Source: Hoplostethus atlanticus | Lineage: Eukaryota; Chordata; Actinopteri; Trachichthyiformes; Trachichthyidae | DNA length: 64,000 nucleotides | Assembly: GCA_034670405.1 (NCBI GenBank) | Contig: JAXDDX010000171.1 | Span: 248,001 to 312,000 of the forward strand | Direction: 5' to 3' | Part shown: positions 1 through 64,000 of the stretch, in pieces | Layout: each line of letters opens with the position of its first letter | How positions within the stretch are numbered: the first letter of the stretch is position 1 | Translations under genes and position numbers: made by a program | Notes under the pieces: generated by a model | What the model was told of the DNA's origin: nothing | Database searches by the model: none | The model's input: only the letters and a program-made list of their open reading frames with translations

Positions 1-940
1 TCTCAAAAGGATAACAATGCACCAATTGGCTCAACACAACTGACAACACAATGTTTGCCACAAATCGAATTGGCTGCCTTGGCTAATTTTTAGATCCTCC
101 AAAGCAGCTGAACCCGTTTGTTTTGTGCTTGTAGTCTCATGGCATATTTATATCTGCTCTGTAATATTAGAAAAGACCTCTTGACCACATATATGTGTTT
201 AAAATAACCACATTTAATAGAATGGAAATAGGTTGGGGTAAGCAACCACCATTTTGACAAAACTGCTTCATACCTATAAAGCCTCAAACAGATCTACTTC
301 CATTTAGATACAAGAATTATGACATCTTTACCATTTTACCAAACTTAATTACACTTAAACCTATAATCCCATGAACTCATTTTGTGCATGGCCACCTAGA
401 TACAAGGCTCACTACATTCTCCCCCTATACTTGTAATAATACAGAAATGTCTCGAAAAAACTCTTTATGCTGTCGTGAAGTGCAGATTCATTGTGGTTGT
501 CATTAGTTGAACTCACATTCATTTGTATGGAAGCGTTAGATTTCTACAAGGGGAGCTTTGCCTTTGAGTGACGCCACCATGGAGCAGCCCTGTGTTTCCA
601 GAGCCTGCCATGTAGAGGGATGGCATTGCCTGTCTATTTTTAGAGCACCACCAGAGCCTCAGTGTCCATGTTACTCACCCCAGATAAACAGTGAAACATT
701 ACATTTCCGGTGTTCAGCTGACACTCAATCCCTGAATATGCACACATATTTCAAATGGATTTAGCTGAGAAGTCAAAACTACAGTGTCATGTGAATTTAT
801 GTTTTTTTTTTTTGTTTTGTTTGTTTTAAATGTTATCACTATTTAAACTCAATATTCTTCTTATACAATACAATATTCTTTCAATATTCAAAAATAACCT
901 TTAAATCAACTTTCCTTTCCTAGTACTGAAAGTGGCACTT
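1..940. other. intergenic DNA upstream of asb1
   Basis: No reading frame here resembles a known protein or has convincing splice sites. The composition is ordinary AT-rich fish DNA with a T-run near 800. It could hold distal promoter elements of asb1 or the end of an upstream neighbour outside the window, but nothing specific can be shown. Confidence 0.5.
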
Positions 941-1092
941 CCCCTTTAAATCTGTCCAGATGAGCGCAGCCAGGAAGCGGCGCATCCGTCGCTCGTCACT
1001 GTTTATTTTCTATTCTAGCTGATCGTTCCCCCGCAACCAACCGAGCTCACCTGCTTTTAAAGTTAAAGGGTTTTTACGCCACAGGAGCCTAT
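941..1092 (+). promoter_or_regulatory. asb1: probable asb1 promoter and 5' UTR
   Basis: The segment just before the asb1 start codon is richer in G+C and CpG than the DNA upstream of it. It contains an ETS-type site (CAGGAAGCGG at 971-980), which is common in TATA-less housekeeping promoters. No clear TATA box is seen at a suitable distance. The transcription start cannot be placed from sequence alone. Confidence 0.4.
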
Positions 1093-1189
1093 ATGGCCGA
1101 CGGTCCAGCCGCCGACGGTGAAGACCCGCCCAGTGTCAGTTTCCCACCGCTCATCACAGTCTCTGATCTGCCCGGTGCCACTGCCGCAG
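1093..1189 (+). CDS. asb1: asb1 exon 1 (coding part)
   Basis: The exon begins with ATG followed by Ala-Asp-Gly and ends at a GCAG|GTAATA donor, leaving one base of a split glycine codon that exon 2 completes. The 32 residues are acidic and low in conservation, as at the N terminus of mammalian ASB1. The start is the first in-frame ATG of this open stretch. Confidence 0.8.
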
Positions 1190-1271
1190 GTAATAACTGA
1201 ATCAAGCCAATGACTTGTTAATTATTGGTCCTTACAGTGAAAACGACGTCGCACAATAACATGGAGTATCC

Positions 1272-1302
<31 letters not shown>

Positions 1303-4300
1303 TCCAACCGTGGTGGTTAAGGGTGGATCTATAAGGTGTGTCCCATTGATCCTGAATGGATAGAGCTGGGCCTATCCGTTATCTAGGTCAGTGGCTCCAA
1401 AACTGGGCTCCAGGGATCCTTGAAATGGTTCCAGGGATTCCCCACCACAATGAGGAATCATTTTATTTCACTCCCTAGCACAATGAGAGTTTTTTTTATT
1501 TTTTTTTATCATGTTTCTTCCCTGTTAATTCTCATCCTACAGTATAATTGTCCAGTTTCTACTGAATCACACCCAAACAACAAAAACCTTCTCAGATGTA
1601 GGATCCTCAAACAAAATCTTATCAAATATGGGTCCGTGGGATAATTTATATGATGATATGATTCATATAATTTATATGAAAACATTTGGGAAGCTTTTAA
1701 TGCATTTAATGAATGCACAATCGGTTTAAGGTCCCTAACTCTTGCCTGTCCGTGCCAGGCCGTAACCTGAAAGAATGGCTCCAGGAACAGTTCTGCGACG
1801 AGCCTCTGGAGCAAGACGACATGCGGCTCCACAACGCAGCCTACGTAGGGGATCTGGACACCCTGAGGAACCTGCTGCAGGAGGACGGCTTCAGACGGTG
1901 AGGGAGGCCGCCGCGTAATCATGTAAGATAAAGTAACGAGAGCCAGGGAGAAAAGGTAGATTTAAAAAAAATAATAATAATTTCAACAAAAAACTAAGCA
2001 GGCTTTCCAAACCTTTCTCAACTATGACATTGTTTCTGTCTGGCTCCAGGGAGGAAGTTGTGCATAAAACCCTTTATATCTTAGACAAGTCAATGGTTTC
2101 ATAAGCAGTAACTATTTTCATACTTGGTTTTATCAGAAGAAATAGGCCCGTTATTCTGTACGCAAGATTGCCAGCTCTCATCCAAACTTTTATTTTCCTT
2201 TTTAAAGTGTAGAATAGCTTTGGACATTCAGAAGGGTGTTCATGTGCGGTTTGTGGTTTCTGTGCTCTGTGGCTTTGGTAAGCAATTTTGCTGTGTGACA
2301 GCTTTAAACACACAGACATTACATAGCGTAGGTCCTTACACATCCCTACCACAAACCAGTCCTATATCCTACATGACACGTAACATATGGTGGACACTTT
2401 TATCCCAAATCACCTCACAGTACTATGAGTGAATACATCCTTTTTAATGGATGGTCTGGTGTCTTTAATTGGTGGCCCGCTGTGGGATCAAACCATTAAC
2501 ACAGGCAGGCATTTAGACGCACAGGGAATGGACCTCTCAAGGACCTGCCATTGAGTTACACAGTGGCCAGCAGTCATTCAACCCCAATGCCACATTGGTT
2601 ACACAATGCACTCATACGTGCCCCAGCACCCACCCCCAGTCAACCCATTATTACTGGCTTATGTTTGTTCAACTCCATTCCATTTACAGCTTTTTGCTAT
2701 TTCAGTGCAAGATTATAACCTTGCTTGCGTCTTGGCCAGATGGTTACATGTGTCAAAATTCTCTGGATTAGTCATGATGTAGACAGTTGAAATATTCAGG
2801 GTGTAACATTTGGTGGGGCTTGAGTCAACTTTGCTGGAGTAATAAAAAAAAAAACAAGTGTTATTGCAAGGGTTGGCATGATGGTGGCACAAGTATGTGG
2901 TCTGACATGCTTTGGGGCCCATCCCAAAATGTTACGTTTGGTTGCTCTAGCTTTACGCGTATTAAAAACATACCTCACCATCACCTTTGTGTCACAGCCA
3001 AACGCTTCGGCATTTCAAAGGTATGTGTTTGACAGAGATTGGATCAATTTTGTGGGATAAATAGCGAAAAACAGGTTTTTTATAAATGGCGGAAACCTAT
3101 CAACCTATCAAGGCAGAAATGAAAACCAGCACAATGGAATTGTCTTGAGCCAAGGAAATTTAAGGGGAAAAAATGTGATTCTATGTTTTCAGAGGGATAA
3201 ACTCTACTATAAAGTCTGTTATCATTGCAAAAGGATTGCAAAAGGATACCCTTTTGTGTGGATTCCCACACAAAACCCTTGCAACTGCTTTGCTTTTCGA
3301 TGAAGTAAGGGACAAACACCTGTGTGACTGTGATTGGTTATTTCCTACTCTAATGCCCGGAAAAAATAAATAATGAAAAAAAAGGTTTTGCCCAAAAAAC
3401 CCCAAAAACAGTTGCGACTATCTGTGACTAAATCTGTAAAAGGGACATTATGTAGGCAGCTCAGTCATGAGATGTCAACTTTGTAGGATACATTTTTTTT
3501 TTTAAATAGCTGCTATTGCTAGGTTGGCCTGATGGTGGTGCTATGGAGTGCAACCAATTGTGGTCTTTCACACATTGGGGTCTATCCCAAATAAGTATCT
3601 GAAGGATCAAACGTTTAGGAATTTGTTTGCGCATCTTCAACGTCAACTTCATATTGTTGCACCACAGCCATGGTAATAACTGTAATCCAGGAAGTCCATA
3701 TATGCTTTGTGCAAAATTTCATCAATAGTGGATACATTTTGCGGGAGAACTAGACTTTCCTCCATTTTGAATTTTAGGCAATTGTGTGGGGGGAAAAAGG
3801 TTTGTAGTGTGTAGTTTCTAGGCCTTACGGTTCAGGAGTTATTGGCTAAAACGTAAAGTTGGTGGTTATAGGGCTACTATTTGGCCCGGTGGTGTATTTG
3901 GGGGTGATTTGAAACCTATCCACCAATTTTGATTGCTCTAGGACTTTCTCAGGTACATTGTAAGGCAGAAAAAGAGTGGAAGTGGAAGAATCCTAACCCA
4001 AATGTTGGATTCTTATCAACCAAGAAGTTACTAAACCACTAGTACATAACTTATTCCTCTTGTATTGTACTTTAAAGTAGCATAACTCCCGTCTCCTCCT
4101 TGGATACCAGGCGTATCAATGAGAAGTTGGTGTGGTGCTGCGGCTGTCTGCCCTGCACCCCTCTGAGGATCGCCGCCACGGCTGGCCATGGTGCCTGTGT
4201 GGCCTATCTGATTGCCCAGGGAGCCCAGGTAGACCTAGTTGACGTCAAAGGCCAGACGGCCCTCTACGTAGCTGTGGTCAACGGTCACCTGGACTGTGTC

Positions 4301-6425
4301 CGGATCCTCCTGGAAGCTGGGGCCGACCCTAACGGTAGCCGTCACCACCGCAGTACCCCCCTCTACCACGCTTCACGGGTGGGAAGGCTGGACATTCTAC
4401 AGGAACTCATCAGGTGAGGATTTAACTGACATAGATGGTTTGAATTGTCTTTCAAAACACATTTCTGAAAATGCAACTCAGTCAGATTGGATTTCAAGTA
4501 TTTTATTCTCAAAACATACTGAGTCTGCAGTGGTGCTTGTACAAGTACATCGACCCTCCCACTCTGACTTTCCCATCAAAGCTCATTGAAATAGTCCGAC
4601 AGCAACTCTTCCAATGTCCGGCTAATCGCCTTTCCCTCCACCCACTCAAGTCAAGCTCTCTCAAGCTGCACTGGGACAAATGCCTTTCTGTAAAACCTCA
4701 AAGTACAGGCTACAGTGAGCCACAGGACCACTGTCAATGATCACCATGTAAGCATTGCCAGCTTAATTCTGTGTAGCTGAATCAATCTTTTGCACCTTCA
4801 CAGACAAAGACATCTTACTTTGAAACACTCTCTTTGAGGAAGTATTGCATTGTTGAGTCCATGTTACTAGCTTCTTCACCCAGAGTTCTTGGACAGAAAA
4901 TGTGTCCATGGCATACTATGACATCCATTGTTGTACAGCTATGTTGTAATGGCCTCCAATTATTAAACTGTCTAAACACACTTTTAAATGAGAGTGTGGA
5001 CAGTCAGCCTTAAAGCTCTCATTTGAAAAACAAATCGGATTTCCTCCTAGCATTTTTTGCCCCCTTGATCTGATTTGTAGGAGCATTTTGGTGCTTTGGG
5101 CAATTGCATTGAACTATGAAATAATATATTTCCATTGCATATTGCCACATAAACAATTTGTCCCAAGATTTGTTTTAACTTCTTTCCCACGGCTGGAAAC
5201 TGGCAGCAGGCCTCACAGAAGAGGATGGCGCTCATGTCTTCCGTCTTTCTGCAACCAGTCCATCGTCCACCCCTCCATTGTTTAGTTTTCTTTACCATAT
5301 TGGTTGGTTTTATTTCTTGTTGAGGCAGTGGTTTGTGTGAGGTCAACATTTTCTCCTACTACTGGCTGTGTACTTCAAAAACAAATCAAACAAATCAAAC
5401 AAATCAAAAACCACTCCATTTTATGAACTTCCAATGACGTTTTGCTGACCCTGACACATACCATGTAGGAGTATGAGTGTTCTAATGTGAGGTTTCTATA
5501 CAATTAACAATACATTTTCCTCAGATGGCTTAAAGGTTAAATTGTCTTAAATTGCATTCATGATTGCCTCGCTCCAGGTTCTATGCTGACGTTGACGTGG
5601 ACCACCAGCTGGGTCCTCGGCCCCTCTTGAGCGCCCGCACCCTCAACACCCTGGTGGTGTGCCCTCTCTACATCAGTGCTGCCTACCGCCACCTCCACTG
5701 CTTCCAGTCGCTGCTCCAGGCCGGTGCTCAGCCTGACTACAACTACACAGGGCCTATTTGTCACGAGGCTCTGGCCCGCGGCCTGGCCTCCTGCCTGCTG
5801 GATGCGGTGCTGCGCCACGGATGTGAGGTGGCCTACGTCCGCCTGCTGTTGGACCACGGGGCTGACCCAAACCTGGTGCCCTGGGAGGAGTCGGGGCTGG
5901 AGGCGGCTATCCGGAGCAAGGTGGATCCAGAGGCACTCAGGGTCTATGTGGAGGCCAGGAGTGAGTTGTCCCCTTAAATATAAAGCACTGTATTTTTAAC
6001 CATTACTTGTCCAGGGAAAGGTTTTACCCAGAGCACATGATCTTTTTGAGAAATGCTTAATACTCATACAGAAACATACACTCAGATTTGGGAACTGACT
6101 AGTACAACCACAGACTACTGCTGGCCACTGGATAGCTCCGCTCTTGCAACTGGGTTTTAATTGACTTGCATAGACTTATTGACTTGGATAGAAACCTACA
6201 AGGAGAGAACTAATATATTCCCCACTCAGCACATTCTCATCTTAGCCATAACAGAATGCTGCTGTTAATGGCATCTACCTTTGCTTTTTCTTAGGATTTG
6301 CTCGTAGACTGACCCACCTGTGTCGGATCAGGATCCGCAGAGTAATGGGAAAGAATTGTCTGAGCCACATACCCTCACTACCACTACCAGAACCCATCAA
6401 GAACTTCCTTCTCCTGAAAAACTGA
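1093..6425 (+). CDS. asb1: Ankyrin repeat and SOCS box protein 1 (Asb1), five coding exons
   Basis: Coding exons are 1093-1189, 1759-1897, 4111-4413, 5578-5960 and 6295-6425. Every junction is GT-AG, phases match, and the 1053 nt encode 350 residues (human ASB1 is about 335). Ankyrin repeats are visible at roughly residues 54-78, 95-124, 128-157, 161-180, 207-236 and 256-280, with motifs such as TPLRIAATAGHG and GQTALYVAVVNGHL. The C-terminal SOCS box (about 308-350) has a BC-box region LTHLCRIRI for Elongin B/C and a Cul5 box LPLPEPIKNFL. ASB proteins present substrates to a Cullin-5/Rbx2 ubiquitin ligase in the cytoplasm. Ankyrin repeats 2-4 and the GRNLKEWL segment match mammalian ASB1 closely. 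The first 32 residues are divergent and rest on ATG position and phase. No frameshift or stop interrupts the gene. Identity as ASB1 rather than another ASB is strong; substrate specificity cannot be read. Confidence 0.95.
1759..1897 (+). CDS. asb1: asb1 exon 2
   Basis: The acceptor is CCAG|GC and the donor is ACG|GTGAGG. The exon encodes RNLKEWLQEQFCDEPLEQ and the first ankyrin repeat (MRLHNAAYVGDLDTL). This segment is a diagnostic match to ASB1. Confidence 0.93.
1898..4110 (+). other. asb1 intron 2 with old diverged repeat copies
   Basis: This is the largest asb1 intron (2.2 kb). Two stretches, about 2780-3060 and 3500-3780, share a loose pattern (a TGATGGTGG segment, then a GGGCC/GGTCTATCCCAAA-like segment, then a cluster of short shared words). 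They look like old copies of one dispersed repeat, though too diverged to align reliably by eye. Short open frames here do not splice to the gene and are not coding. Confidence 0.35.
4111..4413 (+). CDS. asb1: asb1 exon 3
   Basis: The acceptor is ACCAG|GCG and the donor is TCAG|GTGAGG. The 303 nt encode RINEKLVWCCGCLPCTPLR and ankyrin repeats 2 to 4, the best conserved part of ASB1. It joins exon 2 through a split arginine codon and exon 4 through another. Confidence 0.95.
4414..5577 (+). other. asb1 intron 3
   Basis: This 1.16-kb intron holds no recognisable gene, RNA or full mobile element. A short CAAAT(C)-type direct repeat lies near 5380-5410. Confidence 0.6.
5578..5960 (+). CDS. asb1: asb1 exon 4
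   Basis: The acceptor is CTCCAG|GTTC and the donor is AGGA|GTGAGT. The 383 nt encode FYADVDVDHQL, the VVCPLYISAAY repeat, the C-terminal ankyrin repeat with DAVLRHGCEVAYV, and KVDPEALRVYVEAR, which in human ASB1 directly precedes the SOCS box. The exon is GC-rich compared with its flanking introns. Confidence 0.94.
6005..6175 (+). repeat. dispersed repeat copy in asb1 intron 4
   Basis: This stretch shares ordered blocks with 28880-29040 and in part with 56425-56460: TCCAGGGAAAGGTTTT..., CATACAGAAACAT, CTGACTAGTACAACC and CTACTGCTGGCCACTGGA. The same order of blocks in separate places shows a dispersed family. Its class (SINE or LINE 3' part) is not settled. Confidence 0.5.
6295..6425 (+). 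CDS. asb1: asb1 exon 5 (SOCS box and stop)
   Basis: The acceptor CTTAG|GATT follows a T-rich tract. The exon completes a split arginine codon, then encodes the BC box (LTHLCRIRIRR) and Cul5 box (PSLPLPEPIKNFL), and ends with TGA at 6423-6425. The junction is supported because only this phase gives the SOCS box. Confidence 0.93.
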
Positions 6426-7460
6426 CAGCATCCCACCTTCTTTTCCTCCTCCGGGCTCAACCCGGGCCTAAAAATGTGAGCCCAGCCCACCCCCAACCTG
6501 AGAATGTTCGGTCAAACTCCAATCCAAGCCCCAGTGGTAGAGCTTTTTGTGAGGCCAAGTGGAACCCACTAGTTCCATAGGATTAGTCATAGATGTCAAT
6601 CTCTTCCTAGAATGGATTTATTGAAGTGCTTTTAATCTTATCAGAGAAACCCAATCCTGTGTGCCCAATCCTGTGCTGTAATTTGGGCTATGACACGTGT
6701 ATCCCAGTTATCATAATTGATTGCACTTTGATCTTCATTGTTTCAAAACAATGAGCGAAACATAACCAATATATTAAATGTCATAATCAGAGTTTTTGCT
6801 AAGTTCATTTAAAGTTGCATTTTAGGTATTTTGCTCTGAGTGCAACAGTAGAATATGTTTAAATTCTATATTCATAGTGCAGGCATTGAGCAGTCAAACT
6901 AGTGTGTTGACCTATATGTTTATATGTGGTCCGGGGGGTGATGAAAGCCTTAACCCTAACTGAAAATAGCCACAAAGATTGTCGAACTAGACAACGGATG
7001 TTTTGAAATCCAAATCTAAGGAGGGGGATACAAACAATTTGAATGAGCCGTACAAGGTTCTGGATCTTGACCAAAAAAAAGTTTATATTTTGTGATTAAT
7101 GCACCATCAAAAATTGGCAAAGAAGTCTATTCTGACAGAAGCCATTCTAGAAATGTAGGACTGTTGAAGGGAAATTCATGAAGTACTTTCTTGTGTCAAT
7201 CTGTTGAATGAATGAAATCTATTTATGATGAATGGAATGACTCTGTATTTATAACCCAGACAGCTGCCTTCTCTGTAAGCCTATTGCTGCCAAATTTGTG
7301 CTTTTCTTTTAATTGTGTTAATGGTGTTTTTTTCCCCCCTCATATATTTATGTACTTTTTGTTATGTTGATGCACTTTTCTCTGTATATGTCATCCTTAT
7401 TTCCATACATGTGCAATAATTCTATATTAACCACCATTAAACTACATGGGAGGGCGTCCA
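6426..7460 (+). other. asb1: probable asb1 3' UTR
   Basis: AT-rich sequence follows the stop codon. Poly(A) signal variants ATTAAA lie at 6773-6778 and 7436-7441, so a short and a longer 3' UTR are both possible. The true cleavage site is not determinable here. Confidence 0.45.
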
Positions 7461-7857
7461 CGCCACCAGAAAGCAGCGAGATGAAAAGTGAGATTCTTCA
7501 AAAGTAAGATCACTTTCCATGCTTCCTGTGTCTGTTAGCCATCTCCTCAAGTGTACATAAGAGAATTATTCATTTTTTTTTTTTTTCTTTCTCACAACTC
7601 CTTCCAAGATCTGTCTCAGTCCAAACTACCCCGGCCTGTGTCATGGACAGAATCTCTGGGGTTTTAGCTTTTGGTTCAATCTAGCGAGCGAAAATCACCT
7701 CTCCGTCAGTATCAGGGCAACACAACCCGCAGATGGTGCGTGCCTTTTATCCAGCAAAGCTTCTTGATTTTAGCTAATCAATTCTAGAGGGAAAATCCCC
7801 TCACGTATATATTTTGGATCCCTTTCATAGCTTCATTGCGAACTTAGAGATACCCAG

Positions 7858-8000
7858 AGATGGTCAAGTGATTAAAGCGCACCGCCGCAGGAACCACATG
7901 TGAGCCGCCACCGACCCAGGATTGAATCCCACCAGAGCTTTTCCCTGAACTGTATTCCTCTCTACTTTCCCACTGTCTAAATAAACAGCAGATATACTAC
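7858..8000 (+). repeat. tRNA-derived SINE-like element
   Basis: A tRNA-like head has an A-box-like segment (TGGTCAAGTG at 7861) and a B-box-like segment (GGATTGAATCCC at 7919-7930) at tRNA-like spacing. A pyrimidine-rich tail ends near AAATAAACAGC, as in common teleost tRNA SINEs. It does not fold into a functional tRNA by inspection. Confidence 0.45.
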
Positions 8001-10080
8001 AAGGTGAGTGCCCACTCTCCTTTTTAAAATATATATTTTTAAAAAAGCTGCTAATCATCTGAGTCAGATCTCCACACAAAGAGGCTGTCGTTCCACGGGA
8101 CCGTTTGCGGATAAGGCTTGGATGAAAGTATTAAAGTATTAAAAAGAAAATCCGAAATGTGGTTTTGTCTCAGCTCGACGGATATGGAGGCTACAAAGGC
8201 CTTACGAAACTGATTGATAGCAGAAAGTAAAACAAATTATAGTACTTTTTAAAGAATATTAGGTGACTTGAGTCCTTGGTTGCCAAAATGACAGACCTTT
8301 TTAGATGCTCTATATCTGTGGTATTGAATGCTGAAATTCAGGTGATTTTGTTTCCCTCACAGGGCATATATATTATTTTTTGGAAATGAATTCTTCATGT
8401 CATGGTTAATATTGACCAGGGGATATGCAGCTACACCACTGGAGTCTAGGTACAGACTGGGGTGATGGCCAACTCCTATAAATAGTCCTGCTGATGGACA
8501 GCTGCTTTAAGCTTCTGAGGGAAGATGTGGAGAGGTTCTCCTAATGCTAGCTAGTGTACACTGGGCTATTCTACACCCCTCACTCACGCTCTTCTCTTCT
8601 CTCACGCCTGTCGCCTCGTTGTCGTCTGATGCTCTCTGTTGTCCTCTGAAAATGTGATGAATAAAGTTGAAGACAGTTTGCTGAGCCGAGTTCTAGCCGG
8701 TGGCGTTTGTCATCGTCGTGGAACTAATGAACGCGGCCGGGGAGGAAACCGCATCTTGGTGAAAGCCACAACCGCCCCATGGAAAAATCCAGGGGCCCTG
8801 GGAACCGCCGAGATGAGAACGTGCAGAGAGAGAGAGAGACTGGGTTCTGGGGTCCAAAAATGTTCTGGCAAAGATGGGAGAAGACGGGATCGGTTGCTTT
8901 CTGACAGAGGGAAATGGAGGATGTGTCGTGTTTTACCGAAGTGAGCGCCAAAGTGAGTTGAGGTGTGCAGGATGGGAGTGACATACGAGCAAAAAATAAT
9001 GCTGTCACCATGAAGTCTCTAGATGGCACTGTCTTCCTTTCAAGCATCTCTCTTTTTCTGTTTATTTCTGTTTATATCTATCTACCCCCCCCACACACAG
9101 CCCACCCCACCCCTTCTCAGTCTGGTACAGAGAATTCTGCTGTAGACCTCAGCATCTGTCCTCAACAGCCTCATCCCGTCAGATCTCATTAAAGCAAGTC
9201 TTTCATTAACAGAACACACACACGCACACACACCGAATGAACCTCTTTACACCAGTGCAGAATGGAGCAGAGATTGGACAGTTGGTACACCACCATCTTC
9301 CTGTGGGGAGTTTCCATTGCAAGGGGGTTTCTCTTTCAAGTTCCAAGTTTATATCCCTTACTTTACATAGGGGTAGAGGTGCCCCTGATCAACACACACA
9401 AACACACACACAATTTCGGAAGGAGCCCTGCTAATCTGCACTGGGAGTTGAAATATGTGTGATCAATTGAAAGGATCTTGAGTATTTCAGTATTTTTGCC
9501 TAATGTTCCAAAAATGAGATTTCCACTACAAAATATTGATGGCAAAATTATAACTGAAGTTCTTAGTTGATAAAATGACACTTTTACAGACTGGATGAGG
9601 AACTTGAGGAAATTATTTTTTATTAAAACATACATACTGGTTTGGACAATCATCATTACGCATTTAAACAGTAAAGCTGATTCTCTTCGGTCGTGCCTCT
9701 GTGATACAAATGAAACCGAAGTGGCTTTTTTTTTTATTTCCACACATATTTACTGGGAGTCTGGGTTACTCTGTTGTTCATTCCTGCAGTTTATTTGCGC
9801 CACAAACTGCAATCAAAGTCTCAACAGCCTCTGCTAATAGCACCGCAGTGTTCCGCTCGCAGTCGGGCCGAGCGCGCACGCGAGGGGATGTTGAATGTTG
9901 TGCAGCTCTCATTAGAGGAGGCCGCGCGCTTGATGCTGACCGCAGCGTTTAGTTAAGTAGGAAACACGGATTAAAGGTTGTTTCCAAGGATTTAGTGTAC
10001 TCCTATATAGAACTTTGTTTATGTGTGTGTGTGTGTGTTTTTGTGTCATGAACGCATGGCTTCTGCTCAACAAATGTGGA
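8001..10080. other. intergenic DNA
   Basis: No gene is recognised. The stretch has a short CA tract near 9220-9233 and a GC-richer patch at 9840-9955. The small open frames show no conserved motif, no splice context and no matching neighbour exons. Confidence 0.5.
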
Positions 10081-10083
10081 CCA

Positions 10084-10087
<4 letters not shown>

Positions 10088-10149
<62 letters not shown>

Positions 10150-10495
10150 AGAGGGAGAAGGAGATAAAAAGAAAGAGGTAGATGGAGAGAGAGATAGACA
10201 GAGACGGACAGAGAGTGCTATAGAGAGATAGACGATGAAAAGAGAGAGAGCTAGAGGAAGGGAGAGAGAGATGGAGGGAGGGTGAGATAAACACATAGAA
10301 AAGAAGAGACAGGAGGGAGAGAGCGAAAGAGAGAGAGAAGGAGACAGAGCTAGACAAAGGGAGATATAGGGAGGGAGAGAGATAGGGGAATGAGATAGAG
10401 AGCTAGAGAAAGATACAGAGGGAGGAAGATATATATAGAGAGAGAAATAGAGATGTAGAGGGAGAGAGAAAGAGCGATAGAGGGAGAGAGAGAGA
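10088..10495. repeat. GT microsatellite running into a 370-bp GA-rich purine tract
   Basis: About twenty GT units (10088-10127) pass directly into (GA)n, followed by an imperfect purine-rich array of GAGA, GATAGA and GGGAGA units to about 10495. Almost all purines lie on the plus strand, so the tract could adopt triplex or other non-B structure. Confidence 0.95.
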
Positions 10496-10640
10496 ACTAA
10501 ATTCAGGCTTGTTTAGACCAAAACTCACCTGTTAGTTGTTAAGCAGTTCTCTGTCTCTTTATCAGGCTGCCGGTTCTCTGGACTCGCACGGGCAAGTATT
10601 ACCGTTCGGTAATTGCCACGCGCTTTTATTTGAATGAGCT

Positions 10641-10662
10641 CACTCACACACGCACACACGCG

Positions 10663-10709
<47 letters not shown>
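10641..10709. repeat. CA microsatellite
   Basis: Interrupted CACG units lead into a long perfect (CA)n run from about 10667 to 10709. It lies 150 bp after the purine tract. Confidence 0.97.
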
Positions 10710-10711
<2 letters not shown>

Positions 10712-11149
10712 ATTCCGGCATCAATTTGAGCTTTATCAAGTTCCTCTTGTTGCCACACATCAAAAGCGGCGGAATGCGTCACACATACAACAGCTGAACG
10801 TGACTCACATTGGAAGCGGCAGATGACATTGAAATCGAATATTACCGTTTACCGGGCCAAGAAAAGCAGACCTTTTTTCCCTCCCGTTTGCACTCTCGTC
10901 AGATCAATCGAACAGGAAAAGCCTGGGCGTGGAGGAGTGATTATGAACATTTTTCATCATTTTTGATAATTCTTCATTTTCGTGTCATTCTGTAACCCGC
11001 CCGGCACATGTGGATCACAACTGCACGCGCGGAAGCGTTTTTCCTCCATTAACTATACACACCACTCCATCAAAAATAAAACACAGGGAGGTCCTCGCGC
11101 TTTATTGACATCATTAAGACGTATATGGTCGGAAATATTGAAAGATACG

Positions 11150-11350
11150 CAACAACAACAAAAAACCTTAATGAGCTTAATGAGACTTGACTATTTTCCA
11201 TGGGATCCGGTAGTCGTGAAATGTGGCAACGCCGGGAAGGATGTGACTACTTCTGTAATTACTGTCAAAGTCTTTAACTCGGCCCTTAATTAGTCCCCTC
11301 TCGTTTGTGTCCCGTTTAGTTAATGCACGTGCACCGTCGGCCTTTCAGGA
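11150..11350. promoter_or_regulatory. candidate conserved noncoding element
   Basis: The block is repeat-free and rich in homeodomain-type TAAT/ATTA cores (TGTAATTACTG, CCTTAATTAG, GTTAATGCACGTG) with a CACGTG E-box. Such blocks are typical of developmental enhancers near bHLH genes. This is inference from composition only; no alignment was made. Confidence 0.22.
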
Positions 11351-12500
11351 ATTAGGTTTCATGGGAAAAAGATGGAAAACAGTGGGATATCCAGGATAAA
11401 ATAAAGTATAACATTGCATTAGACCAGTATCATTACATCCACGGCATTAGAGGGTGATGATCAGTGGACTGAGGAGCTATGATTGGTTGGAGGCTGGAGC
11501 CCATCCCAGCATGCACTTGGGTGCAAGGTGAGGAAACACCCTATAAGTGCATTTATTATGATAAGTGTATAAAAGATGTCATGGTTTGAACCCTTGAGGC
11601 GACTGTAACGGCGTGATAAGAAACGGCATGTAATTGATGTTTGTCTGATTAAACTAGAAAAATGTGCATTTACTGTAAGTGCTATCAATTTCCTTACTCT
11701 AATAAAATACTTAAGCAGGGTGGACTCCCCTTAAAAAAAACCCACCAATCTCTTGGCAGATTTCCACTGAACAAAGGTGAAAAAGGTCAAGTCAAAAAAA
11801 CACAGTTAAAGGAGCAAACTTTCTGAGTTTTGTCGTATATCTGTGCGCTGAAGAGCCGGGGGATCGGTTAATGGCAGCGTGACAATGTCCATTACACCAA
11901 AGTGCCCATGTTTAATGACTTCCGCGGAGCTGGGCCGCTCATGGGAAAGATTTTCCACCGCTGAGAGGAATCTGAAGATCCCGCGGTGGTTCAGTGGAGG
12001 AGGGAGGAGGAGGGGAAGGGGAGGGAGGGAGGGGGTGCTTGTCGGTTCCTGGAAGGGGAACAAAGCTCTGGAGCTGTCGCGGGCGGCAGGGTTGGAGGGC
12101 CTGTGGGTAGGGGTGGGCCTCTTCCTCCTCCTCCTCCTCCTCCTCACGAAACGAACCGGGAACTCTTGCCGGGGCAGCGGTTTGGGAAGCTGCCCCGGCT
12201 GCACAAGGCAAGAGACCCCGGGAAAACAGAAGAGGAAGAGAGTCGTTCGGTGGCCGCCACTGTGGGAATCTTGTCGACTGCGCTTTCCTGAGGACCTTGG
12301 GAATCCCACGCCAGAGTTGGAAACCTGCAGGCATGGAAAAGGGGGCCTGCTTCCCTCTCCCCCCCAACTCCCTGAGAGAAGGGACAGTCAGTTTCCGAAC
12401 AACATCACTTGATCACTTGGTTGGACTAAGTGGGGTGTGTGTGTGTCGTGGGGGGAGTTCTGTCAGTGACACTCTTTCTGTACTGTTGAATTAGGAGAAC

Positions 12501-12571
<71 letters not shown>
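12501..12571. repeat. GATA tetranucleotide microsatellite
   Basis: About seventeen uninterrupted GATA units. The tract is perfect and therefore probably length-polymorphic. Confidence 0.98.
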
Positions 12572-13290
12572 GGGCCTGGGATCAAATCCCTACCAAAACC
12601 CTCTCCATTCAGTACCCATATGCCCCAAACACTCTCTCTCTACTGCTTTCTGGATCAACGTCATCCCTTCTTCTTCACCTATCCCGCAGAAACATGCACC
12701 CACGCCCTCGCTGGCCGGTATGAGCGGACGTTAACGTTTACCCGAGAGGAGGGAGAAGCGAGAGAGTTTTCACTCGGCCAGCTGTTTTCCAGGTATGAAA
12801 TGGATTTAATGGAAAAGCTGCAAGATGTGGGCTGGTATCTCCCGTTAAAAAGTCTAAGATTTACTACTACATTACACCCAAAGCCAAAAATATTGTCAAC
12901 GTCCAGAGCTGCGATTTTAGCCTCACTCATGCATTTTTGAAATCTTGAGCATTGAACATCAGGTAACATTTTGTTTTGTGTTGTGGAATGAAATCCTTCC
13001 ATCAAAGCCTTCCAAATAGTTATTTATTCTTGTAGTAAAAAGGATTATAGCTGATTGGGTTTTCTGGTGTACACGTGTATGCATGTTGCGCGCGTGCACG
13101 TGTGCTTGCGTGTTTGTGTGCACGTCCTTCTGTACGGGATCAGCTCCAAGGCCACGGTGGAACGCGATGTCAAATCAGCCATTTCCTCCCCGTGATAAGC
13201 AGCTTCCCAGATCTGCCCAGAAGGAGAGAGCGAGAGGATTGAAAGAGAGGCGTTCAAGGGGACCAGCTCTCGGGAAATACTCTACTCACC

Positions 13291-13480
13291 ACACTGCAAA
13301 AAACAATATCCGTCTTAACCGGGCCTTTACCTCTAGAAGAGTCTTAAAATCTTATTTTCCTTGAAATAAGTGGGAAAAAAGAGAATTTCACTTGTTTTTC
13401 CAATGCCAGAATTTCCTTGGCCGGAGAATTTTCTCGAGGCAAGTGATAATTTCAATCATAAAGATAATGTTACGTGAGTT
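13291..13480. mobile_element. degenerate CACTGCAAAAA-type inverted-repeat element (partial)
   Basis: The segment opens with CACACTGCAAAAAACA and continues with TCTTATTTTCCTTGAAAT and GTTTTTCCAATGCC. This resembles a widespread teleost MITE family whose ends read CACTGCAAAAA. The opposite terminus is not clear, so this is a partial or eroded copy, or a misassignment. Confidence 0.25.
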
Positions 13481-14635
13481 GTCTTCACTTGGGTTTAAGA
13501 AAAAGCAGATTTAGCACATGATATTTTTTTGAGCATGTCTCCTCTTTCTCTTGCAAGGGCTTGAAAACATGGCCATCACATAACTTGATAACAGGCAATC
13601 TTGCCAAGGCAACCATCTCAGTGGCAGAAAAATCTGGAAATCTTTATTGATTTTATTGTAACTGCCAATTAAACTGAACCTGATTCTGAAAGTGACTTGC
13701 TGCTGACAGGACAACGGGGAAACACAGGGGTTAAACTAGAAAACGTCTGTTTCTGCGATTCATGATTCATCTTCCACAGTTTGTCTGCAGCTCTAGGTCA
13801 CCTTTGAAAATGAAAGCATAAAAGTGAGACAGGAGTGTGAGAGTGCAATATTGTTCCGTTAAAGTAGCTGGCATAGAGTATAGTTGCATGTGTGTATGAT
13901 CTCAAGAAATGCCTCTGACTCATCTATTGCAACGCTATACACCACAATTTAATTTGAGGGGGTTTTGAAGTACTGGTTGATAATGTTTGTACATGTGGTT
14001 AATAAAACCCACTTGCAACGTAGCCTGTAAAGTAACTGAAAGCAATCCCAATGTAATCTGATACACATTACCGATTACATTTTGAAGCAATGTAATCCCA
14101 CGGATTCCACCGCACTATAATGCGTGGTGGGAATACAGAGTGTGGGCGGGGCCGTGTGCAGCATCGCGTGACTGCGCAGCCAACATCCTGTCCTCAGCCA
14201 ATTCCGCGGAAGAGTGTGCGGCTCTTTTGGTTTTCTTTTCCCCCCGATGCTTTTCTGAAGTCCCGGAGAACAGGGAGTGAGGGGGCGCGCTTGATTTACG
14301 TTGTCTCTTGCGCTGCGACATTCCCCCCGAGACTGTTGTGAGAGGATATGTATTTTTCCCCGATACACAGGAACTGATGTAACTGTTGAGCCAGAGTGTG
14401 TGTAGGTGGAAAGGTGGATGTGTAAAGAGCATGTATGTCATTGAGATCATCAAGCAGGCCCCTTCCCATTACCCCTCCCCCATCTGGTCAGAATTTGGCC
14501 CCTGATGCCTCCAGAAAGCTTTGCAGTAAATTCCGGTGCCTTAGAGCGACCTACACCTTCAATTCCAATGACAGTGGATGTATTGATTATTAGTGCCATT
14601 CATCCAGACTGATGATGATGCATAGCAGCAACTGA

Positions 14636-14760
14636 TATAGATAGATACTTTTATTGATCCCCGGGGGGAAATTCTTGGGTTGCAGCAGCATAACAGTATC
14701 ACAAGAATGTACAAAATACAAAGGCAAGGTACAAAATACAAAATAAAAGGCCTAAAATAC
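14636..14760 (-). mobile_element. non-LTR retrotransposon 3' end (fragment)
   Basis: The segment ATACTTTTATTGATCCC followed by GGGGGGAAATTC is the common teleost LINE 3' terminus read in reverse, with a short (TATC)n tail at 14636-14646. Only the last 100 bases or so are present, as expected of a 5'-truncated insertion on the minus strand. Its exact clade is uncertain. Confidence 0.55.
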
Positions 14761-14807
14761 AAAATACTGAAAAAAAATAAATAATTATATATATATATAT
14801 ATATATA

Positions 14808-15038
14808 CAGCTCTGGAAAAAATTAAGAGACCACTCCAAATTTTTCTTAAATCAGCATCTCTACATGTATGGCAGCCATTCCATTCCAGTGTCTGTTGAA
14901 TTCCAACACAGGCGCAACTCATGTCAGTAGTTTATAGAATAAAACAAAAATGTTCATTTTACTCAAACACATACCTATAAATAGTAAAACCAGAGAAAGT
15001 GATAATTTGGAGTGGTCTCTTAATTTTTTCCAAAGCTG
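14808..15038. mobile_element. Tc1/mariner-type MITE with TA target duplication
   Basis: Terminal inverted repeats begin CAGCTCTGGAAAAAATTAAG and end in the complement (CTTAATTTTTTCCAAAGCTG). They extend about 36 bp through the GAGACCACTCCAAAT segment with few mismatches. TA flanks both ends (14806-14807 and 15039-15040). The 231-bp interior has no transposase, so it is non-autonomous. It was inserted next to an (AT)n tract (14787-14806). Confidence 0.85.
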
Positions 15039-16330
15039 TATACATATTATCCGATAAACAGTGATTGTTGATGCAATATGGTTTCAAATGTAATAACCCA
15101 TAAGAATAAGAAGAATGTAATAACTTTATAGTATAAGTCAATAGGATTTTTACATCATCAGTTCAAAATGTTACACGCCTCATGAAGTCATAAATGTAAT
15201 AATGTGATGAAGTTGATTAAATCAGCAGGTTTTATTACATTTTCAACCCATTTTATTACAGTTATTACGTCATCCATCAGTTCACTCAATTCAGATGCTT
15301 CATTCTCAGTGGCTTTATTACCTTTTTATGGCAAAACATTTTCAGGTTTTTAAGGTTTTGAAGAAAATCCACCTCCCCCAACTGACCTGAAAAAGCGAGT
15401 CGGACCCCCAATAGCGATACCCTGCTATAGCTGATCTCATCAGTCATCAGCACAGTGTCTCCCCTCTTATTTTCTCACCCACTGGGAGAGTCCCGATGCT
15501 CGCTGATCCCTCGGTGACCGGTGGACCGGTAGACAGGTGGCGGTTCCAGAAAGCATTTAGTTCATGTGACTAATAGATCCACTCATCCTCAGGCAGCATT
15601 ACGACTGTCACCTTCTTTTTGCGTTGGAAGTAAACGGTGCTCTTATTTTGTAGTATTTCTAGCATCAGCCCTCTTCTTTGCCCTTCCCCGCACCCTTCAC
15701 TGGTGTATAAACAGCCACGGGCGCCGGGTAAAGGTACAATCACACGTTTAGCTTTCACATTAAATTAGTTGAAAGTGCATTTCACAAGACGTGTTGCACC
15801 ACAATGATAAATCCTACAAAAAAAAGAAAGACAAACACAACAAATGACTCCAAATATGTCTCAAAAGGGGCCTGCCTTATATTTACAGCCAAACACTAAA
15901 TTGCTAGTCCAAATCTCTCCGCCACTCACAATAAAAGATGATCACATATCTGTCACAAGATCAATCATTGCGCAATAAAAGCCCCGGGACAGACAGCACT
16001 TCCTCCTTTGGGTCTGCTCTTTGTTTGGTCGTTTTCCAGGCTGGCCTCCGCTTCCAAAGATTACTTATTCATAGCAGGAAGGAGAAAGGGACAAAGACGG
16101 ATCTGAACAGCTTAAGGAAAAGAGAGAGAGAGATAGAGGGAGGGAGGGGGGAGAAAGGCGAGGTAGAAAGATGGAAAGATGGAGGAAATGAAGAGTAGAG
16201 GAAAAAGGGATGAGAAAGAGGAGAAGAGGCGGTATATGTCAGTATGTCACCCAAACACATTCCTGTTCATTTATTGTACTTGGCGATAAAGTGACTCTCA
16301 ATTTCTAAATAAAAACGAATCACTCGGTGC

Positions 16331-16332
<2 letters not shown>

Positions 16333-16363
<31 letters not shown>
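16333..16363. repeat. GT microsatellite
   Basis: A (GT)n run of about fifteen units. Further short GT runs lie at 16573-16600 and 16732-16746. Confidence 0.95.
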
Positions 16364-16367
<4 letters not shown>

Positions 16368-17749
16368 CGGTCTGGCGAGGGTTGGGGTTGCTGTTGATTG
16401 TGTATTTTGTTTGGGGGGGGGTAGGAAACGGGCCTCTTTTATAATACACCGCATAAACATTTCAACTTCTGATGCCTTTTTATTTATCGCAGCACACATC
16501 CGCATCCTACGGTAATGGCCACCACATTTCGGGGATAAAAGGGGGATGCGTGTTCGCATGCGCCAGGAAGTGCGTGTGTGTATGTGTGTGTGTGTGTGTG
16601 AACATAGAAATTTGGATGGTATCAGTGTGTGTCTATACGTATGGATGGATGTCTGTGTGTGTGGCGGCCTCACATGCAACGTGGCGCACTGTTTTTCTTT
16701 TTCTTGTTTGGTGGGCAGGAGTTCTGCCAAGTGTGTGTGTGTGTGTATTTGTGTGTGTTTATTCTGTCAAATGTGTCCCACATGTGGGTGCAGGTTCTGA
16801 GCCCATACACACTTCCTCCCCTTTCCTCTCCTCTCCGCTCTCGCCCACCATCACCTTCTCTGGTAAAACGCTATTTGAAAATGCTCGTTTGGAGCTTTTA
16901 TTATGACACTCAGGTGTCAGATGGGTGGGGATTGACATACAGGGTAATAGAAGTGCCAGAATTGTCCTGACCCCGCCCGTCTGGTACTCCAGGCAGGTTA
17001 AATGCCAATAATTACAATTAAGGTCCCGATCATCAACCTACCTATCAAGTACCTGCCTTCTCTGCAAGCTGCCAAGGAGCCAGTTATACTTAACATCACA
17101 ACATTTCTAGGTAAATATTGTGTGTGCACAATTTCCTTTGTTTTTTGTATTACTGAATGTAATCATGTTTTATTGTAGTTATTTGGCTTTCTCTCAAAAG
17201 TCTGCAGCAACAAACATTTTCTCCGCTAATGAATGTGAACATTAATTTGAAAATACAGTATGTCAACAATTAAAACACGCTCCATCAGCCTGTTGTCAAC
17301 ACATAACAACTATTATGGCTACTATAAAATACACTGTTTACTTGAGTAAATTATGGAGCTCCTATAAAAAGTAGTGGCTTCCACACAGTATTACGCTGTG
17401 CTATTACTTTGTTAATTTTTGTAGATTTAGGATGTTCTGTATTACCAGGTTACACCATCAACTCCAATGAATCTGAATGGAGTTCGGGTCCCTGAGCGTG
17501 TGGGAGAAAACCACTTTAATGTGACAGTGGAAGACACCGGCATGGAGCTATAGGCAGCTCCAGGAATACACACGCAGAACACACACACTATAAATAGCAC
17601 GTGATGGATTTTATTTGTAACCCTACAGGCAGGTGATGGCTATAGGCAATTATTTTATACACTGCATGGCATTATTTAGCACTGGTTATGCTCTGAGATG
17701 CTTGTTTAGGAAGGAGATGCACTTTTTTTTGGTGACTAGTAGTTTTCTT

Positions 17750-17836
17750 GCCTACCTAAGTTGAATGTACTTATTGTAAGTCGCTTTGGATAAAAGCGTC
17801 TACTAAATGACTGTAATGTAATGTAATGTAATGTAT
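17750..17836 (+). mobile_element. L2-like LINE 3' tail
   Basis: The phrase GTAAGTCGCTTTGGATAAAA followed by GCGTCTACTAAATGACTG and a (TGTAA)n array is a very common 3' terminus of teleost L2-like LINEs and the SINEs that share it. Only the tail is kept. Confidence 0.7.
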
Positions 17837-19257
17837 GGCAAAACACTTGCAGGGCTCGAAAATATGCTTTACCTCTAAGTCACTTCCACTTGAAAACTAT
17901 GCAATTGGGCGAATAAAAAACAAAGCATGTGGTGAACGCTGACCTACAAATCCGCCCGGCTGGCCTGAGTCTCTATTCATGGCAGAGTCATCATCCAATT
18001 TTACTGGATGATGCTGCTCCTGCAGAATACAAAAATAAGCAAACAAGCCTGATACAGCCTGATTAACCAAGACTTTCATGAAAAAAAAAAACGTTTATGC
18101 CGATATTGAAATTCTCTTCAGTGTTGTTCTCCGTGCATCACGGCAAATACGGCAAATAGACAGTTCTATGTTGGGTGAAAAGGAATTCACACCACAGCTA
18201 CATATATCGTATTTTTTCCTGCCTGAGGGGTGAATATCAAAGTCAAATTGGCCAACATATCCACAAAAATGCTCGGTAAGCTTTTGAATAGGATCTGTTT
18301 ATGCACGCATCGCTCCTCCCACTTAGGCTCCTCCCACGCCACTCTGCCGGTCGGAGCCCTCATCATCAACTTTGTTAAAATGGCAAAGTTAAGGTGTCTC
18401 CTTTCATAGCAAGCCTATAAAAGTAAACTATTTGCAAACTTGACTTCCTAAAATGCACTTCCATGCACTGTATACTGCAAACATTTTATAGAGTTGTATA
18501 GAAGATACTGAAATGCATCTGCCCCCCCGCCCCCCCAGCCCGCCGAGTCCTCCATACAGCTCATCTCTTTAGCTTCAGAGTTAAGCAGGTGCATCTGATC
18601 CAGCCCCCCCCCGCCTTTGGGCCCAGACGCTGGACGGTGCAATGCTCTTGACACAGCGCTATAAAGCAACAGGCTCATGAAAAGCCGAGTGCACAGCAGG
18701 TGAGTTTGAAGGGAGGTGCGCCATCCCATAAATGTGTATTTTTAACCGTCGACCGTCTCAAAAACTTTCCCACACGCACTTCAATTCAATATCAAAGGAA
18801 GATATCCGACTGTGTGGAATATCTCGCCAAAACGGTGCAAAGTAAAGAACTGAAGGAAAAGAACTGTAGTGATTTTAGAATGATACTATAGAAATATCAC
18901 AGCAAAACTATAAGGTTTCACTATGTGCACCACAGAGAAATCTTAAGTCACTATAGGAATAATGATTTAGAAACAGCAAAGCTTTAGATTTATTTATCTA
19001 TTGACATTAAGAAGGTCACTTCTCATGTCACACACACACACACACACACAGTACACAAAAGCCTAATTACAACCATACATTCACACACACACATAAACAC
19101 TGACAGACAAATAAACACACTGTGTACACTAACATGTAGCACCTATGCATTGTATTAACACATACGCACAAATAGACATGCATGTCGCTTACGTCATGTC
19201 CAAACCCATGCATGTGTCAACACGCTGTAACTCATCCAGTCTCATAAACATTAATCA

Positions 19258-19286
19258 CACAAACACACACACACACACACACACAG
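19258..19286. repeat. CA microsatellite
   Basis: A (CA)n run, with further CA tracts at 19028-19050 and 19082-19095. The 19.0-19.3 kb stretch is broadly CA-enriched. Confidence 0.9.
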
Positions 19287-19799
19287 CCAAAGTCCAATGG
19301 AAGGGAAGACCGGCAGCATCGATGAAAAATATACACCAGGAACACCACAAAAGACGAGAGCATCATCCACCACAATGACTGGTGTACTTCACTGACTCAA
19401 ACCTCTTAGTTCAGGCATCTTTCATCCAAATATTACTATGACTCAGTTCAGTTAGTTTCGTTTTACTTCTTTGCTTATGTGCGCAGATGATAAAGGAAGG
19501 AAAGGAATTTAAAACAAAAAAAGGCCTTTCCACCTTACCGAAGAAAAACAGCATTTGGGTATCAGTCGTTTGGAAATGGTGAACCTGATGCCACCGCGTT
19601 CCACGTCTTCCAACCTCACTGTACCCGCCGCTACGCTGACACTTAAAGTAAACACACATTCAACAGTTTTGACACTAATGCCAACCTTCGAATGTCTAAC
19701 TGGGTTGTGGTCAAAAAAAAAAATAAGAAAAAAATGCAGGTTTTAAATCAAGAACTAACCTAAATAAATCCTAGATGAATGGACCGGCGTACATGTTTA

Positions 19800-19858
19800 C
19801 ACGTTTAGTCATTTAGCAGATGCCGTTATCCAGATGGACTTACTTGACGTGCAACGGT
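19800..19858 (-). mobile_element. L2-like LINE 3' tail, reverse orientation
   Basis: CGTTTAGTCATTTAGCAGAT followed by GCCGTTATCCAGATGGACTTA is the reverse complement of the GACTTACC...GGATAAAAGCGTCTGCTAAATG tail class seen at 17750-17836. It is an independent truncated copy on the minus strand. Confidence 0.6.
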
Positions 19859-21099
19859 AAAATAAGCTTAAACTCCTAGATTGCCAACATAACAAGCAAT
19901 AGTAAGAAGTCCAAGGATCAAATGTGACCCTAAAATGATTATGTGTGATAGAGAAGTGCTCGGGAAAGGAAGGAAAAAGAAGGAAAAGAGGTTTCAAACT
20001 AAGAGCGAGTGGCTCTTAGCTCTTCCTGTGTGTTCACCTCTCTGTCCCAGGTCGCACCGGGAGGGGACCACCATGTCACCTCCAGAGCGCCACATGCCCC
20101 CTCACCCCCCCACCCCCCAGTTTTCCTGCCCCATCCCTGGGCCTAATTCAAAGCATCTTGGAGCGAGTGCAGCGGAGAAGAAGGATGTGGCTAAGACAAA
20201 TAAAAGAATCGGAACGACAGGATCAAAGCAGGCCCGCAAATCTATTCCTTCTGGGCACGGCGGCTTTTTTTTGGGGGGGGGGGGTAAAACAAAGAATGAC
20301 AAAGACAAAGAAAGAGCGACGGGGAAGGGAAGAGAAAAAAATGAAGAGGAAGGGAAGAAAGACAGGGAATCCTTCACGAACTGAACTCCGTATCTCACGG
20401 AAAGGGTCATCGGTGGCACTTGCTGCTGTTTGATTGATGGGACCCGGCAGCGCGCCCCCTCCCTTCACATCCAGCCTCGCTCTCTCTCACTCCCCATCTA
20501 ATTCCATATGTCAGTCACCTCCCACCCTCTCACTATGTCTGATCAAAAGGATATGTCAAGACTCATTCATAATGCAGACTACTCATAATGCTTTTATATT
20601 TTATTTTAATGCTATATATATCAGTTCACTGGCATTTCGCCGTGACGGAACACTATAGGTGAAAACTAGGAGGGAAAGGAGAAAACTAGCTGGACTTGCA
20701 CAACACTGCAAGTATGTTGCATTCACCATAGTACACTGAGACCTTGAACACTGAGGACCAGCTATTTCACATGTATGGATGAGCAGCGCATGACTGTATG
20801 CGTTTCAATGCATTCATGTTTGTATCCTCAGACTTGAGTACACGATCATTCATCAGGCATACCTTTACAGTTAAATATAGGAGTTAATTTGCGTTTGTAT
20901 ATAACTGAGCCATTATGTTTATATTTCTACATGGATTTTGTTGTGTGCACATATGGCTTGTCTGTCTATGTATTTTCACAGACATTTGTTTTCACCTGGT
21001 TGGTGAAATTTGTTTTCATCTGGTTGGAATTCCAGATAGGTGGGGTTTTCAGATGAGAAAATCTATTCAATTGACTCTCAAATTCTTATGTTTAGATAG

Positions 21100-21715
21100 T
21101 AAATTCTATATATGCAGATGATATGGCCCTGGCCCTTTATAAAGATGTCAGTAACACAATGTACTCTGAGCAGGTTCTCACTCTGGAACAATGGCACTTG
21201 CTTCATGGCTTGCTGTGCACAAAACTAAGGAACGTATTTTCAACAGTGGTGACCCCCACCTCACCACCATTTAAACCATGTGACCAACTTGTGGAGAGTA
21301 ACTAGGGACACACATTGATGACAAATTGAGTTTTACACTCAACACTGAAAAACTGAAAAACAAGCCAGAGATTATTCTTAATAAGGGTTTGCTGTTAGCA
21401 GGGATGTTCTGCAGACGGTTTATATCAGCCTGGTGGAGAGCATCCTGGTTTTCAACATCACTGTTTGGTTTGGAAACTTAACTATAAAGAACAGACAAGA
21501 ATAGCCAGGATTGTTAACACTGCTGAAAAAATAATAGGCAGACAGCAAAAGCAACTGGCTGACCTCAAACTCAGCTGTACATGTACAGGCCCAATGCACA
21601 ATGTGTATTTGTATTGTTTTTATTGAATTTTGAATTTGATTTATTCTGTCTGAGGTAAGACCAAAGACAAATGTCCAGCCTTGGTTGGACAATAAAGTTC
21701 TATTCTATTCTAAAA
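21100..21715 (+). pseudogene. decayed LINE reverse transcriptase fragment with 3' end
   Basis: The frame at 21108-21125 encodes IYADDM, the YADD catalytic motif of reverse transcriptase. Further on, in shifting frames, come pieces like LGTHIDDKLSF, LVESILVFNITVWFGN and ARIVNTAEKIIG, in the order found in the C-terminal part of L2/CR1-like LINE polymerases. The copy ends with GGACAATAAAGTTCTATTCT, a normal LINE 3' terminus with a (TATTC)n tail. Several frameshifts and stops make it inactive. It is a 5'-truncated, old insertion. Confidence 0.85.
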
Positions 21716-22879
21716 TTTATGGCACCTGTTGTATTCCTATGTGGCAAACCCCACACATCTGGCACTGAAGTAGGCCAAACCATGAAAAGTATTTGCAAAT
21801 ACTGATTGACCCAGGTCTGGTAAGAAGAAGATGAGGATGTTGACGGCCAGGGCACCAACAGCCTATGCTGTTTTATTTTATTATATTTTATTTTAATCCT
21901 ATATTCCCTCACCCCTCAAGAAGTCATTTTGCCTTTTTCCAAGGCATAGTCTCCTCTGCTGTTTTAGCAGCGCACGTACATGAACACATCACTCACATAC
22001 ATCAACATATCCTTCTCCATGGATTCTTCTCAAAAATTCTAGGTCTCATTCAGATGATATTTCTACATATAATCAATTTGATATAAGCACGTTGATCGGC
22101 TAAGAAACATAGAGCTCAAAGGTTGTTGTGAATAGTCCAGCACTGCTGGCCTTTCCCTGCGCTCCACCCTCTTTCATCTCCCCAAACCAAATCCACACTT
22201 TGCACAAACCACATATTTAGAGCATGATGCATCAATCCTCATAATTCACATCATTCTGTCATTTTACACTCAATTTGCAGTACGTTACAGCCTGGGAATC
22301 CACAACACATTTTCTCAGTCACATAACAAAGAAGGAAATTATGGACAGATATTGAGCAAAATCAAACCAGTGTAGCAGCTGAGACCAGGCACTGTCACTC
22401 GCACTGTGCAGACTGTGTTTCGCAACACATCAAAGAAAGTCAGGATTTTGCATGAAAAACCGCAACATGACTAGTATCTCCCCCAGCCTTCCAGTTCCCC
22501 AGAGGAAAGGAAAATTCTCAGAAAGAGTCTTCCAAAAAACACACACTATGCACACCATCACACACACTATCAGCAAGAAATACATATTCCAGATCCATCA
22601 TTAAAACCCTCACGCTGTTAGGGGGCTGGGGCTTTTTATTTGACTCTGTAAAGAGGCTGGGAAGGGTGGCAAAGGGCTTAGTACGTTTACATTGGGGTAG
22701 GTTGGGGAGGGGGGTGTTGTTGGGAGATGGGGGTGTTTGCTGTGTAAAGTGTCACCTCCTGAAAGTCTCGCTAAAACAAAGAAGTCGCTGTGTGACAGTT
22801 CTGTTGCCGGCTTCCCAGCCACTGTAAGGGCCTTTGTAATCACCACAAAAGAACATACCAGTGGAGTAAGTCCATAACT

Positions 22880-23130
22880 CATCCACACAAACAAACTCTG
22901 ATGTCGGTAAATGAGGCGAACTCCAGCCCCCGAAGGGTGAGACTTGGCTTTTTTGCGGTCTGGCTCCATGAAGGCAAACAATGCAGCTGTATGCTGAAGA
23001 GAAGACGGGACTAGAGGCCGGAAAGCTTCGTCCAAAACCTCCGACAAAGCTGCCGTGAAACTTCCCTTCTGTGGACGGCAAATCAAGAAATCCGCTAGGC
23101 GGTGATTTTCATTTGGCATATCCCATTTAT
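22880..23130. promoter_or_regulatory. candidate conserved noncoding element
   Basis: A repeat-free block with balanced composition. It keeps a 169-codon frame open on the minus strand by chance, but that frame has no family resemblance. With the block at 23395-23700 it is among the more complex sequences of the desert. An enhancer role for the flanking bHLH genes is inference only. Confidence 0.2.
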
Positions 23131-23394
23131 GCTTTTGGGTGTTTGCTCGTTCAGTTCAATGTAACGACAATACCGCACAATTCGCGAATCAATGAGGCTG
23201 TAAATTGGGTGATGGCTGTTCAATAGGTTCAAACGCTGGTGGATGTTATTTTCAATGGCTTCATTGTAGGGCATATCTTACTATTCCAATGTGTTCTCGT
23301 GTCAAATAAGCACATTCATCTTCATGTTACTTCTAGCTTTGATTCGTTCAACAACAACTCGCGTATTGACAGCAGTGCCTGGGTGGCGGGAGTC

Positions 23395-23700
23395 AGGGTT
23401 GATACGGATCGCTACACATGTCGTGGAATAACCTGCCGGCAACACCCGTGCGCCTTTGGTCTAAACTTATCAGCGCATGGTTTGACATAGCTGGCAAAGA
23501 CCTCACAGGCTGCTCTTGTGAGATGCGGAGGCCTGGGGAAACCTCAGCGAAGGCCGTCCATGACAGCTGGCGCGCCACACGGCCTGAAACAATACACAAT
23601 CTGTCCCTCCTGACGGCCATTAGTAGACGCTTGCGCTGTCACGGCAAGGGGGAAGAACACATGCTTTCGCCCCGACATCTCCAGACAGCAGAAAATAAAC
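23395..23700. promoter_or_regulatory. candidate conserved noncoding element
   Basis: Complex, repeat-free, moderately CpG-containing sequence far from any exon, including GACGGCCATTAGTAGACGC. Nothing codes here. It is listed as a place to test for conservation across fishes. Confidence 0.2.
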
Positions 23701-25538
23701 GGACGGATGGAAAAAGAAGATGCATAATGAATTCCAGTGGTCTGGGACAAAAGGAAAACTGATCTTCTCCCCATCGTACGGTATGATGTCTAAGCACTGG
23801 GTGTCATTGTGTAATAAAGATCTCGCTAGCGCTCCTCAGTCAAAACCCTGCTGTGCGCAGGCTCCCCGAGTGTCATTGGAGAGTTAGCGCCAGGACCATG
23901 AAAAGCCCTAGCCACGGGTCATTAAAATACCTTTGGAAATATGGGATGCTTATCAAATAATAAGAACCACATTGCTCCGCTTTTCCCCCTTGTGTACACG
24001 GGGAGTGGATTTTGAGTTGGGGGGTAGATATCGCTACCTTTTTCAAGTGCTCTTTGAAGTCTGGGCCTTGAAACTGCGCCTGGGAAAGTGAAACACTTTG
24101 CATACAAGCACTTGCAGAGCGCGTAAAGGTCGTAACCTCGCTGTGTCTCTGCGGGCCTTTACCTCCATCAGAAAAGAAAAGTCATTTTAGTAGATGGTCT
24201 CAATATAACTGAGATTCAGTGGTTGAATTTAGCAGGTGACCAGCAAGTTCATGCATGAGGTGGCCTTTGTTGCTGGCTGCATGTTCTTCAGGTGCTTATT
24301 GGTTGACTGATGTAATGAGTTGGAAGGAAGCATAAACTCTCATTGACCTCAATGTTTTAACTTCCCTAAGCACTAATCATTAACAGGCAATAATCAAACC
24401 ACCAGACAGACACACATGTCGTAATAACAAATTAATAATTCAATGCTGTTCACCATTTTTATTATTTTAATTTCATTCAAACTGATATTTTTTGAATGTA
24501 GGTTCCAATATATCATAACATGTGTCTATGGACCCTCTAAAAGCACTTCCTGGTTATCCTTGTTTTCAGTGTAAAACAATACCCAGATGAATAAGGCATA
24601 TTCATTTACAACCATATTTTTAAAAAGCTGGATCGAGGCCCACAGTTGATCCACAGGAACATTCAAATGGATCTCTAAATTGTTTTGGAGAAACAGCTAA
24701 TGGTTTTTCATTGGAAAATTAGAACTACTATGTTATTGTCCCAAAGCATTCCTAAGTCTTTGAGATGTGAGACTGCCTCAATAAACTACTGTAGGCGTTA
24801 GGTTAGAGGTCCAAAAAACACAGGAACTTATGTTGATTCCAAAATCAGGCAAGGAGATTGAAATTTGAAAAAGGTCTATAGTCAGTCAGTTCAATTCGAT
24901 TCATTTCAATTTAAAGTAGACAAATAAAATATAACATTTAGGTGTATATAATGTTACACATTTTCTGTCTCTGTCAACTCTGTCAACAACTCTGTCAACT
25001 GTCTTAGGCCCTGTCAAGACCTATCGGCAAAAATGATTGACCTTAAAGAACCCCATCAAAATCCCTGTAAAAATACCAATCATCCTCAAAGGGACAGACA
25101 TTCAGAGAGAGGGGGGGTTCGATAATGGTCTGTTTCCAAGCTGAAAAGGTCCAGCTGATTTTTAACAAGAGGCAAATACGGGCGCACATCGCCTCATATT
25201 GCCACGCATAACTGTAATTTTGGTATTTTTATTTTCTTTTCTTATTTATGTATTGAGAGTTTCCTGGGATTTGGTTCTGTTAAACCTGTCAGAACCTCAT
25301 TGTATGATTTCATAAATACAAGGCATCAAAGAAAAAGAATTCATCGTCCCTGAAATTTTAAAAAACTTACAAAGACACGAAGCAGTAACAGAACAATCGC
25401 CATCTGCTGGTTAGCAAGGAGAGGTTGGAGGACAAGGATGGGGAAAGCCAGATGCCTGTACCAGCTGATAATACAATGTTGGAGACAGAGAGTGTGTGAG
25501 ATTTCATACTTTTGAGGGTGGGCTGCATCAATCTAACA

Positions 25539-25727
25539 TAGGGGTCTCAAATCATGTGCCACAAGGGGCCAAGAGTCTTGCATGTTTTCACTCCAACCAA
25601 ACACTACAGCAGCGGCTTTCAGTGATTAGCACACCTTCAAACAGAGAGGAGGAAATTTGATGAAATTTGGTTGGAATGAAAAACTGCAGACTCTTGGCCC
25701 CTCGTGGCGCATGGTTTGAGACTCCTT
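25539..25727. mobile_element. hAT-like MITE
   Basis: Left end AGGGGTCTCAAATCATG...CCACAAGGGGCCAAGAGTC pairs with right end GACTCTTGGCCCCTCGTGG...TTTGAGACTCCT, an imperfect inverted repeat of about 40 bp. TTTTCACTCCAACCAAA and TTTGGTTGGAATGAAAA pair further inside. It has no transposase. Target duplication is not clear. The style (GGGTCTCAAA ends) fits hAT-type non-autonomous elements. Confidence 0.65.
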
Positions 25728-28700
25728 TAAAGGGTAATAACACTCAATTTCAGCATTCACATGTCATCTCTATGCCCTAGAACAGTTTGTACCGTGAACA
25801 TCCTAATTGCCAGAAAGAACATACCCAAAGCCAGAATTTCTTAAGGCAATTCATTTGAATCTATGGTGTTTGAATTAGTGGGGAAAGGACGCTCCTCACT
25901 GTTACAACCCCACTTTGTGATTTAGGCTGATTAGACAGGTGTATTTTTACATAAAAATCTTGCAACTTGCAACTTTAAATTGAGGGATATTCTCCTTTAA
26001 AGGTGCTGCCTTTTTGTTGTTGTTAATAATTGTTTCATTCAAACACAATGCTTTTATGTCTCCCTACCACAAAACTTCTTGAGATGAAGGCCAGACATGG
26101 AAAAAAATGCTACATTCTACCAAGAGCTTTGTAGAATTAAGAAAATATGTGCATTACGTAATATCATCAAACAAACAAAAAAAAAAGAAATCTGGATTTC
26201 TGTCCCACTTGACATTTCTGCACTGCACATTAGTGACTTGATGCTTGACTCTTATGTTCCACTCTGCTCCAGGGTAACTGGATGTGGATGCTGAATTCCT
26301 TCATATTGCAGTGTAATCAAGCTTCAAGTAAACAGGTCCAAGGTACAACGGCCCAACGCCACTGTCTGTCTTTGACATTTCCCTCTGACATTCCCAGTCA
26401 CCCCTCCTTGGAATTCCTCCTGCGTGGCTCACGTTCCTCTGCCCTGGGCCAAGCTGGTTCCCCCGGGGCCCATCTTCGGGAGGAAATTATTATTCATTGC
26501 CCCCAAAACGCCGTGACTCTTGCCAGTTTGGCTGAGTCCTCCCAGGTTGTCAAGCCAAGCTTCCTCCTGCCCATGAGGGGGGCAGTTGCGGGGTCAGGCC
26601 TTCAAGGAGAGGGGGTCACCACCACCCCGCAGCTCCTGTATCTTTGTTCTCCCCCATAGAGTAAGGCCAGGTTGTATATTATCTTAAATGTACTAGCCTG
26701 ACTTCTCTAAAATGGGAATATGCACTCCATCTACGCAAGGTCACTGCAGGAACTCTTGTCAAGCTCGATGTCAGTTTTGTTTCAATTCAAGCAGGGGACA
26801 CAGTGGTTTTATTGTGAAACGAGGGTTTCATGTTGTTTTATTAAACTTTGGGTTTTCGGTGGCTGGCTTTCAGGGACTGGCAAACACTTACCAAAAATAT
26901 TTAAGTTCAAATAATCCTAAGTGACTGCAAATGCATTTTCTTGTTATTGTGGTTTCCCTTATGAGTTACAACAAGGGTTTGTTTTTGTCTTGTTTTTGCC
27001 GTTGCTGAATTATCCAGTTCTTGATGTTAATCCAGTAATTGGGTGGTTTGGGTATCCGTACTAATGCTCTGTGTCATATATCATGACTTTTGCCTTGAGA
27101 ATGCAATGACTCATCCAATTGGCTAGATGGCTCCAGTGTTTCAGGTGACTCAGAAGGAAGTCCTTTGACACTATTGATCACAATGGCTACGTCCCAACAC
27201 TTTTTTACTCCTTCCTTTCAGGGCCTCATCACCGGTTGTGTAGATGAAAGGGGAAATTGGGGGTTTCTGTACTTCAGTATCATAGATGTCAATTTATAGC
27301 AACCTCATGCCGATAGACACTCTGAAGTGAGCTTTTCTTTTTTTCGTCTTTCAACATATCATTTGTCATAAGTGTACAAGTGATGATTGAACCATGAAGT
27401 TATTTGATTTTCATGGATAATTCTAAGTTGTCTTCAGAGCGCATGAACTTGAAACTCCAGAAGCAGTTCAGTTTTAAAGCAATAGCTCATCAGACCTTGT
27501 ATTTGAATTATTCTTCGCGTCCATGTTTTCCTTTCACTTGATTACGTTGCTAAACCGCTTTGAGGGCGTGTGCTACCTGTCGTACTGTACGGTCCACGAG
27601 GCCCGGGAGAGTTTGGGCTGGCAAGCTGGGCCTCTCTGCTCTGACCTCCAGCCCCCCTTTTCGTGGTGCCCCTGGAGAGCGATGGGAGGACGGACGAAGA
27701 GGGGAGTGGGGATGAAGGCGATGAAGGGAAGGGAGGGTGGCGGAGCGGCTTCTGCGGAGCCAAGACAGATGCTCCTGTGGGGGAATGTGCTGAACCTGGT
27801 ATCTGGCAGACCCGAGGAAGAGGCCTTGGAGTGTCTGGTGTCCGTCCTGCCCTGCTCTTTCTTCCTTTTTCTGTTTGATTCCTTCCTCTCTCTCTCTTTC
27901 TATCTATCTGTCTCTCTTTCTTTCTGCTTCCCTCTCTATCTTACTTTTCCTCTTCCTCTCTGCATTCCTCCGCAAACTGTGGCAGGCGAAACAATGATTC
28001 ATTGATACTCATTTTTCTCTCATGGATGCGTTTTCCAGCTCCTGGGAATCTGATTTCCTGTTTCTGCTCCCGTCAACTGATCACTGATTGGTGTTTATGT
28101 TTAGCAATCTGTTTCTTATATTCTTTTTGTTTTTCGCCCCTTTACTCCTGCTCCCCGCCCCTCCCTCCCCCGCCTCTTTCTCTCTATTGTCTATATGAAA
28201 TGTTCCAAGATTAGGCCTACTCAAGGATGAGGGGGTTTCAAGCCTTGGCAGCAGTTGAAACGGCCAGGAAACGGCAACACCTACAGCCTGAGCCATTCAA
28301 TCCAGTCCAATCATTCATATTGGGGGAGGGTATGTGTGTGAAATGGAAAAAACACATTGCTTATAGTGAACATTTTTATTCTCCCCACACTGGAGCTTAT
28401 ACAGTAAACCCAAATGAACTGTTGTTCATTTAGAGGTAAAAACAAAAAATCCTAATTTCAGTGCCATTTGTCCCCATTCGACATTGGACTAAGGTCTGCC
28501 AACAATAAATGTGAAAAGGGAGAATCTGCTTGGTATAAGTGCTTTATAAATATATTTGACTTGACTTGATGTTGCAATGGGGCATGCTGTCTCTTCCTAA
28601 TCTAACACATAGTCCAGATATGGACCAGAACAACCTTTGGGGTCACGGCGCGCTGGTCTCTCGCTCCTCTCTCACAGTTTAAAATTAGAGCGTCACCACA

Positions 28701-28869
28701 AGGACCGCGACCTTTCGTCAGAGGTCCCAGGGGCCTCCTGTGTTCTGCAATTATGGTTGTATCGGCCTCGATGGGAGATTGTCCTTTGTTCTACCCAGAG
28801 GCCTTCTGCAGACTCAGTTGGAGCTTAGGTCGTGACTGCAATCCAAGTAAACGTATACAAGGGCAACAT
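25728..28869. other. intergenic DNA
   Basis: No gene is recognised. There is a pyrimidine-rich patch at 27875-27965. An L2-like tail phrase (AAGTGCTTTATAAATA then TTGACTTGACTTGATG) at about 28535-28572 marks another truncated LINE copy. Confidence 0.45.
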
Positions 28870-28879
28870 TTATTTTTTC

Positions 28880-29040
28880 TTAAACTTTATTTATCCCAGG
28901 GAAAGTTTGCTGAGCGCACATGTTCCTTTTCAGCAATGGCAACATTCATACAGTTACAGGCATTCAGACCTGGGAGCTGACCAGTACAACCGGTCTTCTA
29001 CTCTTGGCTGCTGGGAGCTGCCCAGTAGGGGGGAATGGGG
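28880..29040 (+). repeat. dispersed repeat copy (same family as 6005-6175)
   Basis: Ordered blocks TTTATCCCAGGGAAAGTTTG, CATTCATACAGTTACAG, GACCTGGGAGCTGACCAG and TACAACCGGTCTTCTACTCT match the copy in asb1 intron 4. A second piece of the same 3' part is repeated at 29191-29240 (CCAGTACAACCAGTCTTCCA then CTCTTGGCCACTGGACAGCT), on the other side of an inverted repeat. Confidence 0.6.
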
Positions 29041-29072
29041 CATTGTGGGAGAGGGGCACTTAGGGAAAATAG

Positions 29073-29181
29073 AATGTTTCCATTGGTGAAACATGCTGTG
29101 CGGCGACATGAAATCGAAGCTAGGACCATCTCTTATCAGGTCTGTGAATCATTCACAGCATGTTTCACAAATGGAAACATT
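29073..29181. repeat. 28-bp inverted repeat with 53-bp loop
   Basis: Arms 29073-29100 and 29154-29181 are reverse complements apart from one mismatch: AATGTTTCCATTGGTGAAAC... against its complement. The unit sits between two partial copies of one dispersed repeat (28880-29040 and 29191-29240). It resembles a very small MITE or a hairpin arising inside a repeat. No target duplication is evident. Confidence 0.8.
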
Positions 29182-29317
29182 ATATTTGTCCCAGTACAAC
29201 CAGTCTTCCACTCTTGGCCACTGGACAGCTCCACTTGAAAAGTTGGGGGTTCAAATGCCGTGATGGAGGTAGTTGAGGGAGGGGAGTGTTATCCATCCAT
29301 CCATATCGTTTGCCCAG

Positions 29318-30088
29318 TACGGTGTCCATAATAGGACATCCTCAGACCTCAGAGTAAACGGCATCGTTCCTCGGACTAAACGTTGTCAGTTCTCGTGTCT
29401 CACAGTAAACGGCATTGTTCCTCGGACTAAAATCCTTCAGTTGTTGGCCAAAAGTTGTCAAGTCTCAGGTCTCCTACCAAACGGCATCACACCAAACGGC
29501 CTCAGGTCTCCTACCAAACTTAGCTCGTCTGCAATAGTTTTGTAAGGTAAAGTTAGCCTAGTAGATGTAGCTAACGTTAGCCACTTTGGATATCTTTGGT
29601 GGCTAACGTTAGCTACATCTAACTAAGTAAACATTAACACTGGCAAACATTAAATCTATATATTGTGTGTTCTCCATTGTAAGATTTTAACCCGTATAAC
29701 ATTTGCAAAGTGAATTAATGATAACAGACATTACTCAGCTCTGCACTCCACGCAACTTCGGAAGAATAGCACAGTCAAAAAAAAATTCCATGCAAGGCCG
29801 TTTCGCCTGAGGCTGTTTGGTCTGATGCCGTTTGGTCTGATGCCGTTTGGTAGGAGACCTGAGGCAGTTTGGTCTGATGCCGTTTGGTAGGAGACCTGAG
29901 GCCGTTTGGTAGGAGACCTGAGACTTGACAACTTTTGGCCAACAACTGAAGGATTTTAGAGAAACGATTTTAGAGAAACGATGAGAAACGATGCCGTTTA
30001 CTGTGAGACACGAGAACTGACAACGTTTAGTCCGAGGAACGATGCCGTTTACTCTGAGGTCTGAGGATGTCCTATTATGGACACTGTA
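29318..30088. mobile_element. foldback element with long composite inverted arms and 6-bp target duplication
   Basis: The 98-nt ends (29318-29415 and 29991-30088) are inverted copies differing at one base; both begin TAC(G/A)GTGTCCATAATAGG. Arms continue inward through shared CCTTCAGTTGTTGGCCAAAA and a variable number of short subrepeats (CTCAGGTCTCCTACCAAACG and GGCATCA-CCAAAC types), more on the right side. Between the arms is a perfect 23-bp hairpin (29562-29584 with 29599-29621). GCCCAG flanks both sides (29312-29317 and 30089-30094), consistent with target-site duplication. A 233-codon minus-strand frame across the right arm is only the translation of its subrepeats. There is no transposase, so it needs one from elsewhere. 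Near-identical ends suggest recent origin or conversion. The superfamily is not identified. Confidence 0.88.
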
Positions 30089-30094
30089 GCCCAG

Positions 30095-32200
30095 ACAGAT
30101 TTTCCAAGCTGTTCTGGGATTCAAACCGGCAACATTCCGAGCCTGGTTGCCCAACTTAAAGCTACTTAACGTGACTCGCTTCTTTTTGTGCAGCTTTCTC
30201 TTTAATCTCATCCAAATGAATAAATGAAATGACCTTGCATTTTGAGGCCAGACAGCACAAGCGGCAAGCCTAATAAAGGCAAAAAAAAATCCCATCTTGT
30301 TACCCAATGGCATCGTTTCATCCTTTGGTGCCATGTTGGAATAAACATGGTGCCTTTTTGAGGTGGCATTGTGGAGGAAGGAGCATGGTGTACCAGGGAG
30401 GAACTCGCCCTCGTACATCTGCGTGGGATTCGGCATGTTTGCTTGTTGTTGTTGTTGCTGTTGTTTTCAGGCTTGTTTTCCGACTCTGCGTCTTAAAATT
30501 GCTCGGGGCTCAATCTTAACGCATGTTGTGTCTCTGGTGATATGACTTGGTGCAGGCAGAGGGGCACTTGAGGGGTTATTGGCCCCCCCCACCCCCAGAA
30601 CTGTCAACTAGCAAATCGGCCTTTCATGGAAACCAGACGTTTAATTGTTCTCAGATGTTGAGGCTTTGGTGTGAGACGCAATGTGTGACTTTGCTCTATT
30701 CTAAGGTTGAATTAATTCACTACCATTGATTAAAAACGCTTGCGTGCCTCGCAGGCTTGCAGTTTGAATGGATGTCGGGGGGGCAGATCAGGCCTGAGTC
30801 AAATAGTTGCAAAGAATTCTTAGCGATTGTTTTGACCTGCGAGGCGAAACTGGGTGGGCGGAGCTTGCCACACCAAGCCAATGACAATCACACAAAACGA
30901 CATGCTAAATTAACTTTCAAATATTTTTCTGTGATTGTAGCCACTCATCTGGCGTCTATATAAGATAAAACAAAGTACTCACAAACACTTATTTGGCCAA
31001 AGCCTGTAATGGATGCTCAATCAAAAGTAATTGAGCTGAGAGGCTGTGGAATGGGACGGGGTTTCAAGGAGCACACCGAAACAAAATGAAAACAACGAGC
31101 CGGCTAATCTCGCAAAATGTCCACAAATTTAGAGACAAATGAATTGCTTAGAACAAGTTACTGTACGTTTTAAAGGACAGCAGGTAAGTCCTTGAATGAC
31201 CAACTGATACCACTTTTACAGCCTGGATCCTGGATATTTTAGAGACATTGAATAGGTAGAGAGTTCTGCAGAAAATTGGTACACAGTTTCTTTGGAACAC
31301 ATATCTCAATTCCTTATTCAGGAACTCTGACGCAGATCTGATGGCAATCAATCGTCTCACCTTCTGCTGTGATATGAAATTCTATCACCAGTCCCGTGTC
31401 TTACCGGCATTTGGTGGATCATTCAAAAACATCCGTCCATCACTTGCTTGATTGTTCCCTGTGACCGTTTTCTTAGTTTCAACCGCAAAACCCACCTCCA
31501 AGGTCGCCCACTGCGATTGAGTTGCCGGGGGCCTTCTTACGTTACGAGCTCTTGACAAACACTGACCATCGAGTGACCGACTTTTTTTCCCCCCTTCCAG
31601 AGCACGTCTTGTGAAGTTGTAATTCCTCTCTGGTATGCAGGTTTGGCATGGGGGGAAAATGATGGAGCCGTCATTCCTTCAGCTGGGTCTTGTTTGAAAA
31701 AAAAAAAAATCTCTCTATATGTTTAACAGCCGAACCTTCCTCCTTTCGCGCGCCCACTCTCTCTTTCTAGTTTATATATTCTTGGCTTGCGCGGGAATTT
31801 CCTCCTGGAAGAGATGTTTTTGTCATATGCCAGTTGAGACATGCACAACTTTTCTATAGCACTTGAACAGGCTTTTATTTGTAATGCTATACGTTGAAAG
31901 ATTATTTGTCGTATATAATACAATATAAATTTAAAAGGATACAAAACTCCTCAACAGCTTAGGCAGTGAGTTGTCAAGGCTGAGGTGAGTAACTTTGTGT
32001 TGCCAACTCATTTTCATGGGAGGTGATTTGCTTTATCGTAAAATCGTGAAACATTTGTCATGGGTTTTATAAAACGATAACTGCGGCGGTCGAGGTGAAA
32101 CATTCAAAACAACACATTCTTTTAACGTCTTGGCTCGATACTCTTATTACTTTGGATGTGAAACGAGTAGGAGTTAAGCATGAGTTTAGATTATGCCCCT
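30095..32200. other. intergenic DNA
   Basis: The first 80 bases continue the repeat into which the foldback element inserted (GGGATTCAAACCGGCAAC, a B-box-like phrase in reverse). The rest shows no gene. A TTG/GTT run lies at 30445-30462. Confidence 0.4.
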
Positions 32201-32211
32201 GGTGGCAGTCA

Positions 32212-32290
32212 TGAAGTGTTGTGAAACACTTTGTGAACTTTGCGTCTGAAAAACGCTATACAAATAAAGTTATTATTATAAAGTTATTAA
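32212..32290 (+). mobile_element. LINE 3' tail fragment
   Basis: GTGAACTTTGCGTCTGAAAA then ACGCTATACAAATAAAGTTA and a (TTA)n run is the 3' end style of teleost L2/CR1 LINEs. Related tails lie at 40766-40832 on the plus strand and 46003-46045 on the minus strand. Confidence 0.55.
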
Positions 32291-34925
32291 AAGCTTGGCC
32301 AATGAAATAAACTGTTGATCTAAATGTGCTGAGGTTTCTCAATCACAGGGTTGGACAAGTGTCTGGCTCTGTTCAAAGCTCAGTAAGGAGTACGTTGAAT
32401 TAAACATGTCAGGGTTAGGGTTCCATTTCCGTTTTAAAACAAGCTTCCTTGCCAGCTGCCAAAAGACAAAGAACTTGCAAAGCACTTTATCGCAGGTCAT
32501 AGTTTATAACCTTCTGTTCTTGTTAAGTTCATTCAACAGATTGTTCTTGAGAAAGGATTTCGTCAACGAGAGCACGATCGCGATAATCGAGATCAGGAAT
32601 TTACGCAACCAGCAGAGGCGCCAGTTTTCACTTTCTTCTCTTCGTTATGGAAAAGGGCCGATCCCAGCATCTGTCACCAGATGGGCAGCATTTGTCTGAA
32701 CAGAAAGAAAAGGGGTAATTGGATAATCAGATAACCACCCCGCTAACCATAGAGTGAGGTTAGTGATGCTCCCTGTTCACATTCTTTGCTTTGTCTCTCT
32801 GGTCTCTATGCGTTCAACGATGTATTCACCTTCTGCCTCCACTTCGCTCGTACTCTCAGTTCAACCACGGCTACGTTCTTTCATCGCCTTCTTTGGACGC
32901 CATATCCCGTCCACCACGCAAAAACCTGTGAATGCCGAGGGGGTCGCCCTAACAAGTGACAGCGTTTTCCTTTCAGCTCCCCATCATATTCATCACGGCA
33001 GAGACCATATCCTCCACTCCAATCCCTGAGGAGAAAGGAGTGAACGGTGCTACAGTTTCTTTTACCGTTTTCCTCTTCATCAAAATTGCAACGCAAATTA
33101 AACGCTTAGAACAACAGGGGCGGGGACAAAGAGAGAAAACAACAACTGTCACCCAGACAAAGCTAGCAGATGGTCATTAGGGGGTAACGCGTCCACTGGC
33201 ATGTCTCCGCAGTGACCTTAGAAGCCCTCGTGGCTGTTAAGACCATCTCCTGAGTATCACGGCTACATGGGTGCTTCAAATGGGTCCTAGGCTACGTCAG
33301 TGTTAAAAAGATATGAGTATATATATATATATATAATAATGATATATAAATCAACACCCTTCAGAGTTAATTTAACACATTTAATCCAAATTTGGCAATT
33401 TGGCGTCGTGACTGATTTTCTAAATCGGACCGAATCCATGCTCCACAGAGAATTTATCAAAAGGTGATTTTTCAGTGACAATCAGTTGGTGTGTTGCATA
33501 GTGTTTTACACACTGATAATGCAACTGGAAAAGTCCCTATGGCTCATCTCCTGTCTCCAGTATAGCAGCCAGCCTCTGTGCTGGAAAAAGCACACAACTC
33601 CTAGCCTTGGCATTTTTCTTTTTTCCTTTTCTTTCTTAGTGGAACTGAAAGTTGAAATGGCCTTTTGTGTGCCGAGTGAGTTTCATTACCCTTGGGCTCT
33701 TGAAGTATGTAAAATAAATTAATTTCAAAACTACGTAAGGGCGTTCTTGAGCGTTCTGTTCCGCATTCCTACATAACGTTGCTCTTTCGCGGATGCTTGG
33801 TTTTTGCCTGACAATAGCGACAGGGGAGTCGTATTGACATCTGGTACTTGGCGTGTGTCCCCATTCATGATGGCTGTAGACTACTCGCTCCCTTGGAGAA
33901 GGCCGATCCCTCGTCTCCCATATCTCTATGGCATTTCACACATACTCAAGAGCCACAAGTCCCATAATGGACTGACACAGCACAAGGCATAAAGATTGGG
34001 ATTAAGGAATATAATAGCGGAGAGGGGGGAAAACATGTGATGTGCTGTACACACGTGCACACATATAAAGTCGCAATATCTAAATAACACCTGTTGTCAT
34101 GCAGTGGAAACACACCCATACAGCAAGCCTGCTGTGTTTTTATCAAGATGGGGGCCAAGAGCCAGCTTCAGGCTCTTGCAAGTCCCCCCCCCCCCACCTC
34201 CCCTCCACCCGGAGGGGTGTTTGCTTAAGGCCCACTTTACGACCATGATGTTTTTTCCAGACCAGACCCGGGCCTGCAATGCAGACGGGAATGGGCGCGG
34301 AGCCAGGAAGCTGCTTCCTAACTTTAAGGCTCAGAATCGCCTTATCCGCTAAGTACAATAAAGGTACGTGAATTTACCCCGGTGGCGTCGGTGCTGAGAC
34401 ATGTCAACAAATGACAAGTATTCAAGTATCTGTTGTGGGCCCAGAGAGGTATGCAATAACAATCAATGTAGCAATATTACCACAAATCCTCGAATAAGTC
34501 ACAGGCAAGAAAGATTGGCATTTCCTGCGTTGTTTTCATTCTGTTGACTGGCCCTTTGATGCCGGGGCACACACGTTGGATTACTGCTGATTGGAGTTTA
34601 CCTTTAAAGGTAAAAGGCCGAGGGTAATCTGAGCCCTAATCTGTGGTCAAGGGTAACTTCTGCTCTGAGCTATCGCTTCACCGTGCCGTGACGCTCTAAT
34701 GACCCCGAGATCAAAGAGCCGTTTGCGGTGGACTCCGAAGATTGCACTCGGTTTGCTGTGCCGTGCCATTCTCCTCGCGGCCAAGTAGATCCCAGAGGAA
34801 TCGAGATGTCTATCGGCCTCATACCCGGCTGCCCCCTGACAAACAAGACGTCACCCTCACTGAACGGAATGCTTTTTTTTAACATTCACACAGGAAGGCG
34901 AGCGGATTACCACAATTCCACTGGA
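32291..34925. other. intergenic DNA
   Basis: No gene is recognised. An (AT)n tract lies at about 33315-33334. Reading frames of about 100 codons at 32406-32699 and 32754-33029 lack splice context and recognisable motifs. Confidence 0.45.
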
Positions 34926-34931
34926 TCTGTG

Positions 34932-34934
<3 letters not shown>

Positions 34935-35001
<67 letters not shown>
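34935..35001. repeat. compound GT/GA microsatellite
   Basis: (GT)n from 34935 passes through GGTGTGT into a perfect (GA)n run ending near 35001. Confidence 0.97.
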
Positions 35002-35003
<2 letters not shown>

Positions 35004-36529
35004 TGTCAGTGTGGTCATTTGTTTCAGTCTCAAAACTCCATCACACTTCAGAAAACAACAGCTCAATAAACTGTTGGCAACGATAAGAATCATATGCTCC
35101 CCAGAATATGTCACCGATGAAAAAAACAAATCCTAACATTGTCAAGAACATTGAAAGAACAGGTGTGGATCGAGTCGCCGTTTCATTAACTTCCTTGTTT
35201 TTTTGCTCCAAAGTCATTCCCAGGCAGGGGAGACAGCTTCCAAAACCACCGTCTTAATTGCGAGCATGTGGCCTTGCGTAGCTTCCAAGGTGCACTTGAC
35301 TTTTCTAGGCTGCGCAGCTTCGTGGGGTTTGACCCCGGGACTGGGACTGGGACTGGATCTGAAGCGAGGCGGGTACACGATTCACTCCTCGTTTGATGCA
35401 CTGTTGCTTTTCCGTGTGATTTCGCCATCGTGCCAGACATCCGACCAACAGAGGTGGATGGATCTGCCTGTTTGTTGTCAATCACTATATATTCCCTATA
35501 ATAGTCATGTAGGCACTCCTATAGTATCACTATAATATCCATAGGGACTTATTATTTTTTCTACGGTTCTTTTTTTAGTAAGGGCTCTCTGACCTGTTGG
35601 GTAAACAACAGAGTCTGGATCTGACAGGTCTCTTCAACGCAGAGCAAACCAAACCCAGGCCGTCAGCTGGAGGAGACCTGCCGCTGTTAGGCTGGCAGAA
35701 GGTCTTGACAAGCCTCGGGCATCTCAATATGCCCTCTAACATCTTGATTAATTAAAAAAAAAAGACAACAGACTGAATTGGTTTTACAAGAGCCCGTCCT
35801 CACAAGCCACTTCGTCTTCTCATCTATTTCCCTAAAAACAAGTGGAAATCGTTTTGGTTGTTTCAATGCAGTTTCAGTCATTTTCAACATCTTGAAATGA
35901 GTAGTATCAGGATAATTTAATTTAATTCAAGAAAATGATTGAAACAAGTTGATTTAGAGTTAATAGATTGTTTCACTAGTTTCGAAAGAGATTTTAACTC
36001 TCATTAGTATGCAGTTTAATCCTGTGCTGTCTGGTTCTGTGATGAGAGCCCGTTGTGTACAGAACACACACAATAGAAAATGAAAGCAAACCTTTACAAG
36101 AGCCTCCATCATTTAACATTGACCTTTTATGACCAGCATGGCAATTTCTAATCAAAATTCTGGGCTCGATAGAAAGCCCCCCTCGCCCCCCACCCCCATT
36201 AATCAAGATGTTGTCCTTTCAAATTCCTCTTGTGTGTCAGTCTCATGGGCTAATTGAACTCTAGAAGGAAAGGGGTTAGAGAAACACTGGGACTGTAGGT
36301 TCATTAACTGCTGTAACCCAATCCTTGGAAAATAAAAGCACCTTTGATGTAGTTCCTGAAACAAATGTAGGGAAATCGAAGAAGAGAGAAGATGGTGAGA
36401 ATGAAGGGTGAACGCTTTGACCTCTCGAATATGCCTCAATTGTTGCTCGGATGTTACAAAGAAAACAAGTTGTCTGCAGGATCTTTAAAAAAAAAATCCT
36501 ATTCACACTGGAGCATTTGTCAAATTAAA

Positions 36530-36800
36530 TAACATCTGCAACGATTTAGGACTACTAAATTATTTCAACGCCTTATTAAACTTTGGAAACCGCTAATACC
36601 TCAAGGAAATGAGCGTGGAAGAGAATGAAAGGTCAGGCGAGGTTCCTTAAAAGCCTCGGAAGGCAATCCACCTGTAACATCGCTCTTTAATCGATAACAA
36701 AACAAAATGAATAAAACAGACATTTTAAATTACGTTCAAACTGCATTGTGCCTTCATCGCTGCCTCGGGCGCTCCTCCATCTTTCACCTGTCTTTGTGTT
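36530..36800. promoter_or_regulatory. candidate conserved noncoding element upstream of the Fer-type gene
   Basis: Repeat-free sequence with ATTA-type cores (CTACTAAATTATTTC, CTTATTAAAC, TTTAATCGATAAC) and a CACCTG E-box (CCACCTGTAAC), about 1.1 to 1.4 kb before the bHLH start codon. The composition suggests an enhancer. No alignment was made. Confidence 0.25.
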
Positions 36801-36996
36801 AGTCGTATGGATAACTTTGGGTAATCCCACTGGAACAAAAGGGAGAGCTAAAGACTCTTTCTAAAGGGGGGGGGGGGCTCTGTTAGAGAAGCACGCTGCC
36901 TCTGTTTACCGCAACAAACAAGTTCCCTTTCAGCCAGCATCCTTAAGGGCTTTGCCGAATCCAAACCACATGTTGGGAAACCTACAGACTCCCTGA

Positions 36997-37050
36997 ATTA
37001 AAAGTCACCTGCAAATTAAAAGTCATCTGCAAAATAAAAGTCATCTGCAA
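36997..37050 (+). promoter_or_regulatory. three tandem 18-bp repeats each carrying an E-box
   Basis: Three consecutive 18-bp units read ATTAAAAGTCACCTGCAA, ATTAAAAGTCATCTGCAA and AATAAAAGTCATCTGCAA. Each holds a CANNTG E-box: CACCTG at 37006-37011, CATCTG at 37024-37029 and CATCTG at 37042-37047. The array lies about 850 bp before the Fer/Ptf1-type start codon. bHLH factors bind E-boxes, so self-regulation or cross-regulation is possible but unproven. It could also be a chance minisatellite. Confidence 0.45.
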
Positions 37051-37706
37051 AAATGCCCTGCAGGCAACCTGGAAGGAAGGCTTAGTCATATATATAATTT
37101 AAGTCTGAATTCATGTGGAATACTCTTGGAATATTGCTTGGCCTATATCTGACTTTAAAATACACTGATGTATAGCAGAATATGTGATTTATGTTATAGG
37201 GCCCACGTGCAGAATAATGAAAAATCCCCCCCCACCCACCTCCCCTCCCTTCCTTTCCAATTCGCGTCACATCACAGCCTGTTGGGATAAATAAAGTGCT
37301 CTCATGTGTTTCTGACAGTATTGTTCGCCGTCAGCTGAGACTCAATTGATAAAGCAATCCCATTCAGGGGCCACAAGAGAGGCCTGGCCCCGCTGCACCA
37401 CAATGCTACAGGCCCAAGCCCTCCAATGACTGTTAAATACTGAGTGTGGTTTTTTTTTTGTAAATATTAGCGGGACTACTTGGGGCGAAGTTTATAATTG
37501 GACACGTGCCCCCCGCCCCTCTACCCCCACGCGGTTTTTTTGTTGTTTTTTTTTAGTAATTTGGAGATCAACTGATTCCTTTGTAATCGGTTTTAAAAGC
37601 GCCGAGCTGATCTACTAGGAGGGGTAAAGAGTCCTTAATGAGCTCCCTTTCAGCTCTTTAGAATTGGCCGGAGCACCCCGCCGAGAAACACGCAGTCCCC
37701 TGGAAG

Positions 37707-37713
37707 TATTTAA
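37707..37713 (+). promoter_or_regulatory. possible TATA-like box of the Fer-type bHLH gene
   Basis: TATTTAA lies 185 bp before the ATG, giving a 5' UTR of about 150 nt if used. The sequence from 37610 to 37760 is moderately GC-rich and free of repeats. The match is short, so it is tentative. Confidence 0.3.
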
Positions 37714-37897
37714 TCCAGGAGATGTGTCCATTAGCCCGTCACACGCCACAGATTACGGCGAAAGCAGGTAGGCGGTCCAGCAAAACCTCGGGCGCTCTTG
37801 TGTGTGTGTGTTGGTTTTTTATAGGAACTTTGGCCCCAGCAAATTATTTTTCCTGTTAGGAGAAGAACTCACTTTATTTCCTTTTCCTTTTGATACT

Positions 37898-38515
37898 ATG
37901 GAGGATATCTTTTTTGACTTCGACCAGGATGGCACCACGGATTTCGCGTTTTGGGGCCAGATGGACCCGAACCTCCAGTTCCAGACCCAGCTGGACACCC
38001 TCCTCTTAGAATGCACGGCGGCGGCGGGCCAGCTCTCGCCCTGGTCCTCGTTCGGCTGTCAATCCGTGTTCCCGGACGCGCAGCTGACGTTCACAGACCT
38101 CGACTCGCAGTCTCCGGGACTGGGCGTGTGCGCGGAAGCGGAGAGCTCCTCGGCGGACGAACCCCTGGAGGTCGCCAAGCGCAGGGCGCGGCGGCTGGTG
38201 CCCCATCACCCGTACAAGGTGCAGCGGTACGCCGCCAACATCCGGGAGAGGAAGAGGATGCTGAGCATCAATTCCGCCTTCGAGGAGCTCCGGTGCCACG
38301 TGCCCACGTTTCCCTACGAGAAGCGGCTGTCCAAGATAGACACTCTCAGGCTGGCCATAGCCTACATAGCCCTGCTGAGGGAGATCCTCATGTCGGGCTG
38401 CGACCCCAAATCCTATGTGGACGAGTGCATGAAGAATGGCTACAAGAATCAAACTAACGCCATTTGGAACACAAGCGGTGAGCTGATAGCCTATCATCTT
38501 CAACAGCCCATATAA
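37898..38515 (+). CDS. Fer/Ptf1-family bHLH transcription factor (ferd3l-like), single exon
   Basis: Predicted nuclear bHLH regulator of 205 residues. The start is the first ATG of the open frame, in good context (A at -3, G at +4), giving [12 protein letters not shown]; the open frame further upstream has no ATG. The N-terminal 90 residues are acidic and rich in Phe, Gln and Ser, like an activation domain. A basic stretch KRRARR (94-99) precedes the bHLH (about 110-164): basic NIRERKRM with the DNA-contacting Glu-Arg, helix 1 INSAFEELR, loop [12 protein letters not shown], helix 2 [18 protein letters not shown]. By hand comparison with remembered human proteins over 52 positions, it has about 38 identities to PTF1A and 35 to FERD3L, so it belongs to the Ptf1/Fer group without being a clear orthologue of either. 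The C terminus ([10 protein letters not shown]..., [13 protein letters not shown]) has one tryptophan; PTF1A uses two C-terminal tryptophans to bind RBPJ. FERD3L in mammals acts in neural floor plate and PTF1A in pancreas and cerebellum; the role here is unknown. It lies 11.4 kb upstream of twist2 on the same strand. Confidence 0.88.
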
Positions 38516-38734
38516 TATAATATATAGTTATTATATAGTGTTCAAAGGAGAAGCTACAAATTCATTATAGGCGTCATTTTCCTCCACACCTCCAGCAAAT
38601 GTCAGTGAGAATTTTTGAAATTACCTTTAGATTTTGAATGTTTTCAAACACCCCCCAGCTGTAAAGATCATTCAGATGCATTGGAACACGCATTAAGAAA
38701 ATATTGTTTTAAAGATTTATGGGATGGATAATGA

Positions 38735-38740
38735 ATTAAA
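38735..38740 (+). terminator. possible poly(A) signal of the Fer-type gene
   Basis: ATTAAA lies 220 bp after the stop codon in AT-rich sequence. It is the nearest reasonable signal. Downstream GU-rich support is modest. Confidence 0.3.
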
Positions 38741-38946
38741 CTTGCCTGCACCTGCTGATATAGACTACTACATATTAAAATAATACATTGTAAGCTGCTA
38801 TATTATATATTTTTTTATACATATTACATTTAGTCCTCACCTGCATGATCAAAACCACCAGAATTGTTGAATTAGATGCATTTACAGTACACACTAAATT
38901 ACTGTTAACCCAGTGTGCAATAATCCATTCCCAGTCCATTCCATTC

Positions 38947-39024
38947 CCTTTTGCCATTGGCTCTCTTTGGATAGCACAGTAAGCCTATATACTGTGCTAT
39001 CCAAAGAGAGCCAATGGCAAAAGG
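38947..39024. repeat. perfect 35-bp palindrome with 8-bp loop
   Basis: 38947-38981 (CCTTTTGCCATTGGCTCTCT onward) is the exact reverse complement of 38990-39024, with loop AGCCTATA. There is no mismatch in 35 pairs. No other inverted repeat, target duplication or mobile-element end surrounds it. It lies about 430 bp after the Fer-type stop codon and could be in its 3' UTR if a later poly(A) site is used. The stem is longer and more perfect than a usual microRNA precursor. Confidence 0.95.
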
Positions 39025-39705
39025 CTATAAGTGCTAAATTAAAATCAGATCATTTGATAGAGTGGGCGGAAAGAGTAAATTGTTACTATTCAATGCCTTT
39101 TAAAGAAAGCAAACGTCACTTTTGAGCAGCTTCTTTGTGCGTGCTGCACACTTTTTATCCCCCAGGTGTCTTTCCCTTAGGCATTAGCGCTCAAAGGGGT
39201 CCCTATTTTGCCAAAAACACAAGCGTTCTGCTGTGTACTTTACTTAAATAATTCTGTGGGAATCCGCTCTCGGGGGGGGGGGCCTTTTGTGCGAGGCCAT
39301 TCAGGAAGTAAGTGTGCCGCTGTTCTTAGGCCCCCGATCTTGTTAAACAGTCATTAAAATGTATCGAAACTTATGTGTTTGTCCCGTTTTTGTGTCCCCT
39401 CCTTTCCCAGATCTGACGGCCCGCCTCTCTTGGATAAAGTGGGATTAAGCGTGGCCATGGGGCACCCCGAGTGTGGAGATTGGGGGCGACGGGACCCCCC
39501 CTCCCCTTACTTCTCAAAGGCCTGCAGAACCCACCGATCGACATCTGTAGACTTCTCACCGGGTCACCCACCTCAGGCTTTCTCCAACCCCATCCGCCCC
39601 GTCAGCCTCCGTGGCTTTTAATATTCTAATTTATTGTTGACTGGTAATTGAGAGCCATTGTTTCTGGGGCCGGGGTGGGAGGGGCCCACATGGATGGCAC
39701 TTGTG

Positions 39706-39708
<3 letters not shown>

Positions 39709-39742
<34 letters not shown>
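39709..39742. repeat. GA microsatellite
   Basis: A perfect (GA)n run of about sixteen units. Confidence 0.95.
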
Positions 39743-39746
<4 letters not shown>

Positions 39747-40765
39747 CACTGGCATGAGACTGAATGGTCTTTCCGAGGGCTTCTGCATGTCACCCTGAAG
39801 TGGTTTTCCCACTTTAAGACGTGGACTCTTGCTCATTAGGCGCTGGCTGCAAGCTGATGTGTTAAAAGAGCCTTGATGATGTAAATGAGAACATGAGAAA
39901 CAGATCAGCGCAATGTGCTTTAGCGTGTCAGGTGCTGGCAATAAAGCTAGCTGTACACTTACTTTGTTTAAGTTCATAACCTAATTGATTTGTTGGATTA
40001 TTTATGTATTTATTTTTTATTTATTGCTTATTTATGTCAAAATGCCTGTACTACTGTATTTAATTTTCTGCGATTTTAAGAAGAAATGCTGTGTTTATAG
40101 TGATTCGAGTCTGAAATATTTTTTGTCTTAACTGTCGAACCCATTTCCTATTCCTGTGAAACACTATGAAACTGGGTGGTGTATTTTCCTGACCACCGTG
40201 GGCCCTTGCTGGTCATATTCCTAGATAGATGGAACATAGCCAGCAGCTGCATCACCGTGTCTATGTGTAATTCAAAGGAATTATTTATGGTGTGAATGTG
40301 AAATGTGTTTAAAAAAGTTTTCTAACTTTTCTTCCTAGTTGTTTTTGCTTTATTTCGTATTTTCTTTATCACAGATTATCAAACGCAAGAGTGGTTTTTA
40401 TATCTACTGTTCAGGACACAGAATAGCAGATAGAAGAATTTGCTTGGTGCAAACAATGCATAAATATATAACGAGAAAAGAGAGATATCTGAAAAAGATT
40501 GTTGCTGTGTGAGCGTAGGCCAATTCAGTAATAAGTAAATGTGAATGATCCAATAAGGTAGATTTGTTTCCAAATGTAGGTTACTGTGACTCAGTAAACT
40601 GTTTTGTCTTTAGCCCTAGTCTCTACTATGAGTTATAGCTTGAGAGGAGTCAGCTCAGTTAACCTGAACGGTTAGCTAGCTAACTTGCCAGCAGGCTAAT
40701 TTAGCAAACCACCCGATATTAATGTTTACAATGCGACCACTAGTCTAGTTTCTCTCTCTCTCTCC

Positions 40766-40832
40766 TCATTGTTAAGTGCCTTGGGTACCTTGAAAGTTAT
40801 TATTATTATTATTATTATTATTATCATTATTA
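40766..40832 (+). mobile_element. LINE 3' tail fragment with (TTA)n
   Basis: TCATTGTTAAGTGCCTTGGG then TACCTTGAAAG and a (TTA)n array is the same tail style as 32212-32290. Only the terminus is present. Confidence 0.5.
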
Positions 40833-41148
40833 CTAGCCATTCCTACCGCTAACGTTTGCTCCTAGTAGACGTGTTAGCTAGCGCGCAAAAATGCGTAACA
40901 AGCTGCTCATCTGTCAGCACAAATGAACTGTCAGTGTCATCTAGCTACGTAGCTCACAGTGTAAAGATGGTGGCATCACATAACTTGATAGATTTTATTT
41001 GTAACGGGCTAGTTTAGCCAGACCTTTTCCCTCTACGTTTAGCAGATGTTACGCCAGATGCTACATAGCATCCCCCCAGTTCCTGCTATGTAAGACAGGC
41101 TGAATAAAACAGGAAAGATGAATTAGTAACAGGCAAAATTATTGTATA

Positions 41149-41186
41149 GATTATTGTATAGTAGATTGGATTACTATACAATAATC
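41149..41186. repeat. 15-bp inverted repeat
   Basis: GATTATTGTATAGTA (41149-41163) and its exact complement (41172-41186) flank an 8-bp spacer GATTGGAT. It is AT-rich and could be chance or a slippage product. Confidence 0.7.
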
Positions 41187-41387
41187 CACAAAATCAGGTT
41201 AGATTTTAAGAAAAAATAGGGAAAGATTTGAAACCATCCCATTAGTTCAGTTATCTCCCTGTGTGTGTGTGTGTGTGTGTTTGTTCAGCTGTATGTTGAG
41301 ATTCATAAATGATGAAAAAGACATAAATGACATCTAGCACGTAACATTATTTCCAACCCTGAGGGTTATGTTACGCATATGATTGTG

Positions 41388-41392
<5 letters not shown>

Positions 41393-41435
<43 letters not shown>
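41393..41435. repeat. GT microsatellite
   Basis: A (GT)n run of about twenty units, with a shorter run at 41262-41280. Confidence 0.96.
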
Positions 41436-41436
<1 letters not shown>

Positions 41437-44400
41437 TCACCCTAGTTTAGTTTACAGCTCTTATAGGCAGTGCAGATGTTGCCTTGACTCCTTCTCCATA
41501 CTGTACACCTGCTCTAAGTGCCTTGATGTAAATGTACACCAGAGACACTGGGTTATATAAGAGATAGGTGTATGTGATTGTTATCTTGAACCTAATTTGA
41601 TTTAAAAAAAAAAAATAAAAACAATGAAATGACATTTTTAACATATTTGAATTTAACCATGTTGAAATGCAAAGAGTTTGGATTTGGCTTGGACCTTTAG
41701 AAGTATTGCATAAGCCTGTTTGCCTTTTGATGGTAGCACCCCACTGATGGTAAATGCCCTGTGTAGCACCCTGGATGCTGCGTGACCCCTGTGTCCCCCT
41801 AGTGGAATTTATTGGCTAAATCTATTTACGGATTTCCTCAGGCAATTTCTGATGGGAGGCATTGTGTAGGAATCTATGGCTTTCAAGCAGTTGAGCTATA
41901 AAAAGAACTTTATTCAATACCTGTTTTGACAAGCTCTCACATTTCTGAAGTTCTGTGTATGTTTGTGATGATTCTGTTTGACAGCCTTCAGTATTTGAAG
42001 AATTCTGTTTCAAAATAAGGTTCCTACACCATTTGAAAAGCAGTGACATATCTTACAAAGTGATTGATAGCATGAAATCGAAACAAATAAAGTTACTTTT
42101 TTAATGAAAGGTACCTCGTTCACAAAATGATAACAAAGACTGTATCAACCGGATTTTAGAAATACTAAATGTATGTATTTATTTATCTATGTATTTATTT
42201 ATTAATGTAGCCAAAGGGATATCTATTTTGGAAATGAATCCTTCGTCATCCAACACCGTGCAGTTTCTCGGCATCTTGACCTATCGCAAGCAACTCTGGA
42301 ATACTTCTTGGATGAGATATGATTCAGCCAATGGAAAACTCAGAGGCCAGCATGAGTAAGATTCCTCCAGTCTGCGGACAGCATCAGGACCTTGTCCGGC
42401 TTATTTTTGCATCGAGGTTAGTTTATTGATTTAACATCCGGCAGACTTGAACTGACAAACACTGTGAGGCTTGGGAGCCCTGGGTGGCTATTCTGCCCTA
42501 GGCTGGCAGGTGTGTTTATCACGCTGGGGAAACTCTGCAGTCTGGGTCCTTTCGACTTGTAAATACAATTAGTGCATCGCATCCTGTTGGAATATTGTAG
42601 GGGTATGGGAGGAACCAAAACCAGCCCTGTCAAAAAGGTTCTCCAATATGTAAACAAAGCCGTCGGTTCTAGGGGATGGCTGGCAAAGTTTGAACATGTG
42701 GTGTTTTTACTAGATATAAATCCAATGCCACATAAAGTGACTAGACTCTTTGAGGTTGCAGGCCTGGGACAAAGAACTGTAGCTTTGGGAAACCACAGAT
42801 GTCTTTGCATAAAAATACAGGGAGCTGGACCGGAAGTTTACCAAGACTGCCTGCTGGTTTACTAGCGGCTAGGTGATTTTCCATAGACGCGGGGGGGCTA
42901 CGTGCTATATCAACTAAACAAAGCAATAGATTAAGTTGAAAATCATCTGGCAGCACTCTTCGTTACATAAGCGATCATAAGATATACACATTTCTGTAAT
43001 GTTTGCGTGCAAAATTGTGCACTCACCTCGTTCTTCAACATATTTCAGAATGGGAACTGTACGGTTAGTAGTTTGCTTATATCAAGTAATCTGTAATGTA
43101 CTGGAATAGGAGGAAGTGACGTCAACTTTGACTCCCTGTTAAGCGATTACATGAACATCGCTTGATCCCGTGTCATGCTACATTGACTACAGTAAATTGA
43201 GACCCAGACTGTCCATTGGGGTCAGTCTTGGGCATGACAGGCCCCCCAAAATTCACCAAATGGAAACTTGGCAGCTGCCTTCTTAACCTGTAGAGTTCAA
43301 TAATTTTTGTGTTCCCCCAGTGACTCTACATATAGAATTTACTGTATTGTTGTACAGGCTATTGCAGTAAAATGGTTTTCAGATTTTAGATATTCATTAT
43401 GACCATGTTAGGGTCTATTTAAGTCCAGTAAAGAGATGGTGATGAGATAAATATATACAACATCAGCATTTACATGCTACTTTCTATCAGATGATGAAAA
43501 TAATACTGAAAACATTTTTGGCATTTTTTTTTAATCGAGCTTTTTGATTTCTTCTAAAGGAAGTTGACTTAATCTTAACAGTCACTACCAAAATAAATGT
43601 CTCAGTAGTGACAAGATGGAACATTCTTTTATTTCTTATAACAAACATATAGGTTGAGCACACAGTTAGCGTTTTAAGAAAAGTAAATCAAAAAAGTAAA
43701 TCAAATCAAAAGTAATCAATATGAGATTGAGAGTGTAGGAAATAGGCTGGTATCTAATATAATAGTGAGTGAGACCTTTTCATATCATAGGAATTCACAG
43801 TTAGCGTTAGGTCATCGTGAAAAAATGCAGAGTTGAAGGAATTTAAAAACCTCCAAAAAAAAAAGCTGACTCCCCAGAAGACTCGCACCCAGATCTCGTC
43901 TCCATGGCAACCCAGTGTGTTGGCACTTTAATAGCTGTGAAACTCCAGTTAAATAGCTCACCTGCTTTTCTCATTACAGCTCCTCTTCACAGCACCGCAC
44001 TTTTAGCCTCAGAGCTAATAACTCAGATCAGAGTGTGTGGAGGCTAAAATATGGTGTCGTCTTTACAACGTGCCCCCCCCCCCGCCCTGCTCAAGGGCCC
44101 TGAATGGTGGGGGGCCCCATTTGAAGCATTCTCAGACGAGTACTAGGGCATTCAATAATTTCCTTCTTGGATTGGAATCATAGCCCTCCTGCTGGCCAGA
44201 GCAAACAGAGGAATAAACAGTGTTGGTTTTAAAGACTAAGAGGGCTATCGGGGTTAGCAGTAAAACATGCAGCTTAGCCATACTAATCAAGATTCCTAGT
44301 TCAAGGTGCATGGTTTTCCATGGAGTGTAATTTGATGAATTGATGCCGTGATCCGACCCACGTGGCTGAGAGATTTAAGGGCTTGCACAAAAGAGCTAAG

Positions 44401-45404
44401 AGCTACCAGAGCTAAGGATATTGGTGACACAGGTGACATGGGGGGGAGAGAGTGACAGCGGACTGTAAATGCCACCCCTTGTGTTGACATCCGGTCCACT
44501 TCACCCCCCCGCCCCCTTTGTCTTAGCTCAATCAGCAAAGCAAACAAGACCTGTTTGCACTGGAGTTCAACCCTAAGCTAGCGTTAGCCCAGCCACCAGT
44601 CGGGCCACCTGGTTAACGCAGGGGCACTGTGAACCTCGTGCCGGCCGTCACGCTAACCTTGGCACCAGGGTCACAAGTGCGGCGCTAATTACGCAGCGTT
44701 ATTTGTGCAGGAGGACGCTGGCGCACTTCCCCCATCAGCACCCAAGTGCGTAGTCTCTCTCTTCGTTTGTTCTGCAAATTTCGCCTCGACCCACTCGGCA
44801 AGAACCCTCCCCGTTTCCTCCTGGTTTAGGGCTCAGATTCTGGAAGCAGTGCATGCTTAATGAATATAATTGTGTTCTAGCCGACATAATTGCTCTGGCA
44901 ATGCTGTTTTTTGTAACTGTCAAGTCAATGAAGTGCATATGAGCTGAGTGTGGGTTCATGACTTTGCACTGAGGGCTCTGAGTGGACAGAGAACTTGCCA
45001 AATAACCAACAAAATGCATTATGAAAGGTTGGCTGATAATGATGCTACAGGTTCTTTCAGTATCATTTTGACCAATGACCAATGTTTGGAACCAAGTAAC
45101 CTAATAGATGCAGCATGTGCCTGAAATGGGCACGGTATATCACAATCTCTTTCCTCCATGCATATCTCCAGTAGGGTAGAGGCCCCCGGTGAGCTGCACT
45201 TCAAAGTTGCCTGGTCCATATAACTCCACAGGGCAAAGTCAGGTATGGAGTATACAGGTTGGGGGGGGGGGTTGGTGGGTGTTGTGCCTGCCCTCCCTTT
45301 CCCTCCTCCACCTCCACATATCAAAGTAAACTCTGACAGTGGGGGTCTCCGGCACCCCGGGGCCCCTGTCCGCACGGGAGACGGAGCACCGAGCGGGCGA
45401 GCCT

Positions 45405-45545
45405 GCATCGTATTAAACAAAACCTAAATGCTTCAAGCTGTTACACGCTCGCCAATGAAACCTTTATGAAAGGGCCCCTAATGCGATTTCAGAAACACCT
45501 TGTCATCGGCCCTGGGGCGGCAGAATGCAAGGAGTGTGGATGTAT
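45405..45545. promoter_or_regulatory. candidate conserved noncoding element
   Basis: Balanced, repeat-free block (includes CGCCAATGAAACC and CCTAATGCGATTTC) between microsatellite-rich flanks. Considered an enhancer candidate only because of its complexity and position 4.4 kb upstream of twist2. Confidence 0.2.
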
Positions 45546-46002
45546 GAATGAATGTGGTCCTGGAGTTGCGGAGCCTTACTGAGTTGTGACTCTTTGAGTG
45601 TTGGGGTGCCTATGGTTTTTATGGCCCCGTATGCCTCACCGGTATTGCCTATTGTTTTCGTTTGCTGCAGAGGCTTGTGGTAAGGACGGGCTCATATTAG
45701 CAAGGTAGCCTGTGGAGTGATAATGCTAAGCGCCAATCTTGTTATGTCCTCATATGTCCAAATGAGAGCCTGTGTGGCGTTGGGATAGCGCTAGAGCCAA
45801 AGAGGAATGCAGGTTTTTCAGGGATCAAGAAAAGAATGGTTCTCATTGATGCATTTTTCAAATGGTGTAAATAATGCAAAATACAAAACGCACTCAACTC
45901 TTTAAGGACAATGTAAACTTAAATTTCAAGTAAGAAAAATTGCAGTTTTTTTCTGTAATGGGAGCGATATTTTCATCCGTATCTTGTTTCGATGTAATAA
46001 CG

Positions 46003-46045
46003 GCCTTTATTTATATAGCGCTTTTCAAAATAAGGTTACGCAACC
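46003..46045 (-). mobile_element. LINE 3' tail fragment, reverse orientation
   Basis: CCTTTATTTATATAGCGCTT then TTCAAAATAAGG is the reverse of the common GCGCTATATAAATAAAG terminus of teleost LINEs. Confidence 0.5.
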
Positions 46046-46624
46046 GCTTCGCAACCAAGGGAGTTTCAATTTCACACTAACTTTGAATGTCCATGCAGTC
46101 CACACGCACGCACGTTTTTATTACGAACTGAGTCACAGTTTCACTGCGATCGCTTAGTTTCTTGTTGTAATTGTTGGTGATGGTAGTGGTATGTGTGTTT
46201 TTTTAGCACTTCAAACCTCCAAAATCATCTGACTATGTAGTTAAATGAACAATGAATTCCAATAAGTGCCAGTAACAGATTACTTTTTTAAATCTGATTA
46301 CTTGCGATTCTGTTACCCGCCACCCATTCTTCCCCGGGCCCCGCTTACATGGAGCGGTGCAGATACATAAATGGCTGTTCTAATGGAAGCAGTGGGGGCC
46401 AGTAGTAGCTTTGAAAGTGATTGCACTGGTGGTAATAGACACTGCAGGCTGAGCAATGAGAACCAGCTGGGCCAGGTTTTCTGCTCAACATATTTGGTCC
46501 ATCTTGAAACACCCTCTGCTCTTCCTCACACACACACACACACATGAAACGGCAGATGCAGATACACTGATGCACATAATCATCAAGCCATAATGTATAC
46601 ATGAGTGAAAAGGCGTGCATGTAT

Positions 46625-46625
<1 letters not shown>

Positions 46626-46691
<66 letters not shown>
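46626..46691. repeat. CA microsatellite (about 33 units)
   Basis: One of the two longest dinucleotide runs in the window. A shorter CA run lies at 46527-46544. Confidence 0.98.
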
Positions 46692-46693
<2 letters not shown>

Positions 46694-47079
46694 CCTTTAG
46701 ATCCACTTGCCAAGATCATTCGGGGTGAGCCTCACAAGTGATGCAGGGGGGGGGGTGGGGGTGAAGTCAAAGGTAACCAATCCTGGCACGCAGATGGACA
46801 GTAAAATTCCACTCATCACAGCCTCCGACAAATCATCTCTTCCACATCGTCTCCTCGCACATCCATAACGCCCTCTGTCAGACCAGAGGCCTTGGCGAAC
46901 GATCAAGCCCACATCCGTGCGTTTGGCTGCACGATGAAAACATTACAGATGCTGTACAAGGTGGGCCATCCCTTCTCCTTTCTTGGACTATCTCTAGCTC
47001 TTTTTCTTTTTTTCTTTCACTCGTTCGACACCTCTCTCTCTCTCTTACCGATCTTCTCTGTTTTATGAGGCTGGTGTGA

Positions 47080-47275
47080 AGGGCGGTGAGCCCCGTGTGC
47101 GGCGAGGATGCGCTCCGATTGATGTGACGGGGGCCCTTAAAGGATCTGAGCTTATTACGGCCGAGAACCTCGGGGCCCATGTGGAGCTGGTTTGGAGGTG
47201 TCAGACAAGACAGCGGTACGTCATCCTCGCCTGGTGAATTATGGCCGGGGCTAATCTTTGATCTGACAGGCAGCC
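47080..47275. promoter_or_regulatory. candidate conserved noncoding element
   Basis: A GC-rich, complex, repeat-free block between two CT-rich tracts. It includes GGCCCTTAAAGGATC and GGCTAATCTTTGATCTG, the latter with a TCF/LEF-like CTTTGAT. It lies 2.6 kb upstream of twist2. Enhancer status is inference only. Confidence 0.25.
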
Positions 47276-47317
47276 CCCGTTCTTCTCTCTCTCTCTTTCT
47301 GTTTCTCACTTAATTTT

Positions 47318-47350
<33 letters not shown>
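47318..47350. repeat. CT microsatellite
   Basis: A (CT)n run of about sixteen units just after a CT-rich stretch at 47285-47300. Confidence 0.95.
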
Positions 47351-47352
<2 letters not shown>

Positions 47353-47817
47353 CCCTCCCTCTCTTTCAGGGGTGTTCACTTGAGCCAAAGGGACCCAGAA
47401 TGCCTCTCTCTCCTCCCATAGGATTCATTTCCGGACATCCAGAGGGGTTGAAAGAACAGGTAGTTCCACAACTGGCCCTTAAGGACGCTACTGTCTAGAT
47501 ATTGCAATTTCCACATCAGTTTATTTAGAACATTCATGCTAAGGATCATGGGTAATCATACTTCCATAGGAGCAGTGCAAACAGATTTTAGAAATATTTT
47601 TTATAATGTCCACATAGTCACATATATTCAAACATAAGCTTTATAGGGAAAGTTAGCATTATTTTCACACTGTCTTGCAATGGAACGTGGCAAGCTGTCA
47701 TCGTCTGCTGCTTGCTTCTTTGAATGAAAACCTGCTTATCGTTACCCAGAGCACATACAGTGGGTGGAAAAGACCTGGCCGGGGGCCCCTCTCTCGCTCT
47801 CTTTTTTTTCTTCCCAT

Positions 47818-47818
<1 letters not shown>

Positions 47819-47885
<67 letters not shown>
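47819..47885. repeat. GT microsatellite (about 33 units)
   Basis: A perfect GT run, of the same length as the CA run 1.1 kb upstream but in opposite orientation, so the two could pair as an inverted repeat. Confidence 0.98.
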
Positions 47886-47886
<1 letters not shown>

Positions 47887-49570
47887 AGCCGACCTCACAG
47901 GCGCTGTGCAGGATCAGCCTCTCCACAAGTCAGAACCCTTCTTTTTCTCCCCTGGGGCATAGAGGCCTCCTGCAACTGAGACAGAGAGCAGAAGGTCAGG
48001 GGGCATAATCAGGGAAAGTGTGTGTGTTTCCTTTTTGCACACCAGCGTGCATGCCTTGTGTCGCGCTTGTGTGCATTACATGTATGCATACTTGAACGTT
48101 GCATTACATTATAGGATTGCACGTGTAAAACATTACTTCTTTTCTTTTTTTTTTAAAACAAGGTCTATGAATTAGACTAGAAAAATGTAACCACGCTTCG
48201 ACCTGCGCCGAGACAAGCCAGGGTCTGAATTAAGACTCCTGGCAGCGGGTAAAAGTAGTGTGACAGTCGCCATTACCACTGGAACCCCGAAACACACAGC
48301 AGACCAGGCTCCAATGTGCCAACAGGCGAAGGGGATCTTTCAAGGGAAAGCCGGTCTCGATACCAAGTGAGCGCTCTTGGGTTCAAACAATGTGCCACTT
48401 TGAACATTTTCGGGAGGCACTCTGTTCCACCCCGTTTACAGCAACACACACAACCTGGGCATATGCGTTCAAGACGCCATAGATTGTTTTCAGATACTGA
48501 AAGTGCAAACGAATGCAGTGGTTTAGAATAGAATACAGGATTAGTGATTAACTCAGACTAAGTTTTGCAGCCAGACTAAATTTCTTAGAGCAAAATTTGG
48601 GAATACCCGATGACGTTGAATACTGCAACAAAATAAAGCCCATCTTAACAAGTCATTTAGTCTAATGGTGAATTGTAAATTCTTGTTTTCCTTCTGCCAA
48701 TCCACTTAGGTCCAGTTTCACCTATTTTTAGAAAAAAAATGACAACTACCAAAAATGGATAAGGTGGATAAATTGAGACACCTGTGTGCGGGTGAAAACA
48801 CGCGTGGCAGACGGCGTGGTTTGCGCCGCTGACAAAAACGCGCGGAGTGCCGGTCCGCGCTGGAAGGTATCCGCAGAAACCGGAGAGCTCCTCGGTTAGT
48901 TTAAGCCTCCTTCCTGTTTGACTTCCACATTATAGGAGCTGTGAGAGCGGCGCAGACTCCTTTTTTGATTCGATTAAGGATCAAGCGTATGCGTTTCCCT
49001 CCGACTCCCCAGGCTTCTGCGGCTAAACGAACCTGTGCGCGCAATGCTCTCCTCTGTAGCGCGCGCGCACACGCACACGCACACACACACACACACACAG
49101 AGGCTGTGATTGGACAGATGGATGGTTGCATGTAAAACTCCCTATGCAGAGTGTTTTGTGAGTGCAATGTGTGGACTGGACACTAACAACAAACTGATTC
49201 ATTTTATGTATTTGTATTCTGTCAGTCATAATATCAAAATTAAATCATTTAGACTGACAATATGGCCTTGTAAGCAAGGATTATGAAGAAAATAAGAAGC
49301 AATTATTTAATAACATTGCAATGTACTGTTCATTATTTGGTTAATTGTGATTCCACTTATTATTTTACTCATAGAAATACCTTAAACTGTAGTAAGCCAT
49401 TACAAAGAAACGGGCCGAACGTTTGGTATGAATGTCGCTTCAATAGGAAACATAAAACAGTGCAACAATTTGCCATTGCGTTTGATTGCAAAAAAGTGCC
49501 TTGTTTCAGTCACATCCCGTTAGACAGATGAAGTGTAACCCAAAACTGGTCCCTCCTGCTTATTAGTGGA

Positions 49571-49619
49571 CCAATCACAGGCCGATACTAGCTCCCCCTC
49601 CGCTCGCACAACTATTTAG
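49571..49619 (+). promoter_or_regulatory. twist2: probable twist2 core promoter (CCAAT and TATA-like box)
   Basis: A CCAAT box (CCAATCACAG at 49571) lies about 40 bp before a TATA-like TATTTAG (49613-49619). This spacing predicts transcription start near 49645 and a 5' UTR of about 255 nt containing a (GA)n run (49746-49774). CpG-rich sequence at 48780-48900 may add upstream elements. Confidence 0.55.
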
Positions 49620-49900
49620 CATCTGAAACTGGGATAAAGTTTCCAAAAAAGTTTAGGGAAAAAACTTCCTGCGAGAGGAGAACCGTGCCAAGCCCTCAGT
49701 TTGAAAGCAGTCTCTTCTTTAACCAAACGCATAGATAGAAGCGCAGAGAGAGAGAGGGAGAGAGAGAGAGAGATACTGAAATATTCCCCCCATCTATACG
49801 GATATATATATTTTATGTATAGCTACATGTATTTTTAACCACGGCTACAAAGGTGGACAGCGTTTTTTCCTCTCTATCTCTGCATTTCTTCAAGAAAGAA

Positions 49901-50365
49901 ATGGAAGAGGGCTCCGTTTCTCCGGTCTCCCCTGTGGATAGTCTGGTGACCAGCGAGGAGGAGCTGGACAGGCAGCAGAAGCGCTTCGGGAGGAAGAGGA
50001 GACACAGTAAAAAATCCAGCGAGGACAGCGGCAAAAAGCCGAGCCCGAGCAGCGCGCAGTCGTACGAGGAGCTGCAGAACCAGCGGGTGCTGGCCAACGT
50101 CCGCGAGCGGCAGCGGACCCAGTCGCTCAACGAGGCCTTCTCGTCTTTGCGCAAAATCATCCCCACGCTGCCGTCGGATAAACTCAGCAAGATCCAGACG
50201 CTGAAGCTCGCCTCCAGATACATTGACTTTCTGTACCAGGTGCTGCAGAGCGACGAGATGGACAACAAGATGTCCAGCTGCAGCTACGTCGCGCACGAGA
50301 GACTCAGTTACGCGTTCTCCGTGTGGAGGATGGAGGGCGCTTGGTCTATGTCAGCATCTCACTAG
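49901..50365 (+). CDS. twist2: Twist-related protein 2 (Twist2/Dermo1)
   Basis: The protein is a bHLH transcription factor of mesenchyme, dermis and bone precursors that dimerises with E proteins and binds CANNTG sites. It has 154 residues and starts [15 protein letters not shown], nearly as in mammalian TWIST2 (160 residues) and lacking the Gly-rich region of TWIST1. A basic stretch RKRR (31-34) is a likely nuclear signal. The bHLH spans about 61-112 ([15 protein letters not shown], then [20 protein letters not shown]). The C-terminal Twist (WR) box at 125-154, ending [12 protein letters not shown], is intact. The shortness comes from a reduced linker ([14 protein letters not shown]). The ATG has G at -3 and +4. 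Naming as twist2 rests on the N terminus and the asb1 synteny; a fish twist3 paralogue is the main alternative and is less likely. Confidence 0.95.
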
Positions 50366-50554
50366 CACCCAGAGACCTACGCTTAACGATGCCAAAGCGG
50401 TGGGTGGCACAAACAGCTTCTGTGCCAAAGAAACCCGTACTACCCGTAGTACTACTAGTAGTAGTATTAACATTAGTAGTAGATGTAGTGGACCAGTGCT
50501 AAATAAATTATTATATTTTCAGAATAAAATAAAAGGTGGGTAATCTGAGTTTAG
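50366..50554 (+). other. twist2: twist2 proximal 3' UTR with splice donors and poly(A) signals
   Basis: After the stop, AATAAA signals lie at 50502, 50523 and 50528. A strong donor TTAG|GTGAGT lies at 50554/50555, with weaker ones at 50399/50400 (GCG|GTGGGT) and 50535/50536 (AAAAG|GTGGGT). Twist genes are known to have an intron in the 3' UTR, so both a short unspliced and a spliced form are plausible. A (GTA)n-like run lies near 50445-50485. Confidence 0.5.
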
Positions 50555-52322
50555 GTGAGTTTACCCTCTACTATATCACTGAGTTGAAGTAATTTGAGAG
50601 CATTTTATAAGACAAATGCCAAATAAATGTGACACACAGCAGAGCTTTGGTTGAGAGCCTATAGGTTGAGATCATCAGCTCAGCAAAAGGTTAAAAAAAA
50701 TCAATCTTGGAAAACAAACAACAAAAACAAGCATGTAAAACCGCGCAAACATTATTTTTTGTCAAGGTTGTGACAGATTTCACACCAAAGGGCCCTCAGC
50801 ATCTTGCAAACATCCCACAGTGTGTGTCCGCACCTGGGTGCTGCGTTCAAGGCCCGGGCTTGACCTGGGTCAACACACATCAGTTCACCTGGCAGTTTTG
50901 GCCTCGTCTTTCCCCACTATTCCACGAGAAACTTGAAATACCTAAGGGGAAGTGGAAATTGAAACAATTAATTTATTATGAGAATACAATTAAGTAGGCG
51001 GGTTCATCTTAATGATGGTTTTGGAACGTTTTCACACGCCAGGCCAAAGGCTGGCTATAAACTACATGCTTCGCTGGCTGAAAGGGTAACAAACCGAGGC
51101 CGTTTCCGAGCTGTGGCCGACGTTTCACGACAACTCGAAAACACGTGAAATCCGCCAGTTGTGACTCCTTAACGACATTCTAAGAGTACCTGGCCCGCGC
51201 ACCAAAACGCAGCGGCCTTGCCATGCCATCACGGGTAATTTACATTCACAATGGAGCGCTTTCCTGTGCGGAGACCGCAGGAATGGGCAGCTCCGGCTGG
51301 ACCTGAAAGTTCAAGTCAGTGCTAGAGAAAAAAGGAGCTGTATTAACAACCAGTCAGGACTTTGTCACGGTGTTGTTGCACATCCGTAGCCTATACCCCG
51401 TTTATGTCTGGGGAGATGCAAGCACCATTTTTCTGCGCAATAGACCCAAACAACTGAGACTCAGTCAGGCGTCCCTATCATACACGACTCACAATCTGAT
51501 TATGAAACTGTTTGAGTTGGGCTATTTGCTTTTCCTTTCTCCACTGCGGTGATTTTTAGGGAATCATTCCTGTTGTGGGTTAGTCTGGAGCTGCCATGTC
51601 TGTGCGTAATTCTTAGCTGTGCGTGTTATTTGGTTATGGCAAGATGTTTGTTTTTTTCTTTTTTTACCACTTAGTCTAGGGTTAGGGTTAGTATACACTT
51701 GTGCTGGTCGTTTTTGTCGTTGCAAAGGAGAGCAAAGATCAAGGAAAATTGCCAGAAATCTATTTGGAAAATAGTTGTTTTTTTAAATCCTTTTTTAATT
51801 CTAGTAATCTATCACACTGAACACATGATAATATCCTGTCAGTCATCGGTAACTGCTCTACTTGTCCCCTTTTAGTCAATATGACAAATGACATTCGATG
51901 CAGCTAAGGCTTATGCCATATTCCATTATCCATTCTCCCTTCAAATAATTGGAACCAGGGCTTGTTTGGTTCTCACGGGCTGCAGTTTGCAGTCGTAACA
52001 GCTCATCAGCGCGAGGCTTTGTTGTCTTGTATAAACCAGAGGAAAGAAATAAACTTCATTATAGTGATTTGTGTAAGCATAGTCAGTTTGAAGGGGTGGC
52101 TGTTGTTTTTTTTTCCTTTCTTATATTCATTTATGCTGTCACCGCGTAAAACAAAAAGAACCAAGCAAAGCCTTGAATGAGTGTGGCTAACTCCTTTAAC
52201 CACCTCCGAAACTGGGATACTTTTAAAGGCATTCGTGGTATGAGGTCCGCAGAAAATATAATACATGTTGGGTTACGTGGTGAAAAATCAAGATTTTGTG
52301 TTTAGATTAAAATCGACAAGAA

Positions 52323-52359
<37 letters not shown>

Positions 52360-52860
52360 TTTCAGAAAATAATAAAATATCTAAAATATTTTTTCAAACG
52401 AACCTTCCAAGATCATTAGTGAACTTAGTGATATATCGAATTAATAACAGGCTATGTGTATTATTGCTCTGAAGCATGTTATCTTATCTGTAGGGCGTTG
52501 TCATTCCTCTTTAGTAATGAAAACGCCCGAATTTACTCAGGTGCTTTAAACTGCAGGCCAATGCAACTCCATGCTGTATTTCTTCGGCGCTATACATACA
52601 AAAAAACTAAACCCCTTTTTCTGCTATTGCCATGTGGTTTTACTTAGCGGCTAATAATTGATTCATTAATGACTTCCCATGCTAGGGAAGCCAGGGAATG
52701 TTTCACCAAAAAAAAAAATCTGATGTGCCACCCCAAAGAAAACACCCCAATCAAACATCAAAGATGTGACAAGTCTAACTCAAATGTATTATTTTGTATT
52801 TATTCCCACTATATTGATCATTGACGTCTCATGCACGCATCTCTTTCCTCCTTTCCACAG
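50555..52860 (+). other. twist2: probable twist2 3' UTR intron
   Basis: This 2.3-kb stretch lies between the donor after twist2 and the strong acceptor at 52839-52860. It holds an (AT)n tract (52326-52356), two TTAGGG-like words near 51670, and no gene. Confidence 0.45.
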
Positions 52861-53390
52861 ACTGTTTACTTCTACAAAGTACGAAGATATTTCTACGAGA
52901 CCGAAGGGATTATTGAAGAACCCATCAACCTCATCAAGGGCACGGCGGAAAGACGTAATGTGACACACAACCACAAACTCTTGGGAGAGTGTTTTGGATG
53001 CAGTCTCGCGACACCCTTGTGACGTTTTGGAACTGTTTTGTGACAGAGAGGGAAGGCAGACACGCACACACCCATGAACTGTGTAGGCCGAAGATGTTAT
53101 AGCGAATAGCCCGGATTTATGGCCTGTATTACAGCAAAGCCACCCTTTACCGTCTTATAGAGAGAGCTATATATTGTTTGTTTTTCAAAGACTTTAAACC
53201 AAAGTATATATATTATTGTACATACCTGTGTAAGTGCGCCTATTAGCCTGTAAAGGGACTAATGCAATTTAGAGTCATTCTTGAAATACGCTGCATGGAT
53301 TTATTTCACCGACTTTCTCTAGCAAGTCTCCAAACTCCGTCCAATGTACATTTTTGCTTATTTATTAAAAACATATTTTTTTGAAATATG
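52861..53390 (+). other. twist2: probable noncoding last exon of twist2
   Basis: A very strong acceptor (CTCTTTCCTCCTTTCCACAG ending at 52860) opens a stretch with 3' UTR character. ATTAAA at 53364-53369 lies near its end; further AATAAA signals at 53506 and 53517 give longer options. The first 160 nt are open in one frame, but this lies after the twist2 stop codon, so it would be untranslated. Confidence 0.5.
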
Positions 53391-54539
53391 TTGAGATGTA
53401 GTTGAATTCTTTTGATTTATGTGTCCACAGACTAGCTCTATAGCAGCTACAGTTGTCAGGCAAGCCAACAATTCTAAAAGGCAGATAAATAGGAATTGGA
53501 AGTCAAATAAACTCCCAATAAAAACAAGTCAAAACCATGCACGTGACCATATCAGACGTCATAAGGAAGGTGAAAAAAATCACTGTTGAGGGGTGCTAGC
53601 TTAAAAAACAATAACAAACCTCATACCTTCACTGCTATGTGTGAGACTTTGCTTCCCCCCTCCCCTCCTCTTGTTGTGAAAAGAAAACGCCGACTTAAGA
53701 ACTACCATTAAAAAAAATACCGCTTCATTAACTGGAGGAAATTCGAGCCAGTTTCAAACTCGGGCACATAAAATACTTGTCCGCTTAAATAACGAGTAAT
53801 CATTTAAAACGGCGATGCCTTGGGGCGGAGGGATATTTAACGAGCAGGGGAGCCCCAACCACCCCAGATAAGGACAATAACTCTCCGTCTATAGCTTTAC
53901 AAAAAAAACAAAAAAAAACAGACCCTAACTAGACGTCTTTAGAAATCCCTTTAAATCTTGACCCCGCAATCTCGACACGTTAAATTGTTTACATGTCATT
54001 TTCCCAGACGCGGTTAGATGCAATCTAAACAGTGAAAGGAGCTCATTGTTGAATGCTGTATAGTCTGTTTAGAGAACTGTAGGCTCCTGTTGATGTGAAC
54101 ACCAACTCTTCAGTGCAATAAAACCCTGCTTAAGTCTGATAGACTTTCTCTATCATTATTATTGCATTGTGCAATACAATTTATAAGGGTCGAACTTTAA
54201 ATATAATATATAGTTATATAATAATGAGTTTTGGTGAGGGGCCCATCATCCAACTTTTGTCTTGACTTTGTGGAGATGAAATTTTAAGATCGTCTTGGTG
54301 GATGTCTGCTTCGATAAAAACACCTGCCATCCTCCATGCTCTGCAGTGAAAGGATCCAGAGTGGATCCAGCAGCTCACTCACCGACACACCCAGGGTACA
54401 GCAGAGGATTACCCCATCTTTTTACTTGCAGAGTTTACCCACATTTTAGCCTGACATAAATCTGCACGACCAAAATAAAAATCCACATTATACGTCATCA
54501 ACAAGATGTTTTATTTTGCTTTTCTGAAAATAGAATTTT

Positions 54540-54790
54540 TATGTCAGCGGTCATGATGCTTTATGATGATGGTTCAGCCACCTTTTTATTTACTGCTGCG
54601 CCACAAGGCCACGAGGCCATTGGCCGCACTTGCCCAGCCCCTTTGAAATAAGAGCAAAACCGTAAAGGATTCATTGCAGACCTGTGATTTTCTAATTGAG
54701 TGATTTATCTCGTGGATTTGCAGCGTGATATTGTGATCTCTGTGACTAATTCCAATCTTGCTGGTTACAAGGATGAAATGACCCCTCCCT
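54540..54790. promoter_or_regulatory. candidate conserved noncoding element downstream of twist2
   Basis: The block is rich in developmental-enhancer-like words (TTTTCTAATTGAGTGATTTA, GTGACTAATTCCAATC, CCCTTTGAAATAAGAG) and free of repeats. It lies 4.2 kb after the twist2 stop codon. No conservation test was made. Confidence 0.28.
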
Positions 54791-56399
54791 GCGTGGTATG
54801 GATTTTAGAGGTAGAGCTTTAAGTGACAGGACCGGTTAATATTGTTTAAGCTGAATTTACACGACAGAAAAACACGTCTAAACAGGGGAAAGGTCAGTTT
54901 GTGGTCATGTGAAGATGAAATCTGGAAGCCTATAACAAAGGGTAAAATCAATTTTAGTAATCTAAAGCCACATAAAATGTCCTCTGACTTCTACAAAAGA
55001 AAAATCCCTCGCAATGACATGGGAAATCTGTTCTTTCAACTTGGAAAACCTATCCAGAACTTTCCAGAGAACATGGATCAACCTGGGCTATACCTTTGCG
55101 CAGAATCTATTGAAATCTCTCGTCTCGACTTGTGGCACGGTGGTCCCGTATGGTGTTGGGCAAGCCGTCCCACCTAGACCCACTTATCCGTAGGAGCCCG
55201 TTTGATACCCGCTCATTATCCCGGGCCCTCACAGCCAAGCGGCAGAGAATCACCCGGGGGCCACTGCTCCAGCGGTGCGAGAAACCCCAGATGTTTCCCG
55301 TAAAATCAGATGGAAAAAGCTACAAAATTTTAATTTGCAGTAAAAAAAAAGAAAAAAAGAAAAAGAAAGGGGGGATAAAGTAAAGGTTTACGCTCTTGTG
55401 CGCCTCAAACCCAATCCCGTTGTTCATCTGGTTCGCTTAAAAACCCCAAGGTTAGCCTACACCACTTTTCTTTCTCTTTCAATTTCTTTTTTTTGCTGGG
55501 ACTTCAAATAGGCCAATACTTCAAATAAGTATTGATCTCTCTTTCTCTCTCTCTGCGTGTTTTGCAGAATGATGTTATTAAAGACCTTTCATACTGTCTT
55601 TGGTTGTAGATGTAGACAATAGGGTCTTCTACATAAGTGAGGATCTTTTGGTATATTGCTGAAATGTTCAAATGGAGAAAAGAGAGGTCATAATAACCAT
55701 TATTGTTCAGTTAAAGAGCAGAAGAAGGAACCAGCTATAATGAATAATGAAACACATCCAAAACACTACACATCTGTTGTTTTGTACAATATAAACATTA
55801 CTTGCAGTTCTTGGCTCAATATATCTAAAACATAGAGAATCCAGTCAGAAAAGGGTATTTTTCAACCAAGGGCGTAGGGTTATTGTTTAAAGGTGTTCAG
55901 ATTACTTAGAATTTTTCTGCTGCATTTCATGAGGGTTTCCAAAATTATTGGAAAAAATTCTTTCAGTTGCACCTGCTCTGGCCTGGCCAGATACTACACT
56001 GACAGTATTTCCTCCCATAATTATTCTTTCCTATCGAAGTAGACCCTGAGTGGTAGGAGTGATATCGGCACCTTTTGAAAGTGCATCTGCAGCTGCATCT
56101 TGGGACGTTAAACGTGCAGCTGAAACAGGTACTGACAGTTCCAGAAACCTCTTCATGTAGAAGCACTACGCAGTATTAGGTAGTGCATGGAATTCCCCCC
56201 ACGCTGAATCAGATACACAAAGCTGCTCAGCGGCAGAGGGACCTGGCAGAGGCTTCGACCGCCGAGGCTGAAAAAAGGAATCTGGCCTTTCTCTTGCGCT
56301 CCTCTCTTCCTTCCCCTTCATGCCATCGTTTAATCAAGGTCCCTAAGACTTTGATCCCACACAAGAAGGGCCCCCCTCGACATTATCATCAGGGCCTCA

Positions 56400-56775
56400 G
56401 GGGCCGGAGGTTGTTGTTTTGTTTTTTTCAACCATTATTTATCCAGGGAGGGTTTACATGTCTTAGCAACACTAGTGAAGTCGTCCCCAGACCCCAGAGG
56501 GCTTGGGTTCCATTCCCCTGCGTCCACACCTGTTGAAGTATCCTTGAGCAAGATGCTTAACTTCCTACCTGCTGCTGGATGCGTGTTTGTGCTGAATTTG
56601 GATATGGAGATGTTAGATGTGTCCCTTCACCTGGACCCATACCTCTCAGCTCATCCAGGGAAGGGCCTAATCTCTGATCTTCTGTCTTTTCAAGTTCAGT
56701 AGGTAGAGCGTGGCACGGACACTACTGGAGCCAACCCCCCCCCTTTGTGATAAAAGTGTCCACCAAATGGCATCT
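56400..56775 (+). repeat. composite degenerate LINE/SINE copy
   Basis: AACCATTATTTATCCAGGGA matches the start of the dispersed family at 6005 and 28880. It is followed by TATCCTTGAGCAAGATGCTT and, at 56731, GTGATAAAAGTGTCCACCAA, which resemble the ends of L2-like tails. The whole may be one old element. Confidence 0.45.
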
Positions 56776-57003
56776 CTTCTGTCCTGTCCTGTCTTCTCTG
56801 CCCCCCCCAGGTCTCTCTTCACCATAGGGCTGTTTCCTGACTCAGGGAGCTGAGAACTGGACAGAAGGCTGGGTTAAGAACGCCAGGGTGGACCCAACAG
56901 GGGAGGAAGTTACCAATCAGAATAACTCACCCTAGCTAGGCCATAGAGTGTGTGTTTGAGCAAGTTGAGAGAATATTCCCTGGTGTACGTGTCTGCACTG
57001 TAT

Positions 57004-57035
<32 letters not shown>

Positions 57036-57107
57036 TGAACTTCAGTCTCCGAACAGGTTTACAGCACATTTTCTCCTCAGGCATCTTCTTTGGTCCTTCT
57101 GGTCCCA

Positions 57108-57111
<4 letters not shown>

Positions 57112-57165
<54 letters not shown>

Positions 57166-57195
57166 ACACACGTACACACGTACACACGCACACAA
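57112..57195. repeat. CA microsatellite with CGTACACA variant units
   Basis: A (CA)n run of about 25 units followed by ACACGTACACACGTACACA-type units. A (GT)n run at 57010-57035 lies just upstream in opposite orientation. Confidence 0.96.
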
Positions 57196-57329
57196 CCACA
57201 CTGCTTTTTATTCATTTGTTCCAGCCCATCCCAAATCCCCCCCCCACTACCTCCCTCTTTCCAGGCCGTCCATCCTCTGCACCTTAGGTTGTGAAACTTG
57301 ATTAGTCTCCAGGCCTGGGGGTCACTGTC

Positions 57330-57331
<2 letters not shown>

Positions 57332-57375
<44 letters not shown>

Positions 57376-57416
57376 CGGGGAGGTGGGTGACAGGCCAGAC
57401 CCCCCCCCCCCCCCCT
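57332..57416. repeat. GT microsatellite and C homopolymer
   Basis: (GT)n from 57332 to 57373, then about fourteen consecutive C at 57401-57414. Confidence 0.96.
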
Positions 57417-60089
57417 TCACTTTTGCTCTTCATTAGCACCAGTCACGACTGGGGGAGTCAGCAGAGGTCAGTGGGTCGCGCCAGTACAGGAGCCCGCGCT
57501 CTCGCTCTTGCTCTCTCAAACTGCATCCATTGCATCCATTCCCGTTCGCTGTTTCATCCAAGATCAGTTCTGCATGAGACATATTCAGAGGCAGAAAGAC
57601 TATTGATAATAAATTCACTGAGGAAGCACTGTGAACTCAAAAGTACTCAGCTACTTTGCAGCAAAAACGTACGTTCCAAAAAGCATCATGCCGGAGAACA
57701 TCTCTGAGTGAGGCGGTGCAACAAATTACCAGTTTGGCCATGTATTGGATGAAAGAGTTTATGAAAGCCCCCTAGTGGCAGCCCGGTGAAACACACAAGC
57801 TATTTATTATACAGGCAAGAAGAATCATGTAACCACAGCTTCCATCTGAAAACACAAACACAACTTTTATTTTAGATAAGAACAATAATAAGACTAGTAC
57901 CTATCCAGCTGTCAAGCTTTGATCCCTTACGTAACTCAAAGATGTGTCTTTGCTTTCATAAAGTTAACTTTAAAATGCATATAAATCCAAATATCTGGTA
58001 ATACGTTCCTTATGTTTTACAGTCTCTTTACTGGCCTGGGGGAATCGCACCGATCCCTTGATCCCGCCATTTTTGATCTGGCGTTCAGTCACCTGTTACA
58101 CACGTACAATGTCAAGGACTCCATCCAAGTAAAGCAAATCAACATAGAAATCTGTGGTGTCTCTTGGCTTTCTTGTGCGTTCCGCGGCCCTTTCTCTCGT
58201 CTTAACACCAGACTAAACCCACAGGCAAGACAAGCAAACGCTACGCAGTTTTTCAAATACACTGCATGGATCACGAGACCCGTCCGGTGGAAAAAGCACT
58301 GTGAGCGGTCAACACACTACCGCCGTGTACGTTTCCATTGTTCCCCGAATTCACACGAAAGGACATCAAATGAGTGAAGGGAACAAACTAAATTGGTGTG
58401 ATGAACTAGCTAAAGCATTGCCAATTCGGTTTTTCTTTTTTTCCTGGTGTGAGTATGCTCTGTATGTGTTGGGGGACCTGCAAAGTCTATCTGGCAAGCA
58501 ACCTCCTGACACACACACACAGAGCCCCGATGCAGTAATAGAAATCACTCCTGTTGCCTTTTGGGGGCTGAAGCGTTGGCCCCTTGTGTTGTAATTTGAA
58601 AATGTAATTCCAAAAGGAGAAAAATGTGACACTAACTATCAAAATTGGATTGATTGCAGAATTCTAAAACAAATTCTGGTGCTTTTTAGCTTTTGTTTTC
58701 TCGTTAAAAATGAGTTTTAACGAAGACTTGACTGGCTCATCTCGATTTTGTAATCAACTTTTAAATTTTTTTTTTTTATTGTACGTATTGCATTTTGGAA
58801 CAGAACTCCTCCTGCCTGTGTGTGTGTGTCACATGGTCCAAAAATCATTCTAATAACTCTGATCTGTAATTAGTCGCTCTTGTCATCCCATGCAGCTGGC
58901 CAAAGCCTCATTGCCATTTACAGTCAGTCCAACCTGCAATTAAAAAGCACGGCGACGAGTGCAGTCGGGAAAAGAAGGAAGCGCCTCTTTCTTTTTTACG
59001 AACGCGGGTGGCCGGGTAATGACAGAGCTAACTGACAACGCCAGGGGCGGCGAGGAGATGAGCAAGGCGAAGGGAGCTACCGCAGACCCAGAATGTCATT
59101 GTGGGGAAACGAGAGGAAAAATAGACGGGGGTTTTTCCCAAAGATTTTGATTCCGACTGACATTGCGGTCCTTTGTTGTGGGGGGGGGGAAGAGTCAGCC
59201 ATCTTGTGGGCTGGCCTTTAGGAGAGCGAGAGGGGGGGGGTGGGTTGAAGTAGCAGGGGTTCCACCCTTACTTCGACCTGACCTCACCGAAAGGTCACGG
59301 AGGTCGAGATGGACGGTCTTGCAACGGGAGCAAGTCGTTAAAAGAGTGTCCTGAGCCGCCGAGGGACCCTAAAAAAGAAAAAAAGAGGACGCCCTTGCTT
59401 GCTTTTACGTCACCCTTCTGGACTCCTGGGCGCCCTCGGAGACCCTTCGGCCATCTGCGAGACGGTAAATATTGTCCCTCATGTCTCCGTTTACCCCGTT
59501 CCTTCAGAGCCAGAGATGCGGTCCGGTTCGTTTGCCTGCAACTTCTGTTTCAAACCTCCTTGATTTATGAAGTTCCTGAGCGGCCTATACAAAGCCTGAG
59601 GCGGTGGTATTTGCGCTACGTCTTCTCTGAATTCAGACGGCGGAGCAGTAGGACATGTGTGTTTATTTGAGAGAGCTGAAGCGGGCTTTGGTCATGTTTG
59701 CGTTTGGAATGTTGTCTTAACGTTAGTTCCACCACCGACAGGGATTCACTGCTGTTTGTTTGGACACTAGCACACCACCTCTGACCTTTCCAAATGGGTG
59801 GCTGATCCTGTTGGGAGCTACTGGGGGGTGGGGGGGTTCCACTCCTACTATGCTGCCTCCTTCTGGATCAAAGCAGAAGCACAAGGAAGGGACAGGGTCA
59901 CTGTGACTGATGCACTAGACAGGGAGATACTTTATCAATCCTTGATGTGAGCTGTTGTTACATTACAGTGTATTACAGCTTTTTATTCTAGTGTGACATT
60001 GAATATGTGTATGCATGTGTATGAATATGTTTTTGCAATGAAAAACAGCAACCCAACCTCACCCTTGATATAAAAACCAGACTCTTGTT

Positions 60090-63000
60090 TTTTTTCAAAA
60101 CAATACTTTATATCGTAGATGTCAAAGACAACATATTAAGAGCAAAGGTTCCAGAGAAAAAAAAAAGTACTATTTCTGTAACAATGGGGGAGCAAGTGAA
60201 AAACAAACAATAATAATAATTAAAAAAAATAATATGCATTTTATACATTTGTAAACCTAGAGTTGTTTCTTTTTGAACCACAGTGGTCATAGATATAACT
60301 GGCTTATTTAGTGGAATGGACCATAACAATGATAGACCAGGCATCTGGATCGAGCCCTTTGATAAGTCCAGATGTGACAAAGAACAGAAATCTCGCCCCC
60401 TACCAAACCGAAATCTTGCCTGGTGTAAAAAAACAAAAAACAATTGGTCTATTCTGTTGTTCACATAGCTGCTCCCTAAAACAAGGTTTTTCTACATAAA
60501 TACAATAAAATCTATTGTCTGTGTTACAAGATAGTGCTAGATAAAAGATGTTATTTTTAAATATTCAATTTAAGTCAGTTCTATTACAGATAAAGAATGG
60601 AAAGCAAAAACAAAAACAAAATCAGAGAGGGACGCGACAGTTTGGATATAAGTACGAGTGTCCTTCAGTGCTAAATCCCTTGGTGCAGATATGTGACAGA
60701 CAGCTGGGTAGGCGGTGCATGCGGAACGTACGAATCATGCAGAGAGAGAGAGAGAGAGAGAGAAGAGGCAGGGCGGGAGAGGAATGGAGAGGAGGAATGA
60801 CCAGGCCACCTCAATAAACCGCAGACACAATCCCCACCTCAGGCCTGGCCTTGCACGCATTCAAGACTACCTGTGAAGAAAAGATGGGGTAGCGCTCACG
60901 GGGAATATCTCATGGAGTGTGTTCGCATGCACAGCGCGTATCCCAGGTTAAAGGGGAATTCCGGTATTTTTACTTCCAATAACAATCTGATCCTGTCAGT
61001 GGCAAAAACAAGCACTTTTAGTGGACGTACTTTGATCGGCTCACTTGCCCCTGCGGATTACGTTGCAGCAATAGCAGCTGTTTCGCCGACTGAGGCGATC
61101 TACTGGAGCAATTCCAAAACTTTTTGTACCTATTTTGCAGTATAAATGATGAATTTGTGCAAATAGAGCCCAGGTTTAAAAATACCAGGAATTCCCCTTT
61201 AAGCTCATATTCTGGATTTGTGTGCATCGTTGTATCCCAACCACAAATACACCCACCTAAATACACAAATTTACCATTTGAGCTTATTTCAGCCATGTAT
61301 GTCTTTGGGCTAAGATGGGTTTTGGGAAACGCTGCCCTGGCTGGTATGCTTGAAACAGTGTGTGTGTGTAGGTGTTGGATGGAAGTCGAATGTACAGAAA
61401 GATTACATATTTTGACATATCGTTCACGTGAGCATCGGTCTAAAATAAAACTAAATATTGAGTGCTCTGTAATGACCCTCTACAAAAGCTTATACTATAG
61501 TGATCTCTCGTGTACTCTTTGTTAAACCTAATTTCCTGCATTCCAGGATTGGTCTCGCGACTTTCCAAAGTGGAAGATGACACACGACGTGGGGAAAACG
61601 AGTCTTGAAATGACCTTTCACCTGTGCGGCCATCTGCTGGAGCCGTTTGAAGAGACGCCGGATAGGTGAAATTAGCAGCGGTGGGCAATCTGCTGGTTCG
61701 GGTCAACTCCCGGGACAGGAGGGCACCGTCACTCGACCGCTGGGTGTCCAGACGACAAGTCTCCGTTACAGCTACCGCGGTCTTCAAAGCTGTGTGTAGA
61801 GGACAGACGGTATAACCGGGGATTTGTTTCTTTACGTATCCCTCTATGGACTGTTGCAGGGATCGAACCCGGCCACTCGTAGCTGATAAATGAAGTTGTT
61901 CATGGGAACTTGATCCATTTAAAGCATTGCTTGTTTAAATTAAGATCTTCTGCAATCCTGGGTGTAGCCCCGTCCAGTTCAATCCCACCCTTCCCTTCTT
62001 CTCTCATTCTTCCTAAGATGCTGGAGGATGAACTTGTCAACTGCCCTCTACACTTGAGTAAGATAAAGGAACTCAGATCGGAATGATGTTTGTGTTTCCT
62101 GGAAAAAAAAAACCCATCTCAGATCTCCACTTTGGTCATTTTGAGATTGATATTGTAAGTAAGATAGTTTGGATATGTGTGTGTTTGGGGTGAGTGGTGG
62201 GCAATGGCACTCCTAACAGTATTATGGCATCAATGGGATGGATGAAGCCAAAAAGCCAGTCGTCGAAAGACAAAGAGACAACCAATGAGATGCTACGTTA
62301 CTCAGCACGCGACCAACTGTAACCAGGGACAGCAAGCGGTGCCTTCGGTAACACCCTATAAAAGGGCCTAAGTGAGACCCATGAAAAATATCACCTTGCA
62401 ATACTAACTTCAAAAACAAGATCGTAATATTTCATTATATATATAATATACTTTTCATATATAAATCTACTATGAACAGACAGTAAATACACAATTGTTG
62501 GAATCATTATACAAAGTAGAAATATTTGCATCCCCTGCCCTCCCGCAAAAACCCTGAACCCAGAACCCATAGCAATGTCATGTCCACAAAAAAAAACTGA
62601 ATCTGAACCCTCACTCATTGTGAAGCATGTCAGCTGTACAATGTACAATTTAACAGAGAGACAGACAGCGAAGAGAGAGAGAGAGAACAAAGTATACAAA
62701 ATAACAGGAAAAAACACATAAAAAAGTACAAAAACAGTCACTGGAGTCCACTTAAAAGAGACGGCAACAGGAATACCCTGAAGATCAATGTCCTGTGTAC
62801 AGTAAACAACAGCAAACAACCACAGCGCTCTGTTTCCTGGTTCGCTGAAGAAGAAGATAAATATGCAATTGGCTATTCGAAACAGATGTGGAAGAAGGTA
62901 GCTCGCCGGGAGGCAAAACGTATGTTGAAAGATGGCGAGGGGCAGGGCAGGAAAGCGCCGGTGGCGGCTGGTGCATCTCAAAACTCACTGGCCGCTTTCA

Positions 63001-64000
63001 CCGTTTCACCGGGGTGAATCAATTTCTTTTCAAATACAACCTCCGAACAACGATGCGTTACCTGCCTAGGTGGACAGCTGAAATTGAATATCTTTTTTCG
63101 CTGGTGGCTGGTGTTCATTTGGGAGGATTCCACAAACCAGAGTGTTAGGCGATCGTTCGTCCTCTGGGCTACATGTGCTAGTCAAAGTCGAGGAGATATC
63201 CCGTCATGCATGTGCTTAATTGGCTATTTCATTGGCTAAGGAGAGCGGAGTATTTGAAAAGAAAGAACTAAAAAATATGTGCATACACTTTCATATGTGC
63301 TGTCAGTGTGAGTTAGTGTAAGCCAACGCTAGAATAGAGAGCTTCTTGTACTGAGCTATAGACACACACACACACACCTGCCTGCCTGCCTGCTAGCACC
63401 TGACAGTTGGGGAGCAGATGTGCTCAACAAGGAGCAATAGATGGTAGACCGGCTGTGAGAGCCTATAGGGGCCCTGGAACACCCCTCTGGAAAAATCAAA
63501 GGTGGTGCGGTCCTTGTTACCGTGGAGACACATAAAGCTCATTCCCCTCTCTTCCCTTAATGCTTTAACACTGAACAATCTGCAAAAAGTGAGATTTTGA
63601 AGCTCTTTAGGCATTAATGTACGTTTATAATGGTCCAACTTGTTGGTCGCAGGCAAGAATCGTAATGTAAAAACTGTGGCTGAAGAGTCTTTCTCATACG
63701 CTTACAATACTAAGTGGTTTGACTCTACAGAGATGATAGTACATCATGCTTTGGCTCGATTATTGTCTTACTACTACATATGAACGGCATTCTAGTCCAG
63801 TCGCTTTAGTACAGTGCATGCTAGTTAAATTTCCCCCTTGAGAAGAGGTAATGCCTATCTGGTGAAGGGTTAATTGAAACAACCGACTCCAACCTTGTTA
63901 ATGCCTGTGCGGCTGGGAACTACCCTCCAAATCGGGATAAAAATGTGGGGGCGGGTGGGCAAGGGAAGATGAAGGTAGGGGGACAGTGGGACAGTAGGCT
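60090..64000 (-). other. candidate hdac4 3' UTR (minus strand)
   Basis: Read on the minus strand, this stretch has long U-rich and AU-rich tracts and no splice-bounded coding exon. A poly(A) signal variant TATAAA lies at 60107-60112 (minus), and AATAAA lies at 59982-59987 (minus). In mammals HDAC4 lies beyond TWIST2, convergent with it, and has a 3' UTR of several kilobases. The minus-strand word AAACCACT at 63713-63720 fits the miR-140 seed, a microRNA known to target HDAC4. No HDAC protein sequence is present, so the assignment rests on synteny and composition. A MITE (60952-61198) and a (GA)n run (60740-60763) interrupt it. The 196-codon minus frame at 62391-62981 shows no family resemblance. 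Confidence 0.33.
60952..61198. mobile_element. TTAA-flanked MITE
   Basis: Terminal inverted repeats AGGGGAATTCCGGTATTTTT and AAAAATACCAGGAATTCCCC... pair with one mismatch, and TTAA flanks both ends (60948-60951 and 61199-61202). The 247-bp element has no transposase. TTAA duplication points to piggyBac-type or Kolobok-type mobilisation. Confidence 0.85.

Follow-up and report, generated by a model that had tools for sequence, protein, structure and literature searches.

A third Ptf/Fer-type bHLH gene, probably a vertebrate Fer2, beside twist2 in Hoplostethus atlanticus

Introduction

The closest described systems to the gene reported here are insect Fer2 (48-related-2), FERD3L/NATO3 and PTF1A (Fer1). 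Fly Fer2 acts in dopaminergic neurons (PMC4207665, PMC8931002), and Ciona fer2 (KH.L116.39) is given as the label of a dopaminergic-cell gene (PMC7596717), the same gene being listed as Ptf1a-r/Ptfb in coronet cells (PMC7693978). Planthopper Fer1 and Fer2 were assigned to the PTFa and PTFb families, respectively (PMC5126786), and hlh-13 of C. elegans was treated as the single PTF1a/NATO3 orthologue (PMC11703107).

Surveys of bHLH genes provide family counts for a number of animals. PTFa is represented by one gene in each species of Table 2 of PMC2862960, in which PTFb counts two genes in Drosophila, three in lancelet, two in zebrafish, and one each in limpet, chicken, rat and mouse; the second zebrafish PTFb gene enters here as a survey count. 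One PTFa and one PTFb gene were reported for Xenopus (PMC3842043), and three PTFb genes for amphioxus vs. one for sea urchin (PMC1828162).

Studies of fly Fer2 in dopaminergic neurons and in Parkinson models take mouse Nato3/FERD3L or PTF1A as the mammalian counterpart. In one such study, a BLAST search with FER2 yielded four mammalian relatives and Nato3 was argued to be a functional homologue, the evidence being called puzzling since data from other groups support Fer3 as the Nato3 homologue (PMC8931002). Neither "vertebrate Fer2" nor "zebrafish Fer2" was found as a phrase in the open literature, where a search for fer2 in teleosts gave only an unrelated listing and the peptide strings of the gene described below were not found; surveys outside the open literature, among them one of zebrafish bHLH genes and that of Gyoja and Satoh, may name the gene.

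The present analysis concerns a stretch of 64,000 nucleotides from Hoplostethus atlanticus (hereafter the window), i.e., positions 248001–312000 of contig C171 in a 633-Mb genome of 1161 contigs.

Results and Discussion

An intact bHLH gene distinct from ptf1a and ferd3l

Reading of the window for ORFs and protein domains located the following coding sequence and its parts:

37898..38515, + strand: putative Fer2-type bHLH coding sequence of 205 aa, apparently single-exon (ORF and Pfam; single copy in the genome search)
38222..38377, + strand: bHLH domain, residues 109–160 (Pfam PF00010; alignment with the TWIST1, NEUROD1 and TAL1 structures)
38396..38512, + strand: C-terminal tail beyond the bHLH (tblastn, query including the tail)

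The ORF is intact from its ATG to its TAA, and its product carries one Pfam domain, HLH (E 9.8e-20; 70.6 bits vs. a cut-off of 20.7). Since an ATG ORF of this length or longer also arose in 3 of 2000 mononucleotide shuffles of the surrounding 2.6 kb, it is this HLH match, and not ORF length, that forms the main evidence for the gene, and by the same match a chance ORF was ruled out. The GC contents of 0.563, 0.413 and 0.816 at the first, second and third codon positions, in a window with an overall GC content of 0.437, fit a coding sequence. Relatives of solved structure (nine distinct sequences at E ≤ 0.001) were TWIST1, NEUROD1, TAL1, ASCL1, MYF5 and MYOD, with the match confined to the bHLH; when aligned with these DNA-binding proteins, the basic region ANIRERKRM was seen to keep N..RER.R. 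Searches of prokaryote and virus sequence collections returned no animal relatives of the protein.

A genome-wide protein search gave 47 matches, among which the gene at twist2 occurred once (100%). Its best paralogue in the genome was ptf1a on contig C79 (63% over 63 aa, E 1.6e-19), and ferd3l was recovered as a separate gene on contig C6, where the match remained partial because the reading frame is interrupted. The sequence at 37898–38515 is a real, intact group A bHLH gene and, as separate ptf1a and ferd3l genes exist beside it, the third Ptf/Fer member of this genome. That this fish might have no other ferd3l or ptf1a, an outcome raised by the original prediction itself, is ruled out by the presence of both genes elsewhere.

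The ferd3l gene on C6 reads QRQAANVRERKRMYSLNEAF and then continues past the frame break, which is due to a single surplus T in a TTTT run. This extra T, situated inside the bHLH (G000:C6:1923196-1923667, – strand; locus L029), is either a sequencing error or a real loss. If the break is real, then of the Fer genes found in this fish other than ptf1a, the one at twist2 alone would be intact.

Distance to ferd3l and affinity to Fer2

Over 56 residues of the bHLH, the gene at twist2 was 70% identical to ptf1a and 68% identical to ferd3l, the latter two being 62% identical to each other. The original prediction had also read the gene as the genome-duplication sister of FERD3L, i.e., as a copy made together with the Twist1/Twist2 block that has since diverged, which we now regard as unlikely. 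This reading draws on gene order, which mirrors a ferd3l-twist1-hdac9 arrangement that we take to be the human one, and on a tree of 27 bHLH proteins from this genome, in which the gene, ptf1a and ferd3l formed a clade (support 98/94) and the gene joined ferd3l first within it (89/22). Because of the latter values, no branching order is shown inside the Ptf/Fer clade. Moreover, identity to ferd3l is no higher than to ptf1a, whereas 23 of the 25 same-family bHLH pairs in the genome were 80–100% identical, in a yardstick for which families were labelled by the analysis itself and some pairs are younger, stemming from the teleost duplication. Same-family identities amounted to 87–96% for twist (five genes, compared pairwise), 80–95% for tal, 88–96% for scx/tcf15-like, 84% for hand, 86% for neurod, 100% for nhlh and 80% for two atoh genes, and the two lowest pairs (64 and 69%) both included the atonal-like gene L002, which may represent a separate old family. 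Pairs among twist1, twist2 and twist3 should themselves date from the vertebrate duplications.

The gene at twist2 and ferd3l are alike in belonging to the Ptf/Fer clade, in preceding a twist gene on the same strand, in sharing KRM..VPTF.YEKRLS, and in showing no intron in the coding stretch, in as far as ferd3l of this fish is concerned. In contrast, the gene at twist2 reads S-I-N instead of S-L-N, has a longer tail, and does not match the ferd3l-type signature, which is present in the ferd3l gene on C6 and is common to the fish, human and fly proteins (the latter two by approximate reference sequences).

A second tree (15 rows, 60 columns) was built with approximate human and invertebrate reference sequences, including FERD3L, Fer3, Fer2 and HLH-13. 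In the best tree, the gene formed a clade with the reference Fer2 and the reference C. elegans HLH-13, at a support of 58/55. Grouping with vertebrate ferd3l to the exclusion of fly Fer3 was rejected both with the Fer2 and HLH-13 rows (p-AU 3e-6) and without them (p-AU 0.0125), which speaks against the sister relationship to FERD3L. What speaks for that relationship is the grouping with the whole Fer3 family, which was not rejected with these two reference rows (p-AU 0.457) and was part of the best tree (80/75) without them. Grouping with the whole Fer1/Ptf1a family was not rejected either (p-AU 0.166 with and 0.266 without the two rows). The firm outcome of these comparisons is a negative one, in that a sister relationship to ferd3l of vertebrate age is rejected.

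Similarity to insect Fer2 appears to extend over both the bHLH and the tail pattern, as judged by an approximate insect reference sequence. Identity reached 91% over 56 aa (85% over 60 aa), a value that may be flattered because the reference letters were set down once the window was known. The gene differs from insect Fer2 in its vertebrate host, and the clade uniting it with the reference Fer2 is a weak one. Like insect Fer2 and Ciona fer2, it would be a PTFb-type gene distinct from Ptf1a; the Ciona gene, compared by label only, shows the family to be present in chordates if its label in PMC7596717 is right.

Fer2 is a best-fitting rather than a proven label, and Fer2 orthology is likely. Based on the approximate reference sequences and on the bHLH surveys, we propose that the gene is quite probably a vertebrate Fer2 (48-related-2) member, distinct from ptf1a and ferd3l, which was kept beside twist2 and is missing from mammals. 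The closing remark of the original prediction, that the gene might belong to a distinct ancient subfamily, is supported by these data.

The twist2 neighborhood and other twist loci

The surroundings of the gene comprised the following neighbors:

4076..6425, + strand: ankyrin and SOCS-box exons of an asb1-type gene, the upstream neighbor (Pfam)
49901..50365, + strand: twist2, an HLH protein of 154 aa, located 11.4 kb downstream of the bHLH gene (ORF and Pfam)
C171:328282-338498, – strand: HDAC exons of hdac4, converging on twist2
C171:366754-368178, – strand: Gln-domain exons of hdac4

The order on C171 is therefore asb1, fer and twist2 on one strand, with hdac4 converging on them from the other, and the nearest matched HDAC exon lies ca. 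30 kb beyond twist2. This bears out the noted position of a Fer/Ptf-type gene upstream of twist2 on the same strand, and hdac4, which had merely been expected beyond twist2, was found there by its HDAC and Gln-domain exons. The name asb1 follows from what we take to be the human 2q37 order, in which asb1, twist2 and hdac4 presumably share this arrangement without a fer gene. A further exon candidate of the asb1-type gene (1713–1901) gave no Pfam match.

Regarding the HDAC identity, the Gln stretch on C171 matched HDAC4 chains only among PDB entries (three distinct sequences, best E 3.1e-15). The catalytic stretch matched HDAC4 chains over nearly the whole query (147.4 bits, vs. 122.5 bits for HDAC7); HDAC6 chains ranked higher (up to 165.2 bits) because two-domain HDAC6 chains sum two stretches.

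Five twist genes were read in the genome, for which the labels 1a, 1b, 3a and 3b are our own. A converging pair of Twist and class IIa-like HDAC was present at four of the five loci (C171, C16, C23 and C40), and at the fifth, i.e., twist1b on C6 (– strand), ferd3l was located 2.6 kb upstream on the same strand, with no HDAC match there in the HDAC searches of the genome. The duplication of a Twist-Hdac block, as suggested by the original prediction, is hereby sustained. On C16, a Gln exon (+ strand) lies 40 kb from twist1a (– strand) and converges on it; it matched HDAC4 chains more weakly (2.5e-11) with no HDAC9 chain among the matches, presumably belongs to an HDAC9-like gene, and is joined by no catalytic exon on C16 among the HDAC matches of the genome.

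The twist3-like genes on C23 (+ strand) and C40 (– strand) have HDAC catalytic exons 11–14 kb beyond, again converging. The C23 stretch resembled class IIa (132.9 bits for HDAC4, 121.9 bits for HDAC7, and up to 173.2 bits for two-domain HDAC6), and the C40 exon was classed by motif alone. These regions (G000:C23:4106687-4124247 and G000:C40:1208965-1224527) look like a third paralogous block with a convergent Twist-HDAC pair. Gln-domain HDACs occurred on four contigs (C16, C81, C171 and C210), of which C81 carries a second hdac4-like locus as judged by its letters; neither C81 nor C210 gave a match to twist, Fer or any other bHLH, which departs from an entirely regular block pattern.

A Fer gene lies upstream of twist at two of the five loci read. 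No second Fer copy was found upstream of the twist3-like genes or of twist1a in the stretches searched (L031, L032, L079 and L080), and no Fer relic within 9.6–9.9 kb upstream of each twist3-like gene. These empty stretches, together with a position known from one genome, lend some weight to the possibility that an ancient Ptf/Fer gene, of Fer2 type or other, moved beside twist2 later and in fishes only, its ferd3l-like order being coincidental. We consider this quite unlikely, since both non-Ptf1a Fer genes precede a twist gene on the same strand, at 2.6 and 11.4 kb, and two independent moves to such positions are improbable.

For the Fer2 reading, we envisage a vertebrate block in which, before duplication, both Fer2 and Fer3 would have adjoined Twist and a class IIa Hdac would have converged on them. 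After duplication, Fer3 (ferd3l) would have been retained in the Twist1-Hdac9 block, and Fer2 in that of Twist2 and Hdac4. Because no Fer relic was seen upstream of the twist3-like genes, this ancestral cluster is not directly witnessed.

The C-terminal tail and ptf1a

The tail of the protein follows the pattern DP..YV..C...WNTS..L, which resembles what we take to be the tails of invertebrate Fer2 proteins. It has no counterpart in ptf1a or ferd3l of this fish, both tblastn matches stopping at the end of the bHLH. In PTF1A, the tail recruits a cofactor, with HSLSW and VWTPEDPR contacting RBPJ. By analogy, and speculatively, the Fer2-type tail may recruit a cofactor as well.

PTF1A shares with the gene at twist2 its Ptf/Fer clade membership and the common bHLH stretch. 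It differs in its neighborhood, as no twist match was present on C79, and in its downstream part, as the gene at twist2 shows no sign of an intron after the bHLH. A ptf1a retrocopy was unsupported, for the tail differs from that of ptf1a with its intron removed. A divergent ptf1a duplicate, which would agree with ptf1a being the best paralogue and with a grouping with vertebrate Ptf1a alone that was only marginal (p-AU 0.077) when the reference Fer2 and HLH-13 were left out, is very improbable given that this grouping was rejected when they were included (p-AU 0.0009), that the tail contains neither HSLSW nor VWTPEDPR, both of which were read downstream in the ptf1a locus of this fish, and that over 56 aa the gene is 70% identical to an approximate human PTF1A reference, whereas fish ptf1a reaches 98%.

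Possible function and meaning of a Fer2 in fishes

Group A bHLH proteins dimerize with an E-protein and recognize CANNTG sites. A Fer2-type protein would accordingly be predicted to pair with an E-protein (tcf3/4/12) and to contact CANNTG through ANIRERKRM. Its most likely role may be to act as a selector for a small group of neurons, the first candidates being dopaminergic or other monoaminergic ones, a setting that we infer from fly Fer2 and Ciona fer2.

Taking the Fer2 assignment further, we lean towards a scenario in which vertebrates inherited Fer2 besides Fer1 and Fer3, fishes keep it by twist2, and the Twist1 and Twist2 blocks kept different members of the cluster. In this scenario, Fer2 would have been lost in mammals and, by the survey counts, in chicken and Xenopus, and Nato3, the mouse counterpart used for fly Fer2, would be a paralogue. 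A fish with Fer1-, Fer2- and Fer3-type genes would then explain the Nato3 puzzle, mammals simply being without Fer2, and would be the vertebrate in which to test a dopaminergic role of Fer2. It would also make the two regions sister blocks with different retained neighbors, in which a false duplicate pair would be read from gene order alone.

Other elements in the window

Within the 1.9 kb upstream of the bHLH gene, 17 E-boxes and three RBPJ-like words were present, as raw counts. At the gathering threshold, Rfam yielded a single match in the window, a UnaL2 LINE 3′ element (17763–17816, + strand).

Ca. 430 bases past the stop codon lies a hairpin (38947–39024, + strand) whose 35-bp stem encloses an 8-base loop, with an MFE of –66.4 kcal/mol (z of –13.5 vs. 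shuffles). It matched no Rfam family, and a DNA search of the genome, which skips very common words, gave two matches, i.e., its own site on both strands, and none elsewhere. Its features do not suggest a common MITE; it could have arisen by a recent inverted duplication, encode the precursor of a hairpin RNA, or reflect a fold-back in the assembly.

Finally, long TG/CA microsatellites lie between the bHLH gene and twist2, at 41394–41440, 46605–46701 and 47804–47906, the latter two of which form long complementary arms.
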